Assembly: GCF_900009145.1 (NCBI RefSeq)
Contig: NZ_LN889812.1
Coordinates: 571,357-635,356 of the forward strand
Direction of reading: 5' to 3'
DNA length: 64,000 bases
DNA from: Planktothrix tepida PCC 9214
GTDB lineage: Bacteria > Cyanobacteriota > Cyanobacteriia > Cyanobacteriales > Microcoleaceae
Made by a program: the position numbers and the translations under genes. Under the pieces are notes generated by a model. It was given only the letters and a program-made list of their open reading frames with translations. It was not told the DNA's origin and did not search any database. Shown here in pieces: positions 1 through 64,000 of the stretch (position 1 is its first letter; every line of letters begins with the position of its first letter).

Positions 1-496
1 ATCCCGCTTCAATTAACCAATGACGAGCGATCACAACATTTCCTGTCGCAAAATAAGCCGCAGAAAAATCTGTAATTTTATAAGGTTCAGACGTGGGATT
101 CTCAAAATTACAAGTATTAATCACTCGACCATAGGTAAAAATTTTATCTGAAGTTTTGTATCCTTCTGCTAATGTCTCTGCATGGGATTGTAAAAACGTT
201 TCTGTCACCACTAAATCACTATCAATAAAAATAATAGTCTCCCCTTTTGCCTGTTCTACCCCTAAATTTCTGGCAGCCGCTGGCCCTTGATGGGATTGAC
301 AAAATACCCGGACATGGGGCAATTTTAACCGATTTTCCTCTAACCAGATTAATGTGCCATCCGTTGAACCATCATCGACAACAACCACTTCATAATCGGT
401 AATCGGATAATGATATTGTTGTTGTTCTAAGGCTTGTAAACACTTTTGTAAAATCGGTAAACGATTATAGGTGGGAATGACAACACTTAAAAACAC
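1..496 (-). CDS. Glycosyltransferase family 2, partial (3' end outside window)
   Basis: The minus strand reads from a GTG at 496 into a typical GT-A family 2 N-terminus: SVVIPTYNR at the start, VVVVDDGSTDG about 45 residues in, then a GPAAARNLG segment and IIFIDSDLV, which carries the DxD-type metal and nucleotide-sugar site. An in-frame stop lies four codons upstream of the GTG, so no longer start exists apart from a rare ATA. The protein should transfer a sugar from a nucleotide donor to a cell-surface or secreted glycan; acceptor and linkage cannot be told. About 165 residues are visible and the C-terminus lies beyond position 1. It points away from argG, and the gap between them holds both upstream regions. 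Family is sure, substrate unknown. Confidence 0.9.
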   Translation of the reverse strand, partial: MFLSVVIPTYNRLPILQKCLQALEQQQYHYPITDYEVVVVDDGSTDGTLIWLEENRLKLPHVRVFCQSHQGPAAARNLGVEQAKGETIIFIDSDLVVTETFLQSHAETLAEGYKTSDKIFTYGRVINTCNFENPTSEPYKITDFSAAYFATGNVVIARHWLIEAG

Positions 497-670
497 AGTT
501 TTTATAACCTAAAACCTCAATCAATCTTATTATTAACTACTCACAGTCAGAAAATCTAGCCGCCTCGTGTTTCTGCGACCCTAAACTAAATATTCTCAAT
601 CCCTGACATCCAAAGAGCATCAAAGACGAGATAATGTAACATTTGGTTACTTCAGGAGAACATATTAATC

Positions 671-1873
671 ATGGGTCGCGCTGAAAAAGTTGTGCTTGCT
701 TATTCCGGTGGAGTGGATACCTCCGTTTGTATCCCCTACTTGAAAAATGAATTTGGCGTTAAAGAAGTGATTACCCTCGCCGTAGACTTAGGACAGGGGG
801 ATGAACTGGGGCCAGTCAAACAAAAAGCTTTAGACTCTGGTGCTGTAGAATCGTTAGTCATTGATGTGCAGGAGAGTTTCGTTAAAGATTACGCTTTCCC
901 CGCCATTCAAGCCAATGCGTTGTATGAAAACCGTTATCCTCTCGCTACAGCCTTAGCTCGTCCGCTCATTGCGAAAACCTTAGTGGAAGTCGCCGAAAAA
1001 TACGGTGCGGATGCTATTGCTCATGGTTGTACCGGAAAAGGCAACGACCAAGTGCGGTTTGATGTGTCTGTGGGTGCATTAAACCCGAAATTGAAAATTT
1101 TAGCCCCCGCGCGGGAATGGGGAATGAGTCGGGAAGAAACCATCGCCTATGGGGAAAAATTCGGTATTACATTCCCGGTGAAAAAATCCTCACCCTACAG
1201 TTTAGATAAAAACTTATTGGGAATTGCCATTGAAGCAGGGCCATTAGAAGATCCTTGGACGGAACCTTTAGAAGAAGTTTATGCAATGACAAAACCCATT
1301 GCTGAAACGCCTAACGAACCGGAATATGTTGAAATTGGGTTTGAGAATGGGGTTCCTATCAGTTTAAACGGGGAAACTATGAACGGGGTTCAGTTAATTG
1401 GAAAATTAAATGAAATTGCCGGAAATCATGGCATCGGACGCATTGACATGATTGAAAACCGTTTAGTCGGCATTAAATCACGAGAAATTTACGAATCTCC
1501 GGCGATGATTGTGTTAATTAATGCCCACCGAGATTTAGAAAGTTTAACGTTAACCGCCGATGTGACTCGGTATAAACGGGGCATTGAAGAAACCTATAGT
1601 CAGTTAGTTTATAATGGCCTGTGGTATAGTCCGTTAAAAGCAGCTTTAGATGCCTTTATCCAACAAACTCAAGCCCGAGTTTCTGGTACAGTTCGGGTGA
1701 AATTGTTCAAAGGAAATGCAACTGTTGTGGGTCGCAAATCTGAAAATTCTCTCTATAGTCACGACTTAGCAACCTATGGTTCTGAGGATGTTTTTGATCA
1801 CAAAGCAGCCGAAGGTTTCATTTATGTTTGGGGTTTACCGACTCGCGTTTGGTCGGAAAAAATGAGAGGTTAA
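671..1873 (+). CDS. argG: Argininosuccinate synthase
   Basis: Cytoplasmic enzyme that condenses citrulline with aspartate using ATP, giving argininosuccinate, the penultimate step of arginine synthesis. The 400-residue length is normal. The N-terminal ATP-pyrophosphatase loop [10 protein letters not shown] is at about residues 10-19, the [12 protein letters not shown] segment that contacts citrulline and aspartate near residue 119, and the [11 protein letters not shown] segment near 174. The ATG has AGGAGA 10 bases upstream, supporting this start. A 15-bp inverted repeat, GTAAC-N5-GTTAC at 636-650, lies just before the ribosome site. It resembles an NtcA box, but the spacer is nine rather than eight bases, so I do not claim NtcA control. 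The gene appears monocistronic and is followed by a hairpin. Confidence 0.98.
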
Positions 1874-1882
1874 ATTCATCAG

Positions 1883-1904
1883 AGGGTGAGTCCTTGCTCA
1901 CCCT
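1883..1904. terminator. Hairpin downstream of argG
   Basis: AGGGTGAG (1883-1890) and CTCACCCT (1897-1904) form an 8-bp perfect stem with a six-base loop, starting ten bases after the argG stop codon. There is no T-run after it, so it may be a processing or repeat-derived hairpin rather than a strong intrinsic terminator. The rest of the gap to the amylase gene (to 2126) shows no gene. Confidence 0.45.
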
Positions 1905-2126
1905 ACGAGCCAATCAAAATATAATATGTCCCTGGTCTTCATATCGTTCAAACATTACCATATCAACAATCTCGCTAAATTTCTATAAAAGGTGTCTAGG
2001 ATGATTACTCTCAGTATAATATTCCCAGGGAAGGAGAAAGGCGATTATTTTAATCTAAATCAAAGGATTTAAGAGACTTAACCCCAAACCCAATCCATAC
2101 TTACGATTTTATATCAATGAGGGAAC

Positions 2127-3602
2127 ATGGCAAAAATTAATGGTGTGATGATGCAATATTTCCATTGGTATCTCCCGGCTGATGGAACCTTGTGGGATAA
2201 AACAAAAATTAACGCCCAAGAGTTAGCGGATGCAGGAATTACGGCTTTATGGTTACCCCCGGCTTACAAAGGCGCAAGTGGTGGAATGGATGTGGGATAT
2301 GCCGTTTATGATATTTATGATTTGGGAGAATTTGATCAAAAAGGGTCAATTAGAACGAAATATGGCACTCGTCAAGAATATTTAGATGCGATAAACAGCT
2401 TACATCAAGCAGGAATTGAAGTTTATGCTGATACGGTATTAAATCACAGAATCGGGGCAGATGGAACAGAAGTGGCAAAAGCAACTCCTTTTCCTCAATA
2501 TGATCGGAAAAATCCAAAAGGAGATTTACGAGATATTAAAGCTTATACTATCTTTAACTTTCCAGGTCGCCAAGGAAAATATTCTAAATTTGAGTGGCAT
2601 TGGTGGCATTTTGATGCTGTTGATTATGATGAATTTACCAAAGAATCAGGAACCGTTTATTTATTTGAAGGCAAAATTTTTGATGATTATGTTGCCTTGG
2701 AAAATGGCAATTTTGCTTATCTAATGGGAGCAGATTTAGATTTCCAATATGAAGAAGTCAGAACTGAAATTATCAACTGGGGGAAATGGTATCTCGACAC
2801 AACAGATGTGGATGGATTTCGCTTAGATGCTATTAAACATATTTCCGCTTGGTTTTTCCCAGAATGGTTGGATGCCATGGAAAAATATGCAGGTCGGGAA
2901 CTTTTTACCGTTGGAGAATATTGGGCGCCTGATACTGGCATCTTGAATTGGTATTTAGACACTGTTGGTCAACGAATGTCGGTGTTTGATGTTGCCCTTC
3001 ATTATAATTTTCATTATGCTAGTAAGGCTGGGGGATATTATGATATGCGGACGATTCTGGATGGAACTTTAATTAAAGGAAGTGCTATGAATGCCGTTAC
3101 TTTTGTTGAAAACCATGATTCTCAACCGTTACAAGCCTTAGAATCAGTCGTTGAACCTTGGTTTAAACCCTTAGCTTATGCCATTATTTTATTGCGTCAA
3201 GAGGGTTATCCTTGTATTTTTTATGCCGATTATTACGGTGCAGAATATGAAGATAAAGGACGGGATAGCAATACGTATAAAATTGTTTTACCCTCCCATA
3301 AAGAGTTTATTGATCAGTGTCTTTATGCGCGTCAAAATTTCTGCTATGGCTCTCAATATGACTATTTTGATCACCCCGATATTATTGGTTGGACTCGCTT
3401 AGGAGATGAACAACATCCGAAAGCAATGGCGGTGATTTTAAGTGATGGCCCAGAAGGAATTAAACCAATGGAAGTGGGTAAACCCAACACCAAATTTTAT
3501 GACCTGACGGGGAATATTCAAGCACCCATTGAAACAAATGATTCTGGTTGGGGTGAATTTTCTTGTAAAGGGGGTTCTGTTTCCATTTGGGTTCAGAAGT
3601 AG
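2127..3602 (+). CDS. Cytoplasmic alpha-amylase (GH13)
   Basis: A 491-residue glycoside hydrolase family 13 enzyme hydrolysing internal alpha-1,4 bonds of glycogen or maltodextrins. All four conserved GH13 regions are present: DTVLNH (region I, about residue 102), GFRLDAIKHI with the nucleophile Asp (region II, about 231), FTVGEYW with the acid Glu (region III, about 260) and FVENHDSQ with the transition-state Asp (region IV, about 328). No signal peptide is seen, and length and layout match the intracellular AmyS-type enzymes, so a role in glycogen or maltodextrin turnover inside the cell is inferred. The start ATG follows GAGGGAAC. Neighbours are unrelated to sugar metabolism. Confidence 0.95.
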   Translation: MAKINGVMMQYFHWYLPADGTLWDKTKINAQELADAGITALWLPPAYKGASGGMDVGYAVYDIYDLGEFDQKGSIRTKYGTRQEYLDAINSLHQAGIEVYADTVLNHRIGADGTEVAKATPFPQYDRKNPKGDLRDIKAYTIFNFPGRQGKYSKFEWHWWHFDAVDYDEFTKESGTVYLFEGKIFDDYVALENGNFAYLMGADLDFQYEEVRTEIINWGKWYLDTTDVDGFRLDAIKHISAWFFPEWLDAMEKYAGRELFTVGEYWAPDTGILNWYLDTVGQRMSVFDVALHYNFHYASKAGGYYDMRTILDGTLIKGSAMNAVTFVENHDSQPLQALESVVEPWFKPLAYAIILLRQEGYPCIFYADYYGAEYEDKGRDSNTYKIVLPSHKEFIDQCLYARQNFCYGSQYDYFDHPDIIGWTRLGDEQHPKAMAVILSDGPEGIKPMEVGKPNTKFYDLTGNIQAPIETNDSGWGEFSCKGGSVSIWVQK

Positions 3603-3774
3603 GGTTTTAAATTTCGGATTTTAATCAATTTCTAAGAGTGCGATAGTTTTTCAAACTTGAAAATAAGTTATAATAAATTCTGAACAAGCTGAGAATGTTA
3701 ATATTGATTAGATTTTTTAAGAGTCTTTTCTTGTTCAGAATTTTAACCCTCAAATATTTTGTTAACAAATTACC

Positions 3775-4146
3775 ATGCCTGATTTTATTGAACAACCCAG
3801 TCGAATTACAGCAGCAGGAAATAAACCAAAATTAATTGATGAATATATCGGACGAGTGAATAGTAAAACCGACGCAGTTAGTATCGCTTATATGAACTCT
3901 CCGGGGGGATGGATTGAACCGGGACAGCGACCAGAATTTGATGAATTTACAGTTGTTTTAAAGGGAGTATTACGGGTAGAATATGAAGGCGGTCAACGGG
4001 ATATTTTAGCAGGACAAGCGGTGATTACTTACAAAGGAGAATGGGTACGTTATAGTACACCAACGGAAGATGGTGCGGAATATGTGGCGGTTTGTATTCC
4101 GGCTTTTTCTCCTAATATTGTTCATCGGGATCAGGACATTAATTGA
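3775..4146 (+). CDS. Small cupin-domain protein
   Basis: A 123-residue single-domain cupin. The beta-barrel signature is visible in the middle (FDEFTVVLKGVLRVEYEGG, then DILAGQAVITYKGEWVRY), but the classic metal-binding histidines of cupin motif 1 are poorly represented, so metal binding is uncertain. Cupins of this size include EutQ-like and sugar-isomerase-like proteins and no specific reaction can be assigned. Its stop lies 19 bases before the cobN start on the same strand, so the two are probably co-transcribed. A link with cobalamin chemistry is only suggested by that position. Confidence 0.75.
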   Translation: MPDFIEQPSRITAAGNKPKLIDEYIGRVNSKTDAVSIAYMNSPGGWIEPGQRPEFDEFTVVLKGVLRVEYEGGQRDILAGQAVITYKGEWVRYSTPTEDGAEYVAVCIPAFSPNIVHRDQDIN

Positions 4147-4165
4147 TATTATTTTTGAATTAAAA

Positions 4166-7100
4166 ATGCACAGAATTGCAGCTACACCCGGAGGATGGAA
4201 CCCGGATACAGAAGGGGTTATTTTTATTGAACAAACCCCAGCACCCATTATTTTTTTAACGGCGGCGGATACAGACATTCAAACCTTAGCATCCCTAGGG
4301 TCTAAACTTCCAGCCAATTTTCCCAGTTTGCGAGTTACAAATTTATTACAATTACAACAACAATTAACCATTGATACCTATGCAGAAAAAATTTTAGAAA
4401 AAGCAAAAATCATTATTTTAAGATTATTAGGAGGACGTTCTTATTGGTCGTATGGGTTAGAAGTATTACAAGAAACTGTTACTAAAACTAAAGCACAATT
4501 AATTATTCTTCCGGGTGATGATCGTCCTGACCCGGATTTAATCAGTCATTCAACGGTATCGTTATCGATTGTTAATCAAGTTTGGCGATATTTAACCGAA
4601 GGAGGGGTTGATAATTTTACTCAAGCATTATTATTAATTGCTAATCATATTTTTAATAAAAATTATTCTGTTACTCCTCCAGTTGTTATCCCAAAAGTTG
4701 GTTATTATCAATGGAATTCTAATTTAAAATCTAAGAATTATATTGCTAAAGTTGGAATTATATTTTATCGCGCTCATTACCTATCTGGTAATTTAGATCC
4801 GATTGATTCCCTCTGTCAAGCCTTAGTTCAATATAACTTAGAACCCATTCCGATTTTCGTTTCTTCGCTGCGAGATCCTGATCTTCAAACGGAAGTTTTA
4901 ACCTATTTTCAACCTCAAAGAATTCAATTACTAATCAATACAACCAGCTTTTCAATTGCTTCAATTTCAGAAGATGGAAATCAACCGCCATTATTTACGT
5001 TAAATCTTCCGGTTTTACAAGTAATTTTCAGTGGGGGAACATTAGAACAATGGCAGAATAATTTTATGGGACTTTCCCCTAGAGATATAGCCATGAATGT
5101 TGCTTTACCCGAAGTAGATGGACGGATAATTAGTCGAGTGATTTCTTTTAAAGCAGTGGAAATTTGGAACCTGACTTTAGAAACTCATGTGGTTCGATAT
5201 GTTGCAGTTGAAAATCGGGTTGACTTTGTAGCAGAATTAGTAAAAAATTGGATTAATTTAAAACAGAAACCACCAGCAAAACGACGTATTGCCATTATTT
5301 TAGCTAATTATCCTTGTCGAGATGGACGGTTAGCAAATGGGGTGGGTTTGGATACACCAGCCAGTTGTATTAAAATTTTACAAGCATTAAAAAATGCTGG
5401 ATATTCTTTAGAAAATTATCCTGAAACCGGAGAACAATTAATTGATCAATTAACCTCTGGCGTAACAAATGATCCTGAAGGATGGGAGTTACGGTCTGTT
5501 TATCAAAGGTTATCTTTTGAAGACTATCAACAGTATTTTGCAACGTTACCTTTATCGGTTCAAACGGCAATTCATGACCGATGGCAGCATTATTATAACG
5601 AAAAACAAAAGATTTCTCAAGGGTTTGCTATTTCAGGAATTCAACTTAATAATGTTTTTATTGGTATCCAACCCTCAAGGGGATATGATCTAGATCCGAG
5701 TTTAAATTATCATGCACCGGATTTAGAACCCACACCCGATTATTTAGCGTTTTATTATTGGTTACGATATCAATTTAAAGCCAATGCAATTATTCATTTA
5801 GGAAAACATGGAAATTTGGAATGGTTACCCGGTAAAAGTGTAGGATTATCGGAAAATTGTTATCCTGAAATTGCATTAGGTGCGTTGCCAAATTTTTACC
5901 CCTTTATTGTTAATGACCCCGGGGAAGGAACCCAAGCAAAACGTCGTTCTCAAGCGGTAATTTTAGACCATTTAACACCGCCGTTAACCCGTGCAGAATT
6001 ATATGGATCATTACAACAATTAGAAGGGTTAATGGATGAATATTATGAAGCCCAAAGTTTAGATCCGTCTCGCTTATCGTTGATTTCAGAAAGAATTATT
6101 CAATTAATTCAACAGGAAAATTTAGAAGAAGAATTAGGTTTACCTAAATTTAGTAAAAAAGCGATTAATCAAGATAAAAATACTATTTTTAGTGAATTAG
6201 ATCGATATTTATGTGAATTAAAAGAAGCACAGATTCGAGATGGATTACATATTTTTGGGCAATGTCCCCAAGGTGAACAATTCAGGGATTTAATCATAGC
6301 GATCGCTCGTCATCCTGATGCTAAACGATTAGGATTAACTCGCGCCATTGCAGAAGATTGGCAGTTAGAATTTGATCCGTTAACCTCAGATTATGGGGAA
6401 ATTATTAATCAAACCATCAATGATAAATTCTGCCGAACTGTTGGGGATGGAGTAGCTATAATTGAAGAATATGCGATTAAATTAATTGAAAAATTACCAA
6501 ATTTTCAGAATCAAGGAAAATTTATTCAACAGGAATTAAACTGGATTAAGGACAACTTATTACCGAATTTATTAAAAACTTCTGAAGAAATTACCAATTT
6601 ATTAAAAGGTTTAGACGGTCAATTTATCCCCAGTGGTGCATCCGGTGCTCCTACAAGGGGAAAACCTGATGTTTTACCGACAGGACGCAATTTTTATTCC
6701 GTTGATATTCGAGCAATTCCAACAGAAACCGCTTGGAAAGTTGGGGAATTAGCAGCATCTGCATTAATTGAACGTTATACTCAAGAAAATGGAGAATATC
6801 CGCGTACATTAGGGTTATCCGTTTGGGGAACTTCAACCATGCGAACGGGGGGGGATGATATCGCCGAAGCCTTAGCATTATTAGGTGTAAAACCTGTGTG
6901 GGATTATCCTTCGCGGCGAGTAATTGATTTTGAAATATTACCCATTTCAATTTTAGGTCGTCCCCGTGTCGATGTCACCTTAAGAATTTCCGGGTTTTTT
7001 AGAGATGCGTTTCCTAATTTAATTGATTTATTTGATCAAGCTGTCATTGCTGTTTCTAATTTAGATGAACCGGAAGATCAAAACCCTTTGGCGGCACAAG

Positions 7101-7903
7101 TGAAACAAGAAACAGAATTATGGGTAAAAGAAGGGTTAACAACTGAACAAGCAAATTTGCGATCGCGCTTGAGAATTTTTGGATCTAAACCCGGTGCTTA
7201 TGGAGCAGGTTTACAAGGGTTAATTGAGTCGCAAAATTGGCAAGATGATCAAGATTTAGCAACGGCTTATATTAACTGGAGTAGTTACGCTTATACGAGT
7301 GCCAATTCTGGGTATCAACAGGGAATTTCTGCTTCTGAAGCCTTTCAAAATAGGTTAGAAAAGATGCAAATTGTTCTGCATAATCAAGATAACCGAGAAC
7401 ATGATTTATTAGACTCCGATGATTATTATCAATTTCAAGGGGGAATGACCGTTGCAGTTAGAACATTGACGGGGAAAAATCCTCAAACTTATTTTGGGGA
7501 TAATGCGATTCCTGAAAACCCAAAAGTGAAGCTTTTAAAAGAAGAAATTGCTAAAGTTTATCGTTCCCGTGTGATTAATCCTAAATGGATCGCTGGCGTG
7601 ATGCGACATGGCTATAAAGGAGCATTTGAACTATCAGCAACCGTTGATTATTTATTCGCTTATGATGTTACCGCCAGTTGTGTTGAAGATTTTATGTATG
7701 AAGGGGTAGCGAATACTTACATTTTTGATGAGAAAGTGCAACAATTTATTCAAGAAAAAAATCCTTGGGCATTACGCGATATGGCAGAACGATTATTAGA
7801 AGCCCATCAACGAAAAATGTGGCAAACAGCAAGTCAAGATATGATCGAACAGTTAAGAGCAATTGTTCATCAAGCAGAGGGAATGATTGAAGGGAAGGTT
7901 TAA
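4166..7903 (+). CDS. cobN: Cobaltochelatase large subunit CobN
   Basis: A 1245-residue homologue of the large chelatase subunits CobN and ChlH/BchH, which insert Co2+ (CobN) or Mg2+ (ChlH) into a tetrapyrrole with ATPase partners. CobN rather than ChlH is chosen from the N-terminus (MHRIAATPGGWNPDTEG) and from IHLGKHGNLEWLPGKSVGLS and YPSRRVIDFEILPISILGRPR further on, all characteristic of cyanobacterial CobN. A longer reading frame opens at 4070 inside the cupin gene, but the ATG at 4166 gives the conserved family start. The product is cytoplasmic and acts in cobalamin or pseudocobalamin synthesis, or under the chlorophyll-chelatase I and D subunits encoded elsewhere. It is probably transcribed with the cupin gene. 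Confidence 0.93.
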   Translation: MHRIAATPGGWNPDTEGVIFIEQTPAPIIFLTAADTDIQTLASLGSKLPANFPSLRVTNLLQLQQQLTIDTYAEKILEKAKIIILRLLGGRSYWSYGLEVLQETVTKTKAQLIILPGDDRPDPDLISHSTVSLSIVNQVWRYLTEGGVDNFTQALLLIANHIFNKNYSVTPPVVIPKVGYYQWNSNLKSKNYIAKVGIIFYRAHYLSGNLDPIDSLCQALVQYNLEPIPIFVSSLRDPDLQTEVLTYFQPQRIQLLINTTSFSIASISEDGNQPPLFTLNLPVLQVIFSGGTLEQWQNNFMGLSPRDIAMNVALPEVDGRIISRVISFKAVEIWNLTLETHVVRYVAVENRVDFVAELVKNWINLKQKPPAKRRIAIILANYPCRDGRLANGVGLDTPASCIKILQALKNAGYSLENYPETGEQLIDQLTSGVTNDPEGWELRSVYQRLSFEDYQQYFATLPLSVQTAIHDRWQHYYNEKQKISQGFAISGIQLNNVFIGIQPSRGYDLDPSLNYHAPDLEPTPDYLAFYYWLRYQFKANAIIHLGKHGNLEWLPGKSVGLSENCYPEIALGALPNFYPFIVNDPGEGTQAKRRSQAVILDHLTPPLTRAELYGSLQQLEGLMDEYYEAQSLDPSRLSLISERIIQLIQQENLEEELGLPKFSKKAINQDKNTIFSELDRYLCELKEAQIRDGLHIFGQCPQGEQFRDLIIAIARHPDAKRLGLTRAIAEDWQLEFDPLTSDYGEIINQTINDKFCRTVGDGVAIIEEYAIKLIEKLPNFQNQGKFIQQELNWIKDNLLPNLLKTSEEITNLLKGLDGQFIPSGASGAPTRGKPDVLPTGRNFYSVDIRAIPTETAWKVGELAASALIERYTQENGEYPRTLGLSVWGTSTMRTGGDDIAEALALLGVKPVWDYPSRRVIDFEILPISILGRPRVDVTLRISGFFRDAFPNLIDLFDQAVIAVSNLDEPEDQNPLAAQVKQETELWVKEGLTTEQANLRSRLRIFGSKPGAYGAGLQGLIESQNWQDDQDLATAYINWSSYAYTSANSGYQQGISASEAFQNRLEKMQIVLHNQDNREHDLLDSDDYYQFQGGMTVAVRTLTGKNPQTYFGDNAIPENPKVKLLKEEIAKVYRSRVINPKWIAGVMRHGYKGAFELSATVDYLFAYDVTASCVEDFMYEGVANTYIFDEKVQQFIQEKNPWALRDMAERLLEAHQRKMWQTASQDMIEQLRAIVHQAEGMIEGKV

Positions 7904-7980
7904 CTGGAACTTTTTCATTTATAATGATTTCAGAGAAAGCCCGATTAACCTAAACTATTTACGCCTAGCTAACAATTGCT

Positions 7981-9513
7981 ATGAGTCTATTGTCTATATT
8001 AAACTTGTTGATGCGATCAAAAGGTAAACATAGCTTAATGATCGCTACAGTTCCCTTTATTATCTTAACGGTTGGGTGTTCATCATTGAAACAATCTTCT
8101 CAACCTCCTGCTTCTTCTGAGACTGCGATCGCAGCTTCTATTATTCCCAATTCTCCGAAATTAGATGCCAACAAAATATTAGTGGGACAGGAAAATTTAT
8201 CGAATCAAACTCTTTCTAAATCTCAAACTTGTATTGAAGAAAATCATTTAGATGAATCGATGAAATTTGCTTTGCAAGCTGCTAATTTAGCCCAAACCGC
8301 TAAATCTAAATCAGAATGGGATGAAGTCGCCCGGTTATGGTTACAAGCGGTGGCGTGGATGCAAGCGGTTCCTGCTAATAGTCCTAAACGAGTATTTGCT
8401 GAGAAAAAAGTGATTGAATATATGCGAAATTTAGCTTATTCTCAACAGCAAGCCGCACGTTCGGGTTCCGTTGCTCAGTTTCCCAGTTTTGATAGTGAAC
8501 CGTTAGATCAACAATTACAATTATATTTATCTTATTTGAGTACCGTTGGTAGACCTGATATTTTAATTGTGGGCAGTTCTCGCGCCTTACAAGGGGTTGA
8601 TCCGGCACAAATGCAGCAAGCGTTAGCTAAAAAAGGATATCAAAATTTAAGGATTTTTAACTTTGGAGTTAATGGTGCAACGGCGCAAGTTGTCGATTAT
8701 ATTTTAAGAGAAGTTTTAACCCCAGAACAACTCCCTAAATTAATTATTTGGGCGGATGGAGTGAGGGCGTTTAATAGTGGTCGAATTGATCGCACCTATG
8801 AGGCAATTATGGCTTCACAAGCCCATCAAAAAATAGCGGCTGGAATTCGTCCCCAATTAGCTAAAGCTGAACCAAATTCTAAAACCAAATGTTATCAATT
8901 ACCAAACTCTTGTAAACTGAAAGACAACCCTAAATTTCAGTTTGAAACTTCTAGTTTTATTCAAGATTATGATTCTAGTTTAGCTGCAATTTCTAATGAT
9001 AATACTCTATCTAGCTATCAGAATTTATTCTATCGCCCTTCAGAATTTAATGTTTCTGCAACTCTTGTTTCTTTAGATGCCATTGAAGCCAATGGATTTT
9101 TACCTTTATCGATTCGGTTTAACCCCAAGACCTATTATCAGCAAAAACCTTATGTTTCTGGAGCTTATGATGGAGATTATCGAGCCTTTAATTTAGGAGG
9201 AGAACAAGCGAGAGCGTTTGATTCAGTTGTCGCTTTTGTTCGTTCTAATAATATTCAATTGGTGTTTGTGAATTTACCTCTCACGGATGATTATTTAGAT
9301 GGCACTCGCTGGTCGGCTGAAGTTGAATTTCAAGAACAAATGCAACAGTTATCTCAAGAGTATGGTTTTATTTTTATTGATTTATCTGAAAAGGCATTAA
9401 CTCAATATAATTATTTTGCAGATCCCAGTCATTTAAACCGTTATGGAGCTAGTATCGTTGCCCAAACAATTGTTGCTAACCCGTCTATTCCTTGGCCCCG
9501 TGCTAGATCTTAG
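7981..9513 (+). CDS. DUF1574-type SGNH-like lipoprotein
   Basis: A 510-residue protein with an N-terminal export signal ending in a lipobox (ILTVGC at about residue 33), so probably lipid-anchored. After a helical region with repeated Ala/Gln (about 75-160), the second half is SGNH-hydrolase-like: ILIVGSSRALQGVDP (block I with Ser), NFGVNGATAQ (block II Gly/Asn) and a C-terminal DPSHLNRYG, the Asp-x-x-His of block V. This matches the DUF1574 family common in cyanobacteria. An acyl-esterase role on envelope polysaccharide is inferred from fold only. It lies 77 bases after cobN and 152 before nadK, with no clear functional link to either. Confidence 0.75.
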   Translation: MSLLSILNLLMRSKGKHSLMIATVPFIILTVGCSSLKQSSQPPASSETAIAASIIPNSPKLDANKILVGQENLSNQTLSKSQTCIEENHLDESMKFALQAANLAQTAKSKSEWDEVARLWLQAVAWMQAVPANSPKRVFAEKKVIEYMRNLAYSQQQAARSGSVAQFPSFDSEPLDQQLQLYLSYLSTVGRPDILIVGSSRALQGVDPAQMQQALAKKGYQNLRIFNFGVNGATAQVVDYILREVLTPEQLPKLIIWADGVRAFNSGRIDRTYEAIMASQAHQKIAAGIRPQLAKAEPNSKTKCYQLPNSCKLKDNPKFQFETSSFIQDYDSSLAAISNDNTLSSYQNLFYRPSEFNVSATLVSLDAIEANGFLPLSIRFNPKTYYQQKPYVSGAYDGDYRAFNLGGEQARAFDSVVAFVRSNNIQLVFVNLPLTDDYLDGTRWSAEVEFQEQMQQLSQEYGFIFIDLSEKALTQYNYFADPSHLNRYGASIVAQTIVANPSIPWPRARS

Positions 9514-9665
9514 AAACCGGGTTTATTCAATAAAAAACTCGGCAGATTTGAGTTGAACCCTAACTTAATTTTAGCTCTACCAATCTAGTGTAATCAATTT
9601 ATCCAAATTTGGTAATCGATCAGGGATAATAATAACAAGACTTTGAGCAAAAATGGGATAGCGTC

Positions 9666-10586
9666 GTGGAAATTAAACAGGTTATTATCGCGCATAAAGC
9701 TAGAGATCCGTTAAGCCAACGCTGGGCGGAACAATATGCTAAATATTTAGAAAAGCAGGGATGTCATGTATTAATGGGGCCAAGTGGTGCTAAAGATAAC
9801 CCCTATCCGGTTTTTCTCGCTTCTAGTAACATTCCCATCGATTTAGCCATTGTATTAGGTGGAGATGGAACAGCCTTAGCCGCCGCTCGACATTTAGCCC
9901 CGGAAGGAATTCCAATTTTAGCCGCTAATATAGGGGGACATTTAGGATTTTTAACCGAGTATTTTGAAGATGTTGAAAATACAGAAGCCGTGATTGATAG
10001 ATTGTTTCAAGATCGTTATGCTGTGCAAAGTCGGGTGATGTTACAAGCGACTGTTTATGAAGGAAATCGCACGAATTTAGAACCCGTTAGTGATCGCTTT
10101 TTAGCTTTAAATGAAATGTGTATAAAACCAGCTTCTGCTTATCGAATGCCTACATCATTTTTAGAAATGGAAGTGGATGGAGAAGTTGTTGATCAATATC
10201 AAGGGGATGGTTTAATTGTGGGCACACCAAGCGGTTCCACTTGTTATAATACATCCGCCGGAGGGCCGATTTTACACCCTGGAATGGCAGCTATTACGGT
10301 TACTCCCATTTGCCCCTTAAGTTTATCCAGCCGTCCCATCGTTTTACCTCCCGGTTCAGTTGTTAGTGTTTGGCCGTTAGCTGACCCGGAACATGATACT
10401 AAACTCTGGATGGATGGGGTATTAGCAACGTCGGTTTGGCCCGGTCAACGGGTGGATGTTTCCATGGCAAATTGTGAGGCAAAATTTATTATTCTGCGTG
10501 AGAATTATTCGTTTTATCAAACTTTAAGAGAAAAATTACAATGGGCTGGGGCAAGAATTCGCCATATTAATAATCATCGGAATTGA
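9666..10586 (+). CDS. nadK: NAD kinase
   Basis: ATP-dependent phosphorylation of NAD to NADP in the cytoplasm. The 306-residue length is typical for cyanobacterial NAD kinases. The GGDGTALAAAR motif holding the catalytic Asp is near residue 60, NIGGHLGFL near 85, and the substrate segment GDGLIVGTPSGSTCYNTSAGG near 180. The start is the GTG at 9666, which gives the conserved VEIKQVIIAHK beginning; no ATG lies nearby upstream. Cyanobacteria often carry two NAD kinases; this window cannot show which one this is. Confidence 0.96.
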   Translation: MEIKQVIIAHKARDPLSQRWAEQYAKYLEKQGCHVLMGPSGAKDNPYPVFLASSNIPIDLAIVLGGDGTALAAARHLAPEGIPILAANIGGHLGFLTEYFEDVENTEAVIDRLFQDRYAVQSRVMLQATVYEGNRTNLEPVSDRFLALNEMCIKPASAYRMPTSFLEMEVDGEVVDQYQGDGLIVGTPSGSTCYNTSAGGPILHPGMAAITVTPICPLSLSSRPIVLPPGSVVSVWPLADPEHDTKLWMDGVLATSVWPGQRVDVSMANCEAKFIILRENYSFYQTLREKLQWAGARIRHINNHRN

Positions 10587-10601
10587 AGCTAGAAAAAACA
10601 A

Positions 10602-10700
10602 ATGAGCGCTCGTCAACATTTAGAAGATATAGACGTAACCTTAAAAATTCTTTACCAAAAACTGGGGGAGTTTGAACAGGTGTTAAGCTTTTACCCATTT
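10602..10700 (+). pseudogene. 5' remnant of an effector-associated-domain-like gene
   Basis: An ATG 15 bases after nadK opens a frame whose first 28 residues (MSARQHLEDIDVTLKILYQK, then LGEFEQVL) look like the start of the helical N-terminal domain found on many cyanobacterial NTPase and caspase-like proteins. The similarity stops near 10690. The rest of the open frame, to 10817, overlaps the end of the methyltransferase gene on the other strand and has no family character. I read it as a gene broken by the arrival of the restriction-modification pair. A short genuine peptide cannot be excluded. Confidence 0.4.
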
Positions 10701-10743
10701 AAACTCTATAACCTAGTGAGTCAAGGTAGGCGTATTTGTCTGT

Positions 10744-11973
10744 TTATGTCTTACTTTCGGTTCGACTTGCAGAAACACAATATTCATATAATGCTTTATG
10801 ACAATTTCGTTTTCTGATAATTTCATAATTGATCTGTTTATAACCTAAAATTTTCAGAGACTCAGATAAAATTAATGCTGTATCAACAGTATTGTTAAAA
10901 AAATTTGAATTACCAATAATATAATATAAATTTGCTTGATCTTTAAGAATAGACCTCAGTGAAGATAAATGAAGATGAATATCATGAAAATATTTTAACA
11001 CATAAATAGCCATTAAATCAGCATTTTTACCCCCAGATTTGTTGATTTTATCTACAGTTATAAATAGTTCTTTAGGTAAATTTTTTTCTTCGATTTGCCA
11101 AGAATTTAAACGACTGGTAGCAATTCCCCAAGTTCCCCCAATTGTTAACCAGTCAATTTCACCAGCTTCTTTTGCTTCAGTTATAAACTTAGTCCAATAC
11201 ATATAAGGACGCAGTTCACGAATATAACTCATGCGATTAGGATAAGGTGGTGAAGTAATCACTTGATCAGCTTTAATATGATCTAATCCGATTAGAGTTT
11301 TAGAATCTGTCTCAATAATAGTTATCATCCCTGAAATATTGGTTTCTGCTGTTTTTAAAATAAACTCAAGAATAGTCAGAAATAAGTCTTCAGTATATTC
11401 TATATCAAACTGGTTAACTGTTTCCTGAAATGACATAGAAACATGGTTAAACGAGGCGGAAGAAGTTTCGATAATCAGACGGCAAAAAGCAATCCACACT
11501 AAACTATAATGATTATTTTCGGGTTCACCAAAATAATTGACTAAAGCGGTTCGCAAAGCTGTCAGTAATTTTAGGGTATGCCTAGACCACCATCTTTCAA
11601 TATTAAATATAGCGGGTATCCAATTGTCTTGATTAATTAAAGCTTTATAATCCTTAAAAGCAAGTTTTATTCTGTTCCTGATATCTGTTATTTCAGCCTT
11701 AGAATAGTTTCTACATTTGGCAGTTCCTAACCAAACTAAAAACGGATTAATATCAAATAAAATTGCCTGTTTTCCCTGTTCTGCCGCTACAAGTCCTGTC
11801 GTTCCTGTACCGGAAAAGGGATCAAGAATCATTGCGTCTGGTTCAACAGAAGTTAAAAGCTTTTCAACTAATTTAACACCATAGGCAGGAGTCAGACGTA
11901 ACCATCCGTGTCGTCCTAAATTCTGATTATGTTTAAAGGTATATTCCGGTCTTTGTTTTACAGTTGATAACAT
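10744..11973 (-). CDS. Amino-group DNA methyltransferase of a type II system
   Basis: A 409-residue S-adenosylmethionine-dependent DNA methyltransferase. The SAM-binding motif DPFSGTGTTGLVA is near residue 52 and the catalytic TSPPYPNRMSY near 238. An SPPY motif is typical of N4-cytosine or N6-adenine enzymes, and motif I precedes motif IV with about 180 residues between, where target recognition may lie. Its ATG overlaps the stop of the upstream endonuclease gene as TAATG, so translation is coupled, as is usual for restriction-modification pairs. It should protect host DNA at the partner's recognition site; the target sequence is unknown. The gene is AT-rich and lies between nadK and an unrelated vWA gene, consistent with acquisition as an island. 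Confidence 0.88.
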   Translation of the reverse strand: MLSTVKQRPEYTFKHNQNLGRHGWLRLTPAYGVKLVEKLLTSVEPDAMILDPFSGTGTTGLVAAEQGKQAILFDINPFLVWLGTAKCRNYSKAEITDIRNRIKLAFKDYKALINQDNWIPAIFNIERWWSRHTLKLLTALRTALVNYFGEPENNHYSLVWIAFCRLIIETSSASFNHVSMSFQETVNQFDIEYTEDLFLTILEFILKTAETNISGMITIIETDSKTLIGLDHIKADQVITSPPYPNRMSYIRELRPYMYWTKFITEAKEAGEIDWLTIGGTWGIATSRLNSWQIEEKNLPKELFITVDKINKSGGKNADLMAIYVLKYFHDIHLHLSSLRSILKDQANLYYIIGNSNFFNNTVDTALILSESLKILGYKQINYEIIRKRNCHKALYEYCVSASRTESKT

Positions 11974-12767
11974 TATTCAGCCCTTAATAAAGCTTCTAGC
12001 GTTGTATATATTTCATCTCGAATTAATGAAGAATTTCGGTGCAAGAAATCGGCTAAATCATAGCCTAACACATTCTTGGAAAAAACAAACAGAGAATTTT
12101 GGCTAGTTCCTAATAAAGTTCCGGTGATAATTCCTCCTCGGCTATTCCGATATCTTAAGACTAAATCGGAATCAATTTGTGAGGAAAAAATAGCAAATAC
12201 AGGTAAGTATCCATTAGCCCAAGCAACGGCAATATTATCAATATCAGCATTTTGTCTTTTACTATCTTTACTTTTATAACCTTGTCGAACTTCAAATACG
12301 GCTCCATTTGCAGGTGCAGGAACATCCAGAGATTGACTATAATTTGCTATCCATTGCGTGACTCTTTCTCTAACATCATAATTTTGAATTGCCGTTAATT
12401 CTAATCGAGCATCTAAGGATAACGTTCTTTCCTTATTGTTTCTTGTCTGCACTGTGTAAGACCATAGAACATCTTTTGGATCATCATAATTGGCTTGATC
12501 AATAATAATCTGTCGAAATAAACTTTCACAACCTCTCCCAATTTGTCGATAAATAGAAGTCATTCCTCCCGCAGCTTTATGAGCAGCATACATTAAATCT
12601 GAATTCAGACCAATCCAAGAATAAAACGGATCTGAACCATATAATGATAGAAATCCCGCTAAATCTAATCCTTCTTCTCGATTTCCTAATCCAAATTTAG
12701 GTTTATACCGCCTACAAACTTTAATGGGATCTAAAAACCGCTTCAGATAAAGGTTTTCGTCAGTCAC
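11973..12767 (-). CDS. Probable type II restriction endonuclease
   Basis: Likely the cutting partner of the adjacent methyltransferase, with which it overlaps by one base (TAATG). I do not recognise its subfamily. Near the C-terminal third lies VFEVRQGYKSKDSKRQNAD, whose Glu and Lys spacing could be a PD-(D/E)xK-type metal site, followed by DIDNIAVAWANGYLP. The open frame extends to an ATG at 12896, but those first 43 residues are hydrophobic and low-complexity and run into the upstream region of the divergent vWA gene. The GTG at 12767 (VTDENLYLKRF) is a more plausible start and gives 264 residues. Neither start has a good ribosome site. Function rests mainly on context. Confidence 0.65.
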   Translation of the reverse strand: MTDENLYLKRFLDPIKVCRRYKPKFGLGNREEGLDLAGFLSLYGSDPFYSWIGLNSDLMYAAHKAAGGMTSIYRQIGRGCESLFRQIIIDQANYDDPKDVLWSYTVQTRNNKERTLSLDARLELTAIQNYDVRERVTQWIANYSQSLDVPAPANGAVFEVRQGYKSKDSKRQNADIDNIAVAWANGYLPVFAIFSSQIDSDLVLRYRNSRGGIITGTLLGTSQNSLFVFSKNVLGYDLADFLHRNSSLIRDEIYTTLEALLRAE

Positions 12768-12915
12768 AGTAAATTTTATAAATTTAGTTTGCCTCAATTG
12801 AGTATACAATAAGGTGTAAATTAAGAATAATGTCGCAAAGATCTCAACAGAGAGGCATTTCCCAAAAAACAAAGCTACACTAGAAACAGTTAACAAGCCG
12901 AGAGGTTATCTCCCT

Positions 12916-15249
12916 ATGCCTCAAATTATTAAAAATCAACCGAGTGGGTTATATATTCAAACCCCTAACGAAGAACCGATCGCCTTTCCCCTTAAACATA
13001 CGAATGTTAGTGCTAAAATTGCGGGGAATCTGTCACGGGTGGAAGTCACCCAGAGTTTTGAAAATACTTTTACCACAACCTTAGAAGCAGTTTATATTTT
13101 TCCGTTACCCGATGAAGCCGCTGTCGATGAAATGTTGATTCAAATTGGCGATCACACCATTAAAGGTAACATTAAAAAACGGGAAGAAGCCCAACAAATT
13201 TATGAACTGGCGAAACAACAAGGACGCACCGCCGGACTGTTAGAACAAGAACGGGATAATATTTTTACTCAATCTTTGGCTAATATTAAACCCGGTGAAC
13301 AAATTGATGTCATTATTTGCTATTCCGATAGCTTGAAATTTACCGGAGGAAATTATGAATTTGTGTTTCCAATGGTGGTTGGCCCCCGTTATATTCCGGG
13401 GGTAGCCATTGAAGATCCCAGCGCACCCCTAACCCAAAATCAAGATACGGATTTAGTTCCCAATGCGTCTCGTTTAAATGCGCCGATTTTGCCGGAGGGG
13501 ATGCGATCGCGCCATGATATTAATGTAACGGTTGAAATTGATGCAGGAGTGCCGATTCTGGGGATTAATTCTCCCTCCCACCAACTGGAGATTGACCATA
13601 GTGGACAAAATGCCCGAATTACCTTAGCTCAGGGAGATACCATCCCCAATAAAGACTTGATGTTGCGGTATCAGGTGGCTGGAGAACACACCCAAACAAC
13701 GGTTTTGACCCAAAGCGATGAACGGGGAGGACATTTCGCAGTTTATTTGATTCCTGCTATTGAGTATGCTGCGGATCAGATTGTTCCGAAAGATGTGGTT
13801 TTTCTCATCGATACTTCGGGTTCTCAACAGGGTATGCCACTGATGCAATGTCAGGAATTGATGCGACAGTTTATTAATCACTTGAATCCAGACGACACCT
13901 TTAGTATTATTGATTTTGCCAATACCACGCAACAGTTGTCTGCGGTTCCCTTGGCGAACACCCCCCAAAATCGCGCCCAAGCGTTGCAGTATATTAATCA
14001 ATTACAGGCGGATGGAGGCACGGAACTATTACGGGGAATTCAGGCGGTTTTAAATTTCCCGGTTGCGGATGTGGGACGGTTGCGGACGGTGGTGTTGTTG
14101 ACTGATGGATATATTGGTAATGAAAATCAAGTGCTGGCGGAGGTACAACAACATCTCAAACCCGGAAACCGCCTGCATAGTTTTGGGGCGGGAAGTTCCG
14201 TTAATCGCTTTTTGATTAACCGCATTGCTGAGTTGGGGCGAGGGATTTCTCGGATTATTCGCCATGATGAACCTGTAGAACCCGTTGTGCAAGAGTTTTT
14301 TTCTCAGATTAATAACCCGGTTTTAACCAGTATTGAGGTTTCTTGGCAAGGAGAGGGAGAACAACCTGTTATTTATCCCACCCTAGTATCGGATTTGTTT
14401 GCAGAACAACCCTTAGTCTTATTTGGCAAGAAACCGGATAGCAATTCTGGCATTTTGCAGATTCAGGGGTCTGCTGCGGGTGGCACTGCTTATCAACAGC
14501 AGTTGAACTTGAATTTTGAATCTGGGGGGAATCCAGCTGTTGCTCAATTGTGGGGACGCTCACGAATTAAGGCATTGATGAATCAGATGGTACAAGGGGA
14601 AACCAAGGCGCGAGTAGAGGCGGTAACGGAAACGGCTCTCACTTATCAGCTATTATCTCAGTATACCGCGTTTGTGGCAGTGAGTGATGACGTGCGGGTG
14701 AATCCAAGTGAAGCGTTGGTGTCGGTGCAAGTCCCTGTGGAAATGCCGGAAGCAGTCAATTATGAGGCGATTTATGGCTATGGTTCTGCGTTACAGGCTC
14801 CCTCTGCTCCAGCGAGAGCGAGCCGTTCTATGATGCCTCGAATGATGAAAGCGCAAAGCCCCAAGATGAATAATAGTTTGGCGTTTTCAGAGCCAACAGA
14901 GATGAATGCTTTTTTCGCGGAAGCGGAAGGCGTATTTTCAGAATTTGAACCTCCATCTCCTATTTTAACGGCTTTAGAGATAGTGAGCGCGACGGGATTA
15001 GATGAAGAAGCGATCGCTTTTTTAACTCAACATTTACAATCAATTAAAATTCCAACGGGAATTAAGGGTGATTTAGTGTTTGAGTTAAAGATTCATAAAG
15101 GACGAGTTAAACAGGTGATTTTAGATGAAGAAGCTTCTACCATTCAAGATGCTAAAATCATTGAATTAATTCGGCGATCGCTCTTAACTTGGAAACCCGC
15201 TCAACCTAACCCCATAACTGTTATTTTAACGTTGAGAATTGATGGTTAA
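12916..15249 (+). CDS. VIT and von Willebrand factor A domain protein
   Basis: A 777-residue protein of the inter-alpha-trypsin-inhibitor heavy-chain type. Residues 1-135 are a VIT domain (VEVTQSFENTF, AVYIFPLPDEAAVDEM). About 295-465 is a vWA domain with the MIDAS motif DTSGS (VVFLIDTSGSQQGMP) and LLTDGYIGNE. A flexible Met/Pro/Ser/Ala-rich segment follows (about 630-670), then a C-terminal 100 residues (SIKIPTGIKGDLVFELKI to TVILTLRIDG) that look like a TonB or AgmX-type C-terminal domain. There is no signal peptide. Such proteins are thought to mediate metal-dependent protein binding; the partner is unknown. It is divergent from the restriction-modification pair and convergent with the giant hemagglutinin gene. 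Confidence 0.9.
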   Translation: MPQIIKNQPSGLYIQTPNEEPIAFPLKHTNVSAKIAGNLSRVEVTQSFENTFTTTLEAVYIFPLPDEAAVDEMLIQIGDHTIKGNIKKREEAQQIYELAKQQGRTAGLLEQERDNIFTQSLANIKPGEQIDVIICYSDSLKFTGGNYEFVFPMVVGPRYIPGVAIEDPSAPLTQNQDTDLVPNASRLNAPILPEGMRSRHDINVTVEIDAGVPILGINSPSHQLEIDHSGQNARITLAQGDTIPNKDLMLRYQVAGEHTQTTVLTQSDERGGHFAVYLIPAIEYAADQIVPKDVVFLIDTSGSQQGMPLMQCQELMRQFINHLNPDDTFSIIDFANTTQQLSAVPLANTPQNRAQALQYINQLQADGGTELLRGIQAVLNFPVADVGRLRTVVLLTDGYIGNENQVLAEVQQHLKPGNRLHSFGAGSSVNRFLINRIAELGRGISRIIRHDEPVEPVVQEFFSQINNPVLTSIEVSWQGEGEQPVIYPTLVSDLFAEQPLVLFGKKPDSNSGILQIQGSAAGGTAYQQQLNLNFESGGNPAVAQLWGRSRIKALMNQMVQGETKARVEAVTETALTYQLLSQYTAFVAVSDDVRVNPSEALVSVQVPVEMPEAVNYEAIYGYGSALQAPSAPARASRSMMPRMMKAQSPKMNNSLAFSEPTEMNAFFAEAEGVFSEFEPPSPILTALEIVSATGLDEEAIAFLTQHLQSIKIPTGIKGDLVFELKIHKGRVKQVILDEEASTIQDAKIIELIRRSLLTWKPAQPNPITVILTLRIDG

Positions 15250-15367
15250 TAATTGACTACTGTTACTTGTTAGTTATTGGTTGTTAGTTGTTAGTTATTG
15301 GCTGTTAGCGAGCGAGGACGCTCACACTACCCAACTAAAAACTGATAACTGATAACTGATAACTGAT
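15250..15367. repeat. Short tandem repeats and hairpin between convergent genes
   Basis: The gap between the vWA gene and the end of the giant minus-strand gene is filled by repeats. It holds imperfect TTGTTAGTTATTGG-like units at about 15270-15305, a small hairpin GAGCG-AGGA-CGCTC at 15310-15323, and four exact copies of the heptamer AACTGAT at 15340-15367. The last copy abuts the stop codon of the minus-strand gene. Heptamer tandem repeats of this kind are typical of filamentous cyanobacteria. Confidence 0.8.
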
Positions 15368-18300
15368 TACCAAGGACTTCCAATCATTGTAAATCCTGAC
15401 CAATAATAGGGATGGGATAGGCTGGTAATATTTGTTCCTGCGAGATCAGGAGGGAGAGGAATTGTGCCAAAGCTGGTAATTAATTGATCATTTTCGAGGC
15501 GAGTTTTTTCTTGAATCATATCAATTTGGGCAGTTTGTAACGCAATGGCTTTAATGGGAGCTTGTTTTAAATCTTGATAAAATTCACTCATTAATGCTAA
15601 CGTTCCTTGGTCGCTCACATACCATAAACTGGCTAAAGCTGATTTAACCCCGGCTTGCACTGCTAACCCCGCAAATCCTAATTCTGAACGTCGATCTCCT
15701 AAAGCGGTTCGACAAGCACTTAAAGTTAACAATTCTACCGTTGGATTATCTAAATTTAAGCTGGGTAATTCTGTTAGGGGTAATTTTTCATCCCATAATT
15801 GAATATAAGAATTACTGGGAGATCCCGCTTTAAAATCAGCGTGAGTGGCTAAATGAATCACGTCAAAATTAGATAAGCGACGTTGGGATTTCAAATTTTC
15901 GAGGGTGAATCTTTCGTTTAAAAATTCTTCACCGGGCCAAATATCAATAATATTTTCTAATTCGACGGGAACCGCAGGTAAAGGATTTTGTTGTTGAAAT
16001 TGACTCGCTCCCATTGCTAAGACTTCGGCTTCACCAATGGGTTGATATCGAAAGTCAATTAAACTGGTACTAGGAATTAAACTAATCGCATATTTTTCGA
16101 TTAAAAATTGCTGACCATCCCATAATGCTGCGATGGGTAAACTGCGTAAACCGGGGTCGAGGGAAAAAAGAATTGTAGAAACCCCTAATTTTTGTAAATC
16201 GTCTGCTATGGGTTGAATCATCCATTCATAAAGTTGTTGAGCCGGAGCTTGATAACTCACAGTATTACGTTTTCGGGGGTTAGTAATTTCGGTTTGGAGT
16301 TCTCGAACAACAGGAAATAATTTTTCTCGTGTCGCTTCAGGAACACTATGTCGCAACGGTTCACCGGAGGAAGGAACCACAATAATTTCTAATTGGTCTT
16401 CACGGGAAACCATATAAACAATCGCATAAACTTGTTGGGTTTTTAGTTCCAATTCTTTTAAGCGTTGTTGAACTTCTAAACGGTCTAATAAAGTGGATTT
16501 CACTCCTAAATATTGTTCAAATTCTTGATTTCTAAATTGTTCTAGCAGGAGAATACTAGAATCTAAATTATTGGATTGAAAGGCAATTTCTGTGGTTGAT
16601 AACAGTTCTTGCGGAAGAAAAGAATTAGTCGGATTATTAATAAATTCAGAAGTAATTTCATCTTGTTGTTCCTCTTGATTAGGAGGAATTGATATATTTT
16701 GTTGAATAATAACTCCGGTATTCCCCTGGGTGGGATTTTGACTGGGAGGAATATTCGGCGCGTCATCGGTTTGAATCGCAATATTTCCTAATGTAAATGA
16801 ACCCTCAAAGCTTTGCGGGGGAAGAATGCTAAAATCACCCGTTGTAATCGTGGCGGTGGTTCCATTGATAGTTAAGTTACCTTTGATTTCAAAGGAGGCG
16901 ACGGGGGGATTGAGTGGCCCGCCAGCATGGCGAATAGTGATCGAACCGCTACCCAAACGACCAGCAGTGGAGATACTGGCGGTTCCCGTTGGGGAAAATA
17001 AGGTGGGGAAGGAACCAGTAGCACGGAAGTAGCCTTGCGTTGATTCAACAAAAACGTTACCACCACGACCATTGGGGGATTCTGCATTAATATATTCAAC
17101 CTGGACATCGTTGATGGGGTCGAGGAAGACGTTACCTCCTTGGGTTTGGCCTTGGGTGTTTATTTGTCCGGTCGTAATACTGGTTTGTGCATTGACACTA
17201 ATGTTACCGCCAGTTAAGCCTGATGTCAGTATATTTCCCGTTGTAACAGTTCCAATAGGGCTACTTAGGGAGATCTCCCCACCCTGACTATTGGGAGATG
17301 AACTATTCAGGCTGTTGGTGGTAATATTCCCTTGAGGGGTATTTAAGGTGATCTCCCCAGCGTTAGCATTGGGGGATGAAGTGTTGAGAGAATTAACCGT
17401 AATATTTCCGTTGCGACTGTTAAATATGATACCCTGAGAAGCCGTAATGTCACGGGTATTAATGTCGTTAGTGGCTGTAATTGCAACCGTACTATTACTG
17501 AGGATATTGCCCGTTAGGGTAACAATATTACTCGCATTAATATTAAGTCCCCCTGACCCTACGGTAATGGGAGCATTGGCTTGGACGGTTCTGGCGGTAA
17601 TGCCTAAACCGTTGAGGGGTGCTTCGGAATTAAAGGTATCTAAATTTACATCATTGTTTCCGGCATCGAGGGTTAAATTTCCTTGACCTGTTAGGGTTGA
17701 GCCGAGGAAGTTAATCGCCCCGTTACCAATACTGGTGTTTAATGTAACTTGATTTCCAGCAACGTTTGCGGTATTTACGGAAGAGAAATCGAGTCCACTG
17801 CTGGTGTAGATATCGCCAAACAGGTTAACGGCGTTTGCTTGTTGGAAAATTAATCCGCTTACGGGGTTATTATTATTACCAACGGTATTCAGAGAAACAG
17901 TTCCACTTCCTGCATTAAGAGTTAGGGTTTGGGAACCTGTTATCGGACTATTATTAAATAGAATATCGCCATTATTGGCGGCGGTATTAATACTGATATT
18001 ATTGGCGAGTTGGGTTCCTCCTGAAGCATTACTAAAATCAACACTATTATTAGCCGTTAAATTGCCTTGTAGGGTTGTTAGTCCAGTAGTATTGACTTGT
18101 AAACTAGAGAGGGGGTTACTATCACCAACCGTTGAGAACGTAAGATTACCACTTCCAGCGTTAACGGTTAAATTGCTATTCCCATTGACCGGAAAATTAA
18201 AACTAATATTTCCACTGCTATTACTACCAGATGAAGTTAGGGTAATATTGGGGGATACGAGTTGAACGGGACTATTATATTGTTGTTGACTTCCAACCCC

Positions 18301-21300
18301 ATTATTTGCAGAGGTATTGATATCGCTATTTAAAATAATTGGATTATTTTGAGTATTCAGGGTGAGGGTTCCGGCTTGACCGTTATTGGTACTGGTATTA
18401 ACGCCGCCTAAGTTGAGAGTTCCTGGGGTATTAATAGTAATAGCACCGCCATTATTTTCGGAACTGGTATTGAGAGTTCCGGGGTTTGTTGTAATATTTC
18501 CGTTGGAACTATTGAGGGTAATAGGTTGACCGTTGGTGGTGATATTCCCCGTTACAATATTATTAGTTGCGGTAATTTGAATTTCACTGCTATTTGTGGT
18601 GGTAATATCTTGGGGAAGGGTGACAGTATCACTGGAATTAATGATAAAATCTCCGGTATTAACGGTAATGGGAGAGGTACTATTAACGGTTCCAGCCGTA
18701 ATATCTAATCCGCCAACGGTTACGCTATTATTAAATTGGATATTTCCGGTTCCCGCTTGCAATGTTAAACCGTTATTATCAGCAGGAATACTATTAACCG
18801 TATTGTTAAAGGTAATATTCCCACTTCCCGATGTTCCAGAAGTATTGATATTAACAGGTTGAGTAACTTCAACGGGGTTATTAAAGGTTACATTACTCCC
18901 AGTTCCGTTATTTCCAGAGGTATTAATATTTCCGGTTAACGCAATAGTTTCACCACTAACATTTAGGGTTCCCGCTTGGTTGGTTTGGGTACTGGTGTTA
19001 ATTTCACCGACAGAGACGCGCCATGGCGCGTCTGTACTTGTCGTCATATTAATATCACCACCATCGCTATTCGTTGAACTGGTATTTAAGGTTCCTAAAC
19101 TGCTATCAATATTTCCGGTATTACTATTGAGGTTAATATCTTGACCTTGGGTAGTTAGGTCAGCCGTAGTAATATTATTTTCAGCATTAATATTAATCGT
19201 TCCGGTTTGGCTTGTGGTGATAGGTGCAGTTAAATTAACACTTCCACTACTATTAAGATTAACCCCTCCTGCGTCAACAGTAATAGCAGCATTACTATTC
19301 ATATCTCCACTATTAACAGTTAACCCATTCAGGGTATTCGTTCCACCTATTGTTTCATTAACGCTAACCGTTCCCGTCCCGGCTTGAATGGTTAAATTAG
19401 AATTTCCTGGTGTATTACTATCAACGGTATTATTAAAAGTAACATCTCCACTTCCTGCGGTTCCCGATGTGGTTAAAGTAACGGTATCCCCATCTAAAAT
19501 AACCGGAGAATTAAACGTAATATTATTACCCGACCCAATAGTCGCAGACGTATCAATATTATTGGTTAACGTGATACTATTTCCGGCGAGAGTCAAGGTT
19601 CCAGCTTGAGAAGTTCCTAAATTAGATTCAGTTCGGGTTGTTATTTCACCAACGGTTAAATTTTGAGCCGCATTCAGGTTAATTTCTCCCCCATCTTCGG
19701 TGGTAGAACTACTATTAAGAATACCCGCCGTTGTATTAATATTTCCCGTATTACTGGTGAGCGCAATTCGTTCTCCATTACTAATAATATCCGTTGTGGT
19801 AATGTCTCCCTCGGCGATAACATCTACGGGACTATTATTATTCGTTGTCACCGTATCGTTAAAGGTAACATCTTCCGTTGCGGTAATATTAATTCCGCCA
19901 TTCTCAATATTAACCGGGGACTGAGTAACAACAGTTCCGCTATTTATCGTTAAAGTTTGTAGAGGAACGTTATCGCCGACCGCTTGATTAAAATTAACAT
20001 CTCCTTCTCCCGTTTCTAGGGTTAAACTATTATTACCACGACCCCCATTTACGGTTCCATTAAAGGTGACATTACCACTACTATTGTTTCCCGTTGTTGT
20101 TATCGTTACGTTATCCTGCGGAATAACAACATTAGCATTAAAATTAATGTCACTTCCCTGACCTTGGGTTGCAGAAGTATTAATATCTCCGGTTAAACTA
20201 ATGGTATTATTTCCCGATGTAATATCCAGAGTTCCCCCTTGACTATTACTCGAACTAGAGGTGGTACTGGTATTAATTTCTCCTAACGTAACCGTTCCCG
20301 ATGCGTTGATAATTTGGTTCCCGCCATTATTATTACTAGACCCACTCTCTAAAATCCCGTTTTGGGTATTAATGTCACCGTTACTACTGGTTAACGTAAT
20401 GGTTTCACCCTCAGTAATAATATCCTGAGTTGTAATATTTTCCGTTGCTAAAATATTGACAATTCCGCCATTATTCGCTAAAATATCAGCTAAATTAACC
20501 GCTCCACTGGCATTAATGGTTAATCCAGAAGTAGCAATATTAATCGGTGCGATACTATTAATATTACCCCCCGTTATCGTTAAACCATTCAGGGGGTTTA
20601 TATTCCCCACACTATCATTAAAACTGACCGTTCCCGTTCCCGCTTGCAGAATTAAACTATTGCTTCCCGGTGTAGTTCCATTAACAGTATTATTAAAAAT
20701 AATATTTCCACTACTGGTACTCCCTACAGTATTCAAAGTAGTGGTGGGTTGGGTCAGTTGAACAGGTGCAGAAATCGTAATATTATTGCCTTGACCTGTG
20801 GTTGCTGAAGCATTAATATTATTAGTAATTGTTACCGTATTATTCGCAGAAGTTAGGGTGACACTTCCCGCTTGAGTATTACCAGAATTTGCAGTTGTGC
20901 TGGAATTAATACTCGCAATAGTAATATTACCCGCCGCATCAATAGTAACAGTTCCCCCATTCCCAACAGCCGAACTACTATCCAGAGTTCCAGAACTACT
21001 ATTAATATTTCCTCCACTACTGCTGAGATTAATTGCACCCCCTGAATTGGTTAAGGAACTGATGAATAAATCCTGATTTCCTGATATAGTAATCCTTCCT
21101 GAACCTGTGGTTGTAATGGGGGTATTATCTCCAATAATAACACTGCTGGTATTCTCACCATTATTCACCCCATCGATTAAAATTGACCCCGTATTGGTTT
21201 GAATTTGACTACCCTGAAAAATTCCTATCCCTTCACTATCGGGAACCGCAGCACCACGACCTTGTACATTAATATCCCCACTGCTTAAACTATTAATTTG

Positions 21301-24207
21301 TGCCGCATTAATTAAAAGAATGCCATTACTATCTCCCCCAGTGCCATTCCCAGTTCCACTTAAATTAATGGTTCCTGTTCCTGATGAAGTTAGCAAACTA
21401 TTTCCTAATAAAATACCCTGTCCGTTAAACGGTGCTGTACTCACTCCTGTTAAATTGAGATTTCCGTTACTAACCTGAAGAATAGGGTTATCGAGAATAA
21501 AAATACCTTGACTATTGGTGGTAGGACTACTACTTCCAATTAAGGTAATATTTCCTGTTGTTTTTGCGCTAAGGTTTGCATCTCCAAATAAGGAAATCCC
21601 ATGACTCCCACTCCCTGTGGCATTACTTAATCCATCTAAACTAATATTACCAATTCCACTAGAAATAATTTCACCTCCCCCCCCAATAAAAATCCCCGGA
21701 CTTGTATTTGCACCTCGTCCTAAACCCTGAATTGAAACATCTCCATCCAGAGTTTGTATTTGTCCATTAGCAATAAAAATTCCCTCGCTATTATTCCCCT
21801 CACCACTCACCCCGGATAGATTAATTCTTCCAGTTCCAGCCGAAAAAATAAGTCCGTTATTTAATATAGAAATTCCATCATTATTATCCCCCGTAGCGTT
21901 ATTATTGCCGCGCAAATCAATAATTCCGGTTCCCGTTGAAGCAATATTACTCTCACTGACATAAATTCCCACACTCCCATCACTTCCGGCGGTAGTTCCT
22001 GTCAGTTGAATAGTGCCATCAACGGTTAAAATCTGGCTTTGGTTTAAATTAACCCCAAAACTATTTAAGCCATTGTCACTACTTCCGATTAAGCTAATAT
22101 TTCCTGTTGTACTTTGTAAGGTAGAATTATTATCGAGTAAAATTCCAATATTATTGGTTTGACTGCCTTGACTATTCCCAATAATATTAATATTGCCTGC
22201 GTCTGAATTAATGGTAGATTGTTGTAACCATACCCCCATATTGGTATCAGTTTGTGCGCCACTGGTTCCCGTTAAGGTAACATTTCCATTGGCAGAATTT
22301 AAGCTACTATTGGTTAATAAAATCCCATGATTAAAGGGTAAGTTATCAACGGCAATTCCCTCAAGGTTAATATTTCCTCCCAGGGTATTCAGTTGACTAT
22401 TATCTATCAAAACTCCAGACCGAAACGTAGGATTTCCTCGACCTGTTGCGGTGAAATCTCCTCCGTTTGTATCAATTATAGCATTCCGAATAAAAACAGA
22501 ACCATTATTATTATTATCAAAATCTGCATTAAAATTAAGGCTTAATTGATCAACATCACCGGGATTACTATCAGTAATTGTTTGTCCGTCTAAAATAATA
22601 TTTCCGGCTGCATTTAACGTTAAACTTCGTTCTCCACCGATACCATTAAAATTTAAGGAAGTCTGAAACGTAATATTTCCCTCTTGGGAATTGTTGCCCA
22701 CATCTCCCGTTTCTACAACAACATTTCCTTCGCTTAAGGCAGACTGTAATAGAAATACGCTTAACCGAGCATTATCATTACTGGTATTAAATAATAAGTC
22801 ATTGGGTGGTAAAGGATTTGCATTTATGTTTGTATTTCCCCCGGTATCATCGACAATATCAATATTATTCGGGTCAAGTAACCACGTTCCTCCTAACCCG
22901 AATGGTGCTGCAATATCGGGTGTTGTGTTAATGTCTAAAATACCGCGACTACTGGTTTCAACAAATCCGCCATTGCCATTTTGTGTTCCCCCCCGAACTT
23001 GAATTAAACCATAAACTTGAGTTAAATCTTCAGACCAAACAATAACTTTACCGCCATTTCCTGTTTCTAAAGCATTTGCATTGATAAAAGAATCGGAACT
23101 AATAAAGGTTTTTGCAGATGTGGGGAAATCACCTAATCCTTTATAGTCTCCCCCAATTAAAATTGTACCTCCTCCGGTTAACCCCGATGCGTCTAAGATA
23201 CTATTAATTAGTCCGATTTTTTCTCCCGCTAATTGAAGATTTCCCCCGGTTTGGGTGGGAGAACTCACATCAATTCTTCCTGACAAAATAGTAGTTCCGG
23301 GTTCAGTAGGAACCGCAACCCCCGAAGCCGTTAAAATCACCTGTCCCTGTTCATTGACTTTTACTTGATTAGCATTTCCTGAGTTTCCTCCCGTTAATAA
23401 TTCGGGTAAGGATAGCGGAGTAAAACCGGGGGAATTTTGAGGAATATCTGAGGTTAATTCTAAATTTAATAAATGTCCATCTTGGGAAATTCTAACTAAA
23501 TTTTCCCCCCTCACCGCAGCAATGGTAATTTCTCCCCCTGGTGCGGATATTGTTCCGGTATTGAGAACCGTTCCCGCTAATAAGGTAATATTTTCTCCGG
23601 GGGAAACGGTGAGATTTCCTAAATTAACTAAACTCCCTGGATTTCCAGAATTAAAGACAAAATCCCTAGGAGTTCCAACTAAAGTTTGCCATTGATTTTC
23701 CCCTAATGCTTGAAACCAATTCTGATTCCCAAATCCAATAGAGCTTGCTGTTGTTGCGGTAAAAGCAGCAGGAATATTTAAACTGGCGTTTTCCCCAAAG
23801 ACAATTCCGGCAGGATTGATTAAAAATAGGTTAGAATTTCCGCCAGTTACTTGAATTAACCCATTAATAAAAGAAGCGTCTCCCCCGGTGACTCGTCCTA
23901 AGATATTTTGAATCGTAGGATTAGAAATAAAATTGAGAATTTCTCCTTGAGATAATCCCAACTTTTCAAAACTATGAAATAAATTTGCACCGTCTCCCGA
24001 TAAACGGCCCCCATTAATATTAAACTGATTTCCTTGAGGCGTAACTTGGGTTCCGGTTCCATCCTGGGCGGGAATAATTTGGGCTGTTATCGTAGAAGGA
24101 AATAGGCAAATGAAGAGGGTTGCAGGAAAAATAATCCGGGTCGTGAACAAAACCGGAATTCGCTGGAATAGTTGCAAGTTGAAGCCACCCGTTTGTTTGC
24201 GAGTCAT
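15367..24207 (-). CDS. Giant filamentous-hemagglutinin / CHAT-domain exported protein
   Basis: A 2946-residue protein. Residues 1-45 form an export signal (basic start, then FPATLFICLFPSTITAQ). Residues about 45-170 are a hemagglutination-activity (two-partner-secretion type) domain, with NQFNINGG, NIQ/NPTIQNILGRVTGG and NLFLINPAGIVFGENA. Next comes a region of short beta-helix turns (about 560-1010, roughly 45-50-residue units), then five units of about 205-211 residues, each opening with a block like ITLTSSNGDINTQNGIL. The last 350 residues are a CHAT caspase-like domain: His in VIHLATHADF at about 2789 and Cys in LLTLSACRTALG at about 2832 form the expected dyad. It should be exported as a long fibre or surface protein carrying a protease. 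No TpsB/Omp85 transporter gene is in this window. An in-frame palindromic insertion is listed separately. Confidence 0.9.
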   Translation of the reverse strand: MTRKQTGGFNLQLFQRIPVLFTTRIIFPATLFICLFPSTITAQIIPAQDGTGTQVTPQGNQFNINGGRLSGDGANLFHSFEKLGLSQGEILNFISNPTIQNILGRVTGGDASFINGLIQVTGGNSNLFLINPAGIVFGENASLNIPAAFTATTASSIGFGNQNWFQALGENQWQTLVGTPRDFVFNSGNPGSLVNLGNLTVSPGENITLLAGTVLNTGTISAPGGEITIAAVRGENLVRISQDGHLLNLELTSDIPQNSPGFTPLSLPELLTGGNSGNANQVKVNEQGQVILTASGVAVPTEPGTTILSGRIDVSSPTQTGGNLQLAGEKIGLINSILDASGLTGGGTILIGGDYKGLGDFPTSAKTFISSDSFINANALETGNGGKVIVWSEDLTQVYGLIQVRGGTQNGNGGFVETSSRGILDINTTPDIAAPFGLGGTWLLDPNNIDIVDDTGGNTNINANPLPPNDLLFNTSNDNARLSVFLLQSALSEGNVVVETGDVGNNSQEGNITFQTSLNFNGIGGERSLTLNAAGNIILDGQTITDSNPGDVDQLSLNFNADFDNNNNGSVFIRNAIIDTNGGDFTATGRGNPTFRSGVLIDNSQLNTLGGNINLEGIAVDNLPFNHGILLTNSSLNSANGNVTLTGTSGAQTDTNMGVWLQQSTINSDAGNINIIGNSQGSQTNNIGILLDNNSTLQSTTGNISLIGSSDNGLNSFGVNLNQSQILTVDGTIQLTGTTAGSDGSVGIYVSESNIASTGTGIIDLRGNNNATGDNNDGISILNNGLIFSAGTGRINLSGVSGEGNNSEGIFIANGQIQTLDGDVSIQGLGRGANTSPGIFIGGGGEIISSGIGNISLDGLSNATGSGSHGISLFGDANLSAKTTGNITLIGSSSPTTNSQGIFILDNPILQVSNGNLNLTGVSTAPFNGQGILLGNSLLTSSGTGTINLSGTGNGTGGDSNGILLINAAQINSLSSGDINVQGRGAAVPDSEGIGIFQGSQIQTNTGSILIDGVNNGENTSSVIIGDNTPITTTGSGRITISGNQDLFISSLTNSGGAINLSSSGGNINSSSGTLDSSSAVGNGGTVTIDAAGNITIASINSSTTANSGNTQAGSVTLTSANNTVTITNNINASATTGQGNNITISAPVQLTQPTTTLNTVGSTSSGNIIFNNTVNGTTPGSNSLILQAGTGTVSFNDSVGNINPLNGLTITGGNINSIAPINIATSGLTINASGAVNLADILANNGGIVNILATENITTQDIITEGETITLTSSNGDINTQNGILESGSSNNNGGNQIINASGTVTLGEINTSTTSSSSNSQGGTLDITSGNNTISLTGDINTSATQGQGSDINFNANVVIPQDNVTITTTGNNSSGNVTFNGTVNGGRGNNSLTLETGEGDVNFNQAVGDNVPLQTLTINSGTVVTQSPVNIENGGINITATEDVTFNDTVTTNNNSPVDVIAEGDITTTDIISNGERIALTSNTGNINTTAGILNSSSTTEDGGEINLNAAQNLTVGEITTRTESNLGTSQAGTLTLAGNSITLTNNIDTSATIGSGNNITFNSPVILDGDTVTLTTSGTAGSGDVTFNNTVDSNTPGNSNLTIQAGTGTVSVNETIGGTNTLNGLTVNSGDMNSNAAITVDAGGVNLNSSGSVNLTAPITTSQTGTININAENNITTADLTTQGQDINLNSNTGNIDSSLGTLNTSSTNSDGGDINMTTSTDAPWRVSVGEINTSTQTNQAGTLNVSGETIALTGNINTSGNNGTGSNVTFNNPVEVTQPVNINTSGTSGSGNITFNNTVNSIPADNNGLTLQAGTGNIQFNNSVTVGGLDITAGTVNSTSPITVNTGDFIINSSDTVTLPQDITTTNSSEIQITATNNIVTGNITTNGQPITLNSSNGNITTNPGTLNTSSENNGGAITINTPGTLNLGGVNTSTNNGQAGTLTLNTQNNPIILNSDINTSANNGVGSQQQYNSPVQLVSPNITLTSSGSNSSGNISFNFPVNGNSNLTVNAGSGNLTFSTVGDSNPLSSLQVNTTGLTTLQGNLTANNSVDFSNASGGTQLANNISINTAANNGDILFNNSPITGSQTLTLNAGSGTVSLNTVGNNNNPVSGLIFQQANAVNLFGDIYTSSGLDFSSVNTANVAGNQVTLNTSIGNGAINFLGSTLTGQGNLTLDAGNNDVNLDTFNSEAPLNGLGITARTVQANAPITVGSGGLNINASNIVTLTGNILSNSTVAITATNDINTRDITASQGIIFNSRNGNITVNSLNTSSPNANAGEITLNTPQGNITTNSLNSSSPNSQGGEISLSSPIGTVTTGNILTSGLTGGNISVNAQTSITTGQINTQGQTQGGNVFLDPINDVQVEYINAESPNGRGGNVFVESTQGYFRATGSFPTLFSPTGTASISTAGRLGSGSITIRHAGGPLNPPVASFEIKGNLTINGTTATITTGDFSILPPQSFEGSFTLGNIAIQTDDAPNIPPSQNPTQGNTGVIIQQNISIPPNQEEQQDEITSEFINNPTNSFLPQELLSTTEIAFQSNNLDSSILLLEQFRNQEFEQYLGVKSTLLDRLEVQQRLKELELKTQQVYAIVYMVSREDQLEIIVVPSSGEPLRHSVPEATREKLFPVVRELQTEITNPRKRNTVSYQAPAQQLYEWMIQPIADDLQKLGVSTILFSLDPGLRSLPIAALWDGQQFLIEKYAISLIPSTSLIDFRYQPIGEAEVLAMGASQFQQQNPLPAVPVELENIIDIWPGEEFLNERFTLENLKSQRRLSNFDVIHLATHADFKAGSPSNSYIQLWDEKLPLTELPSLNLDNPTVELLTLSACRTALGDRRSELGFAGLAVQAGVKSALASLWYVSDQGTLALMSEFYQDLKQAPIKAIALQTAQIDMIQEKTRLENDQLITSFGTIPLPPDLAGTNITSLSHPYYWSGFTMIGSPW
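19008..19036. repeat. Palindromic repeat element inserted in frame in the hemagglutinin-CHAT gene
   Basis: AGACGCGCCATGGCGCGTCT, a perfect 20-bp palindrome with slightly mismatched flanks, lies inside the coding sequence. On the minus strand it reads as TDAPWRVS between DINMTTS and VGEINTS. The other units have only about three residues here (for example NLNAAQNLTVGEI), so some 4-5 residues are extra and the frame is kept. Half of the same element (ATGGCGCGTCTCTAC) occurs twice at 25601-25632, showing it is a dispersed repeat. Confidence 0.8.
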
Positions 24208-24360
24208 ATCTTAAGCCAATCCAGAGAAACCTGGATACATCCTATTCTAATTTGGAGGAAGTGGCAACTATTGATCTTGATCAAAAATCATAAATTTTTA
24301 TAAAAGGATGTCATTTTTCCTGTAGACTAAAATCATGAACTAAATCCTTTCTCATCATCA

Positions 24361-24987
24361 ATGAATCAACAACAACAGCAAGTCACTTTAAACGAGTCTG
24401 TCGCCACAACAGACTTAGCCACTTTGCGACAATGGCTACTAGATTTATTGTGTCAGTTAGCCTACAAAGAAGGAGATTTTGTCCTCTCTTCAGGTCAACA
24501 GAGTTCCTATTATATTAATTGTAAACAAGTCACTCTCCACCCTCAAGGCGCTTTAGCCATCGGCCGTTTATTATTAGCAATGTTACCCGAAAATACCCAA
24601 GCCGTCGCCGGATTAACCCTGGGTGCTGACCCGATTGTCTCGGCGGTGAGTGTGGTTTCAGCCTATGAAAACCGACCCGTTTTTGCTTTAATTATTCGTA
24701 AAGAAGCCAAAGGACACGGAACCCAAGCTTATATTGAGGGGCCAACCTTAACCCCCGGAACTCCAGTGGTGGTTTTAGAAGATGTGGTGACAACGGGACA
24801 GTCGGCGATGAAAGCCGTTAAACGCCTCCAAGATGCGGGTTATGCGGTAAATCATATTATTGCCTTAGTAGACCGACAACAGGGAGGAGGTGAACTCTAC
24901 GCGGCGGAAGGCTTAGAATTTCATCGCTTATTTACGATTGATGACTTAAAAGCCCATAATGCTATCAACAACACAGCAAAAATGTGA
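24361..24987 (+). CDS. pyrE: Orotate phosphoribosyltransferase
   Basis: Transfers ribose-5-phosphate from PRPP to orotate, giving OMP in pyrimidine synthesis. It has 208 residues; the PRPP-binding loop VVLEDVVTTGQSAMKA lies near residue 138 and the N-terminal DFVLSSGQQSSYYINCK segment near 39, both typical. Lys and His of the mobile loop are in IRKEAKGHGTQAYIEG. The N-terminus has a glutamine-rich extension of about 20 residues before the family core. It is divergent from the giant hemagglutinin gene and its end is 55 bases before the next coding start on the same strand. Confidence 0.97.
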   Translation: MNQQQQQVTLNESVATTDLATLRQWLLDLLCQLAYKEGDFVLSSGQQSSYYINCKQVTLHPQGALAIGRLLLAMLPENTQAVAGLTLGADPIVSAVSVVSAYENRPVFALIIRKEAKGHGTQAYIEGPTLTPGTPVVVLEDVVTTGQSAMKAVKRLQDAGYAVNHIIALVDRQQGGGELYAAEGLEFHRLFTIDDLKAHNAINNTAKM

Positions 24988-25042
24988 TATCCTCCTGATA
25001 TTTCTAATTTTGCGACATACCATCCCTTCCCAAAAATTATCG

Positions 25043-25558
25043 ATGAATAGCAAACATTTAATCGGGCCTGGATTTGCGCTGCTGTTAGGTACAGTGTTCC
25101 TGGGGGCTGCGGTTGCTAAGGAACTTACCGCAGACGAGAAAACAGTGGTTTGTAAACTCAAAGAAGTGATTAAGGAGGCGGGAAGAGACGGTTATGAATT
25201 GGCATTTTGGCCCGTTGTTCGTAAGGGGCCACCGAAAGCCAACGCCCCTTTAACAATGCGGCTTGATCCTTCTATAGAATATTTATTTGTTGGCTATTGT
25301 GACGAAAATTGTAGCGACGTTAATTTAAGTGTGAAAACCCTCGACGGGAAAGTTTTACAGTCGGAGAAAGATACCTTATCGGTCATGACTTTTAAACCCC
25401 CCGAATTCAAAGATTATGAACTTAATCTCAATATGGCCACCTGTAGTGCTAAAGACGGCTGTGTTTACGGAATTGGGATATTAGCACCCAAAGGAGTTAA
25501 AGTTCCCCATGCTCCAGCTTTACCCAAAGAAATCGCTCAATTTGAGTTTTGTAAATAA
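25043..25558 (+). CDS. Small exported protein of unknown function
   Basis: I do not recognise the family. The ATG at 25043 starts a clear signal peptide (HLIGPGFALLLGTVFLGAAVA followed by KELTADEK), so the longer frame opening at 24959 inside pyrE is rejected. The mature part of about 145 residues has seven cysteines (VCKLKE, GYCDENCSD, MATCSAKDGCVYG, EFCK at the end), suggesting disulphides in the periplasm or outside. The composition is beta-rich, resembling small pre-peptidase-like or stress-exported proteins of cyanobacteria, but no motif decides it. It might be co-transcribed with pyrE. Confidence 0.8.
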   Translation: MNSKHLIGPGFALLLGTVFLGAAVAKELTADEKTVVCKLKEVIKEAGRDGYELAFWPVVRKGPPKANAPLTMRLDPSIEYLFVGYCDENCSDVNLSVKTLDGKVLQSEKDTLSVMTFKPPEFKDYELNLNMATCSAKDGCVYGIGILAPKGVKVPHAPALPKEIAQFEFCK

Positions 25559-25600
25559 GCCCAGGGCTGTTTCCTTGTTTCTCTTCAAGAAAATTGTATG

Positions 25601-25632
25601 ACATGGCGCGTCTCTACATGGCGCGTCTCTAC
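25601..25632. repeat. Tandem 15-mer related to the GCGCGTCTCTAC repeat
   Basis: ACATGGCGCGTCTCT occurs twice in tandem (25601-25615 and 25616-25630). Each copy is one arm of the palindrome found in frame inside the giant hemagglutinin gene at 19008-19036. It lies in the short space between two convergent genes. Confidence 0.8.
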
Positions 25633-25639
25633 TAAATTT

Positions 25640-26830
25640 TTATTCCCTGTTCCCTGTTCCCTGTTCCCTGTTCCCTGCTATATGATAGATTTTTTCTAAT
25701 TCCTCTAAAATAACATCTGTAATAATTTGAGTTCGATAACGGCAAGCATGGGTTTCTGTAGAAGTAAAGGTTCCATTTTCCCAATATTTGTTACTTCCTG
25801 CGCCACCCCCACAAACTCCGAAATATTGACAGGTTTGCCGACATTTTTCTACCCCTGCTTTCATATCGTGATAAATTTTATGGAATTTTTCTGTCTCACA
25901 AACCGACTCCAAACTATCGGTTAATACATGACCTAAAATAAAATCTCCATAGTCTTTGGTTTTAACCGATAATAATTCCGGGTCAAACGTTGAAAAATTC
26001 CCTTGATAATCAACACTGACAATTACAAAGGGAGAATTCATATCGGTTTTATCTAAACGACAATCATTATAAATAACGCTACCGAGGTTTTCAAATTCTC
26101 GGATTTTAAATTGTCCTTGGTTTTCGGCGGTTAAATCCCAGATTCGCTTAATAAAGGCTTTATATCGGTTTTCAAGTTCTCGGTTGGCTAGGGAAGAAGA
26201 TTGATGAACCCCTTCTGTTTCTTCTAAATTAAACCCCACATCAGTCAGGTTATTTTCGATAAAAAAGTTAAAGATTTCATCGGGATAATCTAAAGATTGT
26301 TCGGTGAGGACAGCAATAATATAAACCGGAATATCATTTTTTTGTAATAGTGAAATTCCCCGCATCGTACTTTCATGACTTCCAGTTCCTTTGCGGGTTT
26401 TACGATGAGCATCATGGATAAAATCAGGGCCATCAAGACTCACTCCAACTAACACATCATGTTTTTTAAATAAATCACACCATTTTTGATTAATTAAGGT
26501 GGCATTGGTTTGAATAGATTGCCAAATTTTATAGGATTTAGAATTATACTTTTGATTCGCTTCTGCAATTAATTCAAAAGCTGCTTCATAAAAAGAAATC
26601 GGAACAGCGAGAGGTTCTCCCGCGTGCCAACAGACGCTAAAATCATGCTGTACAAATGGACTCGTTAGAATTGTTTTAAAAATCGGCTCAATTAAATCTA
26701 AAGATAATTGATTTTTTTGTTCTCGATTAGGTAAATAACAATAATCACAATCTAAATTACAAAAGGATGTTGTTTGTAGAACAACTAAATTAATCGGCCC
26801 AAAATCAGTAATATTAAAATCGGAAATCAT
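25640..26830 (-). CDS. grrM: GRRM-system radical SAM/SPASM maturase
   Basis: A 396-residue radical S-adenosylmethionine enzyme predicted to modify the GrrA precursor encoded just upstream on the same strand. The Fe-S cluster motif CNLDCDYC lies near residue 22. The C-terminal SPASM region has CRQTCQYFGVCGGG and, further on, HACRYRTQ, for auxiliary clusters. FSVCWHAGEPL and VGVSLDGPDFIHDAHR are typical of peptide maturases. The open frame reaches back to 26893, but the ATG at 26830 gives the family-like start (FGPINLVVLQ soon after). The last ten residues, including GNREQGTGNRE, are encoded by a TTCCCTG tandem repeat. Known relatives form three-residue cyclophane crosslinks; that chemistry is inferred here. 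Confidence 0.93.
   Translation of the reverse strand: MISDFNITDFGPINLVVLQTTSFCNLDCDYCYLPNREQKNQLSLDLIEPIFKTILTSPFVQHDFSVCWHAGEPLAVPISFYEAAFELIAEANQKYNSKSYKIWQSIQTNATLINQKWCDLFKKHDVLVGVSLDGPDFIHDAHRKTRKGTGSHESTMRGISLLQKNDIPVYIIAVLTEQSLDYPDEIFNFFIENNLTDVGFNLEETEGVHQSSSLANRELENRYKAFIKRIWDLTAENQGQFKIREFENLGSVIYNDCRLDKTDMNSPFVIVSVDYQGNFSTFDPELLSVKTKDYGDFILGHVLTDSLESVCETEKFHKIYHDMKAGVEKCRQTCQYFGVCGGGAGSNKYWENGTFTSTETHACRYRTQIITDVILEELEKIYHIAGNREQGTGNRE
25643..25677. repeat. TTCCCTG heptamer repeat, five copies
   Basis: Five exact TTCCCTG units in tandem. They overlap the 3' end of grrM and, read on the minus strand as CAGGGAA, encode its final residues. The same heptamer recurs at 43769-43802. Confidence 0.95.
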
Positions 26831-26915
26831 ACCAAAAATATAAAATGAAACCGAGTACAATCGCAATTCAGTAAACAGGCTAAGATTGAACACCCTAGCC
26901 CTAATTTCCTAAACT

Positions 26916-27257
26916 CTAACGGCGATTAAAGAAACCGCCCCCCCCATCAGCCCAACCTCCACCACCACGACCATTTACCCAACCTCCACCACCACGACCA
27001 TTTACCCAACCTCGACCGTTACCATTAGCCCAACCTAGGCCAATGCCGATATTTGGGGGTAATTGTGCAGATTCAGAGAGTTGTTCTTGTTGAGCTTTCA
27101 CCGTAGCCGATAACCGAGACAACCGTTGTTCAATAGTGGTCATAGATTGTTCAGAAGATGGAGATATAGATGCAGTTTTAGCTTCTGCGACAGCAACATT
27201 TAAAGCTGAAAGAGATAAAATAAAACCGACAAATCCGGTAGCTGTTTGAATTTTCAT
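26916..27257 (-). CDS. grrA: GrrA-type glycine-rich radical-SAM-modified peptide precursor
   Basis: A 113-residue precursor. Residues 1-26 are a signal peptide (GFVGFILSLSALNVAVAEA), then a helical leader (TIEQRLSRLSATVKAQQEQL), then a Gly/Trp/Asn/Arg-rich core of about 40 residues. The core contains WAN, WVN, WVN and WAD triplets separated by glycine runs and ends in FFNRR. These aromatic-x-Asn/Asp triplets are the usual sites of cyclophane crosslinks in this RiPP class. Part of the core is a 27-bp tandem duplication (26951-26977, 26978-27004). It lies 85 bases upstream of grrM on the same strand and is divergent from grrP. The product should be exported; its biological role is unknown. Confidence 0.92.
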   Translation of the reverse strand: MKIQTATGFVGFILSLSALNVAVAEAKTASISPSSEQSMTTIEQRLSRLSATVKAQQEQLSESAQLPPNIGIGLGWANGNGRGWVNGRGGGGWVNGRGGGGWADGGGGFFNRR

Positions 27258-27388
27258 ATCGTTGTGTTTACTGGGTGCTCTATTTTCCGGTCAATCTATT
27301 TTCTGTCAGGATTATATCTCATATTGCAAGAGCTTGCTATAATCTTACCATTATTATCCAGCAGGTTAACCTAATTTGAGGCGTATCC

Positions 27389-28282
27389 ATGATTAAAAAA
27401 ACAGTGTTGACGGTATTAATGAGTTTAGGATTAACTTTGGGTTTTTCCTTAACAAGCCATGCAGAAACAGTTTTAGAACGGGCGGCGCGGACAGGAACTT
27501 TAACCGTTGGAACTTTAACGGAAGCCGTTCCTTTATCTTATGTGAATGATAAAGGTCAATTAGTCGGTTATTCGGTAGATTTAGTGAATTTAATTAAAGC
27601 ACGAGTTGAAGAACAATTGGGACGCTCAATTCAAATTGATTTTGTCACAATCACCCCTGAAAACGTAATGCCGAAGATGCAGGGGGAAGAAATTGATTTA
27701 GCTTGTAATGTTGGTTTTACTTGGAATCGGGATTTATTTGTTGATTTCTCTGTACCTTTAGCCAGAAGTGGTACAACCCTTTTATTAAAAGCAGGAAGTA
27801 GTTTAGGTTCTCCCGAATCTTTACAAGGTAAACGCATTGGTGTGTTACCTAAAACGATTGCAGAACAGGTGATTAAATTGGTTCAACCCAATGCAACATT
27901 TGTTTCAATTTCTACCTTGGAAGAAGGATTTAAAGCCGTTGCTTCAGGGAGTATTGATGCCTTAGCATCCGATATGATTGCTTTAGAAGGATATCGTCAA
28001 ACTGTCAGCCAACCGAATGCGTTTATGACCACCGTTAATCAACCTTATAATCGAGAAGGAATTGCCTGTATCGTTCCTGAAAATAACTCTAAATTCTTGG
28101 ATATTGTCAACTATTCAATTATCCGACTCATGCAAGGTTATCTTGATGGAGAAGCGAGTTCTGTTGAAATTGTTAATCGTTGGTTTGGCCCCCAGGGAAT
28201 TATAACTGTTGACCCCAAGTTAATTCAAGACTATTTTACAGAGGTCGTTAACTCCAGAGAACAAATTCGGATTAGTAAATAA
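27389..28282 (+). CDS. grrP: GrrP-type periplasmic substrate-binding-like protein
   Basis: A 297-residue protein with signal peptide (LTVLMSLGLTLGFSLTSHA) and a type 3 family solute-binding fold: GTLTVGTLTEAVPLSYVNDKGQLVGYSVDL at the start, VGFTWNRDLFVDFSVPLARSG and LASDMIALEGYR further on. No transporter permease or ATPase gene is adjacent, which fits the orphan binding proteins that accompany GRRM systems. It probably acts in the periplasm, binding a ligand or the modified peptide; neither is shown. It is divergent from grrA across a 131-bp gap containing a TATAAT at 27338-27343 that may be its -10 box, although no good -35 is visible. Confidence 0.88.
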   Translation: MIKKTVLTVLMSLGLTLGFSLTSHAETVLERAARTGTLTVGTLTEAVPLSYVNDKGQLVGYSVDLVNLIKARVEEQLGRSIQIDFVTITPENVMPKMQGEEIDLACNVGFTWNRDLFVDFSVPLARSGTTLLLKAGSSLGSPESLQGKRIGVLPKTIAEQVIKLVQPNATFVSISTLEEGFKAVASGSIDALASDMIALEGYRQTVSQPNAFMTTVNQPYNREGIACIVPENNSKFLDIVNYSIIRLMQGYLDGEASSVEIVNRWFGPQGIITVDPKLIQDYFTEVVNSREQIRISK

Positions 28283-28303
28283 TACAGAAAAACCTAAGAC
28301 TTA

Positions 28304-28333
28304 ATAGGGGGTTAAATAGGGATTACCCCCTAT
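28304..28333 (+). terminator. Hairpin after grrP
   Basis: ATAGGGGGT (28304-28312) pairs perfectly with ACCCCCTAT (28325-28333) around a 12-base loop, 22 bases after the grrP stop. Only a short weak T-run (CCTTTGT) follows, so termination efficiency is uncertain. Confidence 0.5.
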
Positions 28334-28392
28334 CCTTTGTAAAAATCAGATTTAATGTGATAAACTAATATTATTCTTGATGAGAAAATCCA

Positions 28393-28976
28393 ATGGCAAT
28401 CCTAAAAAAGATCAATTCTCTTTTCTGGGGATGTTTATTAACCTTAGTATTTCTAGTCAGTTGTACTCAACCCAATAGTTCGGAAGCGAATAATGCTTTA
28501 AAAGCTCAGGCTGTTGTGCAGGGAACCTCAGAATCACAGTTATCAGGAACAGTAACCTTAACACAAATTCAAACCGATAGTATTTTACCGTTAGTGAGGG
28601 TTCAAGCCGAAATTAATGGCTTACCTGCTAATACAAAACACGGGTTTCATATTCATCAAAAAGGCAGTTGTGAACCGGATTTTAACGCGGCCTTGTGTCT
28701 CATTTTGATCCAGGGCCTTTTGGAGAAACAAATCCTGATGCTAACCATCCGTTTCACATGGGAGATTTACCCAATTTAGTGGCAGATGCGAATGGAAAAG
28801 CCGTGTTAACTTACACCACAAATCGGGTGAGTTTATCACCAGGGCCATTAAGTTTATTTGATGAAGATGGTAGCGCATTTATTGTTCATGTTGATGAAGA
28901 TAAAGGTACAACTGGAGTCAAAGGCGGTGCTGGAGGGGGACGTTTAGGCTGTGGAGTGATTCAGTTAAATGCTTAA
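28393..28976 (+). pseudogene. sodC: Cu/Zn superoxide dismutase, frameshifted
   Basis: The first frame (28393 to about 28695) gives a lipoprotein signal (LTLVFLVSC near residue 25) and the first half of a Cu/Zn superoxide dismutase, including the copper ligands in HGFHIHQKGSC. The second half is in another frame (about 28695-28976): HFDPGPFG, HPFHMGDLPNL with zinc ligands, HVDEDKGTTG and RLGCGVIQL. The break falls at GCGGCCTTGTGTCTCAT near 28690, where the family has Ala-Ala-Gly-Ser-His. Two extra bases, or one lost, would explain it. All metal ligands survive across the two frames, so the event is recent or is a sequencing error. The intact enzyme would dismutate superoxide in the periplasm. 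Confidence 0.88.
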
Positions 28977-29003
28977 CTGTTTAATTAGGGTCAAAAATAG
29001 CAG

Positions 29004-29360
29004 ATGAATATTTATTCCTTGACACCAGTTTTAACCTATTCTTTTGGAATTTATTTATTGTGTAGTCTGCCAACTTTTACTCAATCAGGGTTGGCAGTTT
29101 CTTTATCAGATGCTCCAGTTGTTGTGACTTCAATGAATCGAGATTCTGTGATTCAAGAATTAACCCAAGCAAAGGTAATTTATTTAGGGGAAACTCACAA
29201 TAATGTTAAAGATCATCAAGCTCAAATTTTATGGGATGAAACCATGGCAGATGCGATAGTAAATTTTGTTAAAAATAACCCAGATTTTCAGGTCATTGTC
29301 TTAGCAGGTCAAGGTCATATTGTTTATGGCTATGGAGTCCCAAAAGGTCAAGGTTCCTGA
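29004..29360 (+). pseudogene. Internally deleted ChaN-type (haem/iron-uptake family) gene remnant
   Basis: A signal peptide is followed by QAKVIYLGETHNNVKDHQAQ, the conserved start of the ChaN-like Cofac_haem_bdg family, then directly by ILWDETMADAIVNFVK and DFQVIVLAGQGHIVYGYG. In intact members these last segments lie more than 100 residues further on, so the middle is missing although the frame stays open. After GYGVPKGQG the frame ends early, while another frame reads RPVADY, resembling the expected continuation. The present 118-residue product lacks most of the fold and is unlikely to work. The next 230 bases hold no recognisable gene. Confidence 0.75.
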
Positions 29361-29618
29361 CAAGGCCTGTTGCTGATTACCCATTGCTCATCTAGGAACA
29401 ACAGAAACATTAAAAGATTACAATTTTTTGACAAAATTATGATATCCCTCTTCTGTCACTCTCCGGTTTTTCCTATGATTAGTAATTTCCAAAGCCACGT
29501 TATAGTCAACAGTCTGGGATGTGGCGATCGCATTTTGACTAATTTCGCACTCTCAGGAATTGCTACTGAGAAAAAATAACGCGATCACTTGCTCTGTCTA
29601 GGCTCTAGGATTCAAAAA

Positions 29619-30299
29619 ATGCAAGGTTTTTCGGAAACTGACAGAAGAGGGTTAGACTCCGATTCGGGTCGAGTCAGCATTAATCAAAGTGTTATTCCTC
29701 TGACAGCAACAGAATATAATTTACTAGAATTATTCCTGCGAAATCCTGAACGAATTTTTAGCCGCAGTGCCATTCTGGATCGCCTTTGGGGATTTGATGA
29801 TGCCCCAACAGAACGGGCTATTATTACTCATATTAAAGATTTACGCAAGAAACTTAAAAATGGGGGCTTAACAGAAGAAATTATTGAAACCGTTTATGGC
29901 ATGGGATATCGACTTAAGCCGGATTCTCCACTAGAAAATTCATCCCAAAAGGGGGACTCTAAAGAACAATCTCGGATTAAAGTTCAAGCTGAAATTAAAA
30001 AATTGTTGGACAGTTTTAGAGGGGTAATTAGCGAACAAATAGCCGTATTAGAACGAGCAAAAATTGCTTTATTAACGGGAAAATTAGATCCAGAGTTAAA
30101 ACAATCTGCCACACTAGAAGCCCATAAATTAGCCGGATCATTAGCAACCTTTGGATATCCCAATGGCTCCCACCTAGCCCGGATGATTGAGCATTTACTA
30201 ATCCATGATTCCCCCCTAACCTCAACAGAAATCGCCCAGTTTTCTGAACAAGTCACTGCCTTAAGACAAGAATTCAACAAACCCAATCCAAATGAGTGA
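29619..30299 (+). pseudogene. Winged-helix plus Hpt regulator lacking its receiver domain
   Basis: The frame encodes an OmpR-type winged-helix DNA-binding domain (VIPLTATEYNLLELFLRNPE, IITHIKDLRKKLK, ETVYGMGYRLKP) followed by a histidine phosphotransfer domain with EAHKLAGSLATFGY (the His is the phosphoacceptor). Relatives begin with a receiver domain and often continue into another receiver; here the N-terminal receiver is absent and the frame starts a few residues before the winged helix. It is therefore probably a remnant, although a stand-alone DNA-binding/Hpt protein might still be made. The ATG at 29619 is preferred to a TTG at 29589. It lies 102 bases upstream of the large sensor kinase, its likely former partner. 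Confidence 0.65.
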
Positions 30300-30400
30300 T
30301 CCTCGATTGGGTCACGCGGGTGATCGGTCTCATTGAGCGTACCTACTCCCGCCATCCATAAGCGACAATTAATATATACCGCCAGGGAGAGGAAGCCGCC

Positions 30401-33400
30401 ATGAGACTGTATCAGCGATTTTTACCTTATGCAGTTGCTATGAGTTTAACCGCTATTGCCTTTCTTCTCTCTCTTTGGCTAGAACCGCTTTTAGTTCGCA
30501 CAGTTGGAGCATTTTTCTACATTGCCATTATTCTGAGTACCGGGTATGGAAGCTTTCGAGCCGGAATTGTAGCCGTTATCCTATCTACAGTAGCCATTGA
30601 TTATGCCTTTATCCCCCCCAAGTATCAATTTGTACTGACTCAACCCCAGGATTTCTTGCGGTTAGGTGTTTTCCTCGTAGTCGCCCTAATGATTAATCTC
30701 CTCAATAGCAGACTTGTAGAAAGTAAAAAAAAGATTGAACGATTAAGTCAACAATTAGCCCAGGAAAATGCAGAACAATTACGCATAGCCCTATCAGCAG
30801 CCCAGATGGGAATGTGGGATTGGAATATCTTAACTGGAGAACTCAAAGCATCACCGGAAGCCGAACAGTTATCGGGGTGGGTTGCAGGTACATATGATCA
30901 GCGATATGAAACCTTCCTCGCTCGCTTGCACCCAGAGGATGTTAACGGTTTTAATCAAGCCGTCGCACAAGCGATCCAAACACACCAGATTTATCAGTAC
31001 GAGTATCGAATTATTTGGCTCGATGGCAGTATTCATTGGGTAGAAGGACGGGGACAGACCTTTTATAACGAAACAGGCCAAGCCGTGCGGATGATGGGCA
31101 CGATCATAAATATTGACGAGCGTAAACAGACACAACTTGACCTAAAAAAATCGAATATTGAACTCGAACAACGGGTATTAGAAAGAACGGGAGAACTGAC
31201 TCAAACCAGTCATCTTTTGGAACAAAGTGAAACTCAATTTCAATACCTGGTTGCCAATGTACCTGGAGGGATTTATACCATTATTCATGCCCCGGATGGT
31301 TCCGTTCGATTTGATTATGTTAGTCCTGCCTTTTGCGCTATTTTTGAATGGGAGTCCGAGCCAATTCTCAACAATAGTTCTCTCATATTTGAACAATTTT
31401 ATTTAGAAGATATTCCGGTCTATAAAGCCTTATTAACTCACTCTCTGCAAACCCTAGAACCCTTGGAACACGAGTTGCGAATTATTACCCCATCGGGTCA
31501 GTTAAAGTGGGTTCATGCCCGTGCCGTTGCACATCTTCAAGCAGATGGCAGTATTATTAGATATGGAATTGTTCGAGATATTAGTGAACGCAAACAAATT
31601 GAAGAATCACTGGAGAAAACCCTGCAACAATTAAGTTTTCATATCGAAAATACACCCTTGGCTACGGTCATTTGGGATTCTCAAATGAGGGTACAATATT
31701 GGTCAAAACAAGCTGAGAAGATTTTGGGTTGGACGGCGGAAGAAGTCTTCGGTAAAACTATGTACGAATGGCAGTTTATCTTTGAAAGAGATGAAGAAAT
31801 GGTTAACCGCAAGGCGCAAGACTTATTCAGAGGTCAACCCATCATTTGCCGTAATCGCAATTATCGCAAAGATGGCACGGTGATTGATTGTGAATGGTAC
31901 AACTCGGCTCTTTTGGATGAATCAGGAAATTTAGTCTCGGTTCTCTCCTTTGCACAGGATATCACTCAACGAAACCGACTAGAACAAGCTCTCAAGGTCA
32001 GCGAGGAGAAGTATCGTCAGATTATTGACCTGGCTAATGAAGGGGTCTGGATCATTGATGCAGAAGGCTATACCACGTTTGTCAATCCTCGGATGGCTGA
32101 AATGTTAGGCTATACGGTGGCAGAAATGATGGATCAATCTTTGTTTGTCTTTATGGATGAAGAGGAACGAGCGTTCGCTACGGCTCAGTTGGAAGCTCGC
32201 CGTCAGGGAATTTCTGAGCAACATGACTTTAAGTTTCGCTGTAAAGATGGTTCAGAGTTGTGGTGCATTATCGGCACTAACCCAATTATCAATGAGGCGG
32301 GACAGTTTATGGGGGCATTGGGTATGATTACCGATATTAGCGATCGCAAACGGATTGAAAAAGCCCTCCTCGATAGCGAAGAAAAGTTTCGGCAAATGAT
32401 GATGGGTATCGTTGAAATTTACCCCCATGATATCTTTCATCTTTCGAGTAATCTTGCCACCACCGAGTTTTTTGGCATTGAATCTGATACCCTGCAAAAT
32501 CACTTTGCCAGCGAGATCGGTGTCCAGCAAGAGTATATAGAAATGTGGCTTAATTACTATCGGGAAGCAGAATGCACGGGTGTTCCTGTAAAATTTCAAT
32601 ATCTGCATCGCACTGAAACAACTCAGAAATGGCTATCGGCTACGGTTTGCCCTATTGTTAACAGTTCTACTCACAGAACCCTATTTTCCTTTGTGGTTGA
32701 GGATATCACCGAGCGCAAACACGCGGAAGAAGCCTTACGCCAGAAATCGAGAAAGGAAGAGCTACTGTTTTCTATCACTCAAGCCATTCGCCAATCGTTA
32801 GATCTCCATGCCATTCTCAATAATGCGGTAACACAAGTTAGACAAACTTTACAAACGGATCGGGCTGCTATTTATCAATTTAATCCCGATTGGAGTGGGG
32901 ATTTTGTTATCGAGTCAGTGGCTCCGGGTTGGCTCAAATTGGTGGGAGATCAGGTTCAAAAATCTTGGGAAGATACCTATCTCCAAGATACTCAAGGCGG
33001 TCGTTTCCGTAATAAAGAAAACTTTATTGTTAATGATATTTACACGGCTGGGCTTCAACCGTGTCATATTGAATTATTAGAACAATTTCAAGCTAAAAGT
33101 TATGCGGTTTTCCCGATTTTTTTAGGAGAAACGGTTTGGGGATTGTTAGCAATTTACCAAAATTCTACCTCTCGTCAATGGCAATCCTGGGAAATCGAAT
33201 TATTACAAGAAATCGCTAGTCAATTGTCGATCGCAATTCAGCAATCGGATCTGTATCGACAACTTAAACTGGAACTCCAAGAACGCAAACAAACCGAAGC
33301 GGTATTACGAGAAGCGGAACGACGTTGGCGATCGCTGTTGGATAATGTGCAGTTAATTGTTGTCGAACTCGATTGCAACGGCAATATTAACTATGTTAAT

Positions 33401-34366
33401 CCTTTTTTATTGAGTTTAACTGGCTATGACAAGACAGAAGTTTTGGGTCAAAGCTGGTTTGAAAAATTCTGTCCTAACGAGATTCAAGACTCAATGCAAG
33501 TAGTTTTTTCAGAAATTTTAACTCAAAATCATCATCCCTATTATCGCAATGCTATCTTGACAAAATCCGGGGAAACACGATTGATTGCTTGGAATAATAC
33601 GGTGCTGCAAGATTTACAGGGAAAGATTATTGGAATGATTAGTATTGGCGAAGATGTTACTGAACGGCAAAAAATTGAAAAAATTAAGGATGAATTTATT
33701 GGAATTGTTAGCCATGAACTTCGCACCCCTTTGACCGCCATTCAAATGTCCTTGGGACTTTTAAATACAGGAATTTATGCTCAAAAACCTGAAAAGTTCC
33801 GACGCATGATTGAGATTGCGTTATTAGATACCAAGCGGTTAGTGAATTTGGTTAATGATATTTTAGATTTAGAACGGTTGGAGTCGGGACGAGCGATTCT
33901 CGATAAAACCGTTTGTAACGCTACGGATTTAATGCAGCAAGCGGTCGATGGAATACAGGCGATCGCTTCTCAAGAACAAATCTCCTTAGTGATTATCCTT
34001 AGCGATGCCGAAGTCTGGGTTGCGGCAGATGCTATTATTCAGACCTTGACAAATTTACTCAGTAATGCTATGAAATTTTCCCCTGCCCATTCCACGATTC
34101 ACCTGAGTGCAGAACCCCAGGCTGATTGTGTTTTGTTCAAAGTCAGGGATCACGGACGGGGTATTCCAACCGATAAGCTAGAAGCAATTTTTGGTCGTTT
34201 TCAACAAGTTGATGGATCGGACTCCCGTGAAAAAGGAGGAACAGGTTTAGGATTAGCCATCTGTCGCAGTATTATTGAGCAGCACGGTGGAAGGATCTGG
34301 GCTGAGAGTATACTAAACGAAGGTAGTACATTTTTCTTCACTCTCCCCTTTCCCGTCAAGTTTTGA
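30401..34366 (+). CDS. Membrane multi-PAS/GAF sensor histidine kinase
   Basis: A 1321-residue membrane kinase. Residues about 8-105 hold four hydrophobic segments of the KdpD/DUF4118 type (AVAMSLTAIAFLLSLWL, FFYIAIILSTGYGSF, AGIVAVILSTVAIDYAF, LGVFLVVALMINLL). Five PAS domains follow between about 125 and 775, then a GAF domain (about 795-945), a sixth PAS (about 960-1085), a HisKA with phospho-His in VSHELRTPL at about 1105, and a HATPase (NLLSNAMKF, DHGRGIP, GGTGLGLAI). No receiver is fused. The single-domain receiver gene begins 35 bases downstream and is its probable target. The signal sensed is unknown; the GAF lacks an obvious bilin-binding motif that I could confirm. Confidence 0.93.
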   Translation: MRLYQRFLPYAVAMSLTAIAFLLSLWLEPLLVRTVGAFFYIAIILSTGYGSFRAGIVAVILSTVAIDYAFIPPKYQFVLTQPQDFLRLGVFLVVALMINLLNSRLVESKKKIERLSQQLAQENAEQLRIALSAAQMGMWDWNILTGELKASPEAEQLSGWVAGTYDQRYETFLARLHPEDVNGFNQAVAQAIQTHQIYQYEYRIIWLDGSIHWVEGRGQTFYNETGQAVRMMGTIINIDERKQTQLDLKKSNIELEQRVLERTGELTQTSHLLEQSETQFQYLVANVPGGIYTIIHAPDGSVRFDYVSPAFCAIFEWESEPILNNSSLIFEQFYLEDIPVYKALLTHSLQTLEPLEHELRIITPSGQLKWVHARAVAHLQADGSIIRYGIVRDISERKQIEESLEKTLQQLSFHIENTPLATVIWDSQMRVQYWSKQAEKILGWTAEEVFGKTMYEWQFIFERDEEMVNRKAQDLFRGQPIICRNRNYRKDGTVIDCEWYNSALLDESGNLVSVLSFAQDITQRNRLEQALKVSEEKYRQIIDLANEGVWIIDAEGYTTFVNPRMAEMLGYTVAEMMDQSLFVFMDEEERAFATAQLEARRQGISEQHDFKFRCKDGSELWCIIGTNPIINEAGQFMGALGMITDISDRKRIEKALLDSEEKFRQMMMGIVEIYPHDIFHLSSNLATTEFFGIESDTLQNHFASEIGVQQEYIEMWLNYYREAECTGVPVKFQYLHRTETTQKWLSATVCPIVNSSTHRTLFSFVVEDITERKHAEEALRQKSRKEELLFSITQAIRQSLDLHAILNNAVTQVRQTLQTDRAAIYQFNPDWSGDFVIESVAPGWLKLVGDQVQKSWEDTYLQDTQGGRFRNKENFIVNDIYTAGLQPCHIELLEQFQAKSYAVFPIFLGETVWGLLAIYQNSTSRQWQSWEIELLQEIASQLSIAIQQSDLYRQLKLELQERKQTEAVLREAERRWRSLLDNVQLIVVELDCNGNINYVNPFLLSLTGYDKTEVLGQSWFEKFCPNEIQDSMQVVFSEILTQNHHPYYRNAILTKSGETRLIAWNNTVLQDLQGKIIGMISIGEDVTERQKIEKIKDEFIGIVSHELRTPLTAIQMSLGLLNTGIYAQKPEKFRRMIEIALLDTKRLVNLVNDILDLERLESGRAILDKTVCNATDLMQQAVDGIQAIASQEQISLVIILSDAEVWVAADAIIQTLTNLLSNAMKFSPAHSTIHLSAEPQADCVLFKVRDHGRGIPTDKLEAIFGRFQQVDGSDSREKGGTGLGLAICRSIIEQHGGRIWAESILNEGSTFFFTLPFPVKF

Positions 34367-34401
34367 GCCTCAAACTCTCATCCGATTATCTGTGAGTGCT
34401 T

Positions 34402-34797
34402 ATGAAAGGTAAACAAATTCTAGTCGTTGATGATGAAGAACATCTACGGGAACTGGTGCGGATGTGCCTCGAAGACCTAGCCGGATGGGAAACCCTAGGA
34501 GCAGCATCGGGTGAGCAATGTTTACAAATCCTTGAAACTGAACGACCAGATGCCATTTTGCTGGATGTATCGATGCCGGGAATGGATGGAATTACTGTAT
34601 ATGAACGCATTCAGTCGAATTCTAGCACGGGTTCAATTCCTGTCATTTTACTCACCGCCAGAGTGTTACCCAGTGATCGAGCCAAATTTGCCCAGATGGG
34701 TGTTTATGGGGTGATTTCTAAACCCATTCAACCTCAGACCTTAATCACAGAAGTAGCAGAGATTTTAGGATGGGATGAATTTATTACATCAGAGTAA
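34402..34797 (+). CDS. Single-domain response regulator
   Basis: A 131-residue stand-alone receiver: acidic pair in ILVVDDEEHLRELV, phosphoacceptor Asp in AILLDVSMPGMDG, Thr in VILLTARVLP and Lys in VISKPIQP, so all catalytic residues are present. No output domain is attached. It starts 35 bases after the large sensor kinase, which implies a shared transcript and phosphotransfer between them. An in-frame GTG at 34396 is two codons upstream; the ATG at 34402 is preferred. It probably relays phosphate to another partner. Confidence 0.93.
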   Translation: MKGKQILVVDDEEHLRELVRMCLEDLAGWETLGAASGEQCLQILETERPDAILLDVSMPGMDGITVYERIQSNSSTGSIPVILLTARVLPSDRAKFAQMGVYGVISKPIQPQTLITEVAEILGWDEFITSE

Positions 34798-34819
34798 GTG
34801 AAGGGTTTAGAGGGGGGTG

Positions 34820-35097
34820 ATGACCCCAAAAACAATTTTATTAATTCACAAAAACCCACACTTAAGGGAAGTTTTACAGGCTTGCTTGACTGATTTAGGG
34901 GGGTGGAGTGTGTAAGTGGCTAGTTCAACTTTAGACGGCTTACAACAAGCAAAACTTTCTCAGCCAGATGCTATTATTTGGGAATTTCCTATCAAGGAAA
35001 GACAGGGTATACGATTTATAAAAATATCCAAAACCAAAATATTTATTGGTTTTGTCGTCATTGTTGGCAAACCATGCCTGTCTATAACCTTAAGTGA
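34820..35097 (+). pseudogene. Decayed second receiver-domain gene
   Basis: From the ATG at 34820 the reading is MTPKTILLIHKNPHLREVLQ, like the start of the preceding receiver, then a TAA at 34913 interrupts it. The same frame continues VASSTLDGLQQAKLSQPDAI, where the phosphoacceptor Asp is replaced (IIWEFPIKE). Near 35008 the match moves to another frame (TIYKNIQNQNIYWFCRHCWQ), which ends with a TGA at 35095-35097. The acidic pair is also changed (LLIHKN). One stop and one frameshift make it dead. It may have become a non-phosphorylatable receiver before decaying. Confidence 0.7.
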
Positions 35098-35168
35098 CAT
35101 GGTTCATTAGTCTCTAAAAGTTTAGTAAAAACCCACTTTAAGAAAGAGCTATCTTCGTTCGAGTTGCT

Positions 35169-36104
35169 TTAAAGGGTTTTCATTGCTTCTACAACCTTTT
35201 GGGAAATAAACGGTAAGAGTTCTTGATTTTTACTTTGAGCTTTTCCTTCTGTAAATACCACTAATACGGATGGTCGAGCAGAAGGAAGTTCAATATAAGC
35301 AGCATCATGACGAACTTGGCTAGTATGACCTGCTTTTGACCACAATTTTGCAGTTTTCGGGAGTCCACCACCCAAAAAACCCGTAACTTGATTTTCTGGA
35401 TTTTCTGCTAACTCTTTGGGGTCAAGACTGCGTTTGATTAATTTCATCATCTGACCCGAAGCCATAGAAGAAACCGCAACACCACCAATAATACTATGCA
35501 ATAATCTTGCTGTTGCATTCGTGGTTAACATATTGCGATTTTCCATTAATTCTCCTAAAAAAATTCGTTCCCGACCATAGGCGCCATCACACCACGTTTT
35601 TTGATTAACATTAATCGATTCAAATTCCGGCCAGTTGAGGGTTTTCAGATAACGGTTGACCAAATTACGTTGACTTTTCCACGTTTCGAACGGCCCTATG
35701 GGTAATTCGGGGCCACTGGTGGTTCCCGTTAACACATCAACGACTAAACTGGTGGCATCATTACTTGAATCAATCATCATATCTCTCGTCGCCCGTTCTA
35801 ATTCTGGGGTTGTCCGTAACATCCCCTTTTCTTTCCATTCAAAAACAGCTAATAAATAAAACAATTTCACAATACTAGCCGGATAAATTCGTTCAATTCC
35901 CCGATAATGAAATCCACGAACAGGATATTTCCAAAACTCTTCCGGGGTTAAGGCGCCTCCGGTATTGACCGAAATGGGGGGGTCATATACTAACCAGGTC
36001 ATGGCGAGTTGATTTTCGGCTACAGATGGAAATTGTGTGCGCGTTGCATCTATAATGCCTTTGCCCAGGGTTTCTAATTGTTCATCGGAATGGAAAAAAG
36101 TCAT
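35169..36104 (-). CDS. Class A beta-lactamase-fold serine hydrolase
   Basis: A 311-residue protein of the beta-lactamase2/penicillin-recognising fold. The Ser-x-x-Lys motif is in YPASIVKLFYLL (about residue 77), the second motif appears as IDSSNDAT (about 112), and the third as WSKAGHTS, a variant of Lys-Thr-Gly, near 254. There is no signal peptide, which argues against a secreted antibiotic-resistance enzyme. Family relatives in cyanobacteria are generally annotated only as serine hydrolases. A role in cell-wall or peptide turnover is possible. It is divergent from the NlpC/P60 gene, another wall enzyme, about 70 bases away. Confidence 0.85.
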   Translation of the reverse strand: MTFFHSDEQLETLGKGIIDATRTQFPSVAENQLAMTWLVYDPPISVNTGGALTPEEFWKYPVRGFHYRGIERIYPASIVKLFYLLAVFEWKEKGMLRTTPELERATRDMMIDSSNDATSLVVDVLTGTTSGPELPIGPFETWKSQRNLVNRYLKTLNWPEFESINVNQKTWCDGAYGRERIFLGELMENRNMLTTNATARLLHSIIGGVAVSSMASGQMMKLIKRSLDPKELAENPENQVTGFLGGGLPKTAKLWSKAGHTSQVRHDAAYIELPSARPSVLVVFTEGKAQSKNQELLPFISQKVVEAMKTL

Positions 36105-36176
36105 TGTTGTTGATGGTTGAGGGTTAATGGTTAACGGTTGGCAGTGGATGTCTATTTTTCTATCGACTCATCTATC

Positions 36177-36917
36177 ATGGTTGAATGTTTATCAGATTCG
36201 ATTGAGTATATCTGTAGAGAGAATTTAGATCTCTATGATTCGAGCGAGTGCAAAACTTTAGCGACGCAAGCGAGAAAAGGACGTTATTTACGTTGGCTTC
36301 CTGAACCCCAAAATCAGATTAATCGTTCAACGAGTATTTTAGTACAACTCTGCGAAGACGATTATACGGCTTGGTTACCCACGGGTGATCAAAACCATTT
36401 AGAGATGGCGACTCAACCTTATCACGCCCCGGTTTTCTCCGATGCTGAAATTCAAGCGGCCATTCCCCAGGTTATTGAGTTTACTCAAGCTGCAATGGAA
36501 ACCCCCAATTATTATCTGTGGGGAGGGACAGTTAGCCCTAATTATGATTGTTCGGGTTTAATGCAAGCTGCATTTGCTTCGGCGGGAATTTGGATACCGA
36601 GAGATGCGTATCAACAGGAAGCCTTTACACAACCGATAACCTTCCATCGAGACCCTTTAGATTTTTCTAGTCTTCTTTCTGGGGATTTAATCTTTTTTGG
36701 AACGCCCCAAAAAGCCACCCACGTTGGATTGTACCTCACAGAAGGACAATATATCCACAGTTCGGGGCGTGAACACGGTCGAAATGGAATTAAAATAGAT
36801 GTCTTATCACCAGAAGGGGATGCCTGTATTCAGTATTATTTTCAACAGTTGCGAGGGGTAGGACGAGTCATTTCTAGTTATCAACCTACTGCTTCAACTC
36901 ACTCATTAGGACTCTAA
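36177..36917 (+). CDS. NlpC/P60 cell-wall peptidase with SH3b domain
   Basis: A 246-residue cysteine peptidase resembling the structurally known cyanobacterial gamma-D-glutamyl-diamino-acid endopeptidases, which trim peptidoglycan peptides. The N-terminal half is an SH3b-like domain (ENLDLYDSSECKTLATQA, VQLCEDDYTAWLP). The catalytic half has Cys in NYDCSGLMQAAF, His in ATHVGLYLTEG and a third polar residue, His, in YIHSSG. The open frame extends to a TTG at 36138; the ATG at 36177 gives the length expected before the SH3b domain, but neither has a clear ribosome site. No signal peptide is evident, so it may act in recycling. The next gene begins one base after its stop codon. Confidence 0.88.
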   Translation: MVECLSDSIEYICRENLDLYDSSECKTLATQARKGRYLRWLPEPQNQINRSTSILVQLCEDDYTAWLPTGDQNHLEMATQPYHAPVFSDAEIQAAIPQVIEFTQAAMETPNYYLWGGTVSPNYDCSGLMQAAFASAGIWIPRDAYQQEAFTQPITFHRDPLDFSSLLSGDLIFFGTPQKATHVGLYLTEGQYIHSSGREHGRNGIKIDVLSPEGDACIQYYFQQLRGVGRVISSYQPTASTHSLGL

Positions 36918-36918
36918 A

Positions 36919-37929
36919 ATGCAACCCACAAAACTTAAAATTCACCAGCCAAACTCAGATGCAGAACTTCAAACCACTGGAGGTTTCCTCAAGCTGATAA
37001 AAATCATCCTCGGTTTTGTTAAACCGTATTTAAAATGGATAATTGTAGGCGGAACCTTATTTTTCTTGGCTGCAAATTTTAGAAAGCATTGGCAAGAAAT
37101 TTCTGAAATTGAGATTACCTCAACAGGTTGGATGTATCTCGCCGTAGCTCTTGTGGTGACGCTTTTTGCCCATGCTTGGTCAGCCTGGGTGTGGTTAGGA
37201 ATTGTCAAAGAGTTTAAGCAACCTGTTAGACCTCGTTGGGGATTACAACTGTATTTAATTACTAATATTGCTAAATATTTGCCGGGGAATATTTGGCATT
37301 TTTATGGGCGAATTGTGGCAATGAAGGATTCTGGTGTTGCCCTAGAAGCTGCTGCTTTAAGTGTATTATTAGAACCCTTAATGATGGCAACGGCAGCATT
37401 AGGGGTGGCTTTAGTCAGCTATCGTAGTCCTTATTGGATCTTACAAATTCTAGCTTTAATTGTTCTGGGTATTGGAATTCATCCTATTATTTTAAACCCG
37501 ATTCTTAGATTTTTAGAAAAGTCAAAATTTAAAAAAAAACTTTCTGAACTTCCTGAAAAACCCGCTTGTCAATTAGATCATTACCCCTTCAGACCTTTAT
37601 TGGGAGAAGTGGGGTTTATTTTATTAAGATGGTCGGGGTTTATGTTTGTTTTATTAGCTTTCCAGCCCGTACATTTTAATCAAATTTCGTTGTTATTGGG
37701 AGCTTATAGTTTTTCTTGGTTATTAGGGTTATTAATTCCCGGCGCACCAGGAGGATTAGGGGTTTTTGAAGCAATGGCTTTAGCATTATTGAGTCACCAA
37801 TTTTCCGCCCCAATTTTATTAAGTGTCATCACTTTTTATCGATTAGTCACTATTATCGCTGAAACAGTGGGGGCATTATTAGCTAAATTAGATCAACGAT
37901 TTTTAGATCATTCTCACCCAATAACATAA
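36919..37929 (+). CDS. Lysylphosphatidylglycerol-synthase-like membrane protein (UPF0104)
   Basis: A 336-residue integral membrane protein with about eight hydrophobic segments (for example WIIVGGTLFFLAANF, MYLAVALVVTLFAHAWSAWV, WILQILALIVLGIGI, LLLGAYSFSWLLGLLIPG). It belongs to the MprF-flippase-like family, shown by NIAKYLPGNIWHFYGR and PGAPGGLGVFEAMALALL. It lacks the cytosolic aminoacyl-transferase domain of MprF, so it is probably a lipid or glycolipid transporter of unknown substrate. The start ATG is one base after the NlpC/P60 stop, implying co-translation. Confidence 0.85.
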   Translation: MQPTKLKIHQPNSDAELQTTGGFLKLIKIILGFVKPYLKWIIVGGTLFFLAANFRKHWQEISEIEITSTGWMYLAVALVVTLFAHAWSAWVWLGIVKEFKQPVRPRWGLQLYLITNIAKYLPGNIWHFYGRIVAMKDSGVALEAAALSVLLEPLMMATAALGVALVSYRSPYWILQILALIVLGIGIHPIILNPILRFLEKSKFKKKLSELPEKPACQLDHYPFRPLLGEVGFILLRWSGFMFVLLAFQPVHFNQISLLLGAYSFSWLLGLLIPGAPGGLGVFEAMALALLSHQFSAPILLSVITFYRLVTIIAETVGALLAKLDQRFLDHSHPIT

Positions 37930-37987
37930 ACTGTTGGCTCTATTCCCCTTTCCCTATAGCAAGATTGCCTATTGCCTATTCCCTGTT

Positions 37988-38674
37988 TTATGATAAAGAA
38001 ACCGCTTTTTGATACGCTTGAACTAACAGATCAATTCCGGTAATTGCCCCCCCAACAACAACGGCATAAGCACCTAAATCCAAGGCTTGTTTCGCCATTT
38101 CTGGGGAAGAAATTCCCCCTTCACAAATCACCGGAACTGATAACTGATTCACCATTTGAGTTAATAAATCAAAGCTGGGGGGAGACTGATGTTGGGTGGT
38201 TTGGGTATAACCATATAATGTTGTTCCCACACAATCTGCACCTGCGTCTGCGGCAATTTTAGCGGCTTCTAAACTATCCACATCCGCCATCACTAATTTC
38301 CCTAATTCTTGATGGATTTTAGTAATTAAATTCCGAACAGTTTCTCCTTGGGGACGTTCTCGCAATGTCGCATCAATGGCAATAATATCAGCACCAGATT
38401 TAGCAACGGCGACAGCATCTTCAAATCGAGGCGTAATATACACTTCAAACCCTGAAATTTGTTGTTTCCATAAACCAATAATCGGTTGAGAAACCTGTTG
38501 ACGCACCGCTTCAATATGAGTTGGGGTATCAATTCTCACCCCTACAGCACCTCGATTAACGGCTGCTTCCGCCATCGCTGAAATCACAATTGGATTATGC
38601 AATGGGGAATCAACAGGAGCTTGACAGGATACAATTAATCCGTGTTTTAAGGGTAACAAAATTTCCGATTTCAT
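37988..38674 (-). CDS. nanE: N-acylglucosamine-6-phosphate 2-epimerase
   Basis: A 228-residue TIM-barrel enzyme interconverting N-acetylmannosamine-6-phosphate and N-acetylglucosamine-6-phosphate. The NanE signatures GLIVSCQAPVDSPLHNP (start), GLWKQQISGFEVYITPR, ADIIAIDATLRERP, ADCVGTTLYGYT and VICEGGISSPEMAKQALDLGA are all there. No sialic-acid lyase or transporter lies nearby, so a role in amino-sugar salvage rather than sialate use is inferred. The short gap before the preceding plus-strand gene contains TTGCCTA/TTCCCTG heptamers (about 37967-37986). Confidence 0.93.
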   Translation of the reverse strand: MKSEILLPLKHGLIVSCQAPVDSPLHNPIVISAMAEAAVNRGAVGVRIDTPTHIEAVRQQVSQPIIGLWKQQISGFEVYITPRFEDAVAVAKSGADIIAIDATLRERPQGETVRNLITKIHQELGKLVMADVDSLEAAKIAADAGADCVGTTLYGYTQTTQHQSPPSFDLLTQMVNQLSVPVICEGGISSPEMAKQALDLGAYAVVVGGAITGIDLLVQAYQKAVSLS

Positions 38675-38713
38675 GGTTTAAGGTGAATAGTAAAGGGTAA
38701 AATGGGTTAAGAT

Positions 38714-40594
38714 TTAATTCATTTTTAAGGCTATCATTTTATTGAGTAACTCGTCGGGTTGAATCGGTTTAACTAAACAATCATAATATTCAAAAGAGGG
38801 GTTAACTTTGGAATCAAGAAAGCAGCTTTCATAGGTTAAGGCTAAAATTTTAATTTTTTGGGTTTGGGGTTGATGATGAAGTTGATTGAGAATTTCATGG
38901 CTGAATTGTCCCGGTAAATTCAGGTCAATAATGAGCGCATCCGGTTGTAACAGTTCAATTTGTTTAACGGCGGTAAATCCTTCCATTAACCAAACCACTT
39001 GATATCCAGAGGCGGTTAATAAGTCACAAATTAAAGTTGCGGTTTCTTCATCCCGTTCAATTAAAACACACTTGCGACGAGGAGAATTGAGATACACTGA
39101 AGGCAAAGAAGTTTTAAACGGAGATTCAGTAATTTCACCTTGAGGTTTTTTAGACATTAAAGGTAAAGCGGGTAAGTGTACGGTAAAGATAGAACCGACA
39201 CCCACTGTAGATTCAACATGAATGACACCGCCATGTAATTCAACCAATTGTTTTGTCAAGGCTAATCCTAACCCTGTCCCTTCATACTGACGATCATAAG
39301 CGGAATTTAACTGCTGAAATTTTTCAAATAATAAAGGCTTTTTATCATCAGGAATTCCAATTCCCGTGTCTTCGATTTGCAAAATAGCGATATTATTATC
39401 TACCTTAAGTTTTAAGGTAACTCGACCGCCATCTGGGGTAAATTTGATGGCATTTTCTAATAAATTAAAGATAATTTTCCGAATCCGTTCATGATCTCCT
39501 GTAAATCGGTTTTGATGAGGTTTTATTTTGATATCACTGGTGAGATTGATCTGATGAGTTTGAGCTTTTTCTTGAAAAGAATTTAGACTTTGATGGACTA
39601 ATTTAGACCAAGAAAATTCACTAATTTGGAGGACGGTTTTTCCGGCTTCTACTTCAGATAAATCTAAAATATCATTAATCAGTCCCAGTAACTTTTCGCC
39701 ACTATCATGAATTGTTTTTAAATACCGTTGCTGCTTATCAAGGGGCATTTTTTGATTGGCTTGTTGTTCTCCAGAGTAGCGTAATAACGTTTCTGAAATG
39801 CCAATCACGCAAGTTAATGGGGTGCGTAATTCATGACTCATGGTGGCTAAAAATTGGCTTTTCGCTCGGTTGGCAGATTGCGCGCCTAATAAAGCATCAT
39901 GAAGGGCTTGTGTTCGTTCGCGGACTCGTTGTTCTAGGGTTTGTTTTTGTTGTTGAAGTTGGGCGTATAGTTGAGCTTGGTGAATCGCAATGGATAAATG
40001 TTGGGTAATTTTTTTTAAAAATCGTTTTTCCATTGTTTTCCACTGGCGGGGTTTGAGACATTGATGAGCAATTAATAAACCCCAAAGGTTGTCTTGAACT
40101 ACAATGGGAACAATGATGAGAGATTGAACTTGAAATTGTTTTAAAAATTCAATAAAACAGGTAGTGTGAGCATAGTCATGTTCTACATTAGAAACGGATT
40201 TAATAAAACCTTGACGATATTTATCTAAAAAACTACACTCTTGTTTAAAACAATGCTGATCTTCTGATAAATTTAAAACGGAAAGAATCTTATGAGAAGA
40301 GCGATCTTCATAGATCACTTTTCCATAGGGATATCCTGGGACATCTTCACCCCTGAACTGGGATGATTGTTCTAATGTTCGTTCTCCTCCCCAGTCCAAT
40401 TCAGGGGCTTCTACAGTTGACAGGTATTGTAGCTCAAATTGATAAATGAGCAACCGATCAACCGATAAAAATTGTCGCAACTGTTTAACCGCAGTTGACA
40501 AAATCACCGATAAATCCAAACTCTGACGAATCTGAGTCGTGACTTGATTCAGAAGTCGTTCTTGTTGAAGCTGCTGGTATAAGGCATCGTCCAC
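38714..40594 (-). CDS. GAF-domain hybrid histidine kinase
   Basis: A 626-residue cytosolic kinase without membrane segments. A GAF domain spans about 20-210 (HQCLKPRQWKTMEKRFL near its end), a coiled coil follows, then HisKA with phospho-His about 254 (FLATMSHELRTPL), HATPase about 355-475 (NLLENAIKFTP, DTGIGIPDDK, GTGLGLALTKQL) and a C-terminal receiver about 505-622 with Asp about 557 (ALIIDLNLPG) and Lys in CLVKPIQPDE. The receiver's first acidic patch is ERDEE rather than a plain Asp-Asp. The GAF has phytochrome-like length, but no bilin-cysteine motif that I can confirm. Partners are unknown; nanE follows 39 bases downstream on the same strand. Confidence 0.92.
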   Translation of the reverse strand: MDDALYQQLQQERLLNQVTTQIRQSLDLSVILSTAVKQLRQFLSVDRLLIYQFELQYLSTVEAPELDWGGERTLEQSSQFRGEDVPGYPYGKVIYEDRSSHKILSVLNLSEDQHCFKQECSFLDKYRQGFIKSVSNVEHDYAHTTCFIEFLKQFQVQSLIIVPIVVQDNLWGLLIAHQCLKPRQWKTMEKRFLKKITQHLSIAIHQAQLYAQLQQQKQTLEQRVRERTQALHDALLGAQSANRAKSQFLATMSHELRTPLTCVIGISETLLRYSGEQQANQKMPLDKQQRYLKTIHDSGEKLLGLINDILDLSEVEAGKTVLQISEFSWSKLVHQSLNSFQEKAQTHQINLTSDIKIKPHQNRFTGDHERIRKIIFNLLENAIKFTPDGGRVTLKLKVDNNIAILQIEDTGIGIPDDKKPLLFEKFQQLNSAYDRQYEGTGLGLALTKQLVELHGGVIHVESTVGVGSIFTVHLPALPLMSKKPQGEITESPFKTSLPSVYLNSPRRKCVLIERDEETATLICDLLTASGYQVVWLMEGFTAVKQIELLQPDALIIDLNLPGQFSHEILNQLHHQPQTQKIKILALTYESCFLDSKVNPSFEYYDCLVKPIQPDELLNKMIALKMN

Positions 40595-40768
40595 AGGCTT
40601 ATATAACCGTCACTCTAAAGAATAGGGGGGGGGAGGAAGAAAAAACAAAAAGGTTGTAGCCATTTTTGTAGCTATTTGCGAGTTTACGGTTCTAAGATGG
40701 ACAGAACAGTCTTACCTCATCAGTATGATCTTGGAAGAACCCCTGTTTGCGTTGAACCGCCAAAATGA

Positions 40769-42067
40769 ATGAGCAGCCAATCTCCCATCACTTTTGATTC
40801 TACCTTAGCTTCTGTCCTTTCTTATGACTTTACCGTCAGTTCTAGCACTTTAGGACAGAGTGTAGCTAAGAAGTTTGCCCAAAACCCCGATTTACCGGGC
40901 GTTATTATCATGGATAACCGCGACTTCTTAGGCATGATTTCACGGGCGAAGTTTCGAGAACAAGTGAATACTACCCAGCGAGAAAATTTGTATTTCAATC
41001 AACCGATTCAAATGCTGCTCGATTATCTGAGGATTCCTGCCTTGTTGCTGGATCAAAATTGTAAAATTGGAGAAGCTGTCAATAGTGCATTGAATCGCTC
41101 TAAAGAATTAATTTATGAGCCGATTGTTGTTGTTTTTGATAATAAATTTTATCGAATTCTCGATATTCAAACTTTATTATTAGCTCAAAATCAACTCTTA
41201 AATCATGCTCAAACTTTGATTCAGCAGCAACAATCCCAAGTTGAACATTCTTTTAAAATTATTGAAGTTGAACAAAGAAAGTTTAAAAAATATACAAAAT
41301 ATTATCAAAGCCAGCAAGAAGTAATCAAAAAAAATTATGGTGATTTTTTAAAAATCAAGCAACAAGAAATTTTTGAAACTGCACAAAAAATTACGGAGAT
41401 TAATGAAGATTTTTTACAATTAAGTCAGCTAGTGATTGGAGAAACCAACAAATCTTTTCATTCAATTTATGTCAGTGCAAATTCTATCCATGCTGATACA
41501 ACTCATGTTCAAAGGATTAGTGAATCTATTTCTAACGATTTAGAATCTATTCATTCGGCGTGTAATTTAATTGCTAAGATTCTTCAACAAATTCGTCATT
41601 TAGCCGTACAAGCTTCTATTATTGCTCATCAATCCCAATCTCCTTCTCAAGGATTTAGTCGGATTAATTTAGAAATCAATCAACTGCTCAATCAAATTTT
41701 AAATGTCAATCAGCAGATGAATAAAGTAGCCAATCATTTTAGATTTCATGCTCAAAAACTCCAAGATATTGCTGAAAATGACGCTGAGATCTCTCGGTCT
41801 ATTCTCTCGAAGTTAGAACGGGCAGAACTGGTTGTTAAGGAATTAGAGAGACTGATTGATAATTATGATCCGAATTTAATTATTTTAATTGTAGAACAAG
41901 CTAAAAATATGAGTCCTGAGTTGATTCCTTCTTTCATTTCTAAAATAGAAAAATTAGCCCTCACCCCAGAAGAAAATCCTAGTTCAGAGGCAAATCCACA
42001 GCATTTAATTGGCTTAATTGAACGGACATTGCAACAACGGAATCTTAATTCTCCCCCTGAACCTTGA
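40769..42067 (+). CDS. CBS-like domain and coiled-coil signalling protein
   Basis: A 432-residue soluble protein. Residues about 10-145 look like a CBS-type pair (VAKKFAQNPDLPGVIIMDN, then LLDQNCKIGEAVNSALN, PIVVVFDNKFYRILDI), of the kind placed before cyclases and kinases in cyanobacteria. A long coiled coil follows (about 150-235, rich in Gln, Lys, Glu), then a helical region (about 240-370) resembling the signalling part of chemoreceptors (ESISNDLESIHSACNLIAKI, LAVQASIIAHQSQ). It has no membrane segment or kinase domain, so it may be a soluble receptor-like adaptor. It is divergent from the hybrid kinase, which could be a partner. Confidence 0.75.
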   Translation: MSSQSPITFDSTLASVLSYDFTVSSSTLGQSVAKKFAQNPDLPGVIIMDNRDFLGMISRAKFREQVNTTQRENLYFNQPIQMLLDYLRIPALLLDQNCKIGEAVNSALNRSKELIYEPIVVVFDNKFYRILDIQTLLLAQNQLLNHAQTLIQQQQSQVEHSFKIIEVEQRKFKKYTKYYQSQQEVIKKNYGDFLKIKQQEIFETAQKITEINEDFLQLSQLVIGETNKSFHSIYVSANSIHADTTHVQRISESISNDLESIHSACNLIAKILQQIRHLAVQASIIAHQSQSPSQGFSRINLEINQLLNQILNVNQQMNKVANHFRFHAQKLQDIAENDAEISRSILSKLERAELVVKELERLIDNYDPNLIILIVEQAKNMSPELIPSFISKIEKLALTPEENPSSEANPQHLIGLIERTLQQRNLNSPPEP

Positions 42068-42069
42068 TT

Positions 42070-43296
42070 CTATTTTTCTCCGGCTAATAACAGTTGAGCA
42101 GCTTCCATCATTTCAGATTGAAATCCTTGCAAATCTTCTCGACTGGTTAAATAGGTTTTTAAAGCATCTAACGGTTCAAGACTACTCCCTTGTGTTCCTA
42201 ATTGCGGTAAACGGGGTCGAGCTAACTGACTGACTAATTCCGGTTGAATAGTATAGGTATGGGCACTCCTTAAAAGATGATGCAATTCGGTGGTATTAAT
42301 TAAATCCAATTGATCAGAACGCAGTTGATAAATTAAACGCACAACAGATTCTTCAATTTTATGTTTTTGAATAACTTTTATTAACATTTGTTGAGGATCA
42401 TCGGCTTTGGATAAATCAACTTTAATCGTAGAAAAAGCACGAGCAGGTAAAGCACAAAACTCCCATTTAACTTGTCCTTTTTTGACCTCAATTAATACAA
42501 ATCCTTTCTCTTCTTTTTCTTCGCTAAAATCAACCCGTTCAATACTTCCGGGATAAATGACAGGCGGATCATTTGTGCGGTTGAGATTTTGATGTTTATG
42601 GACATGACCTAGGGCGACATATTCAAAACAAGAGCGCGTTAAGAGGGAAAGAGGGATATTAAATCCTTTACCAACGGCTAAAAATCGTTCGGCTCCTAAA
42701 TTCGCTCTCTCAACCATTAAATGTCCTAATAAAATTGTGGGTAATTGTGGATTTAAACTCCGAATTTCTCCTTCTAAAACAACGGTTAAACGGTCAATTA
42801 ACAGTTGATTAACGGCTTCTAAAGACAGTCCTTCGGTTTCAGGACGAGTTAATAACGTTGAGCGAGTTAACCAAGGTAAAGTAATAATTTGAATGGCTCC
42901 ATTTCGAGTTTGAATGGTATGGGTTTCTAAGCTATCCCCCACAACAAATCCGGGAACCCCTAATGTGCGATAAATTCCTAAACTGGCTCCCCCCTGTCCT
43001 TGGGAATGTTGATCATGATTTCCCACTAATAAAACCGTTGGAATTTCTGCATCCACTAACCGCCGAAATTGAAACGCAAAAGCTTGTTTAACATAAGGAG
43101 CCGGGGTTGCATCAGGAAAGGCATCTCCCCCGAATAAAACTAAATCAACGGGTTCTGCGATCGCTCGATCAATACAACGTCCCAACGTGGCAATAAAATC
43201 CTCTAATCGGCTATTTAAACCCGTTTCAGGATTAATTCGACCATGAGAAAAACTACTCCCTAAATGAATATCGGAAAGGTGCAAAATTTTAATCAT
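42070..43296 (-). CDS. sbcD: SbcD-like DNA repair exonuclease (metallophosphoesterase)
   Basis: A 408-residue calcineurin-type phosphoesterase. Metal ligands are in LHLSDIHLGS (start), LVLFGGDAFPD, VGNHDQHS, LLGHLMVE and ALGHVHKHQ. The order and spacing match SbcD/Mre11 nucleases, which work with the SbcC ATPase on DNA ends and hairpins. No sbcC is adjacent, so the partner must be elsewhere, or the protein belongs to the YhaO-type subgroup. It ends three bases from the convergent CBS-like gene. Confidence 0.85.
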   Translation of the reverse strand: MIKILHLSDIHLGSSFSHGRINPETGLNSRLEDFIATLGRCIDRAIAEPVDLVLFGGDAFPDATPAPYVKQAFAFQFRRLVDAEIPTVLLVGNHDQHSQGQGGASLGIYRTLGVPGFVVGDSLETHTIQTRNGAIQIITLPWLTRSTLLTRPETEGLSLEAVNQLLIDRLTVVLEGEIRSLNPQLPTILLGHLMVERANLGAERFLAVGKGFNIPLSLLTRSCFEYVALGHVHKHQNLNRTNDPPVIYPGSIERVDFSEEKEEKGFVLIEVKKGQVKWEFCALPARAFSTIKVDLSKADDPQQMLIKVIQKHKIEESVVRLIYQLRSDQLDLINTTELHHLLRSAHTYTIQPELVSQLARPRLPQLGTQGSSLEPLDALKTYLTSREDLQGFQSEMMEAAQLLLAGEK

Positions 43297-43345
43297 TGCT
43301 GAGTTGATATAACTGGATTTATTTTAGTATAATCTAAATCAGAGA

Positions 43346-43399
43346 ATTTGTTGTTAGGCTTCAGCCTTTAATCTTTAACGCTAAAGGGAAACAACAAAT
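43346..43399. repeat. Long-armed hairpin upstream of the nuclease gene
   Basis: ATTTGTTGTT and AACAACAAAT form complementary outer arms, with a smaller inner GGCT/AGCC pair and an internal CTTTAA/CTAAAG stretch. It resembles a small non-coding mobile or repetitive element and not a gene. It sits between two divergent starts (sbcD and the HD remnant). Confidence 0.5.
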
Positions 43400-43478
43400 C
43401 GGTGTTTAATTGTAACTTGATAGAAAACGACTAACTTGCTCTATAATCAATTCATCAACACCCCAACCAGAACACCAG

Positions 43479-43673
43479 ATGCAAATTGAAACTAGCATCC
43501 CTTTGTTAGAAAATATCCTAGAACCCTGGAAGCCAATAATCGGAAGTCAATATCAACCTTATAAAAACCATGTTTATCGAGTGGTTAATTTCTGTTTTCT
43601 CCTTCACCAATCTACACCCGATGATCGGGAAAAGTTCATCATTGCAGGTTGCTTTCATGATAAGCGAAGATAG
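43479..43673 (+). pseudogene. Truncated HD-domain phosphohydrolase gene
   Basis: The frame opens normally (ETSIPLLENILEPWKPIIG, YKNHVYRVVNFCFLLHQ) and stops just after GCFHDK, at the His-Asp that gives the HD superfamily its name. HD proteins with this start continue for over 100 residues more, which are not found in any frame downstream, where only repeats occur before mgtE. The remaining 64 residues cannot form an active site. It is probably the product of a deletion. Confidence 0.65.
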
Positions 43674-43768
43674 AATTATTCACAAATCAGCGAAATCCTT
43701 TACCGATGATGAAATGGTAGGTTAACCTCGTTGTAAGTACCCAAACATAATGATTTACATATTTCTAA

Positions 43769-43802
43769 TTCCCTGTTCCCTGTTCCCTGTTCCCTGTTCC
43801 CT
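43769..43802. repeat. TTCCCTG heptamer repeat, about five copies
   Basis: Four exact TTCCCTG units and a fifth that ends TTCCCTA, in tandem. It is the same heptamer as at the end of grrM. It lies between the HD remnant and mgtE. Confidence 0.95.
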
Positions 43803-43905
43803 ATTATTTACTTATAAATTGTTGACTTTTTGATTTAAAAGGTTAAGGTTCACCCTAAGCCTTTAGACTTGATCTGGATGCAGAACTGTTTTAGGAGGGC
43901 TGCCT

Positions 43906-45309
43906 TTGACTGAAGCCAATCAATCAATACCCCCAACCTCAACCATCTCTCGTAAAGAGTTACGCGAGTTGGTGCGGACACAACTACAAGTGTTACTGGA
44001 GCTCGGAGACTTAACAGCCGCCAAAAGCATCCTTAAGCCTGTACAACCGGCGGATATCGCCGAAGCCATCGAAGGTTTACCCGAAACCATGCAGGTGATT
44101 GCTTTTCGGTTGTTACCCAAAGATGAGGCGATCGAAGTCTACGAACAGCTTGACTCTAGCGTTCAACAGTCTCTGTGCGAGAAATTCAAGCGCCAAGAAG
44201 TCATCGACATTGTAGATAAAATGTCACCCGATGATCGAGCGCGTTTATTTGAGGAGTTACCCGCCTCCGTCGTGCGGCGAATTGTTGCCGAATTAAGCCC
44301 CACAGAACGTCAATCAACGGCGTTGTTGTTAGGCTATGAAGCGGGAACGGCTGGGCGAATCATGACCCCGGAGTATGTTTCTCTCAAAGAATATTTTACC
44401 GTCAGTCAAAGTTTAGAACGAATCCGCAGTTTAGCCTATGTAACAGAAACGATTTATTCTCTGTATGTTACGGATTCAGATCGGCGGTTATTAGGGATTT
44501 TATCATTGCGGGATTTAGTCACAGCCCAACTGGAACAAACCGTCGGTGAAATTATGAATCAAGATATTGTTTCTGTGCAAACGGACACCGATCAAGAGGA
44601 AGTGGCGGATATTATTCAACGGTACGATTTTTTAGCAATTCCAGTGGTAGATAGCGAACGGCGATTAGTGGGAATTATTACCGTTGATGATGTGTTAGAT
44701 ATTATTCAACAGGAAGCCACAAAAGATATTTATGCTTTGGGGGGGGTGCAAACCGATGGCGATAATTATTTTCAGGCAAATTTGCTAACAATCGCCCGCA
44801 GACGGGTGGTTTGGTTATTAGTTTTACTCTTAACAAATAGTGTAACGGGTTCAATTTTGAAAATGCAACAGGATCTGTTGCATCAGGTGGTGGCACTGTC
44901 GTTTTTTATTCCCTTACTGACGGGAACAGGAGGCAATGTGGGGGCACAATCTTCTACCGTTGTGATTCGGGGGATGAATACCGATGAAATCCGGGCAATG
45001 GGGCCATTACAAGTGATTATGCGCGAGGGATTAGCGGGAGCATTATTAGGTACAATCTTAGGAATTTTAGCTACAATTTGGGCCAATACATTTGTTGTAC
45101 AAGGGAATTTACCCGTTGCTGTGGCGGTGGGGGTTAGTTTAGTCGCGATTTCCATCTTAGCTTCGGTAGCGGGTTCCTCTTTGCCCTTTTTATTCCGTTC
45201 ATTAGGATTAGATCCGGCTTTAATGTCAGCACCGTTTATTACAACGGCTGTTGATGTTTTAGGGGTGTTAATTTATTTTAATTTAGCTCGATTGATTTTG
45301 CAAATTTAG
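43906..45309 (+). CDS. mgtE: Magnesium transporter MgtE
   Basis: A 467-residue inner-membrane Mg2+ channel. Residues about 25-140 are the MgtE N domain, about 145-270 two CBS domains that act as the Mg2+ sensor (DIVSVQTDTDQEEVADIIQ, VGIITVDDVLDIIQQEA), then a linker helix and five membrane segments, with the pore region PLLTGTGGNVGAQSSTVVIRG near residue 345. The TTG at 43906 is the start: AGGAGG lies at 43893-43898, an ideal seven bases before it, and no ATG competes. A weaker gene with its own Shine-Dalgarno follows after 18 bases. Confidence 0.95.
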   Translation: MTEANQSIPPTSTISRKELRELVRTQLQVLLELGDLTAAKSILKPVQPADIAEAIEGLPETMQVIAFRLLPKDEAIEVYEQLDSSVQQSLCEKFKRQEVIDIVDKMSPDDRARLFEELPASVVRRIVAELSPTERQSTALLLGYEAGTAGRIMTPEYVSLKEYFTVSQSLERIRSLAYVTETIYSLYVTDSDRRLLGILSLRDLVTAQLEQTVGEIMNQDIVSVQTDTDQEEVADIIQRYDFLAIPVVDSERRLVGIITVDDVLDIIQQEATKDIYALGGVQTDGDNYFQANLLTIARRRVVWLLVLLLTNSVTGSILKMQQDLLHQVVALSFFIPLLTGTGGNVGAQSSTVVIRGMNTDEIRAMGPLQVIMREGLAGALLGTILGILATIWANTFVVQGNLPVAVAVGVSLVAISILASVAGSSLPFLFRSLGLDPALMSAPFITTAVDVLGVLIYFNLARLILQI

Positions 45310-45327
45310 AGGAGGTGATTATCGGGA

Positions 45328-46050
45328 TTGTTACTTTTAAAGCAGCGTCCACGATTCTCCTTCTCCACCGGAAACCTTTATTTAACTTCACTTGAGATTA
45401 TTAATATGCTGAATCATAAACGATGGCCTGAATTCGTAGAATTAATTTTGATTATTGCTGCAATTATTGGTTCTTTTAGTCTTCTCAACGGACAACCCAT
45501 AACTTATGCAGTGATTCCGGGATCTTTAGCTTTAGGATTGAATTGGCTTAATCGTCAATTATTAGCCCAACAAACTCGGAAAAGTGCTACCAATACAAAA
45601 AGCTTAGTTCAGCAACATCAAGCAGATTTAGATCAATTAATGGATCAATTAAAAAACACAATCAATACTTTAAATATTTCTTCAGGGCTGGCCTTTACTC
45701 CGAATCCTCAATTAGCTCAGGAATTACAATCTTTAATGATCGTGATTCAAAATCTATTAGAACGTCAAAATTTATTAGAAAAAACCTTAACAATGATGCA
45801 ATCTGAGTTAGAAGTGATTGTCCAAACGTTCCAAAAACGGCCTGAATTGGAACAAATCAATAGCTTAACTCATGTTATTGTCGATCTTCAACAATTTATT
45901 AATCAATTACCTCAATGGGGAAATTTACAACAACATCAAATGAATGAACTGCATCAAAAGGTTGAACAATCTCTACAACAACTTTCCGTAGAACTCGCTA
46001 AAATTCCCCAGCAAGTTGAACAGGAAGTTAAGCGACAAGTCAATTCATAA
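45328..46050 (+). CDS. Membrane-anchored coiled-coil protein of unknown function
   Basis: I do not recognise the family. A hydrophobic hairpin near the N-terminus (FVELILIIAAIIGSFSLL, then ITYAVIPGSLALGLNWL) is followed by about 160 residues of Gln/Leu/Glu-rich coiled coil. The predicted arrangement is a short membrane anchor with a long cytosolic rod. The start is probably the TTG at 45328, with AGGAGGTGA at 45310-45318, giving 240 residues; an ATG at 45406 would give 214. Similar anchored coiled coils are common in cyanobacteria without known roles. It overlaps the mgtE operon region and may be co-transcribed with it. Confidence 0.75.
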   Translation: MLLLKQRPRFSFSTGNLYLTSLEIINMLNHKRWPEFVELILIIAAIIGSFSLLNGQPITYAVIPGSLALGLNWLNRQLLAQQTRKSATNTKSLVQQHQADLDQLMDQLKNTINTLNISSGLAFTPNPQLAQELQSLMIVIQNLLERQNLLEKTLTMMQSELEVIVQTFQKRPELEQINSLTHVIVDLQQFINQLPQWGNLQQHQMNELHQKVEQSLQQLSVELAKIPQQVEQEVKRQVNS

Positions 46051-46390
46051 CAAGAGTCAAAAGTCAAGAGTCTAGGTTTGCTGCATTATTAAATGGTTCA
46101 GTATCCTTTGTCTTTTCCCTTCTAATTATATTAGATCAAAAAACAAGGGAACCCGCAGAGATCTATTAACAGTCCGTGGATACACCAGTTGCCATATCTC
46201 TCCTCTGGGCTGTTGGCTGTTTTGTTTGCTGATCTGAACTCAGCAGACCCTAAATAGACTGGTCTTGACATCAAGTGACGAGGATTCTAAAGACTCCAAC
46301 TGTTAAAGGGGATCTCAAATCAATTTTCTTGGCATTCCATCCAAAGAAGCGGCTGTTTCAAGCGATAAGATCTCCGTACCTCTTTAAATA

Positions 46391-46435
46391 TACATCCGTA
46401 TATTTACGGATGTATACTGTAAGTATACGGATGTA
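46391..46435. promoter_or_regulatory. Operator-like inverted and direct repeat TACGGATGTA
   Basis: TACATCCGTA at 46391-46400 is the exact reverse complement of TACGGATGTA at 46405-46414, and a third copy, in direct orientation, lies at 46426-46435, starting 21 bases (two helical turns) after the second. GTATAC is also repeated at 46412-46417 and 46423-46428. The regular spacing suggests a binding site for a dimeric regulator; a hairpin in RNA is an alternative. It is about 390 bases upstream of the gvpA promoter. Confidence 0.6.
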
Positions 46436-46732
46436 CTTATCTAAACTCTCGAATCAATTCTGGGTGGTGTAAGTATTGCCAGGGAATTAAAGACTTCTGA
46501 GTTAACTCTTGAAAATACCTAAAACCCTAACACTGTAAGGAGTTTAAAGTCAGACATAATTAATATTGAGAGTAAAAAATTACTATAACAAGTTGTATTT
46601 TTACTGAATATTAACTGATCTCGGACAACAATTTTACCCTGATCCTAATCAAAGTATTGATGTTCGATCAATTTTATTGACCGTAATTTCTCTTATGTTT
46701 AATCAAAATATCCGTAATTGTACCAAAATGAA

Positions 46733-46819
46733 CTTTACATTATTACATAATGCAATAAAAACCTTTTGAAAAAAACAAAATAAGCTTTACATTATTTAAC
46801 AAAAAACTTTTGAAAAAGT
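46733..46819 (+). repeat. Imperfect direct repeat before the gvpA promoter
   Basis: CTTTACATTAT occurs at 46733-46743 and 46785-46795, each followed by an A-rich stretch and CTTTTGAAAAA (about 46763 and 46807). The second copy runs up to the -35 box of the promoter. It may be an upstream activator or repressor site, or simply a duplicated AT-rich upstream element. Confidence 0.6.
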
Positions 46820-46820
46820 G

Positions 46821-46850
46821 TTGACAAATTTAAAAAACAATTGGTATGAT
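46821..46850 (+). promoter_or_regulatory. Consensus sigma-70 promoter for gvpA
   Basis: TTGACA at 46821-46826 and TATGAT at 46845-46850 with an 18-base spacer. The -35 is perfect and the -10 differs at one position, fitting the very high expression of GvpA. Transcription should begin near 46857, giving a leader of roughly 70 bases that ends with an AAAGGT ribosome site shortly before the gvpA ATG. Confidence 0.75.
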
Positions 46851-46928
46851 TCAAAGTGTCAGGGAGAGGTGAAAGACTTCTTAACCCTAGACAAAACAAA
46901 CAACAATGAGTAATAAAGGTACAAAACC

Positions 46929-47144
46929 ATGGCTGTCGAAAAAACCAATTCTTCCTCTAGTTTAGCTGAAGTTATTGATCGCATTCTTGACAAAGGGATC
47001 GTTATTGATGCTTGGGCTCGTGTCTCTCTTGTGGGAATTGAACTGTTAGCAATTGAAGCCCGCGTCGTTATCGCTTCTGTTGAAACCTACCTGAAATATG
47101 CTGAAGCTGTTGGTCTGACTCAATCCGCTGCGGTTCCTGCCTAA
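46929..47144 (+). CDS. gvpA: Main gas-vesicle structural protein GvpA
   Basis: The 71-residue hydrophobic protein that forms the ribs of the gas-vesicle wall. The sequence is the highly conserved cyanobacterial Gvp[19 protein letters not shown], then [20 protein letters not shown] and [16 protein letters not shown] single copy is present here; tandem gvpA copies alternating with gvpC are reported in some Planktothrix and Microcystis strains. It is driven by a near-consensus promoter and followed by a strong hairpin before gvpC, which may set the large excess of GvpA over GvpC. Confidence 0.99.
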
Positions 47145-47281
47145 GATTAATAATAGATTTTTCAATCTTCTGATTGAGGAATCTTCAAGTTCTGAACAAT
47201 TGTCTGCTTTTCTTTTATCCCCTAACCTTCGTAAAGACTCCATAGGATGAGGGAGCGGGAAAAGCAGGTATTTGTACTGTT

Positions 47282-47327
47282 TAACCCCAGTCAGTCGCTG
47301 TCAATATTCGGCTGATGAGTGGGGTTA
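47282..47327 (+). promoter_or_regulatory. Stem-loop between gvpA and gvpC
   Basis: TAACCCCA (47282-47289) and TGGGGTTA (47320-47327) pair perfectly; inside them TCAG and CTGA (about 47291 and 47312) extend the fold with a bulge. There is no T-run, so it is more likely an RNA-stabilising or partial attenuation element than a full terminator. A smaller hairpin, TCAATC-TTCT-GATTGA, lies closer to gvpA (about 47162-47177). Confidence 0.6.
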
Positions 47328-47358
47328 GTCATGATTTAGTGTTATTGAGGAAAACCCC

Positions 47359-47745
47359 ATGACTGCTCTCATGGAAAAATTCCGACAGGAGCGTTTATCA
47401 ATTGCAGAAGAAGTGGCTGAACTCTGCCAAGAGACTCAAGCTTTTCTGTCGGCTACCCAAGTTAAAAGACAACAACAAGCTGAAGAGCAAGCGATTTCCC
47501 TAAGTCAATTTCACAAAAAATTGAAACAAGAAAATCGAGTGTTTTTAACAGCTATCCACAAAGAACGTCTGTCCCAAGCCAAGAAACAAGCGATTTCCCT
47601 AAGTCAATTTCACAAAAAATTGAAACAAGAAAATCGAGTGTTTTTAACAGCTATCCAAAAAGAACGTCTAGCTCAAGCGAAGCAGCAAAAACAAGATTTG
47701 CGCCAATTTCGTAAAGAGTTGTCTATCTATGTTTTTGGAAAATAA
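47359..47745 (+). CDS. gvpC: Short gas-vesicle outer protein GvpC
   Basis: A 128-residue alpha-helical protein that binds the outside of the gas vesicle and strengthens it. It is built of 33-residue repeats; the best two contain [20 protein letters not shown] and are encoded by near-identical 99-bp units, with degenerate copies before and after. This is much shorter than the usual five-repeat cyanobacterial GvpC and resembles the about 16-kDa variant described in Planktothrix, which is linked to narrow vesicles of high critical pressure. That assignment rests on length and repeat number. It lies 214 bases after gvpA, separated by a stem-loop, and is followed by another hairpin. Confidence 0.96.
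47488..47685 (+). repeat. 99-bp tandem duplication within gvpC
   Basis: Two 99-bp units start at 47488 and 47587. The first 71 bases are identical, and the remaining 28 differ at a handful of positions. The near-identity shows recent duplication or gene conversion of one 33-residue repeat. Confidence 0.95.
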
Positions 47746-48144
47746 TTCTCCTGGTTCGTTTTAACCAAGCTCAAAGACTAGGATAAAAAAACCCCTCTAG
47801 TCGCTTTTTGTCGAGCTAAACTAGAGGGTTATCATTAAAATACAACAACGAGTTTTAGGTTTTTAACCTAGTATGACTAATCCTACTTCTTTTGAGATCC
47901 CAAACTCATGGTAGAAGTAGAACTCCTGTCCTAACGGATACAGGATTCCTGCAAACTAAGGGCTAGTTACCTTTTACCCTTAGCAGGCAATAACGGTTAG
48001 TCTTACCGCTAACAGATTTGCACGAATTGTAGCTTTGGTAACTATATATAACTGTATTTACAGAATAGCACATTTGTTTGCAATTTGTCAACTTTCTTCA
48101 TCAAGCTTCTCAGAAAATTTATTGACGTTTACTAGATTTCAACC
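47746..48144. other. Non-coding gap between gvpC and gvpN
   Basis: 399 bases with no gene. The hairpin at 47792-47828 is listed separately. The second half contains two or three further short pairings, such as TAACGGTTAGTCTTACCGCTAA near 47990, and an A/T-rich stretch just before gvpN that could hold a second promoter, although no clear -35/-10 pair stands out. Confidence 0.6.
47792..47828 (+). terminator. Hairpin downstream of gvpC
   Basis: CCCTCTAG (47793-47800) pairs with CTAGAGGG (47821-47828) around a 20-base loop, about 45 bases after the gvpC stop. The 3' flank is TTATCATT rather than a T-run, so it may stop only part of transcription, lowering expression of the accessory genes relative to gvpA and gvpC. 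Confidence 0.6.
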
Positions 48145-49290
48145 ATGACAGTTGCTGAACCTCAAACAAGAAGATCTGTCCTCCGCGTTCGCCCTGGTCA
48201 ATTTGTTGTTACACCTTCAATTCATCAAATTACAACCCGGGCTTTACGTTACCTGCACTCTGGTTTTTCCATTCATCTGCGTGGCCCAGCCGGAACCGGA
48301 AAAACCACACTAGCCATGCACCTAGCCAATTGTTTAGCTAGACCCGTAATGCTGATTTTTGGAGATGATGACTTCACCAGTTCCGATTTAATTGGCAGTC
48401 AGTCAGGTTATACCCACAAAAAACTGATGGATAACTATATCCACAGCGTTCTCAAAGTTGAGGACGAACTCAAACATAATTGGGTGGATTCTCGACTGAC
48501 GATGGCCTGTCGAGAAGGATTTACCTTAGTTTATGATGAATTTAACCGTTCTCGACCCGAAGTCAACAACGTTTTACTCTCCGCCTTAGAAGAAAAAATT
48601 CTGACCCTGCCGCCCACTAGCAATCAACCCGATTACCTGCAAGTCCATTCTCAGTTTCGGGCAATTTTTACCTCTAACCCGGAAGAATATTGTGGGGTTC
48701 ATGCTACCCAAGATGCCTTAATGGATCGGTTGGTAACCATTAATATGCCAGAACCGGATGAACTAACTCAGACTGAAATTCTCGCCCAAAAAACAGGTAT
48801 TCGTCGAGAAGATGCGTTATTTATTGTCAACCTCGTCAAAACTTTCCGTCTGAAAACTACGGCTGAAAAAACATCAGGTTTGCGCTCTTGTTTAATGATT
48901 GCCAAAGTCTGCGCCGAACACGAGATTGTTGCCACCCCCAATCACGCAGATTTCCGCGATATTTGTGCAGATGTTCTCTTATCACGGACTAATTTACCCA
49001 TCGATCAATCGACAACTATTTTATGGGAAATTCTCAACGAGAATTCAACAGAATCCTTACCTGTCGTAGAGGAAACGGATAGTCCAAATGCCAGTGCGTT
49101 ACCTCCTGATGCTTTAAAGGAACATGAACAGAAAATTTATCATTATTTGCAGCAAACCCACAAAGCCAGCTTTCATGAAATTTACAAGACTTTAAACCTC
49201 AAGCAAAATCAAGCGGAAAAAGCTATTCGTTCTTTACTGCAAAAGAAATTGTTGAAGCAACAAGACCAGTTTTATATTCTTTTTGAGTGA
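48145..49290 (+). CDS. gvpN: Gas-vesicle AAA+ ATPase GvpN
   Basis: A 381-residue MoxR-type AAA+ ATPase needed for vesicles to grow to full size. Walker A is [14 protein letters not shown] near residue 46 and Walker B is [15 protein letters not shown] near 128; arginine-finger and sensor regions follow ([19 protein letters not shown]). The core ends near 295. About 60 further residues ([39 protein letters not shown]) look like a winged-helix domain not required by the minimal family. Its stop overlaps the gvpJ GTG start (GTGA), so translation is coupled. Confidence 0.97.
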
Positions 49291-49745
49291 AACCAACCGT
49301 GACTTCCTCTACTTTTGCTCCCCCCATCAAAAGCCACTCAAATAGCTCCATAACAACGGCTACTCAAGGTTCTAGTTTAGCGGATATCCTTGAACGAGTT
49401 TTAGATAAAGGAATTGTGATTGCGGGCGATATTTCTGTGGCGATCGCTTCTACTGAACTTCTACATATCCGCATTCGTCTATTAATTGCCTCTGTTGATA
49501 AAGCACGGGAGATTGGAATTAATTGGTGGGAAAGTGACCCCTATCTTAATAGTCAATCTCAAGCTTTATTAACAGAAAATAAAGAACTTTCACAGCGACT
49601 CCAGAGCTTAGAAGCTGAACTTAAAGCCTTAAAATCCTTAACCCAATCGAGTGCAATAGAAAGCCATGATACCAGTCCGAACGATGAAGAACATTCCGAA
49701 AAGCCAAACAATTCTTTGCTTAAGTCCAAACAAGTTAGGGGGTAG
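49287..49745 (+). CDS. gvpJ: Gas-vesicle protein GvpJ
   Basis: A 152-residue minor vesicle protein. Residues about 28-78 are homologous to GvpA ([39 protein letters not shown]), followed by [10 protein letters not shown], a coiled coil (about 95-125) and a charged tail. GvpJ-type proteins are thought to sit at vesicle tips or nucleate assembly. The GTG start overlaps the gvpN stop by four bases. gvpK begins 90 bases later. Confidence 0.95.
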
Positions 49746-49835
49746 TTTGCCTCATTTAAACTTAGATAAAATTTCAAGTTTGCGAACTTCCAGGCTTGAG
49801 CTTCGTCGCCAAAAACCTATTTACTAACTGCGATT

Positions 49836-50312
49836 ATGGCACTTGTTTGCACACCTTGTGATACTGCCGATGAGATCTTACCGACTTCTGAAACAACTCA
49901 TAGTAAAGGGGGTTTAGCACCTTTACTGTTAACGGTGGTAGAACTGGTACGTCAACTGTTAGAAGCTCAAATCATTCGCCGCATGGAAGAAGGCAGAATT
50001 CTCAGCGAGGCTGATTTAGATAGAGCCGCAGAAAGTTTGCAAAAATTACAAGAGCAAATTCTCCATTTGTGTGCAATTTTTGAAGTCGATCCGAAAGATT
50101 TGAATATCAATCTTGGAGAATTTGGTACGCTTTTACCCTCCCCAGGAAGCTATTACCCTGGAGAATATAGCGCCAGTCCTTCTATATTAGAATTGGTTGA
50201 CCGACTTTTAAATACTGGAGTTGTTGTAGAAGGAAATGTCGATTTAGGTTTAGCCAAACTTGATTTAATTCATCTAAAGCTTCGTTTAGTGCTAACTTCT
50301 CAGCCCCTTTAA
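49836..50312 (+). CDS. gvpK: Gas-vesicle protein GvpK
   Basis: A 158-residue accessory protein required for vesicle formation in systems studied. Conserved segments are GLAPLLLTVVELVRQLLEAQ, RRMEEGRILSEADLDRAAESL and NLGEFGTLLP, and the C-terminal 45 residues (SILELVDRLLNTGVVVEGNV, then DLGLAKLDLIHLKLRLVL) again resemble GvpA. It is thus a fusion of a GvpK core with a GvpA-like module, as usual in cyanobacteria. gvpF starts 15 bases downstream with GGAGATGATTT as ribosome site. Confidence 0.96.
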   Translation: MALVCTPCDTADEILPTSETTHSKGGLAPLLLTVVELVRQLLEAQIIRRMEEGRILSEADLDRAAESLQKLQEQILHLCAIFEVDPKDLNINLGEFGTLLPSPGSYYPGEYSASPSILELVDRLLNTGVVVEGNVDLGLAKLDLIHLKLRLVLTSQPL

Positions 50313-50327
50313 TTTTGGAGATGATTT

Positions 50328-50873
50328 ATGGCTACGGGTCTTTATTTATATGGAATATTTGCCGATCAGATTCCTGACGAAATGGTTTGGGAAGGGATTG
50401 ATCATGAACTCGTTCACAGTGAAGTCATTGAAGGATTTAGTTTTCTCTACTCTGTTGTTCATAAAGAGAAATATTTGGCTTCCCGTCGCTATCTAATTTG
50501 TCATGAAAAAGTCCTAGAAAACGTAATGGAAGCAGGGTTCCGTACTTTGCTACCATTGCGTTTTGGATTGGTTGTTAAAACCTGGGAAACGGTGATAGAA
50601 CAATTGATTATCCCTTATCAGAATCAACTCAAAGATTTATTTACCAAATTGTCAGGAAAACGAGAAGTTAGCATTAAGATTTTTTGGGATAGCTCCTCTG
50701 AATTAAAAAGAATTCTGGAGTGCGATCAGGAGTTAAAAAAACAACGGGATGATATGCTCGGCAAAACGTTAACGATGGAAGAAATTATCTATATTGGTCA
50801 AAGGATTGAAAACAGCTTATACCAATGTAAACAAGAAATTGTTCAGGTCTTTCGAGATCAATTAAATCATTAG
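50328..50873 (+). pseudogene. gvpF: gvpF 5' part, interrupted by an insertion sequence
   Basis: The first 181 codons of the accessory assembly protein GvpF (GLYLYGIFADQIP at the start, GFRTLLPLRFGLVVK in the middle, IYIGQRIENSLYQCKQEI near the end). The reading stops at a TAG created by the first bases of the inserted element, just after FRDQLNH. The missing 3' part lies at 52018-52208. Joining 50328-50871 to 52018-52208 gives an uninterrupted 244-residue protein that continues FRDQLNHCAQEVVENEP, the normal family length. The truncated product lacks the C-terminal domain and is probably inactive. GvpF-type proteins are needed early in vesicle assembly in the organisms tested. Confidence 0.95.
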
Positions 50874-52014
50874 ACATCTCCAAAATAGAAAAAAGGAGGG
50901 GTAAAAAGATGATAAAATTAAATTTTACCCCGGATTAGAGATGAGTAAATTAAGAGACTATCTGGACAAGAATCCCCAGCAAGCAAAAAGGCTATTAGGG
51001 ATGGAATATGAACAGATGATAGAACTCATTCAAGCTGCGGAGTTATTAGAAGAAGAAAAACGACAGGAAAAAGAAAAAACTAAAATCAGGTTGATTAAAG
51101 CAGGTGGGGGTCGTCGGCAGAAATTATCTGTGGAGGAACAAATCTTACTGACTCTAATTTATCTGCATCAAATGCCGACATTTCAAATGTTAGGGTTACA
51201 GTTTGAAGTCAGTGAATCAACAGCGAATGATATTTTCCATAACTGGATAAAAATCTTGAGAGAATTACTACCAGCGAGTTTGCTAGAGCAAGTAAAAAAA
51301 AACGAGAGTGATTGGGAGTGGGTAGAAAAAATTCTGGTGGAATTTGAGTTAGTAGTAGATAGCTATGAACAGCCCAGGGAAAGACCAACAGACAATGAAG
51401 AGCAGAAAAAATATTACTCAGGAAAGAAAAAGACACATACCTTTAAAAATCAAGTCATTGTCATGCCAAATGGAAAAGAAATAGTGGATGTAGCTGTGGG
51501 TTATACCGGAGCAACAAGTGATCTGAAATTGTGGAGAGAAAGAAGCCAGGAATTGGGGAATAATCAAAAATACAGAGGGGATAAAGCTTATGTAGGAGAA
51601 ACAGCAATTAATACACCGTATAAGAAACCGAGGAATCAAGAGATGTCGGCGGAAAAGCGAGAAGAAAATCGGTTAAAAGCCCAACAAAGGATTGTAGTTG
51701 AACATTTAATAAGACTGATAAAAATTTATCGAGTTGCTTCAGAAAGATTTCGGTTAAAGAGGCAAAATTATGAAGCAGTAATCTTGACAGTATGTGGATT
51801 AATAAGATGGCGAATAGGAGCGATTGTATTACCATCTAAGAATTGCCCAGAATTCTTTTGAGAAATAATTGTATATCAGAGATAAAATTCATTAGTTATT
51901 ATTAATGTGACTGAAAAAGCCTATGAATCCGTTACTTTTGGAGAAGCCGTCACAGGAGTGCTAGAGATTCCAAAAGTAGCGATAGAGGGCATTTGGAGAT
52001 TTTCGGAGATGTCT
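50872..52014 (+). mobile_element. IS5-family (ISL2-like) insertion sequence, 1143 bp
   Basis: The ends are inverted repeats: AGACATCTCCAAAAT at the left and ATTTTCGGAGATGTCT at the right, matching apart from one inserted base. ATT flanks both sides (50869-50871 and 52015-52017), a 3-bp target duplication of the ANT type expected for the ISL2 group. One complete transposase gene occupies most of the element. The 5' leader (50898-50931) folds as GGGGTAAAA/TTTTACCCC. About 150 bases follow the transposase before the right end, longer than in many relatives. Intact ends and gene suggest recent movement. Confidence 0.93.
50941..51861 (+). CDS. IS5-family transposase
   Basis: A 306-residue DDE transposase of the DDE_Tnp_4 type. 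An N-terminal helix-turn-helix-like region includes KLSVEEQILLTLIYLHQMPT and FEVSESTANDIFHNW. The catalytic acids are Asp about 140 (VVDSYEQPRERP), Asp about 214 (YRGDKAYVGE) and Glu about 254 (RIVVEHLIRLIKIYR). All are intact, so it is probably active. Its own ATG has no strong ribosome site; a nine-codon leader frame (50909-50938, with AGGAGGGG before it) ends two bases upstream, suggesting coupled translation and a limit on transposase amount. Confidence 0.95.
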   Translation: MSKLRDYLDKNPQQAKRLLGMEYEQMIELIQAAELLEEEKRQEKEKTKIRLIKAGGGRRQKLSVEEQILLTLIYLHQMPTFQMLGLQFEVSESTANDIFHNWIKILRELLPASLLEQVKKNESDWEWVEKILVEFELVVDSYEQPRERPTDNEEQKKYYSGKKKTHTFKNQVIVMPNGKEIVDVAVGYTGATSDLKLWRERSQELGNNQKYRGDKAYVGETAINTPYKKPRNQEMSAEKREENRLKAQQRIVVEHLIRLIKIYRVASERFRLKRQNYEAVILTVCGLIRWRIGAIVLPSKNCPEFF

Positions 52015-52017
52015 ATT

Positions 52018-52208
52018 GTGCTCAAGAGGTTGTAGAAAACGAGCCGATGATGGATGATATGATTTACAATACGGCTTATTTAATTCCTTGGGATCAAGAA
52101 TCTGAATTTAGTCAGAAAGTTGAAGCGATCGATCAACAATTTGGCGATCGCTTGCGAATTCGCTACAACAATTTAACAGCACCTTATACCTTTGCTCAAC
52201 TCATGTAA
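52018..52208 (+). pseudogene. gvpF: gvpF 3' part, separated by the insertion sequence
   Basis: The last 63 codons of gvpF, reading AQEVVENEPMMDDMIYNTAY and LIPWDQESEFSQKVEAIDQQ to the end APYTFAQLM. These are the conserved C-terminal segments of the GvpF/L family. It has no start of its own at the junction, although an internal ATG at 52047 could allow a small fragment to be made. gvpG begins 14 bases later with GTAAGGAGAG as ribosome site. Confidence 0.93.
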
Positions 52209-52222
52209 GGAGAGTATCAGTT

Positions 52223-52465
52223 ATGTTTCTTGATCTTTTATGCTTTCCTGTTACCGGGCCCCTGAATGGCTTAATCTGGATCGGAGAGAAAATTGAAGAG
52301 CGTGCAAATACGGAATATGATGACACTGAAAATTTGCACAAATTATTATTATCATTACAACTAGCTTATGATATGGGCAACATTTCTGAGGAAGAATTTG
52401 AAATTCAGGAAGAAGAACTTTTATTAAAAATTCAAGCTTTAGAAGAAGAGTCTGTAGAGAACTAG
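52223..52465 (+). CDS. gvpG: Gas-vesicle protein GvpG
   Basis: An 80-residue accessory protein: LCFPVTGPLNGLIWIGEKI near the start and an acidic helical tail (NISEEEFEIQEEELLLKIQA), matching GvpG in length and pattern. GvpG is needed in small amounts for assembly and interacts with GvpF/L-type proteins in other organisms. It lies 14 bases after the gvpF 3' part, so expression now depends on read-through of the insertion sequence or a promoter within it. A hairpin lies between it and the convergent gvpV. Confidence 0.95.
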   Translation: MFLDLLCFPVTGPLNGLIWIGEKIEERANTEYDDTENLHKLLLSLQLAYDMGNISEEEFEIQEEELLLKIQALEEESVEN

Positions 52466-52607
52466 CCTCAATGTTCTGATCGTCTTCATGAGTAGAAAAA
52501 GATAAAAATTATTGTTGAATTAAAATCCTAATCTTGCGTTTTCATAATCTAATTGATTGATAAAAACTAGAGATAGGATTATTTTTTTCTATCATGATCT
52601 TAAAAAA

Positions 52608-52656
52608 GCGGGTTTTACAAGGTAAAGAATTCAAGCAATTCTCATCTTTAACCCGC
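52608..52656. terminator. Bidirectional hairpin between gvpG and gvpV
   Basis: GCGGGTT (52608-52614) pairs with AACCCGC (52650-52656), and an inner AGAATT-CAAGC-AATTCT hairpin (about 52626-52642) sits in the loop. It lies between two convergent genes and may end both transcripts; clear T-runs are lacking. Confidence 0.5.
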
Positions 52657-52667
52657 ACTCTTCAGTT

Positions 52668-52985
52668 TTAATATTCCAGGTAAAAGGCTTGGAAATTAGA
52701 AGACTGAGCAATCGGTTTAGAAGGATGAAGCATTTTAGGTATAGTGGGATTAGCTTGGCGTAAATCTTGAATAGTCTGTTCTGTACTATCGATTTGATGA
52801 TTCAGAACCGTGAGACGATTTTTTAACTGTTGAAGTCGCTGTTCCATCAATTGTAATTCTTTTTGGATGCGCTGTTTTTCAGTAATCAACTTATACAATT
52901 CAAGTTGCTGAGATGCTTCAGATTTATTCCGAGGCATAGTGCTGATTTTAGGTTTGATTGGGCCTTTAACACGATTACTGGTCAT
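52668..52985 (-). CDS. gvpV: Gas-vesicle protein GvpV
   Basis: A 105-residue protein with a basic N-terminus (RVKGPIKPKISTMPRNKSEA) and a long coiled coil (LELYKLITEKQRIQKELQLM, then EQRLQQLKNRLTVLNHQIDS). The MPR-KSEAS-LELYKL segment is typical of cyanobacterial GvpV. Its exact role in assembly is unknown. It is encoded opposite to all other gvp genes here, so it has its own promoter in the 142-bp gap shared with the next gene. Confidence 0.85.
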   Translation of the reverse strand: MTSNRVKGPIKPKISTMPRNKSEASQQLELYKLITEKQRIQKELQLMEQRLQQLKNRLTVLNHQIDSTEQTIQDLRQANPTIPKMLHPSKPIAQSSNFQAFYLEY

Positions 52986-53127
52986 AAGAATTCCTGAATA
53001 GTTTATAATATTATAGCGAGGAATTGGATGTTATACAGGGTTTCCTTAAAAAAAAGACTAAAACCGAAATTTAACTTTCCAATACAAAGATTTGTAAAAT
53101 TTTTGAAAAATTTCTTTTGCCAGCCCT

Positions 53128-53811
53128 ATGAAATTATATAATTTATATGCTTACGCTTTTTTAAAAACTCCAAAACAGATCTTGAAATTACCTGTTGGAA
53201 TTGCCAGCCCAGTTTTACTGATGGCTTCAGGAAAAATCTCGGCTCTAGTAGAACCAGATGTCTGTTTAGATGCCTTACAAAAGGATAATGAACGCTTAAT
53301 TCAAGCGGTTTTATCCCATGATCGTGTCATCTGCGAATTGTTTCAGCAAACGACAGTTTTACCCTTACGTTTTGGCACGTCTTTTTTAGAGGGAGACAAT
53401 TTACTTGATCATCTCGGTTCTAATAGCGAAGAATACCAAGAAAAGCTCCAACAACTCCAAGGAAAAGGGGAATATATTTTAAAATGTATTCCTCGTAAGT
53501 TAGAGGAACCTGTTCTAGGTTCAGAGATGACGGGAAGACAATATTTTTTAGTTAAAAAACAGCACTATCAAACCCAACAAAACTTTTATATCCTGCAAGC
53601 AACAGAATGGCAAAAGGTCGTTCATTTAGTTACCGATCAGTATCAATCAACGATTATCAATGCTTGTCCAGGAGCAGAATCACGAATTTATCTTTTAGTG
53701 CCTTGTCAAGATGAACCTTTCCTAACTAATCATTTCTTGAATTGGCAGAAAGTTTGTCCTCGTTGGGAATTGCAATTAGGACAAGTTTCTCCACCCTATC
53801 ACTTTATTTAA
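53128..53811 (+). CDS. gvpW: Second GvpF/GvpL-family protein (gvpW position)
   Basis: A 227-residue protein of the GvpF/L family: LYNLYAYAFLKTPKQIL at the start, TTVLPLRFGTSFLEGDNLLD in the middle (compare LLPLRFGLVV in GvpF) and a C-terminal WELQLGQVSPPYHFI that matches the PYxF ending of the family. By order (after gvpG and gvpV) it corresponds to gvpW of Microcystis; the name is inferred. It might partly cover for the broken gvpF, but the two are only distantly alike. It begins a separate plus-strand unit: the ArsA-type ATPase follows after 12 bases. Confidence 0.82.
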   Translation: MKLYNLYAYAFLKTPKQILKLPVGIASPVLLMASGKISALVEPDVCLDALQKDNERLIQAVLSHDRVICELFQQTTVLPLRFGTSFLEGDNLLDHLGSNSEEYQEKLQQLQGKGEYILKCIPRKLEEPVLGSEMTGRQYFLVKKQHYQTQQNFYILQATEWQKVVHLVTDQYQSTIINACPGAESRIYLLVPCQDEPFLTNHFLNWQKVCPRWELQLGQVSPPYHFI

Positions 53812-53823
53812 CTGAGTTTATAT

Positions 53824-55725
53824 ATGACTAACTTTCACCCTGTAAACAACATTCTTAACCCTTATGACTCTCGCCATTTAGTCATGTTTAGTGGCAAAGG
53901 AGGAGTGGGAAAAACCACCCTTTCCTGTGGATTTGCTCGTCGTTGGGCTAAATTATTTCCTGATGAACAAATCCTATTAATCTCAACAGATCCAGCCCAT
54001 TCTTTAGGAGATATCTTACAAACACAAGTCTTAGATCAAGCATTACCTTTAAAAGACTTACCGAACTTAAAGGTTAGAGCGTTAGATGCGGGAAAATTAC
54101 TATTAGAATTTAAAGAAAAATATGGAAAATTTTTAGAACTCTTAGTTGAACGAGGCAGCTTTGTTGAAGGAGAAGATTTAACCCCTGTTTGGGATTTAGA
54201 CTGGCCCGGTTTAGATGAAATTATGGGGTTATTAGAAATTCAACGGTTACTCACTGAAAAAATAGTTGATCGAATTGTTGTTGATATGGCTCCTTCCGGT
54301 CATACCTTAAATTTATTAGGAATTAAAGATTTTTTAGAGATTATTTTAAATTCTTTGGAATTATTTCAAGAAAAACATCGAGTCATCTCCCAAACCTTTG
54401 TAAAAACTTACAATGCGGATGAAGTGGATGACTTTTTGGTCAAAATGAAATCGGAATTAACCGAAGGAAAACAACTATTGCAAGATGCCAGTTTCACTGT
54501 TTGTTTAGTTGTGGCCATTGCAGAACCGATGAGTTTATTAGAAACCGAACGATTACTCAAGAGTTTGCAGCACTTAAATATTCCCTGCGGTAGTTTATTT
54601 ATCAATCGAATTTTATCCCCATCAAACCTAAACTTAGATCGCTATAGCGAACAACAAGAACTTCTGAGTAAATTCCTTAAACTTCCGGGTCAAGATGCCA
54701 TTTTTACCCTTCCCCAACAATCAACAGAACCTCTAGGGGGTGAAGCTTTAGATCTGATCATGAGCCAAATTCAAACCCTTGAAACTGTAGAATTAGTTCC
54801 CCCACCTCTTATCCAATGGCCAGAAAAAATTCTCCCTAGTTTTAGCGATTTTATTGCTGAAAAACGTCAATTAATTATCATTGGAGGAAAGGGAGGTGTA
54901 GGTAAAACAACTGTTGCTGCTGCCCTAGGTTGGGGATTAGCCCATCGTTATCCTGAGAAAAATATTCGGATTATTTCTATTGATCCAGCCCATTCTTTAG
55001 GAGATGCCTTTGGGGAAAAATTAGGACATCAACCCACACAATTAACCGCCAATTTAAGCGGTCAAGAAGTCGATGCTGATATTGTTTTAGAGCAATTTCG
55101 CAATGATTATTTGTGGGAACTTGCAGAAATGATTAGCGGTGAAGGCAAGGAAGACGGATCGATAAAACTGGCCTATACTCCTGAGGCTTGGCGACAAATT
55201 GTAGCTCAATCCTTACCGGGAATTGATGAAATGCTCTCGTTAGTAACCGTCATGGATTTATTAGACCAGAAACAACAAGACTTAATTATTTTAGATACGG
55301 CTCCTACCGGTCATCTTCTGCGTTTTTTAGAAATGCCAACCGCTTTAGGGGAGTGGTTAGCTTGGATTTTTAAGCTGTGGATGAAGTATCAAAATGTATT
55401 AGGGCGTTTAGATTTAATGGGGCGATTGCGAACCTTAAGGCAACAAGTGATGCAAGCCCAGAAAAAACTAAAAAATCCCCAACATACAGAATTTATTGGG
55501 ATTCTGCAAGCCCAAGATGCCATTGTTGCCGAACAAGTTCGATTAACAGCATCTTTGAAAAAAATGGGAGTCTATCAACGCTATGTCGTGCAGAACCGTT
55601 ATCACGCGCATGAGGAAATTGATCGGGATTTATTCCCGGATCAAACTCTGATTCGCCTACCCAGTTTACCTCGGTCAGTGGAACCTCTAGCCCGAGTTAA
55701 AGGGGCTGCCGATCTTCTGTTTTAA
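53824..55725 (+). CDS. Tandem ArsA/Get3-family ATPase
   Basis: A 633-residue fusion of two deviant-Walker P-loop ATPase domains. Domain 1 has GKGGVGKTTLSCGF (about residue 24), STDPAHSLGD and VDMAPSGHTLNLL; domain 2 has GGKGGVGKTTVAAAL (about 357), SIDPAHSLGD and LDTAPTGHLLRFLEMP. The duplicated layout resembles bacterial ArsA, but no arsenite pump gene is nearby, and the family also includes Get3, which carries hydrophobic tail-anchored proteins. It lies 12 bases after the GvpF/L-family gene and upstream of a Cdc48-type ATPase. A role in handling the very hydrophobic gas-vesicle proteins is an attractive inference, not shown. Confidence 0.88.
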   Translation: MTNFHPVNNILNPYDSRHLVMFSGKGGVGKTTLSCGFARRWAKLFPDEQILLISTDPAHSLGDILQTQVLDQALPLKDLPNLKVRALDAGKLLLEFKEKYGKFLELLVERGSFVEGEDLTPVWDLDWPGLDEIMGLLEIQRLLTEKIVDRIVVDMAPSGHTLNLLGIKDFLEIILNSLELFQEKHRVISQTFVKTYNADEVDDFLVKMKSELTEGKQLLQDASFTVCLVVAIAEPMSLLETERLLKSLQHLNIPCGSLFINRILSPSNLNLDRYSEQQELLSKFLKLPGQDAIFTLPQQSTEPLGGEALDLIMSQIQTLETVELVPPPLIQWPEKILPSFSDFIAEKRQLIIIGGKGGVGKTTVAAALGWGLAHRYPEKNIRIISIDPAHSLGDAFGEKLGHQPTQLTANLSGQEVDADIVLEQFRNDYLWELAEMISGEGKEDGSIKLAYTPEAWRQIVAQSLPGIDEMLSLVTVMDLLDQKQQDLIILDTAPTGHLLRFLEMPTALGEWLAWIFKLWMKYQNVLGRLDLMGRLRTLRQQVMQAQKKLKNPQHTEFIGILQAQDAIVAEQVRLTASLKKMGVYQRYVVQNRYHAHEEIDRDLFPDQTLIRLPSLPRSVEPLARVKGAADLLF

Positions 55726-55894
55726 AGGCATTGATAGCAACCCCCTGGTGCAATTAGGACATGAGAAATCATTGAAACCCCGGTTTTTCGGTTTTTTACC
55801 TGGACTCATCGCTACTATAGGTGTAAACCTTAGATTCCTCAACCCCATCTTATCTACCCAGCCTCTATTGTTCAATTGATTCAGGAGAAATTTT

Positions 55895-57742
55895 ATGACA
55901 GAGTTATTCAAAGGTTTTGAGCAATTAGTCGAACTGGCGAAAACCTTAGAAGAAAAACTTGAAAAAGGAGAAATTAAAACTGAAGTGCAGTTTAGTTCTC
56001 GTCCCTTGAGTAATATTCCCCGTTCTGGTGGGATTCCCCGTCCAGGCGGCATTCCCCGCACGAGCAGTTCTGGTGGGGGTGATTTTGAGGTCAATCGCAG
56101 TCGCTCATCTTCCCCCTCAGATTCAGGATTTGAAGACACTATGACACCCCCAGAAGAAGCTACCACCCCTTCCCTTAAAGACGTTGGCGGATTGACAGAA
56201 GTTCTCAAAGAACTCAAAGAACTGATTGCCATTCCCCTAAAACGCCCCGACTTATTAGCGAAATTAGGACTCGAACCCACTCGTGGGGTGCTGTTGGTTG
56301 GCCCCCCAGGAACAGGCAAAACCCTGACCGCCCGTGCCCTGGCGGAAGAACTCGGTGTTAACTATATTGCCTTAGTCGGGCCAGAGGTGATGAGTAAATA
56401 TTATGGGGAAGCCGAACAACGACTGCGAGGAATTTTTGAGAAAGCCGCAAAAAATGCGCCTTGTATCGTTTTTATTGACGAAATTGATAGCATGGCTCCT
56501 GATCGCAGCAAAGTGGAAGGGGAAGTGGAAAAACGACTCGTTGCCCAACTGCTGAGTTTAATGGATGGCTTTTCCCAAGCTCAAGGGGTGATTGTTCTTG
56601 CCGCCACGAACCGCCCCGACCATCTTGATCCCGCCTTACGCCGCCCCGGACGGTTTGACCGAGAAGTGCAGTTTCGGGTTCCTGACCGCAATGGACGTTT
56701 AGAAATTCTCCAGATTCTCACCCGTTCCATGCCCTTAGATGAATCGGTTTCCTTAGCTTTGATTGCGGATAATGCCGTGGGATTTGTGGGGTCAGATTTA
56801 AAAGCAGTTTGCCAGAAAGCAGCCTATAGTGCTTTGCGACGTCAGGTTCCTACGATTGAATCCAAAATTCCAGAAATCATGACAGTCAGCCAGTCCGACT
56901 TTTTGCAAGCCCTCAAAGAAGTTAAACCTGCGGTGTTGCGGTCTGTGGAAGTGGAATCTCCCCATATCGCTTGGGACAATATTGGCGGACTTGAACAAAT
57001 TAAACAAACCCTACAGGAATCTGTGGAAGGAGCATTACTCCATCCCCAATTATATATGCAAACCAAAGCCCAAGCACCCAAAGGCATTTTGCTTTGGGGG
57101 CCACCGGGAACGGGGAAAACCTTATTGGCGAAAGCCGTTGCATCTCAGGCGCGAGCGAATTTTATTAGTATTAATGGCCCGGAACTTCTGAGTAAATGGG
57201 TGGGAGCCAGTGAACAAGCGGTACGGGAGTTATTTGCCAAAGCTCGTCAAGCTGCGCCTTGTGTAGTGTTTATTGATGAAATTGATACCTTAGCTCCAGC
57301 AAGAGGCCGTTATAGCGGGGATTCTGGGGTAAGTGACCGAGTTGTGGGACAAATTTTGACCGAGTTAGATGGATTGCAAACGGGGGCGACGATTTTGGTG
57401 ATTGGGGCTACAAACCGCCCGGATGCGTTAGACCCAGCTTTATTACGGGCGGGACGGTTAGATTTACAGTTAAAAGTGGATTTACCGAGTGCTTCTAGTC
57501 GTTTAGCAATTTTACAAGTCCATAACGATGAACGTCCTTTACAGGATGTGGATTTAGGTTATTGGGCCGAAGCAACGGAAGGCTGGAATGGGGCGGATTT
57601 AGCGTTATTATGTAACCAAGCCGCACTGGTAGCGATTCGTCGTTATCGGCATCAGGGAATGACTGACCCGACTGAGATTCGGATTACAACGGGTGATTTC
57701 AATGCTGCTTATCAAGTGTTAGTTGAACAGCGTGCAACTTAA
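55895..57742 (+). CDS. Tandem Cdc48/VAT-type AAA ATPase
   Basis: A 615-residue protein with two AAA domains. D1 is about 90-335 ([47 protein letters not shown]). D2 is about 360-610 ([47 protein letters not shown]). Walker A and B, sensor 1 and arginine fingers are intact, so both rings should hydrolyse ATP. The usual Cdc48 N domain is absent: the first 30 residues form an acidic/basic helix ([20 protein letters not shown]) followed by a Pro/Gly/Ser/Arg-rich linker (about 40-90). It starts 169 bases after the ArsA-type gene on the same strand and ends at a strong terminator, so it is plausibly part of the gas-vesicle set as an unfoldase or remodeller. Confidence 0.92.
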
Positions 57743-57858
57743 TATCCTACTGTCCCCTATGTCAGGGTGAACGAAGTTAAGCATCTCTGGTTAACTTACA
57801 ACTCCCATTCCACAGATATTTCAGAAGATTTAATTTCTGATTAAATTGGAACCAATAA

Positions 57859-57898
57859 AAGTCCAAATTATTACATAGCAATAATTTGGGCTTTTTTT
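57859..57898 (+). terminator. Rho-independent terminator after the Cdc48-type gene
   Basis: AAGTCCAAATTATT (57859-57872) pairs with AATAATTTGGGCTT (57880-57893, one T-G pair) around a seven-base loop and is followed directly by a T-run. This is the clearest terminator in the region and marks the end of the gvpW-ArsA-Cdc48 unit. Confidence 0.85.
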
Positions 57899-58016
57899 AA
57901 TGTAGGATAATAATTGAGAGAAAGGGTAAAATATAGCACCACGCATTTTTTTAGAATCAGTGGAAAATTTTAGCCTTCATCTGCGGAATGTGGGTTTTAA
58001 TCTTAAAACTCTTTTT

Positions 58017-58084
58017 TTCGAGAAACCGGATTTTTTAAGCTTTAAGTTCTTCCTAAAGTTCTTTGAAAAAACCCGGCTTCTCAA
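58017..58084 (-). terminator. Palindromic repeat acting as terminator of the sulfide:quinone oxidoreductase gene
   Basis: On the minus strand, TTTGAGAAGCCGGGTTTTTTC is followed by a spacer and GAAAAAATCCGGTTTCTCGA, giving long arms with two mismatches, then a T-rich run. It starts six bases after the stop at 58091. The AAACCGG core recurs at 9514 and 62793, marking it as a dispersed repeat family used as terminator. The rest of the 57743-58090 gap holds no gene. Confidence 0.65.
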
Positions 58085-58090
58085 ATAAAA

Positions 58091-59365
58091 TTAACCTTTC
58101 AACGACTTCAAACGATCTGCCTCAAAGGGCGCACCTTTTAACATCCGATTCCAATATAACCAAGGTAAAATATAACGCTTGGCTAACCACATACTATAAC
58201 GTTCTTGTGTGGGGTCAAAGGGAAAACTAGAGTCAGGTTTATTTTCATAAGTAAACTCCGCCATAATCGTTTTTCCATAACCCGTAATTAACGGACAGCA
58301 GGTATAACCATCATAACTTCCTGTTAGTTTTTGAGACTGAATTAAACTGTAGAGATTTTCCACTAATGCAGGTGCTTGTTTCCGAATTGCTGCTGCGGTT
58401 TTAGAAGTCGGTAGGGAAGAAGCATCTCCTAACGCAAATACATTCGGATAAATGTTATGTTGTAACGTTGTTTTATTCACATCTACCCATCCCCCCGGTT
58501 GTACTGCTAAGGGACTATTTTTAATAAAATCCGGGGAACTCATGGGTGGCGTGACGTGAATTAAATCATATTTAATCCTGACTTCCTCCACTCCATTAGC
58601 CGTTGTGACAGTAAAAATGGCTTCTTTGGTTTCGGGTTTAATCGCTTTGAGATTATGTTGATACTTAACATCAATATTGCGACGTTCCACGACTTTTTCT
58701 AATGCTTCACAATAGCCCGGAATGGGGAACATTTTACCAACGGCTGTACAATACATAACCTGGCTTTTTTCCCGTACCCCATTGTTGCGGAAGGTATCAT
58801 CCGCTAAATACATAATCTTTTGGGGTGCTCCTCCACATTTAATGGGTGTGGATGGAAAGGTAAAAATTGCCGTTCCCCCTTTAAAATTCTTTAACAATTC
58901 CCAAGTATAGGGCGCGTATTCTAAAGAATAATTACTTGTGACTCCATTTTTACCAATGGCATCTTTTAATCCTTCGACTAAATGCCAATCAATTTGAATC
59001 CCTGGACAAACCACTAAGTATTGATATTGAATGCGCTGGCCATCTTGGGTAATGACTACATTATTTTCCGGTTCAAATTGATCCGCATAAGCTTTAATCC
59101 ACTTGACACCAGGAGGAATACAGTCTTTTTCGTCTTTAATCGTATCGTCAATGTTATAAGCACCCCCACCCACTAACGTCCAAGCGGGTTGATAGTAATG
59201 TTTCTCTGAGGGTTCAATAATAGCAATATCCAGGCTAGAATCTTTCCGCATCAGTTGGGCGGCGACGGTAATTCCTCCGGCTCCTCCCCCAACAATCACA
59301 ATTTGATGGCGGGCTGTATGGGGTGTTGTATCGGAATTTGATGCTTGTAGGTTTGTACTTGACAT
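58091..59365 (-). CDS. sqr: Sulfide:quinone oxidoreductase, type II-like
   Basis: A 424-residue FAD flavoprotein that oxidises sulfide and passes electrons to the quinone pool at the membrane. The FAD-binding motif IVGGGAGGITVAAQL is near residue 25. Two redox cysteines are in LVVCPGIQIDW (about 130) and IKCGGAPQK (about 180), the latter characteristic of the type II enzymes shared with mitochondria. ALGDASSLPTSKTAAA near 335 is the second FAD contact. The open frame starts at 59431, but the ATG at 59365 (SSTNLQAS) is preferred as the family core follows after about 20 residues. Cyanobacteria use it for sulfide detoxification. It is isolated, with no sulfur genes beside it. Confidence 0.92.
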   Translation of the reverse strand: MSSTNLQASNSDTTPHTARHQIVIVGGGAGGITVAAQLMRKDSSLDIAIIEPSEKHYYQPAWTLVGGGAYNIDDTIKDEKDCIPPGVKWIKAYADQFEPENNVVITQDGQRIQYQYLVVCPGIQIDWHLVEGLKDAIGKNGVTSNYSLEYAPYTWELLKNFKGGTAIFTFPSTPIKCGGAPQKIMYLADDTFRNNGVREKSQVMYCTAVGKMFPIPGYCEALEKVVERRNIDVKYQHNLKAIKPETKEAIFTVTTANGVEEVRIKYDLIHVTPPMSSPDFIKNSPLAVQPGGWVDVNKTTLQHNIYPNVFALGDASSLPTSKTAAAIRKQAPALVENLYSLIQSQKLTGSYDGYTCCPLITGYGKTIMAEFTYENKPDSSFPFDPTQERYSMWLAKRYILPWLYWNRMLKGAPFEADRLKSLKG

Positions 59366-59431
59366 AATGGCTGGTCGCTTTTGGACAAATCTCCTTTTTG
59401 AGTGTAGAGGGGAAGTCACCCTTGGGCACAA

Positions 59432-60107
59432 TCCATTAACAACTTTTAAGAATTATGGCCCAAAGGATGATTTTAGGCTTCTCCTCAACCCTTTTATTCT
59501 CTGTTAGAAATTTTTTTAGATATCTACCTTAACTCCTTCACCGCAAATCTTGGGGAGAATAATTATTAACATTAATCAATAAATTTATTTTATAATTTTT
59601 GATAAAGAGCTTTAAAAGTATTAATTTAGAATCTATATTCTAATCATTTATGGATTGATTGCTAAAGGATATTGCTTTTTTAGAATTTATTTTAAAAGTC
59701 TATGAATACAATCACTTATTGCTCATCATTTAAAAAATAAAAATCTATCTTTATGAAGATTTACAAAAATTAATTTATTTGTTATATTTATTAATACATA
59801 AAAAAGTACCTGGTTATCAATCGATAATATAGTACATATTTATAATTAAACTCTATGTTTTTTCCAAAACAAAGCCATCTCATCGGTATTAAAGGATTAC
59901 GGATTCCTCGAAAGTAATTGTAAAATATTTATCCTATTCGGAATTTAATTTTAGGATTAATATAGATTTAAGGAGGAGTTAAGAGGCAATTTAACCCCTA
60001 GAATAAAAATAAGGAAATACCCATTAGTCGATTGGCTCTGCTTTTAGGTTAAATTTCTGCTCCGTCAACCTTAAATTTAGCAATTAAAACCTTAAAACAG
60101 TAGACTT
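59432..60107. other. Long AT-rich intergenic region
   Basis: 676 bases without a credible gene on either strand. From about 59560 to 59830 it is almost entirely A and T with many short direct and inverted repeats (for example TTTATTTTATAATTTTTGATAA). It separates the divergent sqr gene from the next plus-strand gene and probably holds both promoters. A small RNA cannot be excluded. Confidence 0.7.
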
Positions 60108-60542
60108 ATGGCTTCACAACACCAAGTTAAACAATATTTAGCCTACTGGTTTCAGTTAGGTAAAAAAGTGTTAATTCGCAACGGTGCAGAATCTCGCTTA
60201 CCCCAACCTGTCGTTCAAGGAGACAGATATAGCCGCGAGTTTGAGGACTGCTGGAAGGAAATCCTTTCCCCTGACTCTGGGGAGTGTTATTTGGAAGGCA
60301 CAGAGCAAACCATTGAAGATCTGCTCTCCTCACAATGGGAAATTGAATCCTGTGCCCGTTGTTCTCTCTCAGTTCCGGTGAAAGTTGCGGGAATGCCTCC
60401 TAATTGTTGTCCCTGCTTCGATTTACCCACCTGGCCGAATCTGGAAGCTCCCTTACCCCGTCTTCCGGTGAGTACCCGCCTCTATCTCTTGAATATTTGC
60501 AACCGACTGACCCACACAACAGAAACAGGGAATTGTGAGTAG
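60108..60542 (+). CDS. Cysteine-rich conserved cyanobacterial protein of unknown function
   Basis: I do not recognise a characterised family. The 144-residue soluble protein has an N-terminal helical part (VKQYLAYWFQLGKKVLIRNG), a middle acidic region and a cluster of cysteines (ESCARCSLSVPVK, then PPNCCPCFDLPTWPN), followed by a Pro-rich stretch and a C-terminal LYLLNICNRLT. The CxxC and CCPC groups could bind zinc or an iron-sulfur cluster. It lies 103 bases upstream of the AarF/UbiB-type kinase on the same strand. It has no signal peptide. Confidence 0.75.
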   Translation: MASQHQVKQYLAYWFQLGKKVLIRNGAESRLPQPVVQGDRYSREFEDCWKEILSPDSGECYLEGTEQTIEDLLSSQWEIESCARCSLSVPVKVAGMPPNCCPCFDLPTWPNLEAPLPRLPVSTRLYLLNICNRLTHTTETGNCE

Positions 60543-60645
60543 GGTTAATTCCCCATCAATCGGACGGTCTTTCTGGGGAAGTAAAGGACTTGATTGAGAT
60601 ATTGTTACAATAGTTAACAGAAATTCCCACCTAAGTCCTACATTT

Positions 60646-62772
60646 ATGGAAGTCAAGACGGTATTGCCTGCAAAGCCCCAGCTTGATTCAGATTCACCCC
60701 TGATGACCATTACTCCCCTGCAACCGAGCAGATCTGTTTTTCCGCCAACCGTTGATGTGTCCTCAGAATTTGTGGAAGAACATCACCAACTGCCTCAACC
60801 GTCAGAGGTGACAATCGATGATGAATCTAATCAGCCTGCATTACGGTACGATCCGATTGCCATTGCAGATTATTACCGTTCTCGTGTGTTCCAAGTCTGG
60901 GGACGCCTGTTAAGCATTATTGGAAAATTGGGTTTCTTTGCCTTGGGATTATGGTTAGATGGCAAAGGCGGAAAAAACCTAAAAACTGATCGCAAACGCG
61001 CAATTCAACTGCGAACCACCTTAACAGAACTCGGCCCGGCATTTATTAAAGTGGGACAGGCGTTATCCACTCGACCGGATTTAGTACCCCCTTTATATTT
61101 AGAAGAATTAACCAAATTACAAGATCAACTCCCTCCCTTTGCCAATGAAGTCGCCTATCAATTTATTGAAGAAGAATTAGGCGATCGCCCAGAAAATATC
61201 TATGCTGAATTAAGCCCTGAACCCTTAGCAGCCGCCTCTTTAGGACAAGTTTATAAAGGTAAATTAAAAACTGGGGAAGTTGTCGCGGTCAAAGTCCAGC
61301 GTCCGGGGTTATCTGAAAGCATTGCCCTCGATATTTATATTTTACGAACCTTAGCACAATGGGCTAAGAAAACCTTTAAGTTTATCCGTAGTGATTTAGT
61401 CGCCATTATGGATGAATTTGGGGGTCGCATTTATGAAGAAATGGACTACAACCATGAAGGACGAAATGCGGAACGATTTCGACAACTTTACGGCAATATT
61501 CAGGATATTTATGTGCCTCGAATTTATTGGGAATATACGGGACGCCGTGTATTAACAATGGAGTGGATCAACGGTTCTAAATTAACCAATTTAGAAGAAG
61601 TTGCAGCCCAAGGCATTGATGCCCGTTACTTAATTGAAGTTGGGGTGCAATGTTCTTTAAGACAATTATTAGAACATGGGTTTTTCCATGCCGATCCCCA
61701 TCCAGGTAATTTATTAGCCAGCCCTGAAGGTAAGTTAGTTTATCTGGATTTTGGCATGATGAGCGAGGTTAAACCCTATCAACGCTATGGGTTATTAGAA
61801 GCCGTTGTGCATTTAGTGAATCGAGATTTTGAAGGGTTAGCTAAAGATTATGTCAAGTTGGAATTTTTAACGCCCGATACCGATTTAACACCGATTGTTC
61901 CGGCTTTAGAAAAAGTATTTAGTAATGCGTTAGGAGCGAGTGTTGCTGAATTGAATTTTAAGAGTATTACGGATCAACTCTCGGAATTAATGTATGATTA
62001 TCCATTCCGCGTTCCGGCATACTATGCGTTAATTATTCGATCTTTAGTAACATTAGAAGGCATTGCTATTAATGTTGATCCGAACTTTAAAGTTTTAAGT
62101 AAAGCTTATCCTTATGTAGCCAAACGATTGTTAACTGATCCTTCCGTTGAATTAAGAACGTCCTTGAAAGATTTATTGTTTAAAGAGGGTTCATTCCGAT
62201 GGAATCGATTAGAAAATTTACTCAAGAATGCTCGAAATAGTGATGATTATGATATTAATGAAGTGTTAAATCAAACCCTAGACTTTTTATTCTCAGAACG
62301 GGGAGAATTTATTCGGGAACAGTTAGGCAATGAGTTTGTTAAAAGTATTGATGTTGCTTCTCGTAATGCGTTAACGACGGCTCAATCTAAAGTCGCCGAA
62401 TGGATGGGGGTGAAACTGGTTTCTACTCCTGCAAAAGAACCTCAAGTCACCTCCACTCAAAATAATTTAGAACATATTCAACGCATTGTGAGTATTCTTC
62501 AAGAAACGAAAGGGTTTGATCCGATGCTATTAGTGCAGCGTGTTCCGAGTTTAATTGTTAAACCGGAAGTCCGACAGTTGAGTCAAAAAGTAGCTGGAGA
62601 ATTAGCCCAACGAGCTGCCGCCAGACTGATTCGAGAGTTATTTTTATCTTCTGATCCTTTAATTTCTGAGGATACTAAACTGGAACCTCCTGTTGAACGA
62701 AATGGACATTCTACTCAGAACAAATCTACCTCTCAACAGCCTTTATCTTTACCCCCCAGTCGTTACTCGTAG
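60646..62772 (+). CDS. AarF/UbiB (ABC1) family atypical kinase
   Basis: A 708-residue protein of the ABC1/ADCK/UbiB family. The KxGQ motif is in FIKVGQALSTRPDLVPPLYL (about residue 137), the Ala-rich loop in AAASLGQVYKGKL, the lysine in VAVKVQRPG, the catalytic loop in FHADPHPGNLL and the metal site in YLDFGMM. Such proteins support quinone synthesis or, in plastids and cyanobacteria, prenyl-lipid and photosystem maintenance. The last 150 residues are a poorly conserved helical extension, and the N-terminal 70 are disordered. No membrane segment is certain, although GKLGFFALGLWL is hydrophobic. It ends at a bidirectional terminator. Confidence 0.93.
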   Translation: MEVKTVLPAKPQLDSDSPLMTITPLQPSRSVFPPTVDVSSEFVEEHHQLPQPSEVTIDDESNQPALRYDPIAIADYYRSRVFQVWGRLLSIIGKLGFFALGLWLDGKGGKNLKTDRKRAIQLRTTLTELGPAFIKVGQALSTRPDLVPPLYLEELTKLQDQLPPFANEVAYQFIEEELGDRPENIYAELSPEPLAAASLGQVYKGKLKTGEVVAVKVQRPGLSESIALDIYILRTLAQWAKKTFKFIRSDLVAIMDEFGGRIYEEMDYNHEGRNAERFRQLYGNIQDIYVPRIYWEYTGRRVLTMEWINGSKLTNLEEVAAQGIDARYLIEVGVQCSLRQLLEHGFFHADPHPGNLLASPEGKLVYLDFGMMSEVKPYQRYGLLEAVVHLVNRDFEGLAKDYVKLEFLTPDTDLTPIVPALEKVFSNALGASVAELNFKSITDQLSELMYDYPFRVPAYYALIIRSLVTLEGIAINVDPNFKVLSKAYPYVAKRLLTDPSVELRTSLKDLLFKEGSFRWNRLENLLKNARNSDDYDINEVLNQTLDFLFSERGEFIREQLGNEFVKSIDVASRNALTTAQSKVAEWMGVKLVSTPAKEPQVTSTQNNLEHIQRIVSILQETKGFDPMLLVQRVPSLIVKPEVRQLSQKVAGELAQRAAARLIRELFLSSDPLISEDTKLEPPVERNGHSTQNKSTSQQPLSLPPSRYS

Positions 62773-62792
62773 GCTGCGTTAATACACAAAAA

Positions 62793-62832
62793 AACCGGGT
62801 TTTCTCAGTAGCGTAAACTCAAAAACCCGGTT
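62793..62832. terminator. Bidirectional terminator between convergent genes
   Basis: AACCGGGTTTT (62793-62803) pairs with AAAACCCGGTT (62822-62832). It lies between the AarF/UbiB gene and the convergent LonN gene and has A- and T-rich flanks on both sides. The AACCGGGTTTT core belongs to the dispersed repeat seen at 9514 and 58017-58084. Confidence 0.75.
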
Positions 62833-62862
62833 CGAGATTATCTCTTTTAAATTAAACATCAG

Positions 62863-63504
62863 TTAATCTAAAGCATCCTTAAGTGCAGTCCTTGCTGCTA
62901 AATGATTACGGGTTGATGTTAAAATCTCCACTTCCCGTTCCAAACGTGCGACAGTATTTTGCATCTCTAATAGGGTTTGTTGTTCTGTTGCGACTCCATA
63001 GAGATTACTCGCAACCCAATAGGAAAGTTCCGTCGGTAAATCAGGAATATCATCAGGAAGCTCAATATTTTGTTCCATCAACTTTCCTGAAAGATGAACC
63101 ACATCGCGCAACAAACGCTCTACTTCCGTTGCTAAAGGTCTTAAATCCTGTTGGGGGGGTTCATCTTCGATCCATTCTACTAAACCCACCAAATAAGGTT
63201 TTTCCCGAACCGCTTCTAATACCCGAAACCGTTGCTGTCCTAACGTCAGCATTTTAATTCGATCATCCGGTAAACGTTGGTATTGGACAATTTCGGCACA
63301 GCAACCCACGGAAGCGACTTGACCTTGATTCGGATCAAACATCAATACCCCAAAACGGCGATCCGTATTAAGGATGGTACTCATCATAATCCGATAGCGA
63401 AACTCAAAAATATGCAGGGGTAACGGTCTACCTGGAAATAAAACCACTTCCGGTAGAGGAAATAGAGGAAGCTCTCGAACAGCAATTGAGGAAAAGGATG
63501 CCAT
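62863..63504 (-). CDS. LON N-terminal (substrate-binding) domain protein
   Basis: A 213-residue protein consisting only of the LON substrate-binding domain: LPLFPLPEVVLFPGRPLPLHIFEFRYR at the start (19-residue core PLFPLPEVVLFPGRPLPLH), GVLMFDPNQGQVASVGCCAE in the middle, and a helical tail. It lacks the AAA and peptidase parts of Lon, so it is not a protease by itself. It follows rpsJ on the minus strand, a placement common in cyanobacteria. The gap to rpsJ contains a good terminator, so it is probably transcribed separately. Confidence 0.92.
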   Translation of the reverse strand: MASFSSIAVRELPLFPLPEVVLFPGRPLPLHIFEFRYRIMMSTILNTDRRFGVLMFDPNQGQVASVGCCAEIVQYQRLPDDRIKMLTLGQQRFRVLEAVREKPYLVGLVEWIEDEPPQQDLRPLATEVERLLRDVVHLSGKLMEQNIELPDDIPDLPTELSYWVASNLYGVATEQQTLLEMQNTVARLEREVEILTSTRNHLAARTALKDALD

Positions 63505-63794
63505 TGTCCGTTAAATAAAACCTATTCACAACGACGCATAACAAAACAAATCTAGTGGTGATAGAGTTTCATGCTAACTTCCTGCTTGATTCTGGTGATG
63601 TCGGCATCATCCAGTCCACAGACGAACACGGTCTAACCGACCACTTATAGATAATACTCAACGATGCCTTACCAGATTGAAAACTGCTCTATCAAACGTC
63701 AGTTGGCTCTGGAGCAGGTATCCTCGGATTGACGATGCTAATACCGTTACTTGTGCAAGAATTATAACAGATCTTTTGTATCAATTTCTGAATA
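63505..63794. other. Intergenic region upstream of the LonN gene
   Basis: About 290 bases with no recognised gene in either strand. No tRNA cloverleaf was found. It probably carries the LonN promoter. Confidence 0.6.
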
Positions 63795-63795
63795 T

Positions 63796-63844
63796 CAAAA
63801 AACCTACTCAAAACCCCTCTTGAAAGGTCAGGTTGAGTAGGTTT
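63796..63844 (-). terminator. Rho-independent terminator of rpsJ
   Basis: Read on the minus strand, AAACCTACTCAA (63844-63833) pairs with TTGAGTAGGTTT (63811-63800) and is followed by a T-run. It lies 14 bases after the rpsJ stop and should end the ribosomal operon. Confidence 0.85.
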
Positions 63845-63857
63845 AGAACGTTGGAGC

Positions 63858-64000
63858 TTAGAGTTTTACTTCAATATCAACCCCAGCCGGTAAATCCAAT
63901 TTCATCAAAGCATCAATGGTTTTAGAAGAAGGCTGATAAATATCAATAATGCGTCGATGGGTACGAGTCTCGAAGTGTTCCCGTGAATCTTTATCAACGT
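63858..64000 (-). CDS. rpsJ: 30S ribosomal protein S10, partial (5' end outside window)
   Basis: The last 47 codons on the minus strand read [40 protein letters not shown] and VDIEVKL, then a stop at 63860-63858. This is the conserved C-terminus of ribosomal protein S10 (NusE), which also takes part in transcription antitermination. In cyanobacteria rpsJ normally ends the rpsL-rpsG-fusA-tuf operon, which should continue beyond position 64000. Confidence 0.96.

Follow-up and report, generated by a model that had tools for sequence, protein, structure and literature searches.

An IS5-type insertion in the gvpF gene of an accessory gas-vesicle cluster of Planktothrix tepida PCC 9214

The interrupted cluster

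The stretch of DNA analysed here, 64,000 nucleotides from Planktothrix tepida PCC 9214 and called the window in the following, carries gas-vesicle genes in the order gvpA-C-N-J-K-F-G-V-W, with an ArsA-like and an AAA ATPase gene behind them (Table 1). Family models matched at the positions of A, C, N, J/A-type, K, F, G and W, and the V position was assigned by gene order and 37% similarity alone. As judged from the gene content of the genome, this is a second, accessory gas-vesicle cluster besides the standard loci, and its genes are therefore marked with a 2. Promoter-like sites were counted 24 times in the region, as compared to 17.2 ± 4.6 times in shuffled sequences. On the + strand no terminator-like site was found between 46500 and 53200, so that read-through past the insertion would be possible.

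Table 1 Features of the accessory gvp cluster and of the element inserted in it (positions in the window).
Feature	Positions	Strand	Evidence
Promoter-like site before gvpA2	46821..46850	+	11/12 consensus positions; weak evidence
gvpA2	46929..47144	+	PF00741, NF006874 over cut-off
gvpC2, 33-residue repeats	47359..47745	+	PF01304, TIGR02641 over cut-off
gvpN2	48145..49290	+	TIGR02640 402 bits, over cut-off
gvpJ2	49287..49745	+	PF00741 58 bits; 72% to standard gvpJ
gvpK2	49836..50312	+	PF05121 101.4 bits
gvpF2 5' part, residues 1-181, then junction TAG	50328..50871	+	PF06386; 98% to G007 GvpF
Target-site copy ATT, left	50869..50871		Sequence
IS5-type insertion element, 1143 bp	50872..52014	+	10 full-length copies in own genome
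Left terminal inverted repeat, 13/14	50872..50885		End comparison
Transposase gene, 306 residues, 921 bp with stop	50941..51861	+	Pfam DDE_Tnp_4 107.6 bits, HTH_Tnp_4 66.9 bits
Right terminal inverted repeat, 13/14	52001..52014		End comparison
Target-site copy ATT, right	52015..52017		Sequence
gvpF2 3' part, to residue 244 and stop	52018..52208	+	PF06386 positions 186-244
gvpG2	52223..52465	+	PF05120 85.9 bits
gvpV2-like, named from its place in the gene order; without a match to any gvpV family model	52668..52985	-	37% to gene in same position beside standard gvpG; sole such gene in genome
gvpW2-like (GvpL/GvpF family)	53128..53811	+	PF06386 94.1 bits
Two-domain ArsA-like ATPase (ArsA2)	53824..55725	+	TIGR00345 327.1 bits, over cut-off
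CDC48/PAN-like AAA ATPase (AAA2)	55895..57742	+	NF003069 516.4 bits, over cut-off; CDC48 model 667.4, below its cut-off

The window sequence places the IS5-type element exactly inside gvpF2 and between two copies of ATT. The upstream frame comprises 181 codons and ends with the residues FRDQLNH, after which a TAG is created at the junction, and the downstream part is open through to the normal stop. In-silico removal of the element together with one ATT brings CAT before TGT and yields a gvpF2 of 244 codons plus stop. Both parts are matched by PF06386 (positions 1-185 with 125.5 bits, 186-244 with 54 bits; cut-off 23.6). The model of the cyanobacterial GvpF equivalog, NF052351, asks for at least 350 as one protein; the 181-residue part alone scored 241.1 and stayed below, as expected for a truncated GvpF2.

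For comparison, the two flanks were joined to a query of 240 bases (2 × 120), which aligned without a gap in two further Planktothrix genomes, in G007 with 238/240 and in G009 with 195/237 identical positions. At the syntenic place G007, which carries the window-type cluster at about 95-97% nucleotide identity, encodes an unbroken GvpF2 of 244 residues that is 98% identical to the window copy over residues 1-181. The earlier note on this DNA, made from the sequence alone, had claimed an exact IS5-type insertion at 50872-52014 with a duplicated ATT, whose removal restores a 244-codon frame, and had proposed an alignment of gvpF with other Planktothrix genomes. The element ends, the junctions and the empty sites bear out the first claim, the codon count and the G007 gene the second, and the alignment found the gene uninterrupted in both genomes. 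Its further statement that the 3' half is free of decay also holds, codons 183-244 differing from G007 by 1 synonymous and 0 non-synonymous changes; in codons 1-181 there are 6 synonymous and 4 non-synonymous differences. The sequence of gvpF2 thus appears without signs of decay, and so few changes resolve the age of the insertion poorly. Since the flanks and the transposase are intact and gvpF2 is unbroken in G007, the insertion would most simply postdate the split of PCC 9214 (G000) from G007. The label "reversible-looking", which the note had also used, fits the geometry of the insertion, and nothing beyond this geometry supports a reversal. A likeness of the gvpF2 start region to the IS end (19 nt, 84%) was dismissed as meaningless, since 2 kb contain 30 such inverted pairs.

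The inserted element and its copies

The element begins with AGACATCTCC and ends with GGAGATGTCT; as inverted repeats, the two ends match at 13 of the first 14 and at 13 of the first 20 positions. Its transposase is a single open frame, for which DDE_Tnp_4 and HTH_Tnp_4 both scored above the Pfam cut-off and the best NCBIfam model was that of IS5 (NF033581, 79.8 bits at a cut-off of 140); the IS5 models of NCBIfam all stayed under their cut-offs. In some subgroups of the IS5 family the target duplication is 3 bp long; the element has both the terminal inverted repeats and a 3-bp target duplication.

The own genome contains 18 matches to the element, ten of which are full length (1143 bp, same ends). 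Because the same unit with the same ends recurs ten times, the insertion is not a product of chance. The other full copies differ from the window copy at 0-2 positions, a near-identity which may be overstated by a draft that was gap-closed from mate-pair Illumina reads. The window copy is identical to C56:122722-123864, and these two form the closest pair among the ten, since they share a T at position 1079 in place of the G of the other eight. Equal triplets flank eight of the ten, all of the form A-N-T (ATT four times, AAT three times, ACT once). The remaining two, L004 and L006 (G000:C46), are flanked by ATT/AAT and AAT/ACT, perhaps owing to recombination between copies or to misjoining. 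Furthermore, a 3-bp A-N-T duplication was present at all three copies inspected in G003, G002 and G008.

Among the eight matches that are not full length, five (L011, L013-L016) stop no more than 6 bases from an N and are likely unresolved copies, and the other three (L012, L017, L018) are fragments of 81-91% identity; short non-autonomous derivatives were therefore rejected. In the window copy the left end (50872-50945) can pair with the start region of the transposase gene (CATCTC with GAGATG; z -2.45, 3 of 200 shuffles being as stable). The pairing bases also occur in L040 and L042, the two relatives for which the left end could be read in that orientation. Plausibly, this pairing would act as a shield against read-through from the gvp genes.

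Full-length relatives of 93-94% identity were found in G002, G003 and G008, and some match occurred in 29 of the 59 genomes searched, the own included. A copy on plasmid p1 of P. pseudagardhii No.713, annotated as IS5/IS1182 family, is 99.7% identical over 95% of the length. In its length, its family and the strains concerned the window element resembles the Planktothrix IS element group 5 ("IS5, transposase, P. agardhii"), which is listed with a 921-bp transposase gene and a high copy number in lineage 3, namely 14-19 full-length copies in the two strains of that lineage (PMC9366434, Table 3). The IS-element section and other parts of that paper name no IS insertion into a gvp gene. The element is an ordinary, genus-wide one, probably of IS5 type.

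Standard loci and second cluster across the genus

Ten Planktothrix genomes (G000 to G009) were compared, of which G006 is 73% complete and G009 is a MAG. Standard-type gvpF is present in all ten and is 48-51% identical to the window gvpF, and the window type occurs only in G000, G007 and G009. In G000 the standard genes are open throughout: gvpA, a gvpC of 343 residues, gvpN and gvpJ lie on contig C26 (L073), and gvpK, a gvpF of 245 residues and gvpG on contig C57 (L059). C26 carries a gvpW-like gene besides. Read from its second ATG, the standard GvpC has 39.5 kDa, the size reported for P. tepida PCC 9214 and two other strains in a study which names one GvpC size per strain and states that the gvp organisation could not be analysed (PMC5259702). 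GvpC with the classical 33-residue repeats was detected by PF01304 only in G000, G007 and G009; the standard GvpC escapes this model in all ten genomes, so that the search says nothing on its absence.

In a GvpF tree of 25 rows the window GvpF falls together with those of G007 and G009 and with the Microcystis aeruginosa GvpF of PDB entry 4QSG (support 100/99), apart from all eight standard Planktothrix rows; the tree omits four of 17 loci (L089, L091-L093), the G002 and G006 copies of standard type and the second G001 copy. The Microcystis protein is 76% identical to the G007 GvpF2, whereas the standard GvpF1 forms a separate branch and is 52% identical both to 4QSG and to GvpF2. By this tree the two GvpF types are of different descent. 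A scan of the genome contigs with the gvpF half gave 16 stretches, none of which was confirmed, and a plasmid search for GvpF2 gave seven records, the best being Nostoc sphaeroides with 63.8%. Among the literature matches listed, no description of a second gvp cluster in Planktothrix was found, and in its consulted parts PMC9366434 mentions duplicated gas vesicle proteins in general terms only.

Some differences between the genomes were observed as well. Tandem gvpK-gvpF repeats are present in G001 (L067) and G002 (L069), and several gvpA copies in the same two genomes (10 and 8 matches to PF00741 as compared to 3 in G003-G006 and G008). Standard gvpA is absent in G009 between gvpC and a response-regulator gene (L075 near 3743, G009:C29; alignment gap of about 0.44 kb relative to G000), although near-identical gvpA copies could be collapsed in a MAG.

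The upstream neighbours of the second cluster (43906-46050) match at least in part in all ten genomes. In six of the seven genomes without the cluster, the 14-kb stretches beside this block gave no match to second-cluster proteins. In G004 a 109-bp match of 75% to the ArsA2 gene directly follows the block (L106:4281-4389), which may be what remains of a second cluster since lost.

For gvpV, the ArsA-like gene and the AAA gene the ten genomes fall cleanly into two groups. The seven genomes without the second cluster have a standard gvpV-like gene, a full standard ArsA-like gene (64-66% to that of the window) and a standard-type AAA gene (64-73%; in two pieces in G006). The three genomes with the cluster have only the second-cluster copy of gvpV and, at E <= 1e-60, only the second-cluster type of AAA. 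In G000 each of the three, gvpV, ArsA-like and AAA, is represented solely by a gene in or beside the broken cluster. At the orthologous place, between syntenic flanks, a remnant of about 82 codons of the standard ArsA-like gene is left in G000 (L125:3473-3754) and G007 (L126:3551-3827), and two short pieces are left in G009 (L124, about 3500-3740). Because the deletion junctions of G009 differ from those of G000 and G007, the scars look independent between the lineages, later erosion of one old lesion being the alternative. The branch that separates G009 from the other seven standard rows of the GvpF tree has a support of 84/90 only, so that the number of independent losses, read from this tree and not from a species tree, is uncertain. 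The loss of gvpV in G009 is local (about 0.4 kb relative to G008, 1.3 kb relative to G004), and in G000 and G007 the synteny with other genomes ends after the standard gvpG. The standard gvpV, ArsA-like and AAA genes are spread over three sites in G001, with about 75 kb between the closest two.

We tentatively propose, just short of calling it probable, that one lineage of Planktothrix possesses two vesicle systems which differ in descent and have some of their assembly factors in common. The V, ArsA-like and AAA proteins of the second cluster would have replaced the lost standard ones, ArsA apparently having been lost more than once, and most core genes, gvpF included, would have been kept paired. 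The same pattern could be a coincidence, as only three genomes carry the second cluster and two of these are close kin; we favour the reading that the second-cluster V, ArsA and AAA serve both systems. This pattern of shared parts merits more attention than the insertion. If it is as proposed, the genomes have already separated the genes that can be exchanged (V, ArsA-like, AAA) from those that each system retains for itself (C, N, J, K, F, G and, for the most part, A), which bears on the open role of GvpF and the extra ATPases and on vesicles built from mixed parts. That ArsA homologues can neighbour gvp genes was reported earlier (PMC2963123). A further AAA protein, 47-48% identical to AAA2 over residues 357-590 (E <= 1e-60), occurs in G001-G005 and G008 (e.g. 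G008:C6:214893-215594) and in none of the three second-cluster genomes, which may be a threshold effect.

Consequences of the break

The break removes the last 63 residues of GvpF2, after residue 181. In the GvpF alignment nearly invariant positions make up 35 of the 62 in 183-244 compared to 75 of the 182 before them. In the structure of the Anabaena protein the two domains are held to each other by a C-terminal tail lodged between them (PMC7204071), and the Halobacterium GvpF appears to bind GvpA (PMC9501494). With this strongly conserved quarter of the protein gone, the truncated GvpF2 is very probably inactive.

We consider it likely that gvpF of the accessory cluster was hit by an IS5-type insertion, that GvpF2 was very probably lost thereby and that the standard vesicles were most likely kept. 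The genus-wide element would have transposed into an A-N-T target in gvpF2 and duplicated the ATT, most simply after the split from G007, and translation of GvpF2 would end after residue 181. The cell would keep vesicles of the standard type, and the second type would either be lost or be served by GvpF1. The two of ten IS copies without matching triplets speak against this explanation. The earlier note had expected gas vesicles to be reduced or abolished. The same genome, however, carries intact gvpA-C-N-J (C26) and gvpK-F-G (C57) with a full GvpF, and since the standard loci thus have their own gvpF, vesicle loss is not the default expectation. As to the polarity on gvpG that the note had considered, transcription may read through the site, no terminator-like site having been found on the + strand there. 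It is the duplicated system that corrects a likely wrong prediction of buoyancy loss, the IS insertion itself being ordinary. Among the literature matches listed, no vesicle phenotype of PCC 9214 was found.

That the second system had already become dispensable, e.g. in culture, and that the insertion was a neutral loss without visible effect is a serious possibility, yet one we would not call probable. The second system is absent from seven of the ten genus genomes, and gvp mutants by IS insertion or truncation are reported to arise in cultured Microcystis and Anabaena (PMC3542288, PMC11448079). Against dispensability stand the dN/dS values between G000 and G007, which range, at small counts, from 0 to 0.31 in nine comparisons of genes or gene parts (gvpA2, C2, N2, K2, the two parts of F2, G2, V2 and W2; gvpJ2 and AAA2 left out). 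With so few protein changes the second system would have been under constraint until recently.

Less readily, the insertion could have abolished or strongly reduced the vesicles, either because the second cluster is the one mainly expressed or through polarity on gvpV2, ArsA2 and AAA2, which have no standard copies. Polarity could extend to the standard system too, which has no other genes of these three kinds to draw on. Halobacterium salinarum with its p-vac and c-vac clusters resembles G000 in having two gvp clusters per genome, one of them hit by an IS (ISH), and its strain R1 is vesicle-negative from one IS (PMC4390858); rescue by the standard system is thus not certain. In G000, in contrast, some accessory genes are single-copy. 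In Anabaena sp. 90 truncation of the single gene gvpG accompanied the loss of buoyancy (PMC3542288). Nevertheless, we consider vesicle loss unlikely with respect to the intact standard gvpA, C, N, J, K, F and G, the gvpW-like gene and the lack of a terminator-like site on the + strand of the region. GvpV and GvpW have also been called not essential (PMC9501494), but a gvpV mutant of Serratia made only small bicones (PMC4982088).

Placement of the element by gap closing is very improbable, for both flanks hold ATT and continue one gene that is unbroken at the syntenic place in G007 and G009, and the window contains no N, even though the short-read draft of PCC 9214 was built with Velvet and GapCloser from mate-pair Illumina reads (PMC5259702) and five partial IS copies end at or close to N; misassembly was therefore rejected as the source of the junctions.

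Under the preferred explanation, an insertion in the accessory cluster with standard vesicles most likely kept, the fate of the second type would depend on GvpF1, which is about 50% identical to GvpF2 and may or may not replace it. In Serratia three GvpF variants were called essential (PMC4982088), so that exchange between GvpF types is not assured. Provided that the two systems do share parts, the interrupted gvpF2 would be a natural knock-out which tests whether a GvpF works in its own system alone or can be exchanged.

The earlier note had also pointed to gas-vesicle mutants caused by insertion elements in cultured Microcystis, and these are indeed described (PMC3542288, PMC11448079, both citing Mlouka 2004). 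There, as in the window, the host is a bloom-forming cyanobacterium and one of its gvp genes carries an IS. In Microcystis, however, it is the IS1-like ISMae3 in gvpV (PMC11448079), whereas in PCC 9214 an IS5-type element interrupts gvpF of a second cluster, with the standard set intact elsewhere in the genome.
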